Origin: Micrasema longulum
Lineage: Eukaryota > Arthropoda > Insecta > Trichoptera > Brachycentridae
Length of the DNA stretch: 64,000 nt
Direction: 5' to 3'
NCBI GenBank assembly: GCA_022494885.1
Contig: JAGVSM010004545.1
Span: 1 to 64,000, forward strand
Of the stretch, positions 1 to 64,000 are shown in pieces. Within the stretch, counting starts at the first letter, position 1; the number at the start of each line of letters is the position of its first letter. The notes under the pieces were generated by a model. It worked only from the letters and a program-made list of their open reading frames with translations. It searched no databases and was not told where the DNA came from. A program made the translations under genes and the position numbers.

Positions 1-598
1 TTCATCATTCATTCGCTCCACATGACCGAACCATCGCAAAGACCTTTCTTAATTTTGTCGATAATGCTTAACTCAGCCTTGCATTCTGCTCTAATTTCGA
101 CATTAGGGCACCTATCATACATTGTTTTTCCGCACATTCGCCTGAGGGATCGCATTTCAACAGCATTCAGTCTACTTTCGTCCCTTTTTTTTCAACTCCA
201 TGCTTCGCTTCCATACATTAGGGTTGGTACCAGAACTCCATTATGAACTGCTAATTTAGCCTCTTGCGATAGACACTTATTTGCTACGACAGACTTTGAG
301 GCACCATTAACTCTGTTACCGGCACTAACCCTCCTTTCAATATCCTTGTCCATATTTCCATCTCTAGTAAACATACTACCCAGATATACAAATTCCTCGA
401 CCTGTTTCAAAATATCTCCATTTACTACAATCTTACATTCAGTCATAGTTACATTTCTTTCAAAGACCATGACGTTCGACTTTTGCACATTCATTAGCAA
501 ATCACTCTCCTTGCACACTTCGTAAACCTTTGTAACCAAGGATTGCAGTTCCTCTTCGCTGTCAGCTAGGAGGACTGCGTCATCGGCGTACAGAAATT
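1..598 (-). pseudogene. LINE (family a) reverse transcriptase C-terminal part, 5'-truncated
   Basis: Reading the minus strand from 598 downwards gives RT motif 5 (FLYADD, codons at 579-590 for YADD), then DSEEELQS, a YLGS segment, LMYGSEAW and the ecdysozoan-style tail with RMCGKTMYDRC and IIDKIKKG. This order (palm YADD, thumb, then a GHVER-type C-terminus) is that of a non-LTR retrotransposon pol. The frame shifts near 240 and 180, and stops occur near the left edge, so it is dead. It starts abruptly at the YADD box, as 5'-truncated LINE insertions do. The same C-terminal protein is found at 29058-29535 (plus), 28262-28491 (minus) and 32075-32390 (plus), so this is a dispersed family. The clade is uncertain (RTE/CR1-type). 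Confidence 0.85.
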
Positions 599-880
599 AA
601 AATTACACATAGGGATATACATATATAAGGGCCTATACGTGGATATACTAAATCTAGAATACATTATGAAATCTACCAGAACAGGCGTATATAGATAAAA
701 ATAAAATAAAATAAAACAATAATCAACGAATAAAAGAATATAAGAAATATGGAGGTTCAAACGTAAGAAAAATGGTAGATGTAATATATTTTTTAATATA
801 TTCAACAGAATAAGCTAATGACAGACGTGTTAATCTAGACTTTCATATTTAATAATATTTCAATCTTAATTCCCAAGGAT

Positions 881-1000
881 AAATCAAGTACATATCAAAC
901 ATTAGGACATACTCAAAATATTTAAATTAATTGATTACAACAGGGATGGAGAACATTTAAGAGAATCGATAATCTTAACGACTCCCTTAGGGGTAATATA
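881..1000. repeat. Internally deleted copy of the fold-back repeat family seen at 17.5 kb
   Basis: It contains a plus-oriented block with the words caacagggatggagaacatt followed at once by the reverse-oriented block cgactcccttagggg. In the longer copies at 17517-17999 and 62515-62875 these two blocks lie near opposite inverted ends. It therefore looks like a copy whose interior was lost. Confidence 0.55.
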
Positions 1001-1222
1001 AATATAAAACTTAACTAAAATTGAGACATTGATAATCAAATCGACAGTATGGACAAATATAAATAGGTAGGTGTCTTAACTAAAAAAAATGTAATCCAGT
1101 ATTACGAAATAAATGTTGATTCAATCAATAAAATATATAAATTAAATATTTTACTTTCAAGACTTTTTTTCTCTCTGTGCGGTGTTTTTTTTTATTTTTT
1201 TTAATATTAACATTATTATCGT

Positions 1223-1353
1223 ATACCCGTATGCAGAGACAAAACTTAAGGTGAGGAAAGTACATTCTAATTTCAAATGCAGAGAATAACCCGAAGGTGA
1301 AGACAATAGAATGTACTTTCCTCATTTTAAGGTTTGTCTCTGCATACGGGTAT
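1223..1353. repeat. Hairpin with 46-bp arms (MITE-like)
   Basis: Arm 1223-1268 (starting atacccgtatgcagagac) is the near-perfect reverse complement of 1308-1353, with about three mismatches and a 39-base loop. Such a structure is typical of a short miniature inverted-repeat element. No convincing target duplication is visible. Confidence 0.8.
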
Positions 1354-1479
1354 TAGTGGCGTATTTAAATTTTGTGTATCCTTGGCATCGTCATATCAAA
1401 CCTCAGAAAGCAGAAGTGTGTTTAGTGATAGGAATTACGGAAATGAGTTGGCACGATAATATCCTGCGTGAGTGGATAT

Positions 1480-1491
1480 CGTGACGTCACG
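1480..1491. promoter_or_regulatory. Perfect 12-bp palindrome containing a CRE-type TGACGTCA
   Basis: The string cgtgacgtcacg is a perfect palindrome whose core matches the CREB/ATF consensus. It also sits beside an inverted pair (aatatcc / ggatatc). No gene start is recognisable nearby, so a regulatory role is only possible. Confidence 0.2.
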
Positions 1492-1593
1492 AGGTCCTTC
1501 TTTATCACAACTTCTGCGGTCATTCTTATCTTCAAAAATACTACGGAGATTAATTTGTCACTTGAAACAATATGCATTGAAGTACTAAACTCT

Positions 1594-1612
1594 TATATAT
1601 ATATATATATAT
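1594..1612. repeat. (AT)n microsatellite
   Basis: An uninterrupted alternating TA tract of about 19 bases directly precedes a degraded LINE fragment. Confidence 0.85.
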
Positions 1613-1619
1613 CAACATT

Positions 1620-2060
1620 GATCCACAAATAAAAATAATCATACACGATTCCAAATGTAATGAAATAAAAAATTGTGTTTAACAAATGTGTTCAAAAGTT
1701 AATCCAAAAAATGAAATTAAATATTTAGGATTAGTTATGAACCCAAATTGAAAATGGAAAAAACATATTAATTTATTGGTTAAGCGAATAAGAAAGCGTA
1801 TATATATTTTTACAAGACTTAGAAATATCCTTAAAATTGAACGATTGAAAACCGTGTGTTGTACAATTTTTACTACAATATGGTATTATCGGTTGGGGAG
1901 GTTCCTACACAAGTATTATTAATAGTAAAAATTTTCATAATTAAAGTGATTTTTAAACTCTTTTAAATTTTTGATGTTCCATCAATTGACAAAATATATT
2001 TAAAACAAAAACAGTTTTACAAATCTAAAGAGAATATTAAAAAAATATATACATTAAGTT
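1620..2060 (+). pseudogene. Degraded Jockey/CR1-type LINE RT, thumb region
   Basis: With frameshifts tolerated, the plus strand reads EIKYLGLVMNPN, KWKKHINLLVKRIRKR, RLRNILKIERLK and then QYGIIGWGG. This is the order of the RT thumb/connection in Jockey/CR1-like non-LTR elements (YLG, then HIN repeats, then QYG-I-WG). Stops and frame changes show it is an old relic. No other part of the element is retained that I can see. Confidence 0.6.
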
Positions 2061-2399
2061 ATTCACGTAAACGCCAATATAATATTAATATGCCAAAATT
2101 TAATACTAAACATTTTTAAAAAGTTATGTTTATCAGGGAATAAATTTCTATAACAATTTGCCCGACAAAATAAAAATTATCAATGTCTTTTCAAAATTCT
2201 AAAAGTAAAAATATTTGTTTATCAACCTCCTTAATTAAATTCTGCTTTTTAATATTTAAATCAAATTTAAGTTTTAATTTAAAAATAAAATAAATATCTT
2301 TTTATGTTTTCTTTCAATGTTTTTTTCTTCAGTACTTGAAGTTCTTTTGTTAAGTAACTTAAAAACCTAATTTTATAATTTTCTTCATCACGTTATATA

Positions 2400-2475
2400 A
2401 TGTATGTAGATGAATGTGTATGTGCGTGTGAGTGAGTGTGCGTGTGCGCGTATACGTGTGTGTGTGTAATTATGC
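2400..2475 (+). repeat. TG-rich low-complexity tract
   Basis: Imperfect gtgtgtgag/gtgcgtgtg repeats run across 2400-2475. Confidence 0.7.
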
Positions 2476-2984
2476 ACGCATGCTCATTTGCATACGTATG
2501 CAATTATTTAAAAAAAATATTTTTTTATTTATTTTTTATAAAATATATGTGTATTTAAATATATTGTAATCCCACAGCAAGCACAAGCGGTTGCTTTTTT
2601 TTTGTGTGGTATTTCGTTTCGTTTTTTGTTTCTATACTTTTGCTTTATTTTGTATTTCTTTTTGTTAACATAAACCTTCATATTATAATCGAAAATAAAA
2701 TAAAATAATAATATATATATACCTACTGGAAATTATTTTCCGAATATTCACTCAAAAGTAATTGAAAAAATACTTGAATACAGTTTGATTCTAGTTAGAA
2801 ACCAGATTGTTTTTTATTTTTAAAGTTAGTTAATTATGTGCACTTTGTTCTTCGATAAATCAAATATTACCTAAGTTACATTTTCAATACAATATCTCTT
2901 TAGATATAATAAATATTGGGGATCCTAAACAAACATAGTTTAGGAGCTCTCAAATAGATCGCAAAAAATACTAGTAAATGGAAT

Positions 2985-3130
2985 TTTGAGTGACCCAATC
3001 ACTTTTGAGGTAACTCAAGACAGTGTTTTGAGACCTATTATATCTTTAATTTTATATTAATGATCTGAGGAAAAATACAATGTGAGAAAACATATTTTCA
3101 TATTATGCTGCTATTCTTAATGATAGAAAC
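2985..3130 (+). pseudogene. Very degraded LINE RT fragment
   Basis: TQDSVLRPIISLILY followed, after a stop, by INDLRKN mirrors the RT motif 4 pattern (G-PQGS-LGP-LF-IYINDL) of Jockey-like LINEs. The match is short and needs frame repair, so confidence is low. Confidence 0.35.
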
Positions 3131-3300
3131 ACCTGGGAAAAAACTCACTAAATAGCAGAAAATGCATGATCAAAGATAAAAAAATAGCCTAGACTCAAAC
3201 CTCTTTATTTTAAATGAAAAAAAAACTAAATTTGTTTATTTTAATTTGGCTAAAAAATGCGATCTAAAGTGTGATAAATTTATTATTCATTCGTTTAAAA

Positions 3301-3358
3301 CTTTTATACATAAATTTGAAATAACCAGTGACCAGTTTCATCGCTTTCGCGATGTCAT
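3301..3358 (-). repeat. PLE-type terminal repeat end (family A), hammerhead-like core
   Basis: The minus strand reads gacatcgcgaaagcgatgaa then actggtcactggttatttc. This matches the elements at 15392-15489 and 37541-37630, which end in the same way. It has a stem-loop followed by GAAAC and a short self-complementary stem, the layout of PLE hammerhead-like motifs. It lies head to head with 3370-3425. Confidence 0.6.
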
Positions 3359-3369
3359 AAAAATATAAA

Positions 3370-3425
3370 TTTCGAAGATTTCGTGAAAGCTATAAAACCA
3401 GTAGCTGGTTTGTCCAAATTTATTC
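3370..3425 (+). repeat. PLE-type terminal repeat end (family A), divergent copy
   Basis: The plus strand reads cgaagatttcgtgaaagc, then taaaaccagtagctggtttg, then ccaaatttattcattt. It aligns with the 15.4-kb copy but is more diverged. It is about 12 bp from the minus-oriented copy on its left. Confidence 0.5.
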
Positions 3426-3459
3426 ATTTGATTATTAGTATTTTTTTAATTTCTCTAAT

Positions 3460-4320
3460 AAATTAATATTTAAACCCGTGAATTATAAATGAAATTGAGA
3501 TCTTTAATAAATTATGTTTGAGATTAATTTGGGGCTTTTAATAACTTGTTAAAATATTACACGCATGCTTTCTTACGTTTTATTTATTATCAGCATATAA
3601 ATATATGTGATTTTCAGTATTGTATAAAATATTATCATAGTAAAATATCAATATTAGGTATTTTTCAAATGCCGAAAAATGTGGATACTAAAAACAGATA
3701 TTTTTTTAGTGCTAAGGTCTTAAATTAATAAAAATGTGGTGATGCTCTTAGCCTGTTTGGGTAAAAAAATACAATAATAAAAATATTTTACTGTGTTGTA
3801 TGAGGAATTCAATTGAAAATGTAAATCAAATATGAATTATCATATGCGAAATAATTGGAATTAAAACGGAAATGAACTTTACAAATAATGATACCTTGTA
3901 TTTTTAACAATTTACAGCTTGTTTGTATTTTCATTGTTTAAAATCTGAAAATGGGTTCATTATCGAAAAATTCGTATTCGAGTATCGTGTCACCTCGCGT
4001 CACATCGCATCGTGTCGCTAGAGCGTGAGGCAAATCAAAACATCGTTAGGATGATTGACTCCATCATCATTTTGAACACAATGCTACATTGGAAAAGTTA
4101 ATGTAGAAATACGCAGTAAAATAGCTTCGTTGATTTCCAGGACGTTATTACGAAAGGTACGTTTTGAAGACTTCTGTGACATCTTGAAATTATTCGAACA
4201 TTATTTTTTATTATTTCAACTGCTTATTTATACATGCATACACGACATTTCTGTCATTTACATAACGTATTGAAAGAATGTTAATTAAATAAAAATTCAA
4301 CATGAGATATTAATACTCAC
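3460..4320. other. No recognisable feature
   Basis: AT-rich sequence. The only sizeable ORF (3546-3728, plus) has biased low-complexity composition and no recognisable domain. A short tract near 3990-4020 repeats cgtgtc/cacctcgcg/cacatcgcatcg in imperfect form. Confidence 0.5.
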
Positions 4321-4321
4321 A

Positions 4322-5121
4322 CATAGAATTAAGAATAGTCCAGAAGTAGCGTAGAATCATATTTGAATACATCGGACTGTGTCCAACAATTCCCCTACTT
4401 AGACACACTTTCGCCGCGCGCATACTTGAAGTCACCGAGTAATATTGCCAGATCGCGAAGAATATAACAATAACACAAATGTAAGGTAAAAAAAATCACT
4501 TGTTAATTTTACAAAAATTTTATTGTGCACTCGGAAACATTGATTGACACAACAGAGTAGATAAATAAAGGGTCATTTAATAAAAGCCATTGAATTAATG
4601 AACTATGAACTTAAAATATAAAACAAATATTATTTTACATAAAACGGATATTTTTATATCATGTTAAATAATATTTTATGTTTTAAAGATAATGTCGGCC
4701 AAATGTCCACGATAGAGTTGATTGATCCGAGATCCAATTTTCATTAGTTCTCTCATTAGATGAGCAAAGTAGGGTAAAAAAAATACTACCCTGGCAACAC
4801 TAACGAAATGTTCTTTTTGTTTCTCGACAATCTGACAGATGGAAAAATAATTCAACTTTTAAGTAATGCATTTGTTACATACACACCCATTTGCTAATTA
4901 CACATAAAATGTGATTGCATCCTGTTTCTTTAAGATCATAGCAGTATTTCTACACTTTAAAAGGACACAACACGGCATAGTTGAATTCAAATCAGGAGTT
5001 GCGTACTGAGCGACGTCTACAAATTTGACCCATTGTCAAAACGTAAAACTCATTTATGAGTAGTTTGGTCGCCTTCTGTTTGATGCTCGTATGCGGTTTC
5101 TGGACTATTCTCAATTCTATG
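4322..5121 (-). mobile_element. THAP-domain DNA transposon relative (P-like), 800-bp internally deleted copy 1
   Basis: The ends are inverted repeats of about 25 bp: catagaattaagaatagtcc at the left and its complement at the right (tctggactattctcaattctatg). On the minus strand an ATG at 4976-4978 opens a 26-codon frame beginning MPCCVLLKCRNTA and containing KKQDAITFYV. The Met-Pro-x-Cys start and second Cys four residues on are the N-terminal half of a THAP zinc finger. The frame stops at 4898. The second half of the finger is missing here but present in the copy at 35394-36765. The element is therefore a non-autonomous derivative. No target duplication is clear for this copy. Confidence 0.75.
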
Positions 5122-5157
5122 TGTTCAATCTAGGCGGTACATATAATGAAATAAATC

Positions 5158-5572
5158 AGGGGTATCGAATATTGGTTTTATCTTTATATATATAATTCCT
5201 CTGTACGTGTGATGTCACTGAACTTCTCCTAAAAGGCTTAATTGATTTGCATGCTGTTTTCAGAGAAATGTAGATCTTTGCGCTGCGCGTGTTGGTAAAT
5301 ATTAAAATTTTCAATCTTATGTATAAAAAAATAAGTTGGTAGCATAAATGTTTTATTAATCGGTCTACCAGGGTTGCATTCGAGAGAATGCATATTATAC
5401 AAAAAAATGGAAGGATGTTGTTTTTTTGTGTACAAAAAAGTTTGTTTTTTAATTTTTTTAAACAGCATTCATTTTTTGTGGATCTCAATCAGATTATTTC
5501 CTTAAATTCCTTATAATTTTTACCAATCTATTTCTTTTAACTGGATTTTTGATAATAGTTAAATAATATTGA
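5158..5572 (-). repeat. Unclassified dispersed repeat, second copy of 15812-16480
   Basis: Read on the minus strand this matches the right part of 15812-16480: the shared blocks ccttataatttt..aatttaaggaa, the poly-A/poly-T section, cagcgcaaagatctacatttc versus gagtgcaaaaatttatatttc, and the end cacacgtacagagga plus atatatatataaag. Roughly 400 bp are shared. Reading frames across it are incidental. Confidence 0.7.
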
Positions 5573-6494
5573 ATAACTCCCTGGGAAGGAAATCCAGCCG
5601 GTCACAAAAACATTGTTGTGTTATTAGTGCTTACAAAAACCCCTTTTTTTTTAATATGTTCTTCAATTTACTGAAACCGAATTTTATCTAAATGTTTTTT
5701 AGAAATAGATTGATTAAGTCATTTTCAATCCATTGATTAGTGCAACTTAAATTTAGACATTGAACATATTGACAGGATTATATCTTGGCTATATTTAAAC
5801 GCGTATATATACCTAGAGTAATATAAATATTATTGAGGCAATCATTACTTATTATCAATCACTGCCTTGATGATACTTGAACTTGAATTTGATTTTATTT
5901 TATTTTACATAATAAACGCCCAGATATGTATTTATTTAACAAATTTACAAACAATGTCTAATTTAAACAAATTATAAAACGAAAAACAATAACAATACAG
6001 TAACAAATAATAGGAGCAATACAACAAAAAAAAGCAAAGACAAGTTAACACATTAGACGGGCATTATGGAATTCAGGTTAATTCTACAAATATACAGTTA
6101 ATTTATTCGGAATATTTTTTCAGTCTATTTTGTAAAAAAAATCAATTTACAATCAAAATAATTGAGATCTTGATTTTCATTTACAAATCTAATCATTCTG
6201 GGTAAAGGCGCATGGAAACTATTATAAACTATTTCATTATTTCTGAGTCTGCGTGAAGGAACATAAAGATATATTTGTTGGAGAATAGTTGGAACATCAA
6301 ATAAACTGTTAAGTTTTTTAAGCATGGAAATTGAATCTGCATTAAATCAATCGACCTTGTGAGAGACTAGATATAATTAGGAAAAGTTACATGTCAGTAT
6401 AGTTATAGTTATTTCTTGTGATTCCTAGTTTGTGTGCAATTTTTCTTATAAATTTATGCTGAACTGATTCGATGTGATTTATATGAGTAACATA

Positions 6495-7614
6495 TGGGTG
6501 GGTCAGAATATTAATAAATTAGGTCCATCGATCCTGATTCTGAGATAATAAGAAATAAAGTTGAAAGACTTTTGTTAAATCCAGGGATGTTTTCGCTGCA
6601 AACACTTAATTTATTTTGATAGTACATGAATTAATTTAAATAAATAAACAAAAAATAATTTACACAGAGGCTTATTAATATCAAAAGTGCAAATAAAATA
6701 AAATAAAATGGACATGATTCACTATTATTATGAAAAAATTTCCAACGAAAATGAAGCACATGAAAAAAATTCAAATAGAGCAACATTAAAATACAACATT
6801 AATCTTAAATAACTTCATCGTTTTCAAAACCTTCCTCACTATGGTCATAGTCACTTTGTTCTGACTGTCGAGTGTGGCTTTGTGTGAGGAGATGTTTATA
6901 AAAACAGTGGTAAATAGATGGGATATAAGGAAGTTTGCTTCATTGTAGCATATCTTTTTTTTCAAATATCAGTCACTATTAGACGACAGATATATAAGGG
7001 TCCTGAACGATTGTGCTCCACTGTACAGGTCTTGCTTGACCTTTTTTAGTCAGGTCAACTTCATAAAATGGCATAATCATCATTTAAATTTTCTCTGAAT
7101 TTATGATACTTATGTAGAAATATTAACAGTATGATGGATTGTATCATCAAAAAATGAATATCAGTGTTGTTCAGTAAAAGTGCTTTCTTAATTATTTAGA
7201 GCCACCATATCATTGAATTGGTCGAAATATGATTATGATTTTTTTTTAAACTTCAGCTATAAAGTATTGTAAATGATCTAACCATCAATAGGTTCCTCTT
7301 TATCGGTAGATTCTTTATCTGGTAAGTATTTCGAATCACTGGACAAACTCAACTCATTTTTAGCAATCAACAGTCAAAATAATATTACCTCAGATGGACA
7401 CAAGCTATCAAAATGGACATGATTCACTAATATTCTGAAAGCTTTCAAATGTTGATCTCCAATCAATAGTAGTATTGTCGTCTATGGAGAAAATTAAAAA
7501 GCTACTATTCTGTTACTAACACACAACATAGAAATCGGTTTTATCTACCCATAGAAACATTAAACTCCAACTTTTAAAAATTTGGATTGATCCATTAATA
7601 TTCTGACCCACCCA
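6495..7614. mobile_element. 1.12-kb TIR DNA transposon inserted in a LINE, TA target duplication
   Basis: Both ends carry the 21-bp inverted repeat tgggtgggtcagaatattaa(t), with a further partial match (ggatc). TA lies directly outside each end (6493-6494 and 7615-7616), and the flanks are contiguous parts of one LINE, which independently fixes the boundaries. TA duplication suggests the Tc1/mariner-pogo group. On the minus strand there are short acidic stretches (SEQSDYDHSEEGFENDEVI near 6810-6870; SSDSKYLPDKESTDKEEP near 7280-7345) that could be transposase-tail debris. No intact transposase is present. Confidence 0.75.
6706..7429. repeat. Exact 20-bp direct repeat within the TIR element
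   Basis: aaaatggacatgattcacta occurs at 6706-6725 and again at 7410-7429, with similarity continuing for about 20 bases downstream (tattatgaaaaaatttcc versus tattctgaaagctttc). It could mark an internal duplication or a second nested insertion. Confidence 0.6.
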
Positions 7615-7725
7615 TATAAACGATACCATATTACGGAGGCGTATTCAAGAATGGGACGAACTAATGAGCCGTAAAGTGTTTTTAAAGTTAATATAAATCT
7701 CATTTTTAAAATTTTGTATTCAATT

Positions 7726-8690
7726 GAGTAGTACACAAAAATTAATACATTTATTTATAAAAAAATTAAAAAAAATAAATACTTAATCATACTTTAGTTT
7801 AATTCGCACGTGAAAGTATCACGTGAGATACATATGATTTTTTTTATTAACATTTTCTTTTTAGCATTTTTTTTTATACTATCCATATTTTTATTGTATT
7901 TATTCGTTTACCAGATTTTTATTATATTTTAAAATGTCACATAAAACACCGACAATGAGATTTGGGTGTGTTATCTGAAAATTATTTCAAACAATAACGC
8001 AAAAGGCAGTTCTGGGAAAACTTTAGTAAACGAACGAGAAAATTGTTTCCTCGTTAAATTTTTAATTCCATTTGGGAAGACTACGCTTGTTTCGGGGGTG
8101 AATTTTTAAACATACTGGTTAAAGGTAATCAAACTTCGAGGGAATTTTACCACCAATTAATATTGAAAATACTTAATGATCGTTTGATCTTCAGAATTAA
8201 CCATGTGTTACTTGAATTTATTGTGTTTTAATTAAACAAGAATTCGACATGAAGTTTACGTGTAAGTAATTTTCGTAAAATTTGTTCATAAACCTGCTCT
8301 GTTTTTGTGACAGGGAAGCTAGATAATTTCACGGGAAACTTTAATTTATGTTGAAAAAAAAGCTTTGTTTAACTTTTATATCACGTATATTTACTGCTTA
8401 TTACGATGCGAAAACGTTGCTTCTAAAAATAACAGTATTTTCCAAGTATTTAAATTTTATTTTTACAAGTTTTGTTTCGTCTTTATAAGTATAATTGACA
8501 ACTTAACTTACACGAATAATCTTTAAAAAGAAAACAATATTAAAATAAACTAAATATCGTTAAAAGCAACGCGTGGTTGCTTTTTCTTCAGTGTAAGAGA
8601 GAGATACTTTGATAAAATATATTCATTGTTATTCTAAAAAAAAAGAAAAAATAATTCGATAGAATCTCACCGATATCAATAAATGTTTTA
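7726..8690. other. No recognisable feature
   Basis: AT-rich, with no ORF of note and no repeat that I can match elsewhere in the window. A self-complementary cacgtgaaagtatcacgtga lies at about 7806-7825. Confidence 0.5.
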
Positions 8691-8699
8691 GCTATTTTC

Positions 8700-10190
8700 T
8701 TATTCTTCTTGTTCCTCTCCACGATGGAGGTTGGATATCATCGTAGCAATTCTCACTTTGTTGGCAGCTGCCCTGAACAAGAACTGAGTATTGCAATTAA
8801 ACCAGTCACGCAAGTTCTTTAGCCAAGAGATGCGCCTTCTACCTGCACTGCATCTTCTTTCAACCTTTTCCTGTAGAATAACTTGTAAAATGTTATATTT
8901 TTTGCCTCTCATCACATGCCCAAAGTACTCAAATTTTCTTTTCTTTATCGTCTTCAGTACCTTTTTATCTTTTTCCATCCGTCGAAGAAAGTCAACGTTT
9001 CGGACTCTGTCCACCCAACAGATTTTTAATATCGTCCTGTAGTACCAAATTTCAAAGGCTTCGATCTTTTTTGATGTGCTTTGGGTGAGTGTCCACGTTT
9101 CGACGCCGTAATTAAGTACTGATAAAATGTAACATTGTACAATGCCCATTCGAAGGTCTAAGTTAATGTCTCTACTACAAAGAAGGTCACGCATCCTAAA
9201 AAAGCAGTCTCGCGCCATCTCTATTCTGACTTTGATCTGTTGTGAGTGATTCCATTTATCATTCAGCCAGCATCCTAAATATTTATATTGATGGACTTGC
9301 TCAATAACCTGTGCTCCAAGTTTTAAAATCATTGGGAAAGTTTGCGGCTTTTTTCGAATAACCATACATTTTGTCTTGGAAATATTCATTTCTAGCCCTT
9401 TATTCAAATAAACCGTGTGAACTTTGTCCTACAATATCTGCAAACTTTTTATGCTATCTGCTAGGACAGTATCATCCGCGTATCGAATATTGTTTAAAAT
9501 TTCTTTATTTATGCTGATGCTGTCTGTTAGTTCATTTGGCGCATCTCTAAAAATGGCTTCCGAGTACAAATTAAAAAGGAAAGGAGACAGAATGCATCCT
9601 TGCCGGACTCCTCGACATATGTCTATGTCCGATGTTAATTCATTATCCACTTTCACTGCAGCTTTTTGATGCCCGTAGAGATTACTAATGACTATTTTTT
9701 TTTTAATTTCTAGAAGTTCTTGGTGCCGCACTTTATCAAATGCTCTAACATAGGCCATGAAATATGCGTACACATCCACGTTCATGTCGCGGCATTTTTC
9801 AACAAGAAATTAAATACAACATAAAGCTTCTCTTATACCATATCTATTCCTAAAACCAAATTGTGCTTCGCTAAAATTTTCTTCGCACTTTTTATATATT
9901 TTTCTATGAATGATTTTCAACTTTTTTTTAGAATATGGCTTATAAGGCATTGTTTTATATTCACCACAACCTTTTGCATTCACTTTTTTCCGTAAGGTAA
10001 TACATGTCGACTAAGCCATTCTTTCGGTATTACCCTGATAGCATAAGCTTGATTTAATAAAGTAACAAATATATCGATATCATTATTATTTACAAGCTTA
10101 ATTTACTCTGCAAATACTTTATTAGCTCTAGGTGATTTGTCATTTTTCATTTGGTTAATCACATTTATCACTTCCGATTTTAATAACAAA
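8700..10190 (-). pseudogene. LINE (family b) reverse transcriptase, motifs 1 to C-terminus, frameshifted
   Basis: This is the longest RT remnant in the window. From about 10190 the minus strand reads INQMKNDKSPRAN, NEAQFGFRNRYGIREA-like, then AYVRAFDKVRHQELL (motif 3), GVRQGCILSPFLFNLYSEAI (motif 4) and RYADDTVLAD (motif 5, YADD at 9471-9482). After a short frameshifted gap a 235-codon open frame (9407 to 8700) gives NISKTKCMVI, YKYLGCWL, YGVETWTLT, IEAFEIWYYR, EYFGHVMRG and SWLKNLRDW. All are in the right order for a non-LTR pol. At least two frameshifts and stops between 9786 and 10190 make it non-functional. The endonuclease domain is absent. 25512-25930 is a related but distinct family. 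Confidence 0.9.
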
Positions 10191-10319
10191 TTTTAGCTCT
10201 TTTAATTCCGAAAAAACAATAAATCGAAGAATTGAAGAAATATGGATGTGCGAACAGCTTATAAAATACATAAAATAATAATTTAATCTAACTATTTATT
10301 ACGTCATAAGCCCTATATC

Positions 10320-10870
10320 CTTACTAAAATGGCTCAAAATAAACAGCGGAGAGTTTATCACTCCCTTTTGCCTCTGTTTACTGTACTTCATTGTCCTAAC
10401 GCTCCTATATACCTCATGTTATCAGATCACGGTTAACCTCTTCGTTCTAACTCTCAAAGCACCCTCTTAATACGAGTACATTACCTTTTTCTTCTCTAAC
10501 TCATATAGTGTCCATGCGGTTCAACTGTGGAATCATCTCCCATCCACTATCAAATATGTTATTACAGTATCTCTGTTTAAATCACGTCTGAAGAAACATC
10601 TGTCTTCTCTCCCTTGATCTATCCTCCTTTCCCCTTTCCCTTTTATTCCTTTTACCTATTGAGTAATAATATTGATTTAATATTATTTATTTACAAATAC
10701 ATTAATTTCTGTTTTCGTGTATCTTCAGCTTTATATTTTAATTTCTATTAAATGTGTTTTGTTACTTGAATGACAAAAATCAAATTTTTGTTTTATTGGT
10801 TGGACGGAAGAAATTGCCATTTGGCAATTAATCCGCAAATATGCCATTTACATTATATACAAAAAATTAA
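10320..10870 (+). pseudogene. LINE (family r) 3' end, internally deleted copy
   Basis: Nucleotide similarity to 61500-61920 is strong (for example catatagtgtccatgcggtt, ctgtggaatcatctcccatc, atcacgtctgaagaaacatc). It encodes a broken form of the same QLWNHLPS..VSLFKSRLKKH C-terminus. A stretch corresponding to about 60 bases of the 61-kb copy is missing near 10410. It ends in an AAATAAATAAA tail at about 10870, consistent with target-primed insertion. Confidence 0.8.
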
Positions 10871-11059
10871 ATAAATAAAAAAATATCACTTTTCAAAACC
10901 CTCTTCATTCCTGTTGAAATATTAATCCACCTTGAAAACCCCTCAAGTAAATACTTGTCCATAACGCAACGCTATAAATGTTGGTACTCAAAATATTTTT
11001 AAAATTTTTCACATAATCCTTATATTTATCAATATTTTCTTAAAGGGGTTGAGATATTT

Positions 11060-11150
11060 TCTGTCCGTGCGGATGTAGAATACAGTTTTGTGTGTGAAAT
11101 AGAGCCAGAACCCTCGACAAGTACTTTCGGCTCCACTCGATGGAGAAGGT
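11060..11150 (+). repeat. SINE family 1, 5' head only
   Basis: gtgcggatgtagaatacagt, tgtgtgtgaaatagagcc and agaaccctcgacaagt align with the heads of the longer SINE copies at 20649, 44420 and 53911. The copy is cut after the head. Confidence 0.65.
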
Positions 11151-11167
11151 AAAAATTGGTTGTTAAT

Positions 11168-11216
11168 TTGCCTTGAAGCCGATAGACATAGAAAAGTCGA
11201 TAAGAGGTTAAATGTA
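11168..11216 (+). repeat. PLE-type end fragment (family C)
   Basis: gatagacatagaaaagtc followed by gataagaggttaaatgta matches the minus strand of 27970-28065. Only the part after the hammerhead-like core is present. Confidence 0.45.
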
Positions 11217-11219
11217 TAT

Positions 11220-12575
11220 ATTTATTTATTTTATTTTATTCATTCAAAATTACACTCGTTTACTTATTCATAGACTTGCTAAGGCTTTTAAGGCTGTGCT
11301 CGTGTTAAGCTTTTATAATTTAAAAGAATAAACAATACGTAGTAAAATAAATTAAACTATAATAACATGTGATGCAATAGAATAACAATCCAGAAAAATA
11401 AAGAACAAACAATTAATTATAACATTCCAAAGAAAATAATATAAACAAATAATATAAACAAATAATCATTTAAATATAAATTAAATAAATTTAATTACAT
11501 CCAAATAATTTATATTATTTTAATTTTTAACGCATTTATGTACCAGCAGCATTTTTTTTTTCAAATATTGCATTTTAATATTTTGCTAATAACATAATTT
11601 TATCGGCCATTTTTTTATTTTCTTGTGTAAATAAGATTATGTATACTATCTATGTCTTTCTTTATTTTGATAAAAAAATAAAAATACAACTTTATGCATA
11701 TTTTTTACGATGTTCATACATTACAAAGTTTCAGAGGTGTTTGTTATATATTTACTAATTATTTTCAAAATGATACAAAGTCGAAAAATTTGTAAGATTT
11801 GCGACATTTTTTTTAGTTTCTTCGAAGCAATTCTTAGTCAACCTCGCCCCGTCGTTCGCCTTAGACTACGAGAGCTAATGGCTTCATTTTACACAATTAT
11901 CTCATCTATTAGCGTAGCACGGAGACTAGATTTCTAATTCCAGCGAAGAGACTGCATTAAATAAATTATTATGGCGCACTTTTAAACCTCCTGTTATGGT
12001 CTTTCAAAACTTCATTTCTCCACAAACGTTTCTAATGGGTTTCTAAATACCATTCGAGAAAAAAACTCGATCATTATATATTTAAATATAAAATATTAAG
12101 ATTCCATATCATTAAGCGAATGTACTGTTAAATTTATGTATCGGTGAAAAATAACATGTAAAAATATTTTTTTTATTACAAAATAATGTGTTTATGGACT
12201 TTTTATTTCAAATTAACGATGCTAAAATTCTGTCTTAAAAAAATCTCACTTATTAATTAATGTAAGTTAACGACAGTCAATATCACCCGAATTTGGAGTT
12301 TGTTGCCAAAGCCATTTTTTCGTTGTCCATTTGCTCTACATAGCCATCAGAGCTCCCCGTTATGATTTTTGCCGACAATGCTGATCTTGCATTTTGCACG
12401 GATCTCGAAATATTTAAAAGTATTGTAGATGTATTTTTTACTACATAATTAATTGATATATCGCATTTTGATTGCGTTATGTCTATTTTTATCCTAGTTT
12501 GTTTAAAATTTATACTTTATTACAAAGAAACGGTACCGGAAACTGCTTATTTTCCTTTCTGTGACAAATATTAAT
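11220..12575. other. No recognisable gene
   Basis: Very AT-rich DNA with an imperfect attaaataaattt repeat near 11450-11520. The ORF at 11710-11937 (plus) has no recognisable domain. A slightly GC-richer patch at 11840-11930 and another at 12290-12400 match nothing else in the window. Confidence 0.45.
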
Positions 12576-13084
12576 ATGATGTAATAACTTATATTTACAT
12601 ATAAGTTATTAATTTAAAAAATACTTGGTACACTTTCACTTATTTATTTTGACCAATTAGCGCTTTATCGCCAATTATCTTAAGTGTAGGTACATTTAAA
12701 AATAAGTTGAAATACAATACGCAATATTGCAATGGAACACGTGTTGGCGGTGTACTTTATAAGGATATTCTATGTTATGAAAAATATTTATTGTTTTATT
12801 ACAATGTACAGGGTCTAACTAAGGGGGCTAATAAGGGTGAGTTTTTAAATTCTATCTGCTGATTTATTAAAATTCTATCGCTATTATTTTTTATCGTATT
12901 TATTTCTAAAATTTCCAATCTATCTAACTTTTGACCTTTATGTCCTACATGTAAAATTTTAGTGTTTTTTTCTTTATCAAAAGTTTGTTTAAATTTATTT
13001 AAATGTGATGCATTAAACAAGTGGAAGTGTACCAAGTATTTATTTAATTAATAACTTATACGTAAATATAAGTTATTACATCAT
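12576..13084 (-). mobile_element. Penelope-like element (family B), 3' fragment with terminal palindromes
   Basis: The ends are mutually inverted over about 65 bp (atgatgtaataactt... to ...tacttggtacactt). Each end itself contains a palindrome (aataactta..taagttatt at 12583-12610 and 13050-13077). The minus strand between them encodes HLNKFKQTFDKEKNTKILH, KGQKLDRLEILEIN and LINQQIEFKNSPLLAPL. The KG-KLD-LE-LEI / LN-Q order is the C-terminal part of the PLE GIY-YIG endonuclease. Beyond the stop, a gcgataaagcgctaattggt segment matches the hammerhead-like zone of the 22.7-kb copy. RT and the catalytic GIY-YIG part are missing, so the copy is truncated. Confidence 0.75.
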
Positions 13085-13329
13085 TACAATGGAATTCCAT
13101 CAAGAATTGTCAATAAATAATTTAAATGAAAAAATATTAATATGCCAAAATTGTTTATTTTACTACTAATAACTTAATTTATGACACTCGTGATCATTTG
13201 AATATATTTCTCTGTATTGCAATTGACAATGAATCGACCGAAGTTGATAATAGGTGTAGGTACTTATAGTTTTTAATGTACTTGACTTTTTCTCCAAATC
13301 ATAGTCTTTAAAATATTCCAATATGATAA

Positions 13330-13425
13330 TTTATTTATTTATTAATGCACACGCCCTACGGGCTTTTACATATATAACTAATTACATTCAAGTGCAGCAG
13401 TGAAACATAAGTATGTAAATTTAGT
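13330..13425 (-). repeat. LINE-type 3' tail on the minus strand
   Basis: The minus strand ends gtaaaagcccgtagggcgtg then tgcattaataaataaataaa. The 'gcccgtagggc' hairpin plus (AAAT)n tail is the style of insect LINE 3' ends. A weaker relative lies at about 42001-42035. No coding part is attached. Confidence 0.45.
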
Positions 13426-13537
13426 TCAAATTAAAGATAACATAAGAAAAAATAAACGATACAAAAATAAGTAAAAATAAGGAAATGTACGAACATAGGG
13501 ACATGAGTACATAGAAAATTATTTAATAAATTTACAT

Positions 13538-13662
13538 ATGAAAACATACACACATACATACACATGCATACATACACACACACATATGCATACATACATG
13601 TACAATGTACATATATATATACATACACATACATGCACATACACATACACATACACATACAC
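13538..13662 (+). repeat. (ACATAC)n / (CA)n microsatellite
   Basis: Tandem acatac, acacac and (ta)n units fill the interval. The apparent ORFs on both strands (Thr/His/Tyr on plus, Met/Cys/Tyr/Val on minus) are translations of the repeat. Confidence 0.9.
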
Positions 13663-14119
13663 TGAGTATGTTTTTCATTCTTTATTTCAATTCTTAATTT
13701 TTAATTACTCTTACAAATTTTCTTCATCTTTAATATTATTTCCATTTGTAAATACTCACTACAAACTACAAACTTTGAAATATCTTTTTTTCAATTAAAT
13801 TTTAATTTTTAAACAACTTTCATTTATGTTTTTCTTTTTCCTTCTCTTTTTTATACTTTCATAATTAACCTTACATATAATTGCTTTATAATATGAAAAC
13901 TTCACTGGTCCATTAGAACTAAGTCTAATTGTGTAAAATATTAAACTTTGTAACTGTACTGTATGTTTCCTGAATAAAAAAAAATAAAAATAAAATACAT
14001 ACACATAAGTTTATAAATTATTATAGAGATATATGAGGAAAAAAAATGTAAATAAAGAATAATTTTAAGAACTTTTTTACAAATTAATTTATAACCTTTT
14101 GAATACTTAACCTATATTT

Positions 14120-14490
14120 TTATATAGACCTACGAAATATATCAACTTCACCATACTCGTTACCTAGCCGGTGTAGTCTAGGTATTGGTGAATTGTAATA
14201 ATAATTATGACTGCTAAGAGATTTAAAAAAAAACGTTAGCTGCCGAGTATTTCGAACAGGTACTTTTAAGCTGATAACACTAGTTAATTCCGGGACGTCC
14301 AATACGCCGTTTGCTATTTTATATAAATTTAATAAATCATTGATAATTCTTCTTTTACAAAGAGTTGATATATTTAGTGTACATAATAAATTATCGCAAT
14401 CAATATTTTCAGTGGGTATATTAAGTTTGTAATTGATGAATCTAAGGAATTTACGTTGTACTCTTTCTAACTTAGTATTATATATTCAAT
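14120..14490 (-). pseudogene. Jockey-type LINE RT C-terminus
   Basis: The minus strand reads KLERVQRKFLRFINYKLN, NLLCTLNISTLCKRRIIND, then LLNLYKIANGVLDVPEL, followed by VRNTRQLTFFF, YYYNSPIPRLHRLGNEYGE and VDIFRRS. This is the stereotyped C-terminus of Jockey-like pol (E-VQ-KFLR ... R--r-i-dl--lyk ... SP--R---L-N). Only about 120 residues are kept, and the last 60 are in one frame. Confidence 0.8.
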
Positions 14491-14889
14491 ATATTTAAGT
14501 TATTTATTGCAACCTAATTGTTTTTATCCTTTTTCATTTTTATATTTTAATACAATAAACGTAACATTAATATAAATTTACATTTTAAACTCGCGTGGCG
14601 CGCTATAGCGTTGCGTACGTGTTTTTCCCTAATAGAGGTACGTAAATCCTCTCTAGCCATACAAGCTTTCGTATATAGAAAATATTATTTCTCGTCATAA
14701 TAATATTATATATTACTTGAAATTTCACGTTTTCTCGTTACTGTGTCATCAAGTAGTCAGATTTTGTTATATTAATTTAATAAAACTAGTAAAACTATTA
14801 CACAATTAAAAAACATAAGATGGCTCCGTTATTCTGATGAGGTTACAACTATTAACTACTTAACATTCGAAGAATTTAGAAAAAATCTT

Positions 14890-15103
14890 TAATAAGGAAA
14901 TTAGGAGGAGATAAGTCCGCCACGTAGTGTTCAGCTCGTTTACCTTCCATTCTTGAGGTCCGGGGTTTGATTTCTGCAGCGTGGACGAAAAAAAAAGATT
15001 TTAAGGTTATTTAAATGACAAAATATCATTGTTCCTGGACTGGCATCTGGATCGTAAGACAGATCACCTGAATAATAAGGATCGATATACGCTGCATTTC
15101 GTT
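14890..15103 (+). repeat. SINE family 1, tRNA-like head and body, cut by a hairpin element
   Basis: gaggtccggggtttgatttc is a B-box-like segment. Downstream cattgttcctggactggcat and gatcgatatacgctgcattt match the bodies of the copies at 20649, 44420, 53911 and (minus) 63212. The match stops exactly where the inverted-repeat element at 15106 begins. Confidence 0.75.
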
Positions 15104-15105
15104 TA

Positions 15106-15335
15106 AAATCTTATGAAAGTAAATTAAAAAAGTTATTTTTATCTTAAGGATCATTATCATTTTTTTTCCGGGTTAATTAATTAATTGATATGATGCTATT
15201 TTAATAAGTTTAAGTATTTTATTTTTAAACTTATTAAAATAGCATTATATCAACTCATTAGTTAACTCGGAATTTTTTTTGATAATTATCCTTAAGATAA
15301 AATAACTTTGTTTAATTTACTTTCATATGATTTTG
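15106..15335. mobile_element. Hairpin MITE with ~110-bp arms
   Basis: 15106-15213 and 15225-15335 are imperfect reverse complements separated by about 11 bases. Matched blocks include gaaagtaaatta, ttatcttaaggat, ttaactaatgagttgat versus ttaattaattgat, and tgctattttaataagttta. Outer ends read aaaatc..atgaaag. Such a near-complete palindrome is typical of a fold-back MITE and would form a long RNA hairpin if transcribed. Confidence 0.8.
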
Positions 15336-15391
15336 AATTATCTATCTCTACCTCTGTTTTGTATAAATACATTGAACTTCTTAATAAAGAT

Positions 15392-15489
15392 ACCAGTCTC
15401 GAAGATGTCGCGAAAGCGATGAAACCGGTCACTGAATATTCCAAATTTGTGGATTAAAGTATCACTCGTCTTTCATTTATATAATAAAT
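15392..15489 (+). repeat. PLE terminal end (family A) with hammerhead-like motif
   Basis: cagtctcgaagatgtcgcga, then aagcgatgaaaccggtcact, then the 3' part ccaaatttgtggattaaagt and tttatataataaa. The 37541-37630 copy shares both halves. gtcgc/gcgat can form stem II, followed by GAAAC and the self-complementary ACCGGT, the minimal stem III of PLE hammerheads. The upstream strand CUGANGA reads cucgaaga here, so the core is not perfect. Confidence 0.65.
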
Positions 15490-15811
15490 TACAATGAACT
15501 TCCATCAAGAATTTAAGAAAACTTAAATGTTAAAGTATGTTTATTTAAACATTTTGTAAAAAGCTCTCATTTTTTGGAGTAATTACTAACCCAGGCTGCT
15601 TAAAAATAAGCATATTTGACTTAACTACTTAAAACTCATCTTCGTATCCTCCTCCATAAATGCTACAAATAAACAAGTCGTGCATTCAAATCATCATGAT
15701 ATAATTTTAATGAATCGTGACCTGTCTACTTGTAGCATTCATGGAGGATTTTACAATATGATGACGCTTTTGAAATTACCTAGTTACCATACGATTTTAT
15801 ACTAAACTAGC

Positions 15812-16480
15812 GGACCCGACAGACTTTATCCTGTCCGAACCTCAGCTTGCCTGCTATTCCCTTGGAAAAAGACTTTTCAATGATAAGTTACTAGGTCCTT
15901 GTTTGTGATCAAATTCCAAAATTAAAAATTGTTAATATTCAATTATATAATTGAGGAAGGTACCTAGGTACTTGTTTATAGTTAAATTCCAAAACATAAA
16001 ATAAATATTTTTTCAAATTTTGCATTCATTTTGCAAACGTCAAACTCCGGTCTTCTCACCAACAGAGCGGTGTACTTGAGGTGAGAATACGATTTTTTTA
16101 AATGTATTGAATTGAATATTATTTAAGTATTGCAAAAAATCCAGTAAAAATAAATAAATTGATTGAAATTATAAGGAATTTAAGGAAAAAATTCTGATTG
16201 ATATCCAAAAAAACAAATGCTGTTTGTAAACATTCAAAAACAAACTTTTTTTATACACAAAAAAACAACATCATAAACCATTTGTGCTCCTTACATCTTT
16301 TTTAAAAATAGGATTGAAGATTTCAATATCTACGAACACACAGAGTGCAAAAATTTATATTTCCCTGAAAACCACACGTAAATCAGTTAAGCCATTTAAA
16401 AGGAGTTCGGTGACATCACACGTACAGAGGAACTATATATATATAAAGATAATCATACAGTCACAATTAGCATATTTTTA
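15812..16480 (+). repeat. Unclassified dispersed repeat
   Basis: It starts ctagcggacccgacagactt and ends cacacgtacagagga plus (ta)n aaag. The right 350 bp recur inverted at 5158-5572. The opening words resemble repeat families common in arthropod genomes, but I cannot assign a class. The 65-codon frame at 16284-16481 is incidental. Confidence 0.65.
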
Positions 16481-16632
16481 ATAAACAAGTATGGGCAATT
16501 GCAACACTGGATACTTGCAACTCCGGGTGCCAGGCCTACAAACACTTAATAAAAATAGATAGAAAAACTAAATCCAGGATCTTTCCGCCCAGTTCCGATT
16601 GCCTTCGAAACAATCACTTCCTTTTTTTTTTT

Positions 16633-16813
16633 AAAAAAAAAGAAATATTTGCATTCTTATGATTTACCCAAATATTTAATTTTGAGGGCCATTTTCAATA
16701 AGTTGTAAATAACTCACTATTAGAAAATGGTTATCAAGTTAAGGTAGAGTAGGATTCGAACCACGGACCTTTGGTCCGTGAGTCCGAGACACTAGCCACA
16801 GGACCACAACCCG
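16633..16813 (-). repeat. SINE family 3 (tRNA-headed), copy 1
   Basis: On the minus strand a tRNA-like head (A-box region gactagtgtctcgg-like, B-box ggttcgaatccta, at about 16745-16813) is followed by a body with ctaatagtgagttatttaca and taaatatttgggtaaatcat and a poly-A-rich end. The whole unit recurs at 52884-53079 and, in plus orientation, at 30671-30850. A body-only copy lies at 37905-38040. Confidence 0.8.
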
Positions 16814-17099
16814 ATTCAAACTTATTACGTTTAATGTAAATTAATTTTAATTATCACTGTTAGGTTCAACCAATATTGTTCGGTATTTATAACATTGAAT
16901 TTTATTTCGTTATAGTCAATTAAGTTAAATGTAAAACTCCAAATAAATATGTTAATTAAAATGTTCTATAAAAATTTATATTTAAAGCACTAACTTTGAG
17001 GTTATTTATTTTTAATTATTTTTTTGTGGTCCCGTAAAAGCTGGAGAAGAGTGGCACATTTTAGGCAAAATGCCGAATTGTACAGCATATATATAAAAC

Positions 17100-17470
17100 T
17101 TCTAGTATCTCAACACACATAAGACTGCTCAGGTTGAGATGGGCTGGACACGTACAAAGAATGCCTGATGCGCGAGTAACTAAGAGTCAGACTGGACATC
17201 CAGGGGGTAAAATAAAAATTGGAAGACCCAGACTGAAGTGGGAGGATGACGTGAAAAGAGATGCAGCACCGCTTCTACAAGTTGACAATTGGAAAATAGC
17301 TGCTCAGGACTGGCGGAGTTAGGGGCAAAAGTTGAAGGAGGCCAAGGCCCAATTTTTGTTGTAGAGCTATCGAACAAGAAGAAAATATTTCTGATATTGA
17401 AAATTAAGCATAAGCATACGCAGTTTGTAAAAATTTTCGACACCATGACAGATAATGGCAATTTTATAGT
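17100..17470 (+). pseudogene. RTE-like LINE C-terminal fragment
   Basis: RLRWAGHVQRMPDARVTK is followed by GGKIKIGRPRLKWEDDVK and DNWKIAAQDW. The RWAGHV-RM / GRPR-RW-DDV / NW---A-DR sequence is the invariant C-terminus of RTE-type LINE proteins. The frame breaks at the last Trp-Arg, and the 3' UTR (gttgtagagcta) follows. The 5' side is truncated at about 17090. Confidence 0.85.
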
Positions 17471-17516
17471 TTATTGTTAAATAAAGTGAATTGTTTTTAT
17501 ACCAATGTTTGATTAT

Positions 17517-17999
17517 GTCCAAATGCTTGCAGACTGGCTGGATTTCCTCCCTAGGGAGTTGTTCATATTTAAATTTATTTCAACAGAGAGGGAAAAATTT
17601 TAGAGAAGGGAATATGGAAGTCTAGGCATTTACAGGGCTTATGACCTGTCATTGGCTGGTTTAAGTGGCCACTTTACACACTGTGTAACATTCACCTGTT
17701 TTCAGGCGTTGCCTAGTAGGTGATTTGTTTCAGGGCGTTGCCTAGTAGGTGATTTGGTTCAGCCGGATGAATCTCACCCACGTGATAAAGGTTTCAGCTC
17801 TTTTACTTAACAAAAGTCAACAGATGGAAGAGTTGAGGAAATGTGGATGTTCAAACTTGGGCAGAATGGTGAATGTTACACAGTGTGTAAAGTGGCCACT
17901 TAAACCAGCCAAAGACAGGTCAAAAGCCCTGTAAATGCCTAGACTTCCATATTCCCTTCTCTAAAATTTTTCCCTCTCTGTTGAAATAAATTTAAAAAT
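17517..17999. mobile_element. Fold-back element with 129-bp near-perfect inverted arms
   Basis: Arm 17568-17696 and arm 17868-17996 are reverse complements with only a handful of differences (for example gcttatgacctg versus gcttttgacctg). The 171-bp centre includes a 28/29-bp tandem duplication of gcgttgcctagtaggtgat at 17706-17761. The arm sequence also occurs at 57795-57925, 62515-62875 and, scrambled, at 881-1000, so it is a mobile family. The left outer side has further family sequence (gcttgcagactggctggatt). The ORF at 17749-17934 is incidental. Confidence 0.85.
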
Positions 18000-19140
18000 G
18001 TTTTTTTACCCTTTAAGGCACAAGCTTTTTCTGTATAAAAATATTATCTTTACAGGCTGGCAAAAACTCTTAACTTATTTTAAACTACTAGCTACAGACA
18101 TAATATTATTATCGCTGGAGGGAAATGAACTCGCTAGTAATATTACAATTTCTCGATTCGTTTGCCATCGATCTTCTCTAGCGTATGTAACATATACGTG
18201 AAGGTTAATTCCAATGATACGTCGACTCGCTGATTGATTCTCTCAACTGGAAATTGAGACGCGAATGTAATTAACACGTAACTCTGACATTCGCGGAACA
18301 AGAGACTTGGGGACTCGTTTGACTTCTGCAAACATTTCACTCATTCTATCTACGGCAGATTAATTTATATACTTGTGAGTACGACTTTTCACACTAACGA
18401 TCATTGCTATTTGATACAAAAGAATCCAAATTAAATATTTCAAAAATTGTTTCATTTTTGATTAATTTGTGAGTAAACCATCCATAAACCGATGACACAC
18501 ACGCGCCAAACTATTTCACTAAAAATCTATAACGTTGATCAAAGAAAGCCGCATAGTATTTTCTTTTAACACAATACATTTTTACTGAGTAAGATCAATT
18601 TATTAAAAACATGATGTTTACTTTTACTCACGAAATCAGCGTGGAGTGAGACAAACTATCGCCTATTCAGTTGACTCGCACAGTTTGAATTACACAAAGT
18701 ACTCGTTTTTTTCCACAACTCCACGTGTTAACAACCAAACATGGATATAATGTAGATTTATTTCAGTTGTAGATACTTTTTTTTTCAAGCTGTAATTATT
18801 AACTAAGAGTAGGACTATCTCTGGTGCTATTTACCATTTTAAGAAATACGTTATTATTAATAACCGAATTTTCGTTTTTACAAAACAGACGCAACTTTAT
18901 GCGAAAACTTCTTTTACTCGTATTTGCAAATAGCTGCGAAATTTACCAATTTGTTTTTTTTTTTTACGAAAAAGATGAATCATCCTGAGAGATGATTGTC
19001 TTATAAAAAAGATGATGGGAGATATGAATCATTTCAAATGACCCCGTTTGCCATTCATGGAACAAATAAGAAAATTTGAAAGCAAATCTTAAACGATATG
19101 TTTTGGTAATATTGATGTTTTTTGTTGATATTTCTTGATA
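18000..19140. other. No recognisable feature
   Basis: A moderately GC-richer patch at 18170-18360 and ORFs of 60-67 codons show no domain I know. No similarity to other parts of the window was noticed. Confidence 0.45.
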
Positions 19141-19144
19141 AAAC

Positions 19145-19260
19145 TCAGTCTTGAAGATGCCTACTTAGGCGAAAGCGCTCATTGGTCAAAATAATAAAAA
19201 GTCAAACTAAACCAAGTAGTTTCATTGATAAGTTTATTTATAATTTTATCATAATCATTA
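19145..19260 (+). repeat. PLE-type end (family B/D) with hammerhead-like motif
   Basis: cagtcttgaagatgcctact then taggcgaaagcgctcattgg then tcaaaataataaaaagtcaa. gcc/ggc can form stem II before GAAA, and AGCGCT is a self-complementary stem III. The word 'gcgctnattggtcaaaata' is shared with the family B element at 12.6 kb and 22.7 kb. Confidence 0.6.
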
Positions 19261-19839
19261 GATAAGTTTTGGTATAAAAACGTCACATTTGCTTCTAAAT
19301 AAAAGTGAAATATTGATTTGAATCTAAACACAATACTAAAAACCCCACCTGAAAAAAGTTTTAATAAACTTTCTCTACACATAAGATTAAATACAGCAAA
19401 TGAAGCCTACTTTCATATTTGTTAGTCATTTTGCCCAGTATGACCACCTTAAATCAAAATACGTTGAAAGCTTCTCAAAAATGCCTATCTTCAAAATACT
19501 TCCTCGAAATAAGCTCATTGGTGGGTATACTTACTTTCTTAGCCTAACGTTTCAATAAAAAACAGGAATAAAGATTCCAGTTTTAAGGACGTATTGTGAA
19601 TCACTAAACGCTACTTTTCAACATTTGCTCAAGCAGAGTTATAGAGCATTTGGTGTCCAACTAACAGCGTAGACAAAGAACGCTTCTTAAGTTAATACAG
19701 TGTCATCGTTACAGATAAAATAACGACTCTTAAAAGAGTCTCATTTTGAAATAACAACAATGTTAGCTTTTTAAATTAAATTAATTAATTCATAACAAAA
19801 TTGTAAATTCAATATGGGATTGCCCTGAACTGTTATTTC

Positions 19840-20396
19840 TCATCAACTTCAGGATGCCTGGAAGAATGACTCGACAGGTGCCACCGTTTTGTAGTACCAA
19901 TTCACGGACAGTGTATACTTCTAATGCCGTATTTAACAGACTTAATGAACTCGGCAATAGTTATTCTTACGTATCAGATATGTTTAGTGTAGGGTATTGT
20001 TCCTATAGAACAAACCATTTGAACTTTTTCAAAAGTGGTGAATAGTAATTATATTTATTTATTTATACATTTCATAATATGTTTTTGTTTACTTTGTCCA
20101 GCTTTATGAAACAGTATTTACGATTTTTTTGTTAAATTACTTTAAAATATTTTATTAGTCAATTTGTTTTTTCATTAGTTCTTAAATTGTTTAAACTTTT
20201 TACTAAATATGTCGTATAATTTTTAGGTTAATTTTTTCTAAATAAATCTTGTATAATTTTTAGGTTTTTTTTTTTTTAATCTCGGGTAAAAGGAAATTTA
20301 TGTTTTTTTTTTAATATCAAGCCAATTAGTATTATAAATTTTTGTAAAAGGCAGATTTGCCGTTTATGTTAATAAAATAAATAAAATAAAATAAAA
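19840..20396 (+). pseudogene. Jockey-type LINE C-terminus and 3' UTR (family s)
   Basis: The frame 19854-20045 reads PPFCSTNSRTVYTSNAVFN then RLNELGNSYSYVSD. This follows the 'R....--F-R---L-N' end of Jockey-like proteins. The UTR then has ctaaatatgtcgtataattt, ggtaaaaggaaattt and aaaggcagatttgccgttta, and ends in an (AATAA)n tail. The same UTR recurs at 50515-50735. Confidence 0.7.
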
Positions 20397-20648
20397 TTTC
20401 TGTTTTTTATCTGGAAAAATTCCGTACCTTTAATTATGATTTGTAAATTGCCTCTGCCACTCCAAAAGTTATTATTTTATCTTCGTTTTTTTTTTTAAAA
20501 TTAAATGCTTAAGTTATGGATTTAAATGTTTTTGATTTTTTTTTTCACGGTATACAGTTTTTGTTTATTAGCACAATTCTTTTGAATTTTATTTTTATGT
20601 ATTTATTTTTATATTTTATATGGGCACATTTTTGTGCTTTGGTAAATT

Positions 20649-21000
20649 CTGTGTCCAGGCAGATGAAAAATACAGTTCCGAGTGTGAAACAGAACCGGAA
20701 CCCTGGACCAGTGTTTTTTCTATAGCTGGTCTCAGGAAAAAAATAGGAATAAAAACCGAGTGAAGATAAGCCCGCATCGTTGTATTAATAGTGTTTGACG
20801 CATTTGCTGCCATTTTGAGGTCCTGAAATATTGATTGAAGGTTTTTTAAGCTGTAACAGCCCATTGTTTCTGGACTGGCACCTGAAGTGAAAGAATGATC
20901 ACCTTAAATTTATGTACAAGATGATCAAACTACACTGTATTTGGTTTGACAATGCAGTGCCCTTTGCACCATTAGGTGTGTAAAAGGGGATAATGATGAC
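20649..21000 (+). repeat. SINE family 1, nearly full-length copy
   Basis: The head (gtgtccaggcagatgaaaaa, gtgtgaaacagaaccggaac), eroded tRNA-like middle (ttgaggtcctgaaat) and body (cattgtttctggactggcac, agtgccctttgcaccatt) are all present. It ends aaaaggggataatgatga. That TGATGA-type tail matches the RTE-like LINE tail at 23270-23292, suggesting mobilisation by that LINE. Confidence 0.8.
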
Positions 21001-21529
21001 TGTCAAAGGCGTGAGCGGTACGAATTTTTTTCTCAATATTGTATTTGTATTATGAGAAAAGTTCTTTAGCATCCTCTTTTTTATTCAGGGTTACACGCTG
21101 GCGCTATGAGACTTTTGGATCACGGGGTTTACGAACTTTTATCATTTAATTATTCCGAAAATAAACAGACTCTTAGTTGACTATGATTAATAATGAAACC
21201 TATAGCAATTGTAACGCTTAGTTTATTTTCAAACAAGTTTATTCAACAAACTTATAACAAGGAATTATTAGCGAAATATTAACAATCCGGAACTTTCGAC
21301 AAAACACATTTTTGAAGAGGTCTTTTCATGTCAAAGTTTTCACAATAACATCAATCACAGAATGACAGATTGGTTTTACTTTGATAAGTTCACCATATAA
21401 TAAAACCAATGAACTTGTCCAATGACTAATTTATTAGACAGTTTAGAACATATTGCTTAACCTAAATATTAAAAATTTGATTTCTAAATTTTTTTTCTCC
21501 AATTTATAATAAATACTTATTTTGTTATA

Positions 21530-22810
21530 ATGATGTAATAACCTGTATTTATATATAAGTTATTCATTTAAAAAATAATTGGTACACTTCCACATGTACT
21601 TGTCCTGGTTCATATAGAGGACAAAGCGGAAGAGCAATTAAATATAGACTGAAAGAACATTTAGCTTCACATAGATTAAATAACGACATATCAAACTTCT
21701 TCTTCTCTGGTCTCAATCCTGGGATTGGCTGGCAGCAGTTACATTCATTCTTCTCCTCCATTCCTCCCTGTCTTGTGCGGCTCTTTTAAAGTCAACATAT
21801 GATGAGCAGCGCACGTCCTCTAATAGGTCCTCCAGGTACTCTCGGCGTGGGCGTCCCCTAGAATTTGTCCCCTCGGTCATCCCCTCCAATATGACATGCT
21901 AGAGGCCTTCTTGGCGTATTACATGGCCGATCCATCTCGCTCGCCTTTCGGACAAGGTCCTAAGCAGGTGCCTTCCACCTTCGATTCTTTGGAGAACCTC
22001 CTCATTTGTAATGTGGTCTCTCCAGGAAATTCCTAGTAGTCTTCCATAGGACCACATCTCAAAAGCCTCTAGTCTCCTTTTATCTCTTTCGGATAGGCAC
22101 CATGTCTCGCAGCCATACATCAAGATATTCCATACATAGGTCTTGATTAGGAGTATTCTTAGTTTTAGGTCTATATTATTTGATTAAATTATTTTTGACC
22201 TTTTATTAAATGCAAGTCTAGCTTGATGTATACGGCTGTCGACCTCGCTCTTAGACCGACCGTCCCACGTTATTTTGCTCCCAAGGTAGACAAACTCCTT
22301 GGTGTTTTTTAGTGGTATTCCCGACTTCACTACTCTCATCTGGTGTTGCAATGAATTAAAACATAATTTTGACAAATCAAAAAACATTCAATTTTACAAA
22401 AATTTGACACAAAGGTCAAAAGTTAGAATTTTAATAAATCAGCAGATAGAATTCAAAAACATTCCCTTATTAGCCCCCTTAGTTGGACCCTGTATTATAA
22501 AACAATAAATATTTTTCATATAATAGAATATTCTCTTAAAGTACACAGCCAACACATGTTTCAATAATTTGTCACACTCTGTTCCATTGAAATATTGCTT
22601 ATTGAATATTTTTCAACTTATTTTTAAATGTATCTACACTTAAGATAATATTTAGTTTTATATAAATTATCCTTACACTGTATAATATTCACCAGTCTGA
22701 AGATGCTCATTAGAGGGTGAAAGCGCTAATTGGTAAAAATAAATAAGTGGAAGTGTACCAAGTATTTTTTAAATTAATAACTTATACGTAAATATAAGTT
22801 ATTACATCAT
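21530..22810 (+). mobile_element. Penelope-like element (family B) with GIY-YIG-like endonuclease, split by a LINE
   Basis: The terminal inverted and palindromic ends are as in 12576-13084. From about 21591 the plus strand reads CTCPGSYRGQSGRAIKYRL then KEHLASHRLNNDISNF, which fits the PLE GIY-YIG pattern (C-C----Y-GQ-GR----R--EH). It is interrupted at 21697 and resumes after 22349 with HKGQKLE-like, ISRQNSKTFPY-like sequence, the same C-terminal part as the 12.6-kb copy. At 22691 cagtctgaagatgctcatta and gagggtgaaagcgctaattg form a hammerhead-like motif with an exact CUGAAGA (CUGANGA) and GAAA. RT is absent, so the element is 5'-truncated. Confidence 0.75.
21697..22349 (-). pseudogene. LINE C-terminus inserted in the Penelope-like element
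   Basis: The minus strand reads TKEFVYLGSKITWDGRSKSE, VDSRIHQARLAFNKRS, then MMYGCETWCLSERDKRRLEA, FEMWSYGRLLGISWRDHI, and RARWIGHVIRQEG. These are thumb and C-terminal motifs of a non-LTR pol in order. A frameshift near 22150-22180 separates the two halves. It ends at 21697 with a gaagaagaag tail. Both flanks are PLE coding sequence that reads through once it is removed. Confidence 0.85.
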
Positions 22811-22861
22811 TAAAGTGTAATTTCATTAAGAATTGTCAATAAATAATTTAAATATTTACAT

Positions 22862-23292
22862 TATTTAAAGAAGAAACTTTTTGATGCTTGTGTTCTCCCC
22901 GTGCTGACATTTACACAAATTATCAGTGACACAGAGAGCCATGGAAAGGAGAATGCTGGGTATTTTGTTGAGATACAGAAAAACCAATACATGGATTAGA
23001 GCGACAACAAAGATTACCGATGTGGTCCATAGGGCTGCCAACCAGAAATGGAGCTAGGCTGGTCATATAGCCAGAATCACAGACTCTAGATGGACCAAAA
23101 AAGTCCTGGAATGGCGACTCAGAACGGGTAGAAGAAGTGTCGGCAGGCCTCAGACAAGGTGGTCTGATGACATAAGACGAGTAGCAGGAAGTGGTTGGAT
23201 GCGGTTGGCTCAGGATAGGGAAATATGAAGACTAAAGGGAGAGGCCTATGTTCAACATTGGACAAGAGACGGCTGATGATAATGATGATGAA
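22862..23292 (+). pseudogene. RTE-like LINE 3' end with (TGATGA)n tail
   Basis: FDACVLPVLTF starts the fragment, then QRAMERRMLGILLRYRKTN, WIRATTKITDVVHRAA, and GRRSVGRPQTRWSDDIRR plus GWMRLAQDRE. It ends at gctgatgataatgatgatga. The order and the trinucleotide tail are typical of RTE-clade elements. An in-frame stop at the W of KWSWAGH and another before the last helix mark it as dead. Confidence 0.85.
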
Positions 23293-23528
23293 TTTAAATG
23301 AAATATTATGTCATACTAAATAATGAAAAATATAGACTGTTTTTTTCATTCAGGTCCCAACTTGCTGAAAACGTAATGAGTGTTAAGTCTGGACTTACAA
23401 ATGTGTTAAAAAGTAAAATAATCGACATGTGTAAATACGTAAAATAATTCGAAGCACCTGTTATATTATAAAATTATTTTCAAAAACTGTTGTATCAAAA
23501 TAAAATCAGGTAAAAATGCTTTTATATG

Positions 23529-24141
23529 CATAGAATCAAGAATAGTCTAGAAACCGAAGGCGATTAAACTACTCATAAATGAGTACTTTTACGTTTTGAC
23601 TCATTAGTTTATTTGTAGACGTCGCTCAGTACGCAACTTCTGATTTGAATTCAACTATACCGTGTTGTGTCCTTTTAAAGTGTAGAAATACTGATAGAAT
23701 CTTCAAGAAACAAGATGGGATAACATTTCACGTGTAATTAGCAAATGAATGCGTAAGTAGCAAATACGTTACTTAAAAATTGTTTTTTTTTTTTATCTGT
23801 CAGATTTTCGAAGAAAACAAAATGAACATTTCGTTAGTGTTGCCAGGGTAGTGATTTTTTTTACCCTACTTTGCTCATCTAATGAGAGAACTAATGAAAA
23901 TTGAACTTCGGATTAAATAACTCTGTGGTGGACATTTGACTGGCATTATCTTTAAAATATAAAATATTATTTAACATGATATAAAAATATCCGTTTTATG
24001 TAAAATTAAATTTGTTTTATACTTTAAGCGGCATCGCGAATGCGCGCGGCAAAAGTGAGGCATAGTAAGGAAGTTTTTGGACACAGTCCGATGTATTCAA
24101 ATATGATTCTACGCTCCTTCTGGACTATTCTTAATTCTATG
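23529..24141 (+). mobile_element. THAP-domain DNA transposon relative, copy 2 (613 bp, deleted)
   Basis: It is flanked by the same inverted ends as 4322-5121 (catagaatcaagaatagtct and its partner). Directly outside are tttatatg (23521-23528) and tttttatg (24142-24149), a 7-of-8 match and so a probable 8-bp duplication, the size made by P-superfamily transposases. The THAP start ATG is mutated to ATA, and the third to fourth codons still read CCVLLKCRNT. It lacks a segment (near 24015) that copies 1 and 3 retain. Confidence 0.75.
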
Positions 24142-24336
24142 TTTTTATGTGTATTAAATTAATAAAAACCATTTGGTTTCCGGGCGGAAGAAGAAAACAG
24201 TTATGAACGATTCGTGACACCTGGGCTGGTATTCTGAACGGAATTGCGCGCAAAGAGATCGCTCTGTTAGCCTATATTTAGTACACAAATACTCGTTAAA
24301 AACGCAACACGCGCTTTTGCGTTCAAATTACTACCC

Positions 24337-24927
24337 CTGTAGTTCAATCACAAATAACTATCGACGTACTAATAAGCGACGTGATAAAAATTTCTCACCA
24401 TGGTTGTTTATCGTATTTGCGATCACAATTCAATTCAATTCAACATCCGTGAACGCCTAGTATTAAATATCAAAATATTTGCGTTCTGCGACGTTTAATT
24501 CTGCTACGCAATCACATATTTGAATTTCACCGGTGTAAATATGGAAAATATTCCAAAACTGCTATTTTTAATTTATCATTTATCATGCTGTTTTTTGCAT
24601 ATAGTCGGCGGTCGAGAAGCCTAATATTCAGAAAAGCAGTCGCCATAGTAATTGTTATTAAATTTTCACTTTTTTGGATAAGATACTCTTTACTATTTTG
24701 CAAATGAAATATATTGTTTTTTTTTTTTAGTAGGCGCCGATTTTTCGCCAATGAACTTTATTTATTTACGAGGAAAACAAACCGACACGAACGTAGACTT
24801 GGAAATTACACACGCGTTGACTTATGACTGTAATAATTTAGGCATAGTCATTATTGTTCATTGTGATCGCTCAAATGCTTAGCATGTTTTTAAACACGTC
24901 GATAGTTATTTGTGATTGAGCTACTGG
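24337..24927. mobile_element. ~590-bp TIR element, class uncertain
   Basis: The left end tagttcaatcacaaataact plus atcgacgta is inverted at the right end (cacgtcgatagttatttgtg, attgagcta), about 30 bp of TIR. A second inverted match (gcgatcacaat at 24418 and 24862) lies further in. The minus-strand ORF at 24527-24751 has no known domain. Target duplications are not clear. Confidence 0.7.
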
Positions 24928-24969
24928 ACGAGTGATAATGATTTAGAAAAACATCAAACTTAATGTATA

Positions 24970-25090
24970 TTTTTTGAAAGGGATAACCCACTAAGCCTGT
25001 ATTTTAGAGTCTCGCCAGCAGGTGGGAAAGAGGATATCGAAGAAGGTTATGAAAATACACCACAACACACAGACCAAATAAGAAAATAAT
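24970..25090 (+). repeat. SINE family 4, body
   Basis: gggataacccactaagcctg, ttttagagtctcgccagcag and aaaatacaccacaacacaca align with 37740-37850 (plus), where a tRNA-like head precedes. The head is missing here. Confidence 0.6.
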
Positions 25091-25110
25091 ATTTCTTGGA
25101 TTTTTTTCTT

Positions 25111-25183
25111 GCGGCTGGCGGGAATCGAATCCGCGGCGCCAGTTTCACAGTTGACCGTCTAACCAACCGTGCCATGGCGCCCG
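25111..25183 (-). repeat. tRNA-like sequence (SINE head), not a clean tRNA gene
   Basis: The minus strand has an A-box-like tggcacggttggt and a B-box ggattcgattccc with a 73-base span. Acceptor arms do not pair fully, so it is more likely a SINE head. Confidence 0.5.
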
Positions 25184-25439
25184 TATACCAAATATAAGTA
25201 GAAGTAAAATAAAAAATTTAAGAGACGAGATATTGTCATGTCGATATGTGACATCTGTCAAAAAGTGAGCAAATTATTACTTGTTGTCCAGATGTTTATT
25301 TAAATATTTGTTCATGTAATAGTTTTTTATTTTGCTAAAAATGTGCGTTTTTTATTTTGCTATAATGTGCAAATAATTGTTTATAATGTGCAAGCTTCCA
25401 TTTTCCATTATGTCAGCGGCTTCTAATATTTATGTTACT

Positions 25440-26465
25440 ACGCCTCCCCGAAAAAAAAACTTTTCCGCGCCTCTCTTTCTTTTGTTTTTTTAATCTTCTT
25501 TTTATGCCATATCAGGTCTCCTTGACGTTGGCGATCACTCTAGAATAGACATTCCAGTTCTGAGCCAACTGAAACAGCGCCTTGACCCCGTGCACTCCCA
25601 TCCAGTCGCGGATGTTTCTCAGCCAGGACATCTGTCGCCTTCCAACTCCACGCTTTTCCTCGATCTTTCCCATCATAATTAGCTGTAGAAGCGCATATTT
25701 GCTTCCACATTTGATATGGCCCAGATATGCGAGTTTTCTCTGTTTTATTGAAGACATAAGTTCTTTACCGACATTGACTTGTCTCAGCACCTCCACATTG
25801 GTCACTAAATCTGTCCACGGAATTCTTAGCATTCTCCGGTGAAGCCACATTTCAAAAGCTTCTAATCGGTTCATGGAGTTAACCTTGAGAGTACGAGAGA
25901 CCACACATAGCACTTGACCGTCCTCTGTCTCAGTTTTAAATTAAGACTATCACTGCAGAAGAAAGATTTTTTTAATAGTTTTAATAATATAGACACGTTT
26001 TAAATAATAGAAATTTTATTACAACAAAAAAACTGCAAATTACAATCAACAGAATAATAACAAGGTTAAGCTTTAACACATATGTTCATGTATATTTATT
26101 TTGGAGGATGGTACATCATCTAAAAAATAAATGCCAGCGTTGTTGTTGTTTATTGGCACAAAGTTTATCAAATCTTGGAAGCATTCTGGAAAGTGCCATT
26201 CGTATCTCATTTTCAACCGCGAACCTTGCTTAAAATTTTAGTTTTCATTGCCAGTGCAAAATAAGCTTTTCGCATAAATAAGACGTTACAAACGGGAGTA
26301 GTACCAGCATTTCTTTGCAATACAATTGTCAATGCAATCGAATTAATGTTTTATTTTGAAACATCTGTTTTAGTAAGCTATCGCATAATAATTCTATGAA
26401 TTAAAAAAAAAAAATTAGCGCCAACCCTGGCAATAGTCCGCGCCTCCCAGGTTGAAAACCGCGGC
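25440..26465 (-). mobile_element. hAT-type transposon remnant, transposase C-terminus, with LINE inside
   Basis: On the minus strand the right end begins gccgcggttttcaacctggg, a hAT-style terminal sequence. After about 240 bases comes VENEIRMALSRMLPRFDKL then CANKQQQ and a stop (26224-26120). This matches the extreme C-terminus of hAT/ZBED-type transposases (-LRVALS---PRI--L---KQ-Q-SH). The end lying directly next to the C-terminus implies that most of the transposase was deleted. The left boundary is approximate, at the cgcgcctc-containing sequence near 25445-25480. Confidence 0.55.
25512..25930 (-). pseudogene. LINE (family b-like) C-terminus within the hAT remnant
   Basis: The minus strand reads MNRLEAFEMWLHRRMLRIPW, TDLVTNVEVLRQV, KQRKLAYLGHIKCGSKYALL, then KRGVGRRQMSWLRNIRDW. 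It is the same architecture as 8700-9407 but clearly another family. The frame is open for 133 codons yet lacks everything upstream of the thumb. Confidence 0.85.
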
Positions 26466-26799
26466 ATTCTGTTGTATCCCAACTAAACACAGGGATCTTG
26501 ACCTCATAGAGTTAGGGATACGTTATTATTTTATTTGTAATAAATATGTATTTGCATGAATTAAAAAAATTAAAAAATAAAGCTGCCCTTGCTGTAGGAA
26601 CACACCACCCGAGATGTCTTTGAATTCTTTAATTTAATTTTAAGTTCTAAGTATTTTTGGTATTGGTAAAAATAAGCCAGTGTTGATTCTATAGTTTCCT
26701 TTTTATTTATTATCAATTAAAAAAACAAAGTTATTTCTTCTCCGTGAAATAGATTCTAACGGTCGAAGTATGTATTACATTTTGAGAAGTCAAATAGAT

Positions 26800-27230
26800 T
26801 TATAACGAGATACAACAGATACTAAATTATATTTATTGAATATTAATACAACAATATAACTCATCTATTGTTAGATTACAGAATACCGGGAACGAATATG
26901 CATCACGTTCTGATATATTTAGTTTATCTCTGCATAACTCAAAAAATAAAGTGACCAACATATTTTTATCAAAAAGAGCAAATCATCTTCAGAAGATTGG
27001 GTTGGAATAGTTAAATTTTGATTGATTAATGTATTTTGTTATTGTATAATTTCTTTAAAATATATATGTATTTCAAGTAATTAATAATGTGTACAGTACG
27101 AGTATATTAATATTTCATACTTGATTTTTTTTATTTTTTTTATTTTTAAGCACTCTTTATACCACATATATGTAAATGGGAGAAATGCCGTATATAAATA
27201 AATTTAAATATAAATAAACAGTATTATTTA
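26800..27230 (+). pseudogene. Possible LINE C-terminus and 3' tail
   Basis: RNTGNEYASRSDIFSLSLHN and SKNKVTNIFLSKRANHL read openly at about 26882-26990, and a tail with tgggagaaatgccgtatata and taaataaatttaaata follows at 27175-27225. The shape fits a LINE end, but no diagnostic RT motif is left. Confidence 0.35.
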
Positions 27231-27239
27231 TAAGACATT

Positions 27240-27965
27240 GTTGAACAATTTAACTGTAGTAATTATTTTATGGAGTTAAGGGTCCCATAATTTGTATAAG
27301 ATTGATGTACATACCTGTTTGCATAATATGATAAGTAGCTTGTAACGTCAACTACTGATACGTTCCTACGTACATACATAGGTACTGTTTATACATTGTT
27401 ATTTTACTAGGTGATATACGTACATCGACTATAAAACAGTTATTTTATTCCTCTCCCCCTAATTGTATTGTTTTCGTATTTTCGTTCTTCTACCCCAAAA
27501 CACTATCTTTTTTTTATTTTAAGAAAGAGTATCAGAAAGGTATTTTCGGTGTCAGCAAGTTTTTCTTTTTCCAAAAATAGTTATCATATTTGTAAACCGT
27601 CCATCCAAAGGCGGCGGATAAAACTAGGTACTTTTAATGATTTTTAGATGGTTCTAGCTCTTACAAAAGTCAATTTATCTACAAAAAAAACAATGATTTC
27701 ATGCCAATTATGCATATCTATAGAGTTTAAAAGAATATTGCTCTAGTTCCACAAACCAGAGAGAAAACACGAGAGTACGTTTGTATAAAGAGAAGTTAGA
27801 CCGCACGTCCTCTCAAGTACAGCACGCGTATGTATCTGGAGTCAGAAACTCAAGGTACGTCACCATCATACTTCTACGTATTTAAAAAAAAGTTTTTTAG
27901 TTATTTGGTTTTGACCATTTTTGAAAAGTCTCTTAAAACTAAAAAATGCATTTTCAAAATGTAAG
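27240..27965. other. No recognisable feature
   Basis: AT-rich DNA. I saw no ORF with a known domain and no match to the repeat families of this window. Confidence 0.45.
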
Positions 27966-27969
27966 AAAA

Positions 27970-28065
27970 AAATTGTACATTACCACTTACAGACTTTTCT
28001 ATGTCTACCGGTTTCAAAATATACCCGTGTCTTCGTCAGGACAGTAATAACAATAACATGGAAAT
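27970..28065 (-). repeat. PLE-type end (family C) with hammerhead-like motif
   Basis: The minus strand reads gtcctgacgaagacacgggt, then atattttgaaaccggtagac and atagaaaagtctgtaag. CTGACGA is an exact CUGANGA, followed by GAAA and the self-complementary ACCGGT. Stem II pairs only in part. The 3' part recurs at 11168-11216. Confidence 0.6.
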
Positions 28066-28261
28066 CCCACACACCTTCACTATAGTAGTAGTTGCACAAA
28101 AATATACAATCAACGTGCTAATTGGACACGTACTGTTAGTAGCTAACACTAACGGACACTGATTTTTTTTATGTTTGATCTTGTGGAGGAAATAGTTGTC
28201 AAAAGTGGGAAGGGAAGGACGGGAAGAGCATAAATTTAGAAGGTATAGTGTGACCATTACA

Positions 28262-28491
28262 AATGAACATCGCATTACTACTACTAACATCACGCCATTT
28301 CCCCGTAGGGGTAGGCAGAGAGAATGGACCCCCACACACGTCTATCCTGGCATATATTTCTAGCTTCTTCCACATTCATACATCTTGTCATACATGCCCT
28401 TCGGTTCTGTCTGCTTTTGACATGACCAGACTTAAGATTTTGGTTTATCTAATCAAGCCACGTCTTCCTTAGTCGTCCTCGCCTCTTGTAT
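28262..28491 (-). pseudogene. LINE (family a) extreme C-terminus and 3' end
   Basis: The minus strand gives GHVKSRQNRRACMTRCMNVE then EARNICQDRRVWGSILSAYP and YGEMA, followed by a gttagtagtagtaatg tail. It matches the end of 29058-29535 closely. It is truncated at 28491. Confidence 0.85.
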
Positions 28492-28689
28492 AATGGGATA
28501 TATTCAAAGATTACTTGATTACTGATTAAAAGGATATTATTTTTCAAAGACTACCTAATTTGAAATATTTTTGTTTTATTTACGTTTAATCCTTTATTAA
28601 TTGCGTTTAAGATATAGATTTCTGTAATTTATTGAAGTGCTGGTGAAAATTAATCAGATGATTTGCAAATTTGGAGAAGTTATTATTGT

Positions 28690-30030
28690 GGAGGATATCA
28701 AGATTTCTTGATGTAATAAAGGAGGAAATCACTAGACTGTCAGAGTATTGTAATAATAATATACTATCACTTAACCCTGAAAAATAACATTCAACAGAAA
28801 CACCATTACTATTGATTTCAATTACAAATTAAAAAATATTAATATTAAATATGTCGAAGCGGTACGAGACTTTTAATTTAATAACTTTTAATAGTCACAT
28901 TAATAGCATCACTGAAAAGTCTTTTAGAACGCTAGGATTTATATTACGCACAGGAAAACCATTTCAAAATACCAATACCCTTAAAAAATTATATTTTTCT
29001 TATACGTAGTTTACTTGAATTTTCTTCCCCTGTCTGGTCTCCTTTTTATAAAATCTAATGTATGGGAGCGAAGTATAGAATTTGAAAAATAATGATGAAA
29101 GTAGGTTGAATGCTGTCGAAATGCGATCCCCCAGGCGAATGTGTGGTAAAACGATGTATGATAGGTGCACAAATGTCGAGATCCGTGAAGTGTGTAAGGC
29201 TGAGACATGCATTATTGACAGAATCAAGAAAGGGGTGCTGCGTTGGTTTGGACATGTAGAGCGAATGGACAGCGAAAGAACGGCTAAAAGGATCTACAAT
29301 GCAAATGTTGATGGATGCAGAAAACGAGGAAGACCGAGAAAGACATGGCACGATCAAGTCCATCAAATACTTGAAGATGGACATGTCAAAAGTAGGAATA
29401 ATCGGCGTGCGTGCATAAGAAGATGTATGAATGTAGAGGAAGCGAGGTCTGTATGCCAAGATAGAGTGTTATGGCGTTCTATCCTCTCTGCCTACCCCTA
29501 CGGGGAAACGGCGTGATGGTTTGTTGTTGTTGTTGTTGAAAAAATTCAAAAATTATTTACAAAAAACTTGAACCGTAGGCTTCATCTCAATTTCACAGAT
29601 TACCGCCAAGCGTGCACTTTTCATAACATCCAAACTCTCGATAATAGACGTACCACGGCTAATATAGTGTAACTCACCAATATTATATCTGATAAAATAG
29701 ACTCCCCTGATTTGGTTGCCTGGATTCATCTTAAGGTACCACAGAGGCAAACGCGTTATAATCATTTTGGTCAAATTTTCTGGTCAGGCGACTACGGAAG
29801 GAGGTCCCAACAGAATGCCCGTACGAGGTTTTCGCGAAACCTAAACTTCTTAATACCGAGAACGCGTACGATGTTTGCTCGGAGACACTTTTCATATATA
29901 GCTCCAAGAGTGTTCAACGTCTTGGATGAACATGTTGAGTTCTCCAAAACAACGTCTATATTTAAGATGAAGATCAATAATTGGATTTTATCGAGGGGTA
30001 GAGACCACTGTATAAGATTGCTTCGGGAAT
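28690..30030 (+). pseudogene. Jockey/CR1-type LINE RT, split by a family a LINE
   Basis: Part 1 (28690-29057) reads LTRLSEYCNNNILSLNPEK, then FNSHINSITEKSFRTLGFIL, RTGKPFQNTNTLKKLYFSY and RSLLEFSSPVWSPFYK. Part 2 (29536-30030) continues EKIQKLFTKNLNRRLHLNF, then TLDNRRTTANIV and DLVAWIHLKVPQRQTR, ending RRHFSYIAPRVFNVLDEH. Joined, this is one uninterrupted thumb-to-C-terminus order. The family a LINE at 29058-29535 sits between SPFYK and EKIQK. Stops and frame changes are present. Confidence 0.85.
29058..29535 (+). pseudogene. LINE (family a) C-terminus, best preserved copy, nested
   Basis: A 144-codon open frame (29082-29516) reads RLNAVEMRSPRRMCGKTM, IIDRIKKGVLRWFGHVERM, then KRGRPRKTWHDQVHQ and RRACIRRCMNVEEARSVC with LWRSILSAYPYGETA. 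It is preceded by a mutated MYGSEVW and followed by a (GTT)n tail. RT motifs 0-5 are missing, so it is a 5'-truncated insertion. Confidence 0.9.
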
Positions 30031-30172
30031 AAATGCATAACATCGCTGCTGTTTTCATTATTATCCATATACGTGTATGTGTATCTCATCACTGTCATAC
30101 GTATTATTATATAACGTTTCTACATTCCATTTTTCGACATGTTTAAATTTTTATTATTTATATTTTTATATT

Positions 30173-30285
30173 ATTATTTTGTATATTTTTCTACTATTAT
30201 TTTGTATATTGTTTTGATTATCTTGCATATTGTTTAGATTATTTTACATATTGTTTTGATTACCTGTATATTGTTTTAATATGTA
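30173..30285 (+). repeat. 21-bp minisatellite in a LINE 3' UTR
   Basis: The unit attattttgtatattgttttg is repeated about five times with substitutions (starts at 30173, 30196, 30217, 30238, 30259). The first unit is 23 bp. It follows the stop of the LINE ending at 30030, and then come aataaatatt and AT-rich sequence. Confidence 0.8.
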
Positions 30286-30670
30286 AATAAATATTTTTGA
30301 TTTCTATATCGAAGAGTCCCGACTTAACGCGGAATTTTCTAACAAATCGGGACATAAAAAACATATAATTGTGTCTATGTAAATTTGCGTATTTTGTGCA
30401 TTAAATAAATAAAATAAATAAATCAATCAACTTTTCCATGTACCTAAATGTAGAACAAATTTTACAAAAAACATTACAATTAACCGTATTATGGATACTC
30501 ATAACAAAAAAAATTAACCATATGGATATATTAGCAAAAAATGATAAATTTATCAAAAAAGCCATAGGTACTGAATTATTATTGTCTGCTTCTTCCTATC
30601 CGTTCCCCTCTCTCCCTACATAAGTAAAAGTTTCATAGTGAAAAAATATTTTAATCGGATTTTAAATTAG

Positions 30671-30850
30671 GTTATAGTCCCGTGACTAGTGTTGCGGACT
30701 CGCGGGCTGGAGGTCCGAGGTTCAAACCCAACTCTACCGCAACTTAATTTTTATTTTCTAATAGTGAGTTATTTACAACTCGTTGAAATAGCCACCAAAA
30801 TTTAAATATTAGAGTAAATTATAAGAACGCTAACATTTTTTTAATTTTTT
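30671..30850 (+). repeat. SINE family 3, plus-strand copy
   Basis: The tRNA-like head (gtcccgtgactagtgttgcg with B-box gaggttcaaacccaa) is followed by ctaatagtgagttatttaca and a T-rich end. It is the reverse orientation of 16633-16813 and 52884-53079. Confidence 0.8.
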
Positions 30851-32060
30851 TAAAAATAATAATAATTATGAATCTCCGTACAGTGGGCCAACTGTTTGTG
30901 ACACCTGATTTTTATCATTCGAATTCTATCAACCTATTATTTTATATCTTTATATATATATATGTATATATATTATATATACAATGTAGGTGCACATAAT
31001 ATGTATGTTCAATTTGCACTAACGCACGCGCACTGTCATACCAACCTTGTTTATTGTATATAATAATCCCCAATTGATAAATTTAAGACAATGATCAATT
31101 AAAATTGCTAAAACGATAAAAAATCGCGGTGAGAAACTTTTATCGTGATTGAGGTAATGATTTTATTAAAAATGCAGTTTTACTTAAAAACTTTAGTAAA
31201 GAAAATCGATAAACATTACCATTGTGGATTTTTGCTCCAATTGCTTGAAACGAATGGTTACCCTAGACATAGGGGTAAATATATAGCCGCTTTACATAGA
31301 TTGCCTGTTTTCTGTGAAGTATTGTTACGGTAGGCATGCCTTGAATCAAGATGGGGACTGAAGGATGATCGTAGGACGCGAGTGTCATTTGAATATATGA
31401 AACACACCCGGTCTTAACCCCAATAAAACAAGCCGACAATGTGAATTCAAAATGAATATATTTCACCTATTCATGATCCCCCTGCCCTTTGAACTCATCC
31501 TCTCTGGTTTGACTCTGGGTTCAGGAAGTGTAAAGGCCGATTATCCGCAATAATATCCTTTACTTCCTCAATTCCGGGTTTTATTAATTTGACCGGGGAA
31601 CAATTATATAAAACGAATTTATAAAATAAACTGTTTTTAATTTAAGCAGCTGTACTTAATTTGAAATAAATAATTTCAGATATTCATTTTGTTTATTTAT
31701 TATTTTACAGTATTTTGTATTTTTTTTTTTTTCATTAAAAATAATATTTCCTCACTGGAGTGTCCCGTGCAGAGGAAAACGTTTTACGTAGTTTTGATAC
31801 ATGCCCTAAAAACAAAGTAACTTCGACGTTTATCGTTTAGGTCTAAAAAGTATGCGATGGTCTTCAGCGTCTATTTTTTTGTTTTTAAACAAGTACAATA
31901 ATACTCAATTTGCTGGTCACATACTCGTATATCCACACTCCCCATTAGTTTGTTTTTATCACTTGTGGAGCCTGTATGTTTACATATGCCTTGGAAACGT
32001 TTTCTCTTCCAGTATTTATTGACAATATTGCGCACTGTTGCTCCTTATCTCAAATCATGA
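30850..32060. other. No recognisable feature apart from (TA)n at 30949-30981
   Basis: Contains a (ta)n microsatellite and a GC-richer patch at 31250-31560 with a 62-codon plus ORF (31145-31333) that I do not recognise. Confidence 0.45.
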
Positions 32061-32074
32061 GGCTACATATTATT

Positions 32075-32390
32075 ACAAGGAGTCGGATATAATTGATAAG
32101 ATTAAGAACGGTTCTCTGGGATTGTTTGGTCATGTAGAACGAATGGATGACGATAAAATGATAAAACACATATATATCGCAAAAATGAACGGTAACATCG
32201 GACGAAAACGACCAAGGAAGACGTAGCATTATTAGATAAACCAAAATCTTAAGCTTGGTCATGTCAAAAGTAGGTGGAACCGAAAGGCATGTATAAAATA
32301 ATGTATGCCAGGATAGACGTGTGTGGCAGTCCATCATCTCTGTCTACTCCTGTGGGAAAATGACTTGATGGTAGTAGAAGTAGTAGTTCT
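32075..32390 (+). pseudogene. LINE (family a) C-terminus, copy 4
   Basis: SDIIDKIKNGSLGLFGHVER, then GRKRPRKT, and after stops GHVKSRWNRKACIK. The tail gatggtagtagaagtagtag is the family's trinucleotide end. Truncated on the left at about 32070. Confidence 0.8.
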
Positions 32391-33905
32391 GATAGTGATA
32401 GTGAATTAAAATGTTAACGATTTTTGTTGTCATGTCATATTATTTTAAAAAATGAAGGTTCAATAAAAAATAAACAATGTGTAATAAAAAAATCTCGAAT
32501 TAATTTTTATATAAGGAAACCTATTTACCATTCATATTTTCTAGTTTATTTTTTATACGGTACTGCGTGGAACGTATTCGCCGTGCAAAAAAAGGTTGCA
32601 TTCTACATACTCGTGTAATGTAAATTATCTGATAAAAATAAGTTTTATTTATCTTTTTAGTACAATTACTATAACACATTTCTTCAGTTATTTATAACTC
32701 TGTGCACAAAAGACGCAAATGTCGTATTGATGATGTAATAAACACCCCTTCTAAAGGGACGCCTCGAGTAATCTATCAACATGTCACGGGGTTATCACGT
32801 GATATCTTCCCTTACAGATCCCAACAGGGAAAACCTAAAAGGATTGAAACATCTTTTCCTGGAAAAAAAAATCCCTGAATCACCAAAAAACATTATTTTT
32901 GTCGTCATTCCCTTATCTGCACCAACTGGTACACAGGGCACTTCAATTTACAGTGTACACCAAATTGTAACACGCAGCATAATTATTATATCTTTATCAT
33001 TTGCTGAATGAAGGTAAGATTACTAGTCTTATGCTTTAGGGGTTAGTTCAGGGATTATGAAACATTTCAGTGTTCAACCAAATTTTTCTTTAAACATATC
33101 TACATAAAATTATTACATTAATATGAAGTTACTAAGACTGTCTAAGCAAAGGTGTTCTAAGACAGCCAAAGGTTAAAAAAATGTTACTCAAAAAAGCAAT
33201 TGGTCATTTTATTTATTACGTACAGTTATGTTAGATTTATTACAGTTTCCATTACATTAATAATAATCACAGTTTATTACAAAAATATATTTTTTTATCT
33301 ACTGCATGTTTTAGGTTATAGATTTTTCTGGATTATGTGTAGTTCATTATTTATTAGTTTACTATTTTAATGCTGTTCCTCTCCAAAAAAGAGACGAGCT
33401 TTTTGGCTTAGAGAGGGACTTACACTGAGTTAATATTAGGTATAAGCATTTTATGTGGTAAAAATATAATACATTGATATTCCTCATAAGTCCTTTTAAA
33501 TTATCAAGTTGTTTTTTGCAAAGTGTTCCAAACTAAAAATAATAATAAAGTTGTAAGTTTCTTGGTACTCTTTTACTGTAAGTTTACTGGTTGTGTGTTT
33601 ATTAATAAATTGATTGCATATATGTACATAAATAATAAATATGTAGTAATTACCATTGAATCTATATAACACTAGAGCTTTTTAACTTGAATATGGAGTA
33701 TCCTCTGGTTGGATTAGTCTCCATGTTACATAAATCTATCAGCCTATTCAAAGATATATTTTTTTGTGTCGAAAATCATTCACAGTGATGATTTATGTTT
33801 ATGAAAAATAATAAATAAATCATAAAATAAAAGTGTTTACATAGTGAAAACAAAGAATAACTTTGAAATTAACAATTAAATAATACGAGAATTCAAATCA
33901 TTATT
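32391..33905. other. No recognisable gene
   Basis: The ORF at 32781-33011 (plus, 76 codons) is in slightly GC-richer DNA but has no recognised domain. An imperfect hairpin cctctccaaaaaag / ctttttggcttagagagg lies at 33380-33416. Confidence 0.4.
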
Positions 33906-33910
33906 ACGTA

Positions 33911-33987
33911 TCGTCCTGACCCGGAATCGAACCCCGGACCTCAAGCATGCTTGTAAATGCGCCAACAACTAAACCACGGGGAGGATT
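33911..33987 (-). repeat. tRNA-like SINE head (family 1 type)
   Basis: The minus strand reads ccgtggtttagttgttggcg and gaggtccggggttcgattcc. Both A- and B-box-like segments are present, and it is closest to the head at 14917. The acceptor stem is not fully complementary. No family 1 body follows. Confidence 0.6.
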
Positions 33988-34099
33988 TATCTCCTCTCTA
34001 TTTTTTCAATACTGCATTAATTCTTTATTTTGCAATGCATTCAATCTTACGTAATAACTAAATCCCAGGCAGCAGCTATAAATGGTATCTTATGAAATT

Positions 34100-34795
34100 T
34101 CAAATACAGAAGTTTAGGTGCTCTGCAAGGTTCCTATTTAGGTCCCATTTTATTTGCTCTCTCTATTAACGATATAAGTCAGTGCTTTAAGTTTTGAAAG
34201 TTTTTAATTTTTGCTGATAATGCAAAGACTTAAGTCAATGTCAGCGAAATATCAAACTGTGTAAATATCTAAGAAGATTTTGATCGTCTTTTTGATTACT
34301 GTAATAAAATCAATTGTACATTTATACTTCATAATGTTATTCATTGACATTAACTAAAACTAAAACTTTCATCAAACTTAATTACATGATCGAAGATAAT
34401 TCCATATCACGGTGGAATGAGAGAAGAGTCGTGGGAAGTATTCTTTATAGTAGATTACCGTTTAGGTCACATATAAATTCTTTCGTTGAAAAAGCTTCGT
34501 TTTAAGAATTTCCAAACCCTTTTAAAAACATAATACATTGAATACTCCATATTACACTTTTACACGCAGTAACTTGGAGTTTGCATCAGTTGTGTGGAGC
34601 CTTCAATACAATACATACATTGAAAGAATTGAAAATTTCCACTTTTTTTTTTTAAATACCTACCTAAATTATAAAAAGTATAAAACGCTTTGCACCTTCA
34701 GCCAATTTACTAAACAAAATGGATTTTTTACCATTCAAAATAGACGCACTTTATCTGAATTACGCTATTTATATAAATTGTCAAAAAATAATTAA
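34100..34795 (+). pseudogene. Jockey-type LINE RT palm and thumb remnant
   Basis: GALQGSYLGPILFALSINDI (motif 4) is at about 34118-34180 and LIFADNAKT (motif 5 with D to N) at about 34205. From 34538 an open frame reads RSNLEFASVVWSLQYNTYI then ERIENFHFFFLNTYLNYKK and NRRTLSELRYLYKL. The order is as in Jockey-like pol. The Asp to Asn change in the catalytic FADD and many stops show it is dead. Confidence 0.8.
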
Positions 34796-35147
34796 ACCCC
34801 TTAAACCTAGTTTCTTCAATTATTTTTCATGTCCCCTTTCGCGTTATAAGATATATATTTATTTCATCTGCCAGTATGTAGCACTGACTATGCACAACTC
34901 TTTCCTCTCTCGTTCTAGTTTGATTTTTTTTTTTTCATCAATTTTTATATTAAACATGCCCATTCATTTATCAAAAAATAAATAAAGACTCATTCTATCT
35001 GGCTGCGATTCATTTCTACTCGCTTTTTAATGATGTACACGCTTACACAAACCTCAACACTTACTCTCATACAAATACGCATAAACACACCCTCTTACAT
35101 TTATATTACATATACGCAAGCGCGCACACATTTAATAATTTAATATT

Positions 35148-35205
35148 TTATAACCGATCGGTTTCAAAGCTACACAAGCTTCTTTATCAATGTACAATTT
35201 AGTTG
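35148..35205 (-). repeat. PLE-type end with 5-bp stem-II hammerhead-like motif
   Basis: The minus strand reads cattgataaagaagcttgtg then tagctttgaaaccgatcggt. agct..agct pairs perfectly before GAAAC. ACCGATCGGT is self-complementary. The CUGANGA strand is degraded (uugauaa). Confidence 0.55.
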
Positions 35206-35393
35206 TACCTAATTTATTGTTTTATCTTCGAATTCGGTTGGCAATAAAATACATTCTCGACATCTACATCTTGCAACATGGAACATTTATGCAACATCTT
35301 TTAAATCACTACTATGCAATATATTTTTAAATAAAATCCCCACTAAGTTCTTAATGGCAATCATTATTCAACTAAATCATTACATATTTTATC

Positions 35394-36765
35394 ATACTCA
35401 CGCAACTCCCGATTTAAATTCAACTATGCCGTGCTGTGCCATTTTAAAGTGTAAAAAAGCTGCGGGGATCAACAAAAAACAGGATAGGATCATATTTCAT
35501 TTACACATTTTTTGCACTACAACAGGCCAGGAGGCCCAATTACAGTGGTGAATTACATCACAGAACACCTAGGCTTGAGAAAAATCACATTTAATTTTTT
35601 GTGTCCTCTCCGGGAATCGAACCCGGAACCTTCCGTTTGTGAGCCAAGCATCTTGACCACTACACCACGGGGGGCGCCGTATTCATTTGTATGTAACAAA
35701 TGCATGTGTAAGTAGTTAATGCATTACTAAAAAAAAATAGGTTTCTACCTGCCAGATTGACATTTTGTTAGTTTTACCAGGATAGTAAATTTTATGACGC
35801 TACTTTTTATTCATAAGAACATTGGTTTTAATTGATTTAGTGGAGTTTTAGCGTCCCTGCTGATGAAAGAAGAAAAATGGAGGGGATAAAAACAATTCAA
35901 AAAATACGGCAAGATGAATTTTGGAAACCAACAAAGCGAAGCATAATTTGCTCATAATTTGCATAATAAGCATTTTGAGGAGAAATATTTTTATGACACA
36001 AAAGGTCATTAATCTAAATGTAAAACTCTTATGATTAGTTCTGTTTTTTAAAAGACAATATTTTAAAAAGCTTTCTCAACAAAAGGAAAACTAAAACTAT
36101 CGGGTACTGTATTGATTTAAAAGGGTATTATTTATAGGAATTAGGAAATTGGTAAAAAAAATTACTGAATTCTTCCTTCAAAAAAAGTCGTTGATGTCTT
36201 TCTTTCAAAAATAATTAAATGGCTTTCTTTTGGACAGGGCATAAACATTGGATTTCTTTCTCTTTTATACAATATTCTTTGAAACCAGCACCTCGGTATC
36301 TATCTAAGAATTTAATTAAATTTTCCAATCATGGACTAGCACTTTGCTCATCTAATGAGAGAACTTACAAAAATTAGACCTCTCGTATTAAACAACGCCG
36401 TGCTAGACATTTGACCGACATTATCTTTAAAACATCAAATATTATTAACATGACATAAAAATATCCGTTTTATGTAGAATAAAGCTTGATTTATTTTTTA
36501 AAGTCAAAGATTATTAATTCAATTACTCTTATCTAATGACCCTTTTCCTATCTACTTTGTTGTGTCAGTCAATTTTTTCACGTGTACAAAAAGATTTTAG
36601 AGATTAGAGATTACCTTTTTTTAAAATATAATTATCTTACATTTGTGTTATAGTTATATTTTTTGCGATCTGGCAACATTACGTGGTGAATTTGAGCATG
36701 CACGCGGCTAAAGTAGGGCAAAGTGGTGGGATTTTTGGACGCATTCCGATGTTTTCTATGAATGA
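35394..36765 (+). mobile_element. THAP-domain DNA transposon relative, longest copy, split by a SINE
   Basis: An ATG at 35426 opens MPCCAILKCKKAAGINKKQD then RIIFHLH, the first half of a THAP zinc finger (Met-Pro, Cys, Cys, FH). A SINE (35521-35680) interrupts it. Around 35905-36000 the sequence reads DEFWKPTKRSIICS and, after stops, KHFEEKYFYDTKG. This supplies the W-P-(S)-ICS-HF half with the second Cys and the His. The 36340-36765 part (ctcatctaatgagagaactt, aaaaatatccgttttatgta) matches copies 1 and 2. The left TIR is missing and the right one is degraded. Sequence 35820-36340 is absent from the shorter copies. The catalytic domain is not recognisable. Confidence 0.75.
35521..35680 (-). 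repeat. SINE family 2, tRNA-headed, nested in the THAP element
   Basis: The minus strand has a good A-box region (gtggtgtagtggtcaagatg) and B-box (ccgggttcgattcccgg), followed by acacaaaaaattaaatgtga, ctcaagcctaggtgttctg and tgggcctcctggcc. Related copies lie at 60930-61074 (minus), 52491-52635 (plus) and 40070-40214 (plus). Confidence 0.85.
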
Positions 36766-37540
36766 ATATTATTCTCCATATTTGTCATTTTCAAATGTCA
36801 GTTGTGTTGTTATTGTGTTACCCTCATAAAATATATAAAATTAAAAAAAACTAAAATTAAATAAAGAAAGTTCTAAAAAACAAAGCGGTTTTATTTTTGT
36901 TTTTATTATCATAAATATGTAGATTTGTTTTCTTTATTTTAAGGTAAATTTTTATAACCGACGATTTTTATGCTATTTTTTTTCATTTTCTTACAATTTT
37001 TTAATTTTAAAAGCCTTTTAGCTTTTTTTCATTGATTATTTTTAAACAAGTTTTTGTGGCTTGTTTACAATACACTGCATGCTGTGAACATTTATTATAA
37101 AGAGTTACGTAGAATAGTATATATTAAACTATCCTGTATGTAATCTAAGCACGTATGTCTAATTGTTTGTCACTGTCCTTTGATAAAATAAATAAACACA
37201 ATTTGATATAAATAGCCTACTTTACCGAAATTAAAGTAGTGTTCTTTAAAAAGAATTAGGGTCAGTAAAACTGATAAAAGTTTTATATTGTATACTCTTT
37301 CTAAGGAAAATCGCGAATAGGGCGCTTACGTTGTTTTTCGTGACATCGAGTAATAAAAATTTATACCATAATAAATTCTAAAACTGAAAATAAATTTTAA
37401 TTATAATTAATAGGTAGTACCTTAGTTTACCTCCCCAAGTCTTTTTTAGTGTTGAAGCTTTACTTCAGAATTAAAATGAAAAATACCCTTTGAAAATTTT
37501 TCTTTTTCCTCAACTATTTTTATTTATAAAAATATATTTT
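36766..37540. other. No recognisable feature
   Basis: AT-rich, with no ORF or repeat match noted. Confidence 0.45.
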
Positions 37541-37630
37541 TCGTGAATTCGCAAATGCGATGAAACCCGTCATCGGTTATTTCAGATTTATGGATTATAG
37601 TGTCACCATTCTTTTATTTATATAATAAAT
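37541..37630 (+). repeat. PLE terminal end (family A)
   Basis: gaattcgcaaatgcgatgaa then acccgtcatcggttatttc and the end tttatttatataataaat. It aligns along its length with 15392-15489, including the final 25 bases. gcg..gcg/GAAAC is retained, while the upstream hammerhead strand is lost. Confidence 0.65.
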
Positions 37631-37684
37631 AATCATTTTTCTCTAACAAACTTGAATTTTTCATTTCTTCAGTAAAAAAATATT

Positions 37685-37850
37685 TGCGATTTCCCGTCTC
37701 ATAGTTTAATGGTCACCGCATTTGCCAATGCATATGCAAAAAGTCTCGGGTTTGATTTCATAAAGGGAATAATACGTTAAACCTCTACTTTAGAGGCTTG
37801 TCAGCTGGTAGGCAAGAGGAAATAAAAAATACACCACATCATCCTAAACA
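37685..37850 (+). repeat. SINE family 4 with tRNA-like head
   Basis: The tRNA-like head is gtctcatagtttaatggtca with B-box-like cgggtttgatttc, then a body (tactttagaggcttgtcagc, aaaatacaccacatcatcct) shared with 24970-25090. Confidence 0.6.
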
Positions 37851-37904
37851 ATTGAATTTGAAGTTTTCGAGAAAAGAACTGGAGAAGTTAAAAATTAAAA
37901 AATG

Positions 37905-38040
37905 ACCAAATGTGTTGTGTTGTCTAATTTGATTTCCGTTTTATAATAGTCAGTTATTTACAACTCGTTGAAAATGGCAACAAAAAATTTTAACATTTGG
38001 GTAAATTATAAGAACGCTAATTTTTTCTTTATTAAAATAA
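37905..38040 (+). repeat. SINE family 3, body only
   Basis: ataatagtcagttatttaca, actcgttgaaaatggcaaca and gggtaaattataagaacgct match the body of 30671-30850. The tRNA-like head is missing. Confidence 0.65.
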
Positions 38041-39120
38041 AATGTATGTATAAATCTATATAATATAAATAAATGTAGATAAAATCTCGTTGAGTGAAGT
38101 GTGGCAAACTTTGTTTCAGTAATACACACTTATTGATTCCACTGACATTTTTTTAGTAAAATTGTTTCTAAATATTCTCTATTAAGAAGGATGGCAGCCT
38201 GAAATAATAATTGATGGAAGAAAAAACAGGCCCATGTGTTTTCTCTTCCTTTCCGCAAAAATGTGAATGATACCGTAGACATTTTCTCTTTAAAATTAAT
38301 GAATGGTAAGTCAGCCAGAATCATAAAACAGCTTTTTCATGTTTTCATGGCTCGGTGAAGACAACTTTGTATTACGAGTATCTACGTTTTTTTCTATGGT
38401 CTAACGCGTTGGCTGTTTCACGGGAAAACTTTCAAAAACAAATTAAAATCGAATTCAATTGAGTCCGCTTTGCAGAAGTGAAAAATTTTATATTAGGTTT
38501 GGTTCTCGCCATTCTGATTTTCCTTCGTTATTTTTTAGCTCTGATGTTAACTATAAAACAAATTAATGCATTGACTGTTTAAAGGTATAAGAAAAAGTTA
38601 TTTGAATTTCATTTAGTTGATAATTTAAAAAAATCTCGTATATTTACTTTCATTTTACTTTGGTAATTAAATCCGATTATATATATAATTCATTAAATAT
38701 TTGTTTTTCTCAAAAAGGTACTTACTCTAAAACTGGTTAATTTTTAAAATATACACAGGTAATTAAAAATGTATTTTTAATGCTTAGAACAGTTACAACC
38801 CGAAAGTGTTTTAAAAAAAATAAAAAAATTATGTAAATAGAAAACTGTAATTATTTATGTAATCCACGTAAGTTAATAAAAGTAACATTTTCGTCAAAAT
38901 GAGATACTTTATCTTACCTTTTTTTGTTCAACTCTATTATCCATTTTGACAAAAACGTAATATTTATTTGACGTTTTTTTCACTGGCTTTTTACACCGTA
39001 AAAAGTTCAACGGTCAACACTAATAAAAATTTGAAAGTGTTTTATTCTAAGTAAGTTTCAAATGTTACACACTTATCTTTAAAAAAACATTTAATTGCAT
39101 ATCAAACCTTGATTTAATAC
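38041..39120. other. No recognisable transposon or gene upstream of the H4-like 3' end
   Basis: AT-rich DNA. The minus ORF 38130-38324 has no recognisable domain. Nothing here matches the repeat families elsewhere in the window, so the H4-like gene lies in what looks like low-copy sequence. Confidence 0.45.
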
Positions 39121-39126
39121 TGTACA

Positions 39127-39132
39127 TTTATT
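39127..39132 (-). promoter_or_regulatory. Poly(A) signal AATAAA for the H4-like gene
   Basis: The minus strand reads AATAAA about 197 nt past the stop codon. Together with the absence of a stem-loop ending it suggests polyadenylated, replication-independent expression, if the gene is expressed. Confidence 0.4.
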
Positions 39133-39328
39133 ACAAAAAACTATTTAACTGGACAAATTACAATAATAAAAAAAACTGAATCCCATAGGATGACACAAAT
39201 ATGTATTACATTCGATTGTTATGATTCTTATCAATTTTCACCATGAGCATAAAAACTACAGTTCTACAATGGGCGTAAATTTGAAAATAACGGCACCCAG
39301 TATTAAACATTGGAGGTAGGTAGTATTT

Positions 39329-39637
39329 TTAATGTGTTACAAAGCCACGTGTGCCTCTTCCATGACGTTCAAGGGATCTGTTGATGTCAATAGTGCTAAC
39401 CGTATTCTTTGTGGTGAATTTAGAGTAGATGACGGCGTCCCTAATGACTTTTCTTAGAAATTTCTTTAGTTCTATCTGAAATTCTTTGTATAATGGGATC
39501 ATCATTCGCCTTATCCCGGATCTTCGAGCCACACGACAAATATCTAATCGTTTTATTCTTTCAACACTGTTTCTGATCATCTTCCTGGAAGACACTGTGA
39601 TTCTTTGACAACAACCCGTTTTTTTGCAACCAGGCAT
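39329..39637 (-). CDS. Divergent histone H4-like protein, 102 aa, intact
   Basis: By family, H4 is the arginine-rich core histone that pairs with H3 in the nucleosome. Seen here: one uninterrupted frame from ATG (context aaccaacATG) to TAA. From residue 18 on it aligns with canonical animal H4 without a gap. By hand I count 33 identities in 84 positions, concentrated in RxARRxGxxR, KxFLxxVIRDAVxY, TV--D and L-R-GR--GF, which are histone-fold helices and the L1/L2 loops. Canonical H4 is nearly invariant, so this is extreme divergence. The N-tail is two residues shorter and reads PGCKKTGCCQRITVSS: the GKGGKGLGKGG pattern and most acetylatable lysines are gone, and several cysteines appear (canonical animal H4 has none). 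The Arg-Lys pair matching R19-K20 is kept. No histone 3' stem-loop is seen; AATAAA lies about 200 nt downstream. G+C is visibly higher than in the flanks. It could be a germline-type variant, an expressed retrocopy or a decaying pseudogene still open. Confidence 0.8.
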   Translation of the reverse strand: MPGCKKTGCCQRITVSSRKMIRNSVERIKRLDICRVARRSGIRRMMIPLYKEFQIELKKFLRKVIRDAVIYSKFTTKNTVSTIDINRSLERHGRGTRGFVTH

Positions 39638-39658
39638 GTTGGTTCTTCAAAATATCAA

Positions 39659-39672
39659 CTGCAAATCAAGAA
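39659..39672 (-). promoter_or_regulatory. Possible 3' splice site just upstream of the H4-like ATG
   Basis: The minus strand reads ttcttgatttgcag, an acceptable acceptor, ending 21 bases before the ATG. A 5'-UTR intron is possible. The pyrimidine tract is weak and no donor has been identified. Confidence 0.2.
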
Positions 39673-40069
39673 TGAATCCAAAAACTTGTATAATTTCAAC
39701 TATTTATCCGATGAAAAATAATTTCTTCACTTTTACTATTTAGAAACTGTCGTTATCCAGAAGTTGCTTTTGTTTTTGAAAGGAATGATTTTGTTTTTTT
39801 AAACGAGTTTTATTTGGTTATTTACAAATAGGTAGGTTTTGATTTTTTAAGGAACCTCAGTGCTACAGGAAATTGGATATAGAAAATGTTTTCTTTCACT
39901 TGGTACAAATTTTTGACAAAAGTAAAATTATTTAAAAAAATTGAAAGACGAAGTTATTCGAAAATGTGTGAAAAAATTAATAAATATACGTTTTGATAAT
40001 AATGAACTTCTTTAAAATATCATAGGTTTTGGTTAACAGCTGTTTATAACAGCCGATCATTTATGTGTT

Positions 40070-40214
40070 GTAATAAATTTCCGGGATTTCAGGAAGCCAT
40101 GTTTAGCGTGTTTTTAAATGTACGGGGTTCTCTTTAATTTAATGTGGTTTTTGTCAAGCCTGGGTATTCTGTGCTAAAATGTATCACTGTAATTGGGTCT
40201 CCTGGCCGGTTCGG
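40070..40214 (+). repeat. SINE family 2, diverged copy
   Basis: The body aatttaatgtggtttttgtc, aagcctgggtattctgtg and cactgtaattgggtctcctg matches the minus strand of 35521-35680. The tRNA-like head (gtacggggttctc) is badly eroded. Confidence 0.6.
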
Positions 40215-42035
40215 CTTTTTTTTATAAATGTCTACTCAACTCACAGACGACGGATGACAACTCGTTTTTTTAGTCATAGCTATCATGAAAATACGTAACA
40301 ATTTTTTTAAATTATGTTTGATAGTTTATTAACAAATAAGAAAAAGCTGAACTTTCTCATTGGCAATATCAACGTGAATTTTCAAACTCTCATCTGATTT
40401 TGGGTGTGAATAGTTCATTTTTAAAGGCAACGAAAACAGTATCAATATTTTTTATTCTGTTTGATATTCACTCTGAATTTTATTCCTGTAGTGTTTATTA
40501 TTGACTATTATTAGTTTTGTATTCTATCAGGACAGGTGTCACCGACATTGGCAATCACTTCTTTATAGTGATATGCTGGGAAATTTTTATCAAAGTGGTT
40601 TCCTGTTGCCTTTTTTGATTGGTTTTCTGGAGGGGTCGCCTTCCCTTAGCTGGGTGGGTCCCAATGTTTTGACGCCAGACATTTGTCATTCCCCGTCGCA
40701 CTATCTGCTATGATACTGTTGGTTATATCAGTGGCCATATTGTCCAAGGTCCCTGGTATTACTACAAATATTAAGGAGTCTGTCTTATCGTGACACTATC
40801 GAATCATGCTTTCCAGCAAGACATGTTCCATCATGACCATATCGACCATTAGAATCTCAATTTTTTTATGAAGGAATATTAATTTACAGGTTTTTGTAAT
40901 AAACTTTATCTTAAACTCTTTATAGGATATTTGATTTGCTAACTGAAAAAATACTTATAAAATAATATTATGTACGGCGTTTGTTATAGAAAATTGCCGC
41001 ATTGTTAGTAAAATACCACGATTTTCTTTATGTCAGAAAATGTTTAAATGAAAAGCGTATAATATGTGTTGTATCTTGAGTAATAATTTAAGGAAAGTAT
41101 GTTTATAAAAGCCCTTATAACGAGACCGTTTACAATTTATTCCCCCATAAAGACGGATAAGGAGGTTCTCCCATAATTTTCAGAACATTATGGTGGCTCG
41201 GCCGTGGCAATTATTCCATCCGAAACTGGCTTGCTTATGGTTATTACACCTTAGTGTTAAGTTATGAAAATCATTACGTCATATCAATCATTATTAAAGC
41301 GAATGCGGATATCGAAAGTTTCAAATCGCCAATATATTAGACTAGGAAATATATTATAGTTTTCAACGAGCACCTAACGATGATGAATTACTAAACGGGA
41401 TACTTACTCACTTCTCAGATAGGGGCTTGCTTTAAGTTAAGTGTTTCCTTAACCCTACTTGCGATAAGATATATTGTTGAAGCAAATTTCCAGATCGTTC
41501 ATTTATACTGTAAATGCATAGATACTTATTTGATATCTTCAAATCAAATGATTGATTGTGCTTCATTTTATTTATATATCTACCGCAAAAGTCATTGAAA
41601 AGTGACGCAACATAAAAATTTGAGCATGTATTGGTTTACCCATGATGATAGACTTACTCGTATTTATGTATTTTAAATTTTACTATTCTATAAAAATATA
41701 TATATTTATACTCCATTGTATCTCTGTTCTGTATTTAGGTGAGATAAATTCATAATTCAATAAGTTGTGCATGTGTTTTTTTTATATCCAAATTTTTTTT
41801 TTTTGCAAAATTTCTAGAAGTTTATGCTATTCTCACTTGAAAATTCCCTAATACGATAGATTGAGAGATGACAAGAGAGAAACAGCATTATGATTAATTA
41901 AATTTTTGTATATTATGGAAAATAATATACATGTTACAATCGGTAGACGTAAATGCAAAAAAAAACTGATTTTTAAATAAAAAGACTAATAGCAATATGT
42001 ATTTATTTATTAACGTCTAAAGGGCTTTTACATAT
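40215..42035. other. No recognisable gene
   Basis: Contains a GC-richer patch at 40535-40770 (plus ORF 40501-40713, no known domain) and another at 41120-41240. Neither matches other parts of the window. 42001-42035 resembles the LINE-tail sequence at 13330-13425. Confidence 0.4.
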
Positions 42036-42039
42036 ACAG

Positions 42040-42250
42040 TGGGAATAAACGTTTCATCATCATCATTCTATGTCGGCTCCCTAGTTGGAGCATACGGTGT
42101 CCACAAAGATTCTCCAAACGTCTATGTCGACTGACAGCTCTTGTGTATCCTCCCAAGTCAGGTTCGCGTCCCGTAGTTCTGATTCTAACTGCCGACAAAC
42201 AGTCAGCAGTGGACTTCCAGGACGTCGAGAACCTGATGCCTTGTAAAGTA
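42040..42250 (-). pseudogene. RTE-like LINE extreme 3' end with ATGATG tail
   Basis: The minus strand reads SGSRRPGSPLLTVCRQLESE, LRDANLTWEDTQELSVDID then VWRIFVDTVCS, followed by gaatgatgatgatgaaacg. RRPG-P-LTW / L---LTWE---ELA-DR--WR is the RTE-type C-terminus. The key W and R of the usual DR--WR are partly changed, so it is a relic. Truncated on the right at about 42250. Confidence 0.7.
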
Positions 42251-42600
42251 GGCAGACGTGAAAAAAGCATACACACAATTTAAAACCAAAAAAAATAAAT
42301 GAAAAATAAATTAAACAAATATTAGAAACTTAATTATTATTCCAAAATTTTCGAAGTAATTGGTTCATGAAGTTTGATAAAATTATGGCAAATACATTTA
42401 ATATGACCACTATCATAGATTTCATATAAAGCTTAAAGTACATAAAATGTTTAGTTATCAGGAAAACAAATTTCTTCATATTGTTTATTGTTTTAGAATT
42501 AACTTTTCGGCACATTACACATACATTAAGGATATACTTTAAAAAAGAAACTTAGTATGTATAAATATAGATCTATATACTACATATGACTTTAAGATTA

Positions 42601-42656
42601 TTTATAACGCAACTAGTTTCAGGTCTTCTGAATTACCCATCTTCGGGTGTAAATAT
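42601..42656 (-). repeat. PLE-type end with hammerhead-like motif
   Basis: The minus strand reads acccgaagatgggtaattca then gaagacctgaaactagttgc. gggt..acct pairs as stem II before GAAAC, and actagt is self-complementary. The core is CCGAAGA instead of CUGAAGA. Confidence 0.55.
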
Positions 42657-43139
42657 AAACTTAAATGTCATTATACAAAATAGTAATAAGATACAAATAG
42701 GGTTGGATGGAGACGATGAAAAGATAAGGCCAGGGTAAAGTGGAGGGGGTAAGGTAGGGTTTTTATTTTCTATTTATTGGAAATATTGAAAGCACGGGTG
42801 AAGAATTTTGGATTACAATATTATTAATAATTAGAGTTTAGTCAGAATTTTTTTTTGGTATTTTGTATTTTTAAAATTGTTTAGTAACAGAATGTAACAG
42901 TTTAATTTTATACTATTATATATTTTTTAGAAATCGCAATTTGAAAATTTGGAGACGAAGGAAAAATGAAGTTTTTGTGATTTGGAGGTTTTATGTACAC
43001 GCATACAATAAAATGAACTCATGTCTAATAAATTCCATTGGCTGATGCATTTTTTAAAATATGAAAGGTTTTTAATGAGGCAGGGTGACTAAAAGTGACT
43101 TTTGTTTATTTATGATCTGAACAATGCAAGCTATAGGAG

Positions 43140-43803
43140 TCAGTGAAAGGAAGGATATATTAAAACATGTATCAGAAAATTGTTGACAAACCTCAGGAAA
43201 ACTTTAGTCGTATGGATCTTAACATTAATACCAAAAAGACTTGTGACCCTGATCAGCCTCTGTATAATAATGGACAGAGGATTGAGAAAGCTGACAGCTT
43301 TAAAAACTTGGGAGTTCACATAACTGAGGATGAAAGCATGCACAAAGAGCTCGCAACCCGCTTACGAATTGCTCGAGCAACTTTTAACATAATGCGTGTT
43401 GTCTGGAACTTTTGTCTATATTCGATCAAAACGAAGTTTTGACTATTCAACTGTTGTATAATGCCAGTTCACCTATATAGGTGCAAATCTTGGCACCTTA
43501 CCAAAGCTCAGAACACCAAACTTCTGAGTTTTGAGATTAAGTGCTTGAAGAGAATATTAGGTATAAGGTGGTTCTATTTTATAACTAACATTAAAGTCCG
43601 AAAACGAACGCAGCAGCATCTTATAATTAGCGTCTTGAAAATGCGGTGGACCTGGCTTAGACACGTGCTGCTCATGCCTCAGGAGAGCCTTAACCCAAGT
43701 TGCCTCTTCTATAATCCCGCGGGCTTGCGCCGTCCTGGAAGGCCGTCGGTGACAATCTTTGGACTTTATTCGGCGGAACTAAGGGGCCCTGGATTAACGT
43801 GAA
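43140..43803 (+). pseudogene. LINE C-terminal region in two frames
   Basis: Frame 1 (43167-43442) reads MDLNINTKKT, PLYNNGQRIEKADSFKNLG then DESMHKELATRLRIARATFN. Frame 2 (43461-43802) continues PVHLYRCKSWHLTKAQNTK, LLSFEIKCLKRILGIRWFYF, then AGLRRPGRPSVT. They join at about 43443 by frameshift. The order (YLG-like FKNLG, R-ARA-F, LL-YGCESW, F---CLRRILGI, RPGRP) is that of an RTE/L2-like non-LTR pol. Palm motifs are missing. Confidence 0.85.
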
Positions 43804-44419
43804 ATGAGGCGAGATATTTTAAACAATGCGTTTTATTTATAATATATTCTTCAAATATAACTGAAGTCCTAATGCTGCATTATTAAAATTATATGATAGT
43901 ATTTTTTTTCTCTCGAAGACCGTAATTCCGAGATAAATAAAAAATCTCGTGTGCCTGGGTATCGTTTGATATTTACGTTTTCATGTATTTCCTGTAGCTA
44001 GTTTCAATACAAGGATTTACACATAACCTATGAAACCTCATAGTATTTAATTCTAATACAAACAACAAACAAGAGAAGCCACACATTAGCACCTCTCCTA
44101 GTAACTTCGCTTTATGACTTTGTCTTGTGTGCTAAAGCGATCTTAGTTGCATTAATCGTAACATAATACTGAAATTCTATAAAACATGTTATTTGTATCA
44201 TAGTACTTGGTAAGTAAATTTATTTTACCTTGAATTAAATTATTTTTTTGATTAAAATAAAATAGACATATAAAATAGACTCATAAAAAGCAGCAGTAAA
44301 ATTAAGGCAGTTATGATAACCGCAATGATTTCACTGTACTAAACTCAATATTAATTCACGTAATAACACCTTATAAATCGCAAAGTATACGGATTATAAG
44401 TATCTTTATTTTTTATTTG

Positions 44420-44768
44420 TCTGTGTTCAAGCGGATGAAATATAAGTTCTGTGTGTGAAATAGAACCAGGACCCTGGATGAGTGTTTTCGACTCGATGGC
44501 TAGTCTTAGGATAAATCCTGAAATAGGAAATCGAGACGGGATACATCAGCCTTGTAATGTTTGGTTGGCGCATTCGTCTACCATGCTTTTTACCATCCAG
44601 GGTTCGAATCCTGGCATAATTGACGTATATAATTTGTTTTAATAGCGGATTAACACTGCAATATTTCACTGTCAGTGGACTCGGACCTAAAGACTACTTT
44701 ACCTTTGTCTCATAGATGATCGAAGTACTCCGCATTTGGGTTTCTAATGAAGTGCCCATGCAAAGTGG
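44420..44768 (+). repeat. SINE family 1, full-length copy with tRNA-like core
   Basis: The head (agcggatgaaatataagttc, gtgtgaaatagaaccaggac) is followed by a tRNA-like part (gttggcgcattcgtctacca and a B-box gggttcgaatcctgg). The body is gtcagtggactcggacctaa, gatgatcgaagtactccg, and taatgaagtgcccatgcaaa. The ORFs at 44427-44669 on both strands are incidental. Confidence 0.85.
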
Positions 44769-44869
44769 AAAAAAAAAGACATGTTTTTATTGAATAAATT
44801 GAAAACATATTTTTTGAGGAAATTCGTTGTAAACATAAAAACATTTTCAAAATAAAGGCATTTTCATTA

Positions 44870-44935
44870 TTAAAGATACCGGTTTAGGTGAAAACGCTCA
44901 ATGGTTAATAAATGCAAATGTGAAAATATTGATCA
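44870..44935 (+). repeat. PLE-type end with hammerhead-like motif
   Basis: aaagataccggtttaggtga then aaacgctcaatggttaataa. acc..ggt can form stem II before GAAA. The end matches the 19.1-kb copy loosely (gctcattggt versus gctcaatggt). Confidence 0.5.
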
Positions 44936-45539
44936 ATATGTACATTTATTTTATGTTTGACGATAGTTTATAATTTTAAATGGGATATACATATAAGAAA
45001 ATTGTATAAGCGATTAAGGGCAATAAATAATAAAATGTACATATTGAAATATTATGTCCCTGTTAATACTTCGGGTACAATTTATTAATCTGTCTCAGAA
45101 TCAATTATACGATATTCTTTACTTCTTGGGGGTCATCAAATGAAACTAACATTATTTTTTTAAACTTTAAAAAATTCAATGATCAGATTGTAACTACATA
45201 AAGATGAACACCGCCAGAGACACAATTCAAAATCATTAATGTATAAATCTGTAAATAAATTATCTGTTAGATCTCTACTTCAGTACAACTTTATTTGTCA
45301 GCATGCGTCGCACTCCCAGTATAAACACAAATTGGTACATGATTTTAACACCAGTTTAAAGGGCTAGCTGTTCTAAGATATTGTTATAGGATGTCATGGC
45401 AAAGTAGTTGCAGCATTTGTACCCTACAATGGCATTCAAGAACTGCCTGCCAGCAAGTTTTAACTCGATCACTTTCAGCCATTAATATATGGTATTAGAG
45501 AATCCATAGTTTAAGTTTTTAAAAAACTGCCTAATACCT

Positions 45540-46485
45540 GGAAACATATAACAATTTCGACAAACTGTAAATGATGTATTCAAGCGATTGCGTATCGAAA
45601 TTTGGTCATCTTCATTGTCATGAGTATACGAAATATTTTCCAAAAATTAAAAAATCGATCACAAAATGTGTACATTAGCTGAATACGAGGACTCTGCGGA
45701 ATTTTTGGTAATGAAAGAGTTGACAAAAAGGCTCGGGAAGCAACTTTCAAAAAGACAGTTCCTGATTTTGCTGACTTTCCACTTAGTTTTGCCAAGATAA
45801 AAATAAGAAGCAGAACTTTGCAGCTCTGGAATGCTTGCTATGTAACAGCGCCAACAGGAGAGGTAACGAAAATGTTTTATTTCATCTATTTACTATGCTT
45901 TTGATTTCAGAAAACTTCAGGGTGCAGGATACGAATTTACACAAATCCTGACGGAAGAAAGTGAATTCATGAGCTACTTGCACAGATTCAAGACATCAGA
46001 AATTTAAAAAAAACTTTATTATTTTGTGCTCATATATAATTGATGAACAATATCTAAATAAAACAAATTGTAATTATTATACTAATGTCGAATGTATTGC
46101 CTATTGTTTGAGAACCATAACAATTAAATAAATGACACCTACCCATGCGATGATGTTTCTCTCCAAGATGTCTCCCATCTGTTGATGCGTTGCCCCTTTT
46201 TAAGTTTACAGATAATGCAACTGGAGGTGCGATGCAGAAGTTTAAATGTGGATTTACACGATGTTCGTGTTGTAATTAGTCGTAAGGACTTGCCAAGAGA
46301 GGCAAAATTACAAATGATAGAAATAAAAAAGGCAATAAAAAGTTTAAACGAAAGCCGGATACCAAATGCCGAACACTTTTCAAGTAGATCGGACGGTTTG
46401 TTGACGAATGACAACAGTCCGCTTTCTCCTGAGAAGTTTTCTGTAGTTTCTTCGTCACTAGATCAAATGCCGAGAAGCTCCTGAA
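45540..46485 (+). pseudogene. R1/I-type LINE remnant with RNase H end and C-terminal zinc knuckle
   Basis: At about 45690-45800 the plus strand reads CGIFGNERVDKKAREATFKK, then PDFADFPLSFAKIKI and LQLWNA. GN--VD--A-EA is the last conserved block of the RNase H domain carried by R1/I/Jockey-type LINEs. After 46010-46127 (AT-rich, possibly inserted) it resumes with YPCDDVSLQDVSHLLMRCPF at about 46140, the C--------HLL--CP form of the pol C-terminal knuckle. A 100-codon open frame then runs to a stop at 46484 with an Arg/Lys and Ser-rich end. It is the only RNase H trace in the window. Confidence 0.7.
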
Positions 46486-46499
46486 ATAGACAACAACCA

Positions 46500-48440
46500 A
46501 AATGTTCCACCCGATCCGTACATATTATGAACATATCAACTAAATGTAGTTTTTTATTGAAGCAAATTCAATAGATCGTTGTTTTTTAAGTAAACAAATA
46601 AACAGCATTCTAAGCAAGGTTATAAATAATGCAACAAAAATATGAAAAAAAAAAGATATTTAAATAAATATGACAAAAGGACACTGGTATACAATATATC
46701 TAAAATGCATAACGTGATACCAACTAATATTAAGAAAAAAGAAAAGAATACAAGAGTGAGACGTACTCTCAAATTATGACTAATGGAAAAAAGTTTTTTA
46801 TATGAGTAAACAGTCTTAATTCCTAACAAAAGATGGTGTAAAATGAAATGATTTTCAAATTTAATAATTATTGAAATCGATTAAGTTTTAAACACTGAAA
46901 TAAAAAAATAAGAAGTTGTTGACGAATTGTATGCAAACAATTCAGCAGGACTTAAGATTATTGTGTAAATGATTTTGAAAATAAAAATAATACAAAAAAC
47001 AGAAGTAACGAAGCTAAGTCAATAAGTTTAATTGATTTTCATTTTAAAATATCTTCAAAAATCGACAATATTGTAAAAATAAAATAATAATTGTGAAGTT
47101 TGTGTTAAATTCACGGAATCGTTTTCCTTTTTTCTTTTAATATCGTTTCATTTTCTTTATCACATTCGCTCCGGAAAACCCGATTACCAGTAATTATTTT
47201 GCTTCCTTCTGTTTTAATCCCTAATTTCTGTCGATAACAGTCAAAATATTGTCAGAAATGTCGGAAGCCCGCAGATAATACTCCTACACTATAATATGAA
47301 AAAAAAGGCAGCTTGAATCAAGATCAAATTCCCTTCAGGTATCTGCAGCAAGTGTCTAAGCCTGGTTCACCGCTGCTCCATCGAGACCCTCGGCATAGTA
47401 GGCTGTTGCGTTCATTGACGGACTACAAAACTTGGTCTAAAATCAAACCACCATATTCTTCTCAAGTACTTACTTACGAAACTCTGAAGATTAGTGTATT
47501 AAGTTTTGATAAGATAGGCGTCATACAAAAGTTGAATGGTCATAATTTACTTTTAAAAGTGTAAATTTATGGTTTCATTCTATAATAACGTCGTATTCTC
47601 AAAATGTTATCCTTGAATTACTTTAGTGCTGTAAAAATCAATAATCTATCTTGTCAAGTATTCAAAAAAGGCTTTTGTCCCTTTCGAATTGAACTAATTT
47701 AGTGTTGAGCTAAGCGACGCCTTTCTCAATTATCCTAACTCTACAATAGAGCCACTTCCCTAAATAAATAAGTGTCTTGCAAGTAAAGGGGGTCTTTTTT
47801 GCATATTGCGAGAAAATTCCACCAACGAATTTACTCAAAGAGAACTTCCATTTATAACCAGATGTGCACGACGTTTATTCAATTACTTTAATATTATAAT
47901 TTCAAACATTAACGGAAGCGGACATATTATATCATACTTAATATTACTTATATTTAAAAAATTAACACGAAAATTAATGAACGAACAAAATTATTTACCC
48001 TTACGCATACGCATACGCATCATATTTTTGATCCCCATACTTCATTACATTTTTTTTGTTTTATTCATTAAGAATTGAAATGAATAATTATTTCTTGATT
48101 AAGGCATATTTTTAATTTGCTGTAAAATTATGTTTACTTTGTTGTAAATAAAACGTAATTACACTTATAATAATCCAATTTTATTTCTAAAGGCGGGTAC
48201 AATATTATGCTTTCTAAATGTAAAATAAACATTTTAATGCATAAATAATAAAACTAACTAAAAACCAAATTAATGTTTATTTATTTTTGAAATAACAATA
48301 ATAAATTAGCAAAACATAACAAAGCTAGTATTTTTTTAGTTCACAGCTTGCCTACAAAAAACATAAGAAATAAAAATACATCAAAAATTTAAATAAAATA
48401 CAAATATTAAAAAAAAAAACTTTAAAATTTCGACAAAATA
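46500..48440. other. No recognisable gene
   Basis: Contains unrecognised plus ORFs 47313-47564 (83 codons) and 47806-48078 (90 codons). Neither shows a domain. Codon content is AT-driven. A 47300-47420 patch is GC-richer. Confidence 0.4.
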
Positions 48441-48447
48441 AAAGAAT

Positions 48448-48855
48448 TTGGGCATATACAAAAAATGGTATAGGGCAACAATTACAAAACCCTCTTTGTT
48501 CGGACCAACTAAATTTTTATTATGTATATTGTTCCAAATATTCTCTAACTATCTATACCAGTCCTACTTCCCACTTTTCCAAGCGCAGCTCCACACAACA
48601 ATGATCACGGGTGTTGAAAAACCGCCAGTTCCGTACGCAAGATGTGCCAGCGTCACACGACCGCCAGATTTACATAAGGTTCCACTACTATGTCATGCCT
48701 CATCAGGTATTTGCACACCTTGTCCACTTCTCAACACTCCTCTCAAAAATTTAGAGTCTTTAAAGGTGTATTTTTCTTTAATAAATATAAATGTTTCGTG
48801 CATAGGGAGTATTTTAGGGTGGTCTGAACAAATCCAATCACTTCAATTATATTGA
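48448..48855 (+). other. Unrecognised 135-codon ORF
   Basis: The frame is open and its central part (PPVPYARCASVTRPPDLHK) lies in GC-richer DNA (48590-48740). The opposite strand of the same patch reads DKVCKYLMRHDIVVEPYV, which looks at least as protein-like but has stops. I recognise neither. It may be a transposon fragment. Confidence 0.2.
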
Positions 48856-48959
48856 CGAGTTTAGCCATAATAGAACTGCATAAATTTGAAGGTTCCTTCT
48901 TTTTCGACTTTTGCCTGAAACCTACGTTCACCTTTCATAGCCATGTCTATTGTACCGCA

Positions 48960-50085
48960 ATATTTTGAAATTTTGACAAATTGTCGATACGCATTTTTAA
49001 TTATCACTTTTATTTTAAACGTTTGCGATAGTGTAAATTTTATCTAAATCTCACTGTTGTAAATATAGTTTAAAGCTCAGTAGAGAAGTGTTTTATCGAT
49101 GCATGAAATTTGAAATTTGTTGTCAGTCGGACTGTTATCATTTTTTAACGCTTCATTAAAAATGTGAAAATATACACATTTTTATATTTCTCTCAGCTAC
49201 TTTTTTTGAAGATTAATTGCAGGCGTTTAAGAGAGTTGCCTGCTTTACAAGATCCAAATAAAGCTTATTTTTGGGATTTTTAAAAATAAAATGAAGCAAC
49301 TGAGCTCCACAAACAAGACTATGCATTCCAAGAGAACATTTTTTTTTCATTTAAAATATTGCAGATCTATCAGTCAATTCCAGGAGAACATTACCATTGC
49401 AATTGGCGGGAAAGATTCGGGTTGTAATTCTTGTCCGAAATGAAAAATCAAAGTGATTTTACATTTTTTTATTGTTCTGGGTGAATTTAAAAAAAGCAGA
49501 AGAACATTTCCAATTTTATATTTTTTCAGGTTGAAGACAAAAATGAGTGTTTTTTAAAATGATTTCACTTTAACACCCAAAAAAAATATTTGAAAAAATC
49601 TTTCTACTTTTATTTTATTGGTTTACTTTAAAAAAATTAACGCCAACGAGAATAAGCCATATTTTTGGTTAAAAATATTATATGGTTTTTATGCTATCTC
49701 GACCGCCAATTTAAAAAAAAACGTAAAATTAAATCTGGGGAAAGTTTGAGTACGGCCGAGCGCTCATAAGAAAGTGCTCTACGCTTACCTGCTTTCTGTT
49801 CTGTAAACACTTCGAATTAGCCTCTATAACTATGTGAATATCTATTGTTAAACTTGTTAAAAATAATAATAATAAATTTCTAAAATTTTTGTAGCGCCGT
49901 TTTCGTGAGTAATCACTTCAAGGGAGCTGTACATTATACTTAAATAAAAAAATAAGGTCTATTTACAAGCTAACTCTTAATTATTATTTACTCACAGAAA
50001 AAAAATTAGAAATCATGTTATACACATAATACAGTACTTCTAACAATTACATCTCAAAAGTTGCACTTTTAGTGTCAGGAAACGA
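48960..50085. other. No recognisable feature
   Basis: AT-rich sequence without a notable ORF. I saw no matches to the repeat families described. Confidence 0.45.
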
Positions 50086-50087
50086 TT

Positions 50088-50510
50088 TCACAAAAAAAAA
50101 CAAGTTTTTAATTTTTTTCTGAAAAGGAATTCAGTTACACAATTTCGAACTCCTGAAGGCAGAGCATTCCACGCCAAAGGTCCGGCTATTGCAAAAGCCT
50201 TACTACCAAATTTGGAACTCTGGTTACGTACATGAGGTTGTATCACCTTCCCTACAGCAGAACAGGAGGCTGAGCGGAGAGTGAGGCGCCTATCTGCCAG
50301 CTCGTCCGGAACGCAGAGTTCCTTAAGATATTGAGGAGCCGTGTTATGCATCGCCTTGTACATTAACCATAACAGCTTGTACTCGACCTTCTCTGGAAAA
50401 CGTACCTAGTGAAGACTTTGAAGCAACGGTGTAATGTGATCGTACTTTGATACACCAAATATTAACCTGGCAGCTGCATTTAGAATGGACTGCAATCGCT
50501 CCATTTTATA
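50088..50510 (-). pseudogene. CR1/L2-type LINE RT C-terminus
   Basis: The minus strand reads MERLQSILNAAARLIFGVSK, YDHITPLLQSLH, then MYKAMHNTAPQYLKELCVP, LTLRSASCSA, GSKAFAIAGPLAWNALPSGV and FLFRKKLKTCFFL. RLQ---NAAARL--G, HITP-L--LHWL, YKA---T-P-YL--LC, and F--AGP--WN-LP are hallmarks of the CR1/L2 group. The last 91 codons are open. One stop replaces the W of LHW. Confidence 0.9.
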
Positions 50511-50514
50511 TTTA

Positions 50515-50735
50515 GGTAACATATATTCTATTGCAATTTAGTAAAGTTAATTGTGTAAACTTTCTACTAAATATGTTGTATAATTTTTAGGTTAATTTTT
50601 TAAAATAAATATTGAGTAAAAGGAAATTTGTGTTTTAAAAAATAAATAAAAAATTTTGCCATATATGTAAGTATTATAATTTTTTGTAAAAGACAGATTT
50701 GCCGTTTACGTTAATAAAATAAAGTATATTCTTAG
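50515..50735 (+). repeat. 3' UTR of LINE family s, second copy
   Basis: ctaaatatgttgtataattt, gagtaaaaggaaattt and aaagacagatttgccgttta with a taataaaataaa end match 20160-20396. Head-to-tail contact with the CR1/L2-type fragment suggests insertion next to it. Confidence 0.75.
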
Positions 50736-50819
50736 ATAGTTTATCAGTTAACATAACATAAGGTAGGTACAAAATTTAATAAAAAATTAAGAAAATATTT
50801 TTGTGCACACTTAAGATTC

Positions 50820-51425
50820 ACTTTTTCTTTTTAAAGAGTGGTTGATGATTTCAAAAAATGTATCAAAGTTTTTTACCTCTCGATTTTAACCGGGTATCAA
50901 TTAGTAAAACAGTTTGGGCACTACACTCTACATTGTTCTATCTTTATAGTAGTTTTTCTGTCAAAGCACCGTCAGCTGCTGTGCCGATACTTGTCGGGTC
51001 ACAATCTGGTGGGTTACGTTGAATTTAAAACTGCAGTCGAAGAAATGATATTCCACTATCTTGTACTGACACTGTTTGTAAATAAGCAAAATGTTAACAT
51101 GGTCGACTAATACTTTATCATTGTCTTTTGCCTCAATCTTTATTTTTACAGGTACAATGGTTTTAAAATTTGTACTTGTAGGTTCAAGACCCTGTTGATA
51201 TAAGACTTGAAACTTAGGCTCCATATTCTTAATCCATTTTGAATAATTGGCTCAACCAGCCCCAAGTAAACTAGTCTCAGCCCTGAGTATGGTAGATATG
51301 GTTTTACGTGGTACATGTTAAGCAGGCAAACTCTTAGTTTATTACAAATTGCTTTTATCTGTTCATCCCTATTCAAATCGGAATCTATAACAACACTTAA
51401 ATTCTTATCTTTTGGCACTTCATCT
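50820..51425 (-). pseudogene. Jockey/CR1-type LINE RT C-terminus
   Basis: The minus strand reads NLSVVIDSDLNRDEQIKAIC, then PYSGLRLVYLGLVEPIIQNG, YINRVLNLQVQILK; after a frameshift YQQGLEPTSTNFKTIVPVK, FNVTHQIVTRQVSAQQLTVL and, to 50820, VVPKLF and FFEIINHSL. The order LGV-iD--L-w--qI, YGLV-PIIQYG, R---LQ---LK, T-R, VPKLFN fits. About 200 residues of thumb and C-terminus are kept in two frames. Confidence 0.8.
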
Positions 51426-51429
51426 ACTT

Positions 51430-52485
51430 TTTTACATCAACAGTATTGTAGATTTTTATGCAAGCATTCGTAAGTGTGAGCATATATTATTAAATTTAGG
51501 CATTTGAAAGAAATTCACTTTTTTGATCTTGTAAAGTAGGCCACTCCCTTAAAACGTATAAAATGCACCTTAATAGCAAATAAAAAGATAAAACATCTTA
51601 TTTTAAGGCATTATATTTGAGATTATGTGACATTGCATGCTTCTAACATGTTTTGAGTAGTATTCTTCGATGAATAAAAATATGGCTCATAACCATTTAA
51701 TCTGCATGATTTTTACTTTTAAGATAATAAATGTACTGTTTTGTTTTAATTTATCGGAAATAAAATGCAAATATCATCATTTGTATGTCATATTCACTTA
51801 TATACACAAATTATAATACTTTTCACTTTTAGGGATTCAATTTATTTTTAATTTTTTTAAATCAGAGGAAACTCTCAATTAAAATAATAGCGGCATTATA
51901 TAAATTTACGGTTGAGTGGAAAGTTGTGTGAAACCTGAATTTTAATGTTAACAAGTGAAATTGAAAGGCCTAAAGACATTTTTTAAATTTGCAAACCAAA
52001 TGAGAAGGAAAAGCCTTTCAACAACGTAAAAAATAAGTCGGACTAATAGCTCTATTACTGTTGCTAATCACAATCTGTCACGAATGACGAAAGGCTTACT
52101 TAATTTCTGAAATATTATTTAACCCTATGCTGTAATGAGCAGAACCTTCCTCTTTAGATGAGGTTAATTAAGAGTACGTTGTACTTCCGGTTTATACATT
52201 AACAACGGTTGCGCCTTTTTGTAAAGCATCTGAAAGGGGACGGAAAAATGCGAGAAATATGAAATACGTACTCTGTATTTTTCTACGACAAAATTAATTA
52301 AGGAATTTCTGTCGAGCTTTCAAAACGTTCCTGACTATCATTTTTCCTCTTTTGGTGCGAGTTTTGCAATACAGGGACGTTTTTAAACATTTTATAATTT
52401 TTACTTAGTTTAAAATCACTAACATATTTCCCTCGTCAAAGAGAATATGGTAATAATCTTAATTTGTAATCATAATAATAATAAT
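51430..52485. other. No recognisable feature
   Basis: AT-rich. A moderately GC-richer patch at 52140-52250 does not match other parts. Confidence 0.45.
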
Positions 52486-52490
52486 AAATG

Positions 52491-52635
52491 GTGGCATTGA
52501 TGTTGCCACTTGATGATGTAAGCCACTTGACTCCCTCACAGAAGGTTCTGGATTTGATTCCCGGTGAGAACACAAAAATTCAATGTGTTTTTTTTCAAGC
52601 CTACACGTTATATGCAGTAATTCAAAACAGTAATT
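52491..52635 (+). repeat. SINE family 2, plus copy
   Basis: gaaggttctggatttgattc then ccggtgagaacacaaaaatt and ttcaagcctacacgttat match the minus strand of 35521-35680. The tRNA-like part has substitutions. Confidence 0.7.
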
Positions 52636-52883
52636 AGACCTTCTAGCCTATTATAGTGCATACATATATAAAAATATAAGGGAAAATAACAAATAATCTC
52701 AATTAAAATTAATCAGTTCTGTGATACTGTCATCATTTATATTTTTGGAAAAATTGTCTTTATCTTTTACAAAAGTAATAAAGTATTGTGATCCTCCCCT
52801 AAAATGGGTTGACATGGTTTTCAATTATTAAAGAAATAAGTGAACAAGTTCAGAAAATAAAGAGAGGTTTACCGTATTGATAA

Positions 52884-53079
52884 TTTTTTTTTTTTTTTAG
52901 AAAAAAGAAATATTTGCGTTCTTATGATTTACCCAAATATTTAATTTTGAGGGCCATTCTCAACGAGTTGTAAATAACTCACTATTAGAAAATGGAATCA
53001 AGTTGGGGTAGAGTGGGATTCGAACCACGGACCTTTGGTCTGTGAGTCCGAGACACTAGCCACGGGACCACAACCCGAC
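52884..53079 (-). repeat. SINE family 3, copy 2
   Basis: Nearly identical over about 190 bp to 16633-16813, including gggattcgaaccacggacct and taacccaaatattt-type body words. It is the best preserved pair of any SINE in the window. Confidence 0.85.
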
Positions 53080-53905
53080 TGATAATAACCTCATCTGTTC
53101 CGTAATGATATATTTCTAACCGAAACTGGTATATTTCTTTAAAACGCCCTCAGAAGTAGTGAAGGCGTAAGATGAAACAGTGATTTCTCTGACAAAAGAT
53201 CAAGATAAATTATATGAATAATCATTGCAGTGCGCCACCAATTTTCAAAACATTGGATTAATATTGTTTTATTTACGTGTATGTCAATGCAACTGTGAGG
53301 TTTGAATTTTTACTGGAATTCTCTTGTTTAAGTTATCTGCGGCTGAGTTTAAATAAAATTTATATCAATTTTGAAAATCGGTGCTGACAGGAATATTACG
53401 CTCAGCGATGATATTCGTATTTGAATTCAAATGAAATTATAAAAATATTTTTATTTGTACCTCCAAAACATCTGACGCTTCGTTTTGAAATCTCAAACAT
53501 AAAGAAGTTCAAGTGGATACTTTTTAATAAATAGAGTTTGTGTAGTGTATGACGTCGGTAAGTAAAAAACCACTTTCGAAAGGATTCACAAGAGTTGCGA
53601 CCGAATGTAAGACTTGGAATCTGAACGAAACAAAGTAAAAAACACGAAATGGTCGGATCTTTAAAGTTGGGTTTTGCTTGCCGCAAGTAATGAATCTTTC
53701 TTCTCGCACTGTACTGGCAATATTAAAATCTATTTTCTTAATTTTATTTTGTTAAATCGCTGAAAAATTAATTCAAGCAATGTGATATACTGAATTCCTA
53801 AAGCATCGATGTACGTGTATGAACGTCAATATAAACAAGTTTTTATGAAAATCGTTTTAACAAATACTATGAACATTTTTTTTAGCGGTATTTATAATTT
53901 GTACA
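53080..53905. other. No recognisable feature
   Basis: Two overlapping minus ORFs (53402-53709) show no domain. No repeats are recognised. Confidence 0.4.
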
Positions 53906-53910
53906 GTATT

Positions 53911-54252
53911 GTCTCTGAATCCAGCCAGATGAAGACTACGGTTATAAGTGAAATAGAAACATAACCCTGGACGGCTGTTCTCAAAAGAAAAATCAGAAAA
54001 AGTAAAATCTAGTGAAGACAAGGAGTAGTTTGCCTACCATTCTTAAAGTCCTGGATTCGATTCCCCAAACGTGAAATATGGATTTTAAAGTATGTTTTAA
54101 CTCAACATTTCATTGTTCTTGAACCGAGATCTGAAGTGTCGGACTGATTACCTTTCTTCGTGTTACAGATGATCGAAATACGCTACACATGGTTTACTAA
54201 TGCAGTACCCTATTTACCACTGGATGCGGAAAGGGGAATGATGAACATGATG
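53911..54252 (+). repeat. SINE family 1, full-length copy
   Basis: Head tctctgaatccagccagatg, ctagtgaagacaaggagtag, B-box-like ggattcgattccc, body gatgatcgaaatacgctaca and ctaatgcagtaccctattta, and tail gaatgatgaacatgatgacg. The ORF at 54160-54378 is incidental. Confidence 0.85.
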
Positions 54253-54705
54253 ACGCTGCTAATCCACAATTTCCGTTGCAAAGACGTGATCCTATATTAT
54301 TATTTAATTATTCAAATACGATTCATAGGAAATTGGGGTTTGTTTAATTTAAACACATTAATTTTTTTAAATGATTAAACAAAAATCAAATTAAGCTTTG
54401 TTTCGCTTAAGTTATCTAAAGTTTCGAAGAAAATATTTTGAGAAAATGATAACATTTTTATTTCGTGCGTATCTACTTGTACTATAAAACCTTTATTTTA
54501 TTCTTAGAATATTCTTAGGAAGCAAGTAGGTAACTAATTAGAAACATTGTTGGCCTTTTTGTTACCAACCGTCTCCAAATTCATGAATCAACAGTTTTCA
54601 AGATTCGCTTTTGACCGTATTTTCATCAAACTCTATAAATTTGATTTCATTATTTTTTTATGAATCTCTATTTAGTACCAAAGAATATCAAAGTAGAAAT
54701 TTAAA

Positions 54706-55089
54706 TTGAATCGATTTTTTTTTATTATTTGCTCACTACGAAAACAATATAAAAATTATTTAATGGCCTACTCAAAATGTAATTCATTTCGTTTTCTGAC
54801 AACCATGTCAGCATCAATTTCATCAAAATCTTTGTTTGGCAGAATTTTTAAGATTTTCCAATTTTGGCTTCTGGGTTCTGGGTTTTTTCCAAACGTTCGT
54901 TTAGTAATTTTACCAAAAGTAAATAATTCATTAAGAGACGGTACAATTATTGGTGTTCCCTCCATTTCCCTTCTATTTCCTCCATCCTTAAGAAGTATCA
55001 AAACTTCTACAACATTTTACTTTTTAAAAGACAAAACCGATATTTTATTATTATTATATCATAAGCATAAATGGCCTTATGATATTTAG
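54706..55089. other. Region open on both strands, unrecognised
   Basis: A 127-codon plus frame overlaps a 77-codon minus frame (54768-55001). The minus frame (GTPIIVPSLNELFTFGKITK, NWKILKILPNKDFDEIDAD) has a more ordinary amino-acid mix than the plus frame. I recognise no domain. It may be part of a transposase or gag-like gene, or chance. Confidence 0.2.
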
Positions 55090-55800
55090 GACAAGTGTAA
55101 GGAGATTATCATTAATTTTGCGTTATGTTAATGCAGGACACTTATTATTTATATAATCATGCGTAGATACTGTTTTGATTCAAATGACAATTATATTTCA
55201 AGAAAAATTCTCGTAAATTTAATTGAAATAAGAATGACGTGTGATTTAAAATCACTTCTTGAAAAATTGTATGGTTATCATAGAGTTGATCAGTTTTATT
55301 TGATTTTCCGTCTTATTTTAGTACTGGTGGATTATTTATATCAGAATTTCATCTTTAGCCGCATGCCATACGTTGTGTTAAGATTTGAGATTTTTTTTTT
55401 CTTCATTTATTTTTTTTTATTTTTTTACAATAAACATAATAGTATTTTTAAAAAAAAGCATAATTACATAACAATTAAATATATTTTAATAGAAAAATAG
55501 TAAACAAAAATCCCACATGGCCTGTTCGTGGGTATACAAGAAAATGTTAACGAATTTTTGCATTTTTGTTAATCAATCAACATACTTGTATTTTTATTTA
55601 CGGAATAATCTTTACTTTTATATAGTAGCAAGTACATACATTACATAGGTTTCCTTTTTTATTTAAATCCTCAAGACCAAATAATACGTACTTTAGTGGA
55701 CCTATTGTTTGGAGAAATATCTTCCAGCCAACCATAAAACGGGCTGGTCAAAAAAATTGGTCTAAATCTAGTCCCTAAAGGAGGAGGAATATCAAATCAG
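55090..55800. other. No recognisable gene
   Basis: The plus ORF 55159-55500 is largely Phe/Tyr/Lys/Ile low-complexity, as expected from AT-rich DNA. Confidence 0.4.
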
Positions 55801-55839
55801 AAAATGACTTTGGAAGAAGAGAGAAAGAGAAACCAAGAA

Positions 55840-56330
55840 AGAAAAGGTTTTTTTTTTAAACAATTCAAGATTTAAGGATAAATAGTAACGTTTCAAGCGT
55901 TTCTTGAAGATGGCTGGAGAAAATGCATTTTTTACATGGAGAGGTAGCTTATTTCAAAGCCTCGCACCTCGAACAGATAAAATATTGCCGAAAAATGATG
56001 TGCTATCTTGAGAAATGGAAAGTGTTCTCTCCTGAGAAGAGCGAAGCGAAAAACCATGATCAGAAAAATAAATTAAACTTTGAGCGAGGTATTTTGGTAT
56101 GCAAGAGTTGTGAAAAATATTATAAAGTTGTTGGAGAGATTGAAAGTTTATGCGCTGGTAAAAACGAAGCCCCTTAAGTTCGGAGCAAAACGGTGACACA
56201 TGGTTATGTTTTATTACATTGAAAATAATGCGGATTCTTTGGTTCTTAAACCACTCCAGGCGATCTATTAGTTTAGTATTGGCATGACGATACCAAATAT
56301 TAGCGTCGCACAGAAAAGACAATAGAATAG
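55840..56330 (-). pseudogene. LINE RT C-terminus (CR1/R-type)
   Basis: The minus strand reads DANIWYRHANTKLIDRLEWF, KNQRIRIIFNVIKHNHVSPF, then LQQLYNIFHNSCIPKYLAQS, FFGNILSVRGARL, a stop in place of the usual W, and NKLPLHVKNAFSPAIFKKRL. RLE---N-RIR-IF, H-SP, P-YL, RGARLWN-LP, F-K-LK is the non-LTR C-terminus. 122 codons remain open. The plus frame at 55923-56177 is its shadow. Confidence 0.85.
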
Positions 56331-56459
56331 ATTAGGACAGATTTTTTTGCTGTATTTGGAAGAAAATACGAGAAGTCTTTTCATTAAATGGAGGGCGCGG
56401 TAAAGTTCCTTCCCAACCTCAGTAATTTGTTCTTGCCACGTCATAATATTAGGTGTTAA

Positions 56460-57790
56460 TAATAATTCAATTTTAAGCCAATTAATTTATTGAAATTACC
56501 TTTATATATATAAAAATGTATTTATAAATAAAGATGGGTGAGCTTATTGTTACCTAACGCCTTAGTATCTGTTCTGAGTTTCCAATGACCAAAAACAGAC
56601 TGGAAAATGTTAGTTCAAATTTAATGGTGTTTGTAATAAATGGACAGTCTTAAACATATTATACAACAGGGGAAAAACATACAAATTAAGTAAAATAACA
56701 GGTTATTTTGTACATAGTGAATTTGCTGGGAATATTTTTTTGCAATTTTGCGTTGTTCAATTTTGTGAGTAAATAACTCTTCACTATTGGCATTTATTTG
56801 AATTTAATCATGTTTTTTTATTACAAGTGAATTACATGAACTCTAACTTTTTGCTATTAAAAGCCGTATTTCGGCACTGAAACTAAAGAGAAACTATTTC
56901 ATCAATTATAAATTGGTGATAAGATTATGTGTTTGTCACTGAAAATTAATCAGGCACTCCATTAGATGACAAGGCTATTTATTAAATGCCAGCATTTAAT
57001 TGAATGGCAAGGCCGTTTGTTAAATGAATTAAGATAGCTCACCGTTCAAGTGTTGTCTGGTTCAAACTAGCACTTTGAACCAAAAGCCGCCTCTGGGTTG
57101 GGTTAACATAGGCTGTATTAAGTTGATTAAAAAAACTGTTTTTATTTACTATTTACCTTAATATAACCTAAATATATGGTTCTGTTTTTTATATATTTTT
57201 TATAGTTAGGTCTATTCAATAAAATTTTAAAATAAATACATTTATCAATATTCGATCATAAAACAAAACCATGATACAAATAATTTGCAACATAAAGAAA
57301 AATCTAACCTAACTTCACATAACAAAATAAATTCAAAAATAAAACAGTTGTGATAAAAGTGACTTTAGTCCTATCGTTATTCGTTGCCTTTAACATTTTA
57401 ACTTAGCATCCGTTAGCCGGCATTTAATAAACAACGTCGTTCAATTGAGTGGCTGATTTACCTATTTGGCAGCGACATATGTATTGAATGTAGGATGATG
57501 TATGTTGTTGGGAAGAGGAAAAATGTATTTTCGTCATTTTCATATGCGTAGATATATTATTTGCAAAGAGTATATTATTTTTTGAACTTATAAAAATTTT
57601 CAGTTATCTTCGTTTGATACATCCAAGTCAATAATATTACCATAAATATATAAACTTAGTTAAAAAAAAAATTAAATTACACAAAATGTTTTTTTTTTCG
57701 GCAAACAGCAATTAATGTATATTCGCCTCTCATTGTTGCATGGTTCTAAATTAGTGTTAACATAAGTCAAGAATTATCACAATATTTTGA
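56460..57790. other. No recognisable feature
   Basis: A block at 56930-57090 contains a short direct repeat (attagatgacaaggc / atggcaaggccgtttgttaaatg) and an inverted relative at 57400-57440 (gccggcatttaataaacaac). This hints at a small TIR element of about 500 bp, but I cannot define its ends. Confidence 0.35.
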
Positions 57791-57794
57791 GTTT

Positions 57795-57925
57795 TTCTAA
57801 ATGTTTGCAGACAAAAGACTGGATTTCACCCCCTAGGGATTTATTAAGATTAACAAATAACAACAGAGATGGAGAACATTTCAGAGAAGGGAATAAGTTT
57901 AGGCGCTTACAGGGATCATATTTTT
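57795..57925 (+). repeat. Fold-back family, single arm
   Basis: aaatgtttgcagacaaaaga, ctggatttcaccccctaggg, caacagagatggagaacatt, tcagagaagggaata and ggcgcttacaggg correspond to the outer and inner parts of the family TIR. The second arm is missing. Confidence 0.7.
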
Positions 57926-57929
57926 TATT

Positions 57930-58740
57930 TTATCATTATTAAAATTAAAAAAATATTCTAATATTTGTAGTTTGTGCTATGATTCTGCAAGAAAGGAAGC
58001 AACAATCAAAGCAAATGAAATTGGATGCTTTTTTTTTAAAAAGTGCGAGAATTTCATTTAGTACCGAAGCCCGAAGAACTGGTAAGTTAGTATTTATTAT
58101 AAAAAATCATTATTTACATCAATAGATTATTATTTATTTTGTAAACGAATTAATACTGTATATATTAAATTAATTTATAATTTATTTTAAATATATATAT
58201 GGGATATGTATTAAATTAACATGTTAGATTATTCTTAGAATTTCGACACGGAACCTAACCCTATATCTTCCATTATATTTGTGTTCATTTTCAGCTGATT
58301 TTTTTTCCGCCGGTGACGCTGTCTCTCGGAACGGAACTCCGGCGTAAAACGACGTTTACCTGTACATTCACTGTCTGACAAATTAATGGTCATTTTGTAT
58401 GGTCGTCATTTGACCAGCGCAGTTCTCTGCGATAATTTATTTCTTTATTTATTTTATGTATTTATTTGTTTCACAGTTTTAAAATGTACAAAAGTTTATC
58501 GTTTCAGGTCTTGACTTGCTTGGAAATTCCTTTGTTTGGGCAGGACCTTCTTTTTTAAATGTTTTTTTTTATTTTTTTATTTGACGATACTTAAAAAAAT
58601 TCAATAATACTCCTAATAATGATATTTAAAAATGAAAAATAAATATAAATTAGTAAACATACTGACATAATGAAAATTGAAGCATAAAAATAAATTAGAA
58701 AATATACCATATGTTATCAAAAAATGAAACATAAATGTAA
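57930..58740. other. No recognisable feature
   Basis: AT-rich, with a GC-richer patch at 58300-58430. No matches noted. Confidence 0.4.
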
Positions 58741-59420
58741 ATATAGCTCAAAAATCAGTGTTAAGAGTTATATTAAAAAAACCATACCGATACCCGAGTG
58801 ATTCGCTCTTCAAAGAATTTCAAGTGCTGGATATTTGTCAACAGTATATATTGAGGTCAGTAGCGGTCACACATCTCAACAGGGAAAAATACGCAAGGGT
58901 TTGTCATGTTCATTATACTAGACACTCCAATAAGGATCTGATTCTACAGAGAGGAGTCAATACTTTTTTGGCTCAAAGGCAGCAATATTATATAGGACCG
59001 AGAGTATATAACCTTATCCCAGTTTCGTGGAAATGTGGTGGGATTGCCAGGCTGAGGAAAGTGTTAACTGCATTTTTAATCCATATTGGTCGGAGGGAGT
59101 CAGAGAATTTGTTGTCCGATGTAGAAGGACGTAAGCTGGTTGCTTGTTTTACTAGTAATGACTTGGGACTTAGGATATAGAGATTTTGGTATTATTTATG
59201 TTTTCTCTGGATATTCATTGTTTACCTTTAAGACTGAAAAAGCACACATTATGATAAAACTGTAAATATTTTTAAATATCATTAAAAAATACATAATTTA
59301 CTGCCTTAGAACGGGGAAGCTATCCCTAGTTAGGCAGTTTAGATGAACCAACAGCAAAAATAAAAAATATGTATGCTTACTTTTACTATTGAATTAATTT
59401 GTTGTAAATAAATAAAAAAT
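58741..59420 (+). pseudogene. Jockey/CR1-type LINE C-terminus with 3' UTR
   Basis: The open frame 58758-59180 reads LRVILKKPYRYPSDSLFKEF, QVLDICQQYILRSVAVTHLN, then HSNKDLILQRGVNTFLAQRQ, YYIGPRVYNLIPVSW. LLKKPYR-PSD-L, L---QLY-LRS, R---T-LG-R--Y--GPK-YN-LP is the stereotyped end of a non-LTR pol. It has 140 codons without a stop, so this copy may be recent. The UTR has cttagaacggggaagctatc and tagttaggcagtttagatga. Everything upstream of the thumb is missing. Confidence 0.85.
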
Positions 59421-59429
59421 ACTAATAAT

Positions 59430-59915
59430 AATAACTGTCGAGTTAGAACTGTCAGTAGGGTCGCAGTGAGTCACATCTTACTGAAGGGTGTGGTTCTATA
59501 AAATGCTGCGAACGCCCAGTTGCATTCCATCGGCAACACTACTGACTAGTCCAATTCGTTAGCGTCCACGTCGCGAACCATGGGCAATGGGATCACACTC
59601 ATAACGGTGTGATCACAGCAGATCACGAGAGGATGGAACGCGAGTTTTTGGCGTCTAAAAACCAAAAACATCCAACTAAAGGAAAGTAACCCCGACAGAA
59701 AATCTACCAGAGAAGGCAACGAGAAACCACTCTGGTCATCTTTTCCCAGGAATCACTACGGCGAGTACATCAATAAGCAGTCGTCCTGGCTGCGAAATGT
59801 AAAATTAACGCAGGACAGATACATATGCTTTCGCTGAAGTAATCGCCAACGTCGGAGGGACCCAGCAAGGCACTAGAAGAAGAAGAAGAAGAGTGGCAAT
59901 AGAAAAGAAAAAACA
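59430..59915 (+). repeat. Probable LINE 3' end with (AGA)n tail
   Basis: A GC-richer block with ggcaacgagaaaccactctg, gcgagtacatcaataagcag and gacccagcaaggcactagaa runs into agaagaagaagaagaag. A trinucleotide tail and a SWLRN-like translation (tcgtcctggctgcgaaat) suggest the UTR of a family b/RTE-type LINE. Confidence 0.45.
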
Positions 59916-59919
59916 AATT

Positions 59920-60925
59920 ACGGACAAAGGCATTAAACTTTTCTGCTCCCTAAGCTATACAACTTTTTAAGCAAGAGCATATTGGGAACAAAATGAAAAA
60001 CAATATTTTCTAAGCTAGAGTCCATAATTGAATTGCTAAAAAGACTAGACAGGAAGCTGAGGAATATGTTTCATTAATAGGAATATAATTTTAGTTTCTT
60101 GAAAATCCTTTTTCGTTTTATTGATGTAGATATGTTTTTTAATTTTTTTATTTCTTTTGAATTTTTACAAAAATGATGTGAAATTATGTACAATTATGTG
60201 TAAAATAAATAATACACTGACACTCCGGAACGAGCCTGTGGGCCAGTGGAATGGCTACATCCAAAAATAAAAATAAAAATACATGGAATGTACCGTATAT
60301 ATTGTATAAACATTTTTGTACTATGTATTTATAATAACTTTGTATTTGTATTTTATATTGGATTAAATAAATAATAAAAATAAATAAATAAAATTAAATC
60401 AAATGAAAATTACAAGAGAAATGTTGATTTTTTCGAACAAATGTCCCGGAATGGTCACATAAATAATCGGCACCCCTAGTTCAAGCATCTTGAGGTAATT
60501 AATCATCCATATTTCCAAAGCTTGATATATTATAATTAAAGATTTACGGTATGTGTACTTAGTACGAGGTTCTTTACGTACAAACGAGGAGCGCCTAACG
60601 TGAAATATAACCGGAAATGAAAAAACCCTTTAACGTATACGGCACACAAGCTAATGTTGGGGGATTACTCCATTACACTTCCCCCTGTTTACCTACAGCC
60701 CTTAGGAGGGAATATTAAGTCATTTACCCTCAGACGGCTTTAGTCTTGTTAGCTAAAATCAGTATCGTGATAAAGAAAAAGGCAAATTATGAAATGGAAT
60801 TAGCGCAAATGAAGTGACGGGTGGACATGTAAGGATCATCATACAAATATTCTTAACGCTGTAAAAATAAGAGTCTTCTTATAAAGGATAAACCATAACG
60901 CCATATGTGTATGTTGTGTTCATTT
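59920..60925. other. No gene; possible LINE tail at 60150-60400
   Basis: 60170-60270 (actccggaacgagcctgtgg, ccagtggaatggctacatcc) followed by (AAAT)n-rich sequence to 60400 looks like a LINE 3' UTR and tail. A GC-richer patch at 60590-60830 is unmatched. Confidence 0.35.
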
Positions 60926-60929
60926 TTGC

Positions 60930-61074
60930 ACAACAATGGGCTGAAAGGGTAAATTACAGCTCGGATCACTCAGGTTAAAAAAAATCACATTCAAGTATTG
61001 TAATCTCTTCGGGAATGGAAGCCAGAACCCTCCGTATATGACGCAAGCGTCTTAGGAGCATAAAGCGCCACTGT
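60930..61074 (-). repeat. SINE family 2, diverged minus copy
   Basis: acaacaatgggctgaaaggg, aattacagctcggatcactc, tctcttcgggaatggaagcc and agcgtcttaggagcataaag align in order with 35521-35680. Substitutions are frequent. Confidence 0.7.
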
Positions 61075-61149
61075 ATTTTACAAAAACATCGCTTATTCTA
61101 CATTTACGAATCTTTTTATGCATGCACTCCGATAATTACATAAACACAA

Positions 61150-61920
61150 TAACATGGACACAAGAGTATGTGGTTCTTATAAACCCATCTAAAACACAAA
61201 TTATGTCTACGGGTAGTCAAAGATTGCTTAGTAAGTTAGACGTATCTTCACTTAATCCTCTTAATGTCAATGATACCAATATTTAATACAGGAAACCCGT
61301 TAAAAATCTAGGAGTACTAATGAACGATCATCTATGCTAGCGAGCACAAACTAATGAATTAAGCCACAAAACGTTTTTCAGTCTACACTCACTTAGAAGG
61401 TTGCAAAAATTCTTACCCATTAATACTAATTGCACTCTTGTACAAGCATCACTACTACCCGTTCTAGATTACGCTGATGTTTCCATGACTGATTTAAGCT
61501 GTAAGCAACTCGAGCAGCGGAGAGACTATAACTCCCTCTTACTTCTGTGCAATGTACTTCATAGTCCTAACGCTCATATATACCTGCGTGAAAAATTTCA
61601 ACGCTTATCAGTTCATGATTTACCCCTTCGTTCTTATTCTCAAAGCACTCTCTTAATACCCATCTACAATTTATCTTTCTTCTCTAACTCATATAGTGTC
61701 CATGCGGCTCAACTGTGGAATCATCTCCCATCCTCCATCAAAGATGTTACTACAGTATCTCTGTTTAAATCACGTCTGAAGAAACATCCCCTTCCTCTTC
61801 CTTAATATCTCCTCCTTTCTTTTTACCTCTTTTTTCTTTTTGAGTAATAGTATTGATTTAAGGTAGTTTATAAACAAATAAGTTGATTTCTATTTTCATA
61901 TATCTTAAGCTTTTAAAAAA
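61150..61920 (+). pseudogene. LINE (family r) RT thumb and C-terminus
   Basis: It reads VVLINPSKTQIMSTGSQRLL, KPVKNLGVLMNDHL, QTNELSHKTFFSLHSLRRL, then the open frame 61401-61805 with TNCTLVQASLLPVLDYADV, QLEQRRDYNSLLLLCNVLHS, LPLRSYSQSTLL, SVHAAQLWNHLPSSIK and LFKSRLKKH. NPSKTQ, LGV, LLPVLDYAD, WN-LP-SI, FK--LK fit a Jockey/CR1-type pol. Two stops upstream (in DTNI* and LC*) show decay. 10320-10870 is a sibling copy. Confidence 0.85.
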
Positions 61921-62510
61921 TAGTTCAGATTTTTGTCGTGTCAAATATTTGTTTGATTTGGTCATATGACGTTTGTTTTGTTTTCTGCATTCAACATTTT
62001 TTTCGCCGATTTTTTTGTTTTTATTCGCTCTACATACCCAAACCTTAGATGAATCCATTTATTTTATTTTTGGTTTTTATTTTTTTAAAAACAAGTCTGG
62101 AATTTTTTTTTATTATATCCAGAAGAATTTTGTAAATATTTAAAGACACATTTAAAAGCTAAAATTTATTATATACCTACGTTACCAGTATTTAAAAGAA
62201 TAAGACACATTGCAAACATCGATGCATGTACACCACAGTTAGTGCTGGTTATGGAACATCACGCCATTATTTCCTTAGCTTGGTTTAGATTGGTCACTTC
62301 TTCCAGTCATAGTGCACAATGAGGAAGATTAAGTCATCAGAAATAATATTGTAAAAATATTTTCTTGGACATTCAATCATTTCAAATCAAAAGAAACAGC
62401 AACATTAGGCAAAACAATTTAAATATTTAAAATGACTGAAAAAATTGTGTTTAGATACTAGTAGTTTGTACCGTGTCGCAGTCGTCTACTTACACGGGAT
62501 CACCCAAAAA
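61921..62510. other. No recognisable feature
   Basis: AT-rich. The minus ORF 61858-62058 overlaps the LINE UTR and is not convincing. Confidence 0.4.
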
Positions 62511-62514
62511 AGAT

Positions 62515-62875
62515 GATATATATTGATAACAAATTACAATAAAGATTGAGAACATTTTAGAGAAGGAAATATGGAAGTCTAGGCATTTATAGGGCTTATG
62601 ACGTGTAATTGACTGGTTTAAGTGGCCATTTTACATACTGTGTAACATTCACTATTTTGCCTATGTTTCAATATCCACATTTCTTCCATCTGTTGGTTAA
62701 AGTGAAATTAAAGAGCTGAGACCTTTATTTTTGTGAAAATATACATCTGATCAAATTATTTCACTTACTAGGCTACGCCTGAAAACGATTTTCCAATTTG
62801 TTAATCTTAATGACTCCATAATGGGTGAAATCCAGTTTTTTGTCTACAAACGTTAGGACACTCAAAATATTGTAC
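62515..62875. mobile_element. Fold-back family, copy with both ends
   Basis: The left part (gagaacattttagagaagga, atatggaagtctaggcattt, tactgtgtaacattcac) matches the 17.5-kb arms. The right part (aatttgttaatcttaatgac, gggtgaaatccagttttttg, caaacgttaggacactcaaa) is the reverse complement of the outer sequence at 57795-57850. The middle holds atccacatttcttccatctg, present inverted in the 17.5-kb copy (17820-17850). Diverged and asymmetric. Confidence 0.7.
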
Positions 62876-63211
62876 ATATTGATAAGTTTTATTATTTCGA
62901 TATAACGTATCTAGTAATGATTATAACTAGAAAATATGTATATGTGATTGCGTATTTGTGTTTGAATATGAGCTGTATTTTGTGCCCGTATCAGTTTTTT
63001 GACTAATTAATGACACGAGTTACCCATTACGCGTAACTTTATCTGGTTGATGGTTTAGTTATGAAGCGAAATTATGCGAAACATGACGCATGTACAAAGC
63101 ATAATAAACACAGTATTTTGCCACTAATTGCTTCACTGATATTGATGGACACATAACTCTCCATTATCCGGTTTGGACATAGTAACTTTTTTCAACATCA
63201 TAAGAAAAAAA

Positions 63212-63480
63212 GCAAGGCAACATTCTCTTTCCAAATCTAACGGTTCATACGGCAGTGCATTGGTACACCAATTGCTGCGATCATTTTTCTTAAATAAAAT
63301 TAAGATGATCAGTCTTACGATTCAGGTACCAGTCCAGGAACTATGCAATATTCCATTGTGAAAACAATCTTGTATATAAATATTTCATATTAATCATGTC
63401 GGGAATCAAACCCGAGATCTCTTGCATGGTTGGCAAACGCTCTGACCATTACACCACAAAGCCGATTGACAGTTTATATT
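63212..63480 (-). repeat. SINE family 1, minus copy with tRNA-like head
   Basis: On the minus strand the head ggctttgtggtgtaatggtc and B-box tctcgggtttgattcccga are followed by agttcctggactggtacctg, gtaagactgatcatcttaat and accaatgcactgcc. This body matches 20649-21000. The 62-codon plus ORF (63173-63361) is incidental. Confidence 0.75.
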
Positions 63481-63727
63481 GAACCCATAAATAAATCCTG
63501 GTCTACAAATATGTAATCTAATAAGTCTGCTGCGCTTTATTTTATCGTAATTTTGTAAATACCTTATTACAGGGGTAGGCGTTGGAAGTGTTACCAACTT
63601 CACGCTGCTGTAGCAACCAAACGACTAATGACAGCGCGTTCATGTTTTGACACGTGTCAGATAGTTGTATTGTTCATAATTTTACAGAAGCATATTGTTT
63701 TACGTCACAGATAAAAAAGTTATTTAA

Positions 63728-64000
63728 ATAGAATTCAAACTCAACAGTGTTATTGCTCTATGTTTGGCTGAAAAACCGCAACCAGCCATTTTTAATGAGC
63801 TACGACATTTACATGTGAACAAAATGTTTATGTACCGGACCATTTCACGTTACAATGATACTGGTAGCATAAAAAATGCTATGGAGGTGGACATCCAAAC
63901 ACTGCAACATCGACAGAAATGTTTGAAAGGTGAAGGCCAGCGTAATCCACGAAAAAGCGTGAAAGATTTAACGCCTGCTCAAAAGGCAGTTCGCCTAGCA
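63728..64000 (+). pseudogene. mariner/IS630-type transposase N-terminus, frameshifted, cut by window end
   Basis: From about 63732 the plus strand reads SVIALCLAEKPQPAIFNELR, HLHVNKMFMYRTISRYNDTG and SIKN, then shifts by one base near 63875 to YGGGHPNTATSTEMFER and back to NPRKSVKDL at about 63945. A helix-turn-helix (N--FVYR-I-RY-DTGSI) plus the GRP-like linker and a second RNP-RS helix is the paired-like DNA-binding region of mariner/IS630 transposases. The DDE/D domain would lie beyond the window. Frameshifts make this copy inactive. Confidence 0.75.

Follow-up and report, generated by a model that had tools for sequence, protein, structure and literature searches.

The minus strand of the 64,000-nucleotide stretch of Micrasema longulum DNA analysed here (the window) contains, at positions 39329..39637, an intact open frame encoding a highly divergent histone H4. 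With a probability of roughly 70 %, this gene is an H4 variant of one insect lineage, of replication-independent form, which diverged under selection and was itself duplicated, the window copy remaining intact. The initial annotation had proposed an undescribed lineage-specific H4 variant, and that proposal is well supported by the homology, the open frame, the residues shared with two relics, the synonymous excess and the lack of a close protein match.

The frame reads from 39637 to 39329, from ATG to TAA, and comprises 102 codons and the stop without an intron. It is bounded by an in-frame TGA (39647..39649, minus strand) with three codons between this stop and the ATG, and the frame between stops begins at 39646. 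The gene is of full length, its frame and start are undamaged, and the CAACATG at the start fits the insect start context. The coordinates given in the initial annotation were correct, the strand, which it had left unstated, is minus, and the open 102-codon H4-like frame that it reported is real, its homology to H4 being confirmed by both phmmer and an H4 profile. The G/C counts that it gave for two 60-base intervals (24 in 39361-39420 and 11 in 39121-39180) were exact, but are uninformative as a sign of coding constraint or recent origin. The GC content of the ORF (39 %) means little because 9.4 % of 309-bp windows are equally GC-rich, and the argument for coding constraint from GC was dropped.

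Judged by its sequence, the frame is homologous to histone H4. Against the H4 chains of the PDB, phmmer returned the window protein with an E value of 3.2e-15, and residues 17-99 align without gaps to H4 residues 18-100, with 33 of 83 positions identical, 55 identical or similar and 50 (~60 %) differing. These values agree with the identity of approximately 39 %, gapless over the fold, that had been counted by hand (33/84), and the VIRDAV motif and the Arg-rich segments pointed out at that time are present in the alignment. A profile built from the H4 matches of a protein-database search with canonical H4, when run against 1468 window ORFs of at least 25 aa, recovered the frame with 58.3 bits (E 6e-17), the next best ORF having an E value of 4.5, while the best of 2000 shuffled versions of the protein reached 8.8 bits. 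With a cutoff of E 10, Pfam gave no match to the window protein; since its match to canonical H4 is also weak (33 bits at best, CENP-T_C), the silence of Pfam says little, and the homology rests instead on the H4-specific searches. The comparison with histone profiles suggested in the initial annotation was thus positive for the H4 profile and negative for Pfam. Pfam and NCBIfam together yielded no histone assignment, the best histone row being an archaeal histone (12.5 bits, E 0.15). A protein-database search with the window ORF, in which by estimate only relatives of ~50 % identity or more would show, gave zero candidates having three 5-residue words in common with it. In the same database canonical H4 gave 7987 scored candidates, with insects among the matches listed, and the database therefore contains such genes.

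The N-terminal tail (residues 1-16; 39590..39637, minus strand), compared with that of H4 by eye, is two residues shorter and carries three cysteines, at positions 4, 9 and 10. There is no lysine at or near K8, K12 or K16, and a counterpart of K5 exists only in a gapless alignment of the N-termini (by eye), whereas R19 and K20 are retained and the pattern M.G..K.G at the N-terminus resembles, again by eye, the start of H4. The earlier claim that the acetylation-site tail had been replaced was accordingly right for the most part, except for these H4-like features. The H4 modification sites used in this comparison also appear in the portion of PMC9145170 consulted. Structure prediction of single chains placed three helices in the H4 register with modest confidence when H4 rows were included in the alignment (pLDDT 62.7, pTM 0.46), and was poor for the single sequence without them (pLDDT 55.9, pTM 0.22). 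On the minus strand, predicted helix alpha1 (residues 30-39) corresponds to 39521..39550, predicted alpha2 (residues 47-74), which contains FLRKVIRDAVIY and is identical to H4 at 13 of 28 positions, to 39416..39499, and predicted alpha3 (residues 82-91), which carries Y88R and K91E (H4 numbering), to 39365..39394.

The form of the gene differs from that of the clustered canonical H4 genes of this genome (loci L003 and L004), in which GGCCCTTGTCAGGGCC after the stop forms a perfect histone-type hairpin. In a direct stem search, the 300 nt downstream of the window gene's stop contained no perfect 6-bp stem with a 4-nt loop, and the hairpin was equally missing downstream of the stop of another locus, L002; because L002 is an intact canonical-type gene, the absence of the hairpin alone marks no special class. 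The direct search was used instead of Rfam, whose Histone3 family gave a weak match (24 bits, below threshold) after neighbouring H3 genes and missed the hairpin after canonical H4; no weight was therefore given to the silence of Rfam on the window. The first poly(A)-signal-like hexamer, AATAAA, lies 196 nt after the stop (39127..39132, minus strand), and a sequence that by eye resembles a 3' splice site, TTCTTGATTTGCAG, is found in the putative 5' UTR (39659..39679, minus strand), where an intron is possible. The GC3 of the window ORF is 0.38 versus 0.71 in the canonical H4 gene L003. We infer that the window gene is of a replication-independent, polyadenylated form.

The same genome was searched for related loci (584-Mb assembly, 5184 contigs, the window being contig C4321). 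A DNA search with the ORF gave at least three places, namely the ORF itself, C2148:6646-6748 (L005; 83 % DNA identity over 103 bp) and C2126:18784-18863 (L006; 88 % over 80 bp), and a protein search gave these three divergent-type places and three canonical-type H4 loci. In L005 approximately 36 codons remain, the amino-terminal half is unrecognisable and a TAA lies inside the wider match; L006 is missing 11 bases within the frame, and its final matching piece lies ~960 bp off, past a stretch with repeats that also occur in the window. The divergent type is thus represented by one intact copy, that of the window, and two broken fragments. A query with H4 gave seven places: two intact canonical-type genes (C5021 and C2570), one gene whose tail is frameshifted (C5149), three partial matches, of which the one at a contig end is possibly cut and not broken, and the window copy. 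The canonical H4 of the genome begins MTGRGKGG, and an intact, non-allelic divergent frame coexists with it. The second intact canonical-type gene (L002/L024; G000:C2570:546751-547062, minus strand) carries R3H and G41S and shares the end of its 5' UTR with the clustered H4, no H3 was found in its 3.2-kb locus, and it is perhaps a young H4 duplicate. The frameshifted gene (L004/L025; G000:C5149:145143-145439, minus strand) adjoins an H3 gene, and its frameshift represents either an assembly error or a young pseudogene.

Comparison with the two relics indicates when and how the divergence arose. The window copy has 15 non-H4 residues in common with L005 within the 36 codons 58-93 (E63R, N64K, T71I, T73S, E74K, H75F, A76T, R78K, K79N, T82S, A83T, M84I, V86I, Y88R and K91E), and 11 in common with L006 within the 27 codons 52-78, which implies that most of the divergence in the compared stretch predates the duplications. 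Among the sites that distinguish the window copy from L005, five have the H4 residue in the window copy alone and none in L005 alone; for L006 the corresponding numbers are two and two, E52 and R55 being lost in the window and kept in L006, although the alignment at E52 is uncertain, as L006 is without two codons just before it. The window copy gave an omega (Nei-Gojobori) of 0.26 with L005 (36 codons, Fisher p 0.011) and of 0.42 with L006 (27 codons, p 0.17, not significant), and the two relics gave 0.35 with each other (21 codons). The initial annotation had regarded a dN/dS near 1 with no transcription as a sign of a pseudogene or chance; the values obtained, on broken paralogues and few codons, are 0.26-0.42. 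In the comparison with the canonical H4 of the genome, differences affect 49.5 of 59.3 synonymous sites and 73.5 of 189.7 replacement sites (p 8e-10); no omega is given for this pair because its synonymous sites are saturated and also reflect changes that occurred on the canonical branch. The window gene thus appears to be under purifying selection, with significance against L005 and H4 but not against L006.

The gene locus sits among transposon remnants. The pieces of the 5' flank that match L017, L018 and L019 look like dispersed repeats, and a genome search with the 3' flank, in which very common words were skipped, gave 17 matches besides itself, all on a dispersed repeat at ~38869-38995, and the flanks were not retained as probable parts of a duplicated block. 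This MITE-like hairpin repeat (38869-38995, arms 38875-38901 and 38942-38968) is found at 17 further places in the genome with 72-90 % identity. Elsewhere in the window, two adjoining frames at 8703-9785 (minus strand) encode a LINE reverse transcriptase. For one of these frames (8703-9407), 44 of 130 candidates were relatives at E up to 1e-20; most are metagenome proteins without a name, and those that have one come from Loxostege and Parnassius (moth and butterfly), Arctopsyche (caddisfly) and Diabrotica (beetle). These relatives point clearly to an insect genome and, only as a guess, to kinship with moths or caddisflies. A marginal Rfam tRNA match (63391-63463, minus strand; 29.4 bits, threshold 29), which was not called by ARAGORN with bacterial settings, is perhaps a tRNA-derived SINE.

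H4 variants as a kind are already known, although such divergence in an animal is unusual among the cases compared. The window protein resembles the canonical insect H4 (L003) in length, gapless core, histone fold and intronless frame, and differs from it in its identity of ~40 %, its rewritten tail and the lack of a 3' hairpin. In the parts of the sources considered, animal variants range from three changed residues in the testis-specific H4t of Oikopleura dioica (PMC3156773) to ~15 percent in human H4G (PMC10878826). Like the window protein, H4t is a metazoan sequence variant with V21 and L22 changed, but only three of its residues differ, compared with 50/83 core residues here. The variants listed in the consulted text of PMC10878826 include H4t, a bracovirus H4, human H4G and T. 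brucei H4V; H4G, TbH4V and the ascomycete H4E likewise coexist with canonical H4, but H4G (85 %, shared part) and TbH4V (80 %) are much closer to their own canonical H4 than the window protein, which diverges through the fold as well. Drosophila His4r also lies apart from the histone cluster, but its product, according to PMC7921661, is identical to H4. No insect H4 of a comparable kind was found presented in the open-licence literature searched, mostly by listing.

Several other origins of the frame may be considered. It is hardly credible that a processed or duplicated canonical H4 pseudogene decayed neutrally and stayed open by chance. A frameshifted H4 and further H4 fragments do exist in the genome; however, in simulated neutral decay of H4 to the same identity (starting from an H4 sequence equal to that of the genome save for S instead of T as the second residue), the frame was open in 33 of 3000 runs and, under four settings, in 21, 29, 45 and 2 of 2000 runs (0.1-2.3 %), with point changes alone and indels not counted. 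There are also zero indels in 249 core bases despite the ~140 substitutions needed over the gene, and the synonymous excess and the derived residues common to the window copy and the relics argue in the same direction. Conservative replacements (22/50) exceed the neutral level, which reached this number in 2, 3, 0 and 0 of 2000 and 7 of 3000 runs, as do the basic residues kept (14/19; 9, 25, 13 and 47 of 2000 runs), whereas the large hydrophobics kept (20/25) are no better than neutral (456, 539, 274 and 473 of 2000 runs) and the replacements stand out less by their mean BLOSUM score (reached in 54 of 3000 runs). An integrated viral H4-like gene of nudivirus, iridovirus or bracovirus type is very improbable, although bracovirus H4 and the viral H4-H3 doublets are likewise insect-associated and H4-like, and the doublets, with 22-48 % identity, are similarly diverged. 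In the sections of PMC9145170 considered, viral H4s of such identity are described as doublets, medusavirus aside, and carry an H3 half, whereas nothing in the window matches canonical H3 at E up to 1; the bracovirus H4 is ~87 % identical to insect H4 and has a 38-aa tail extension. Phage records gave no match to the window protein, and two scans of viral_contigs confirmed no relative, the second being weak (it used two patterns only and detected no H4 of any kind).

It appears unlikely that the window gene is a pseudogene of recent date, a member of an H4-variant family that was long under selection and whose frame still awaits its first disruption. Two of the three divergent copies found are broken, so the window copy may be newly unconstrained, and its surroundings of transposon remnants are consistent with this. 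On the other hand, its length, frame and start, including the start context, are intact, and it has lost no H4 residue that L005 keeps, while L005 has lost five that it keeps.

The preferred reading, a lineage-specific H4 variant, would imply that divergence under selection altered ~60 % of the core residues of an old H4 duplicate that today lacks the histone 3' hairpin. This gene would itself have been duplicated, two duplicates dying and the window copy staying intact. The best reading is that the gene probably works now or did so until recently, with an H3-binding core largely kept and a changed tail and H2B-facing surface. The protein would pair with H3 via its histone-fold core, E74K, H75F, Y88R and K91E (H4 numbering) would lie around the face meeting H2B, and these changes, together with the loss of the basic, acetylatable tail, may produce a nucleosome-like particle with an altered or weak hold on H2A-H2B. 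A role in a special chromatin state, perhaps that of the germline, with possible cross-linking by the three tail cysteines, is conjectural, as is the use in sperm chromatin offered as an example in the initial annotation. In a tentative and rather doubtful extension of this reading, an H4 kept under selection, un-H4-like in its tail and H2B-facing surface, would join H3 in a non-canonical particle, either poor in H2A-H2B or made of H3-H4 only, in chromatin of the germline or of another special type. An H3 query of the genome scored 11 candidates and listed nine places (L030-L038; 68-100 % identical to canonical H3), among which none was CenH3-like, although a fast-evolving or intron-split CenH3 could escape such a search; a link to unusual chromosome organisation is therefore conceivable. 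The lack of a CenH3-like H3, as in some holocentric insects, is suggestive only, and PMC4359364 states that CenH3 status had not been assessed in Trichoptera.

Since every surface of histone H4 has a partner, the protein is regarded as almost immutable. The change of ~60 % of the core in so conserved a protein would be remarkable if the gene proves to be expressed. If the preferred reading is true, a selected H4 of ~40 % identity would constitute a natural experiment on the roles of individual residues, in which those required for the fold and for pairing with H3 may be separated from those that serve H2A-H2B docking, tail signalling and array packing.
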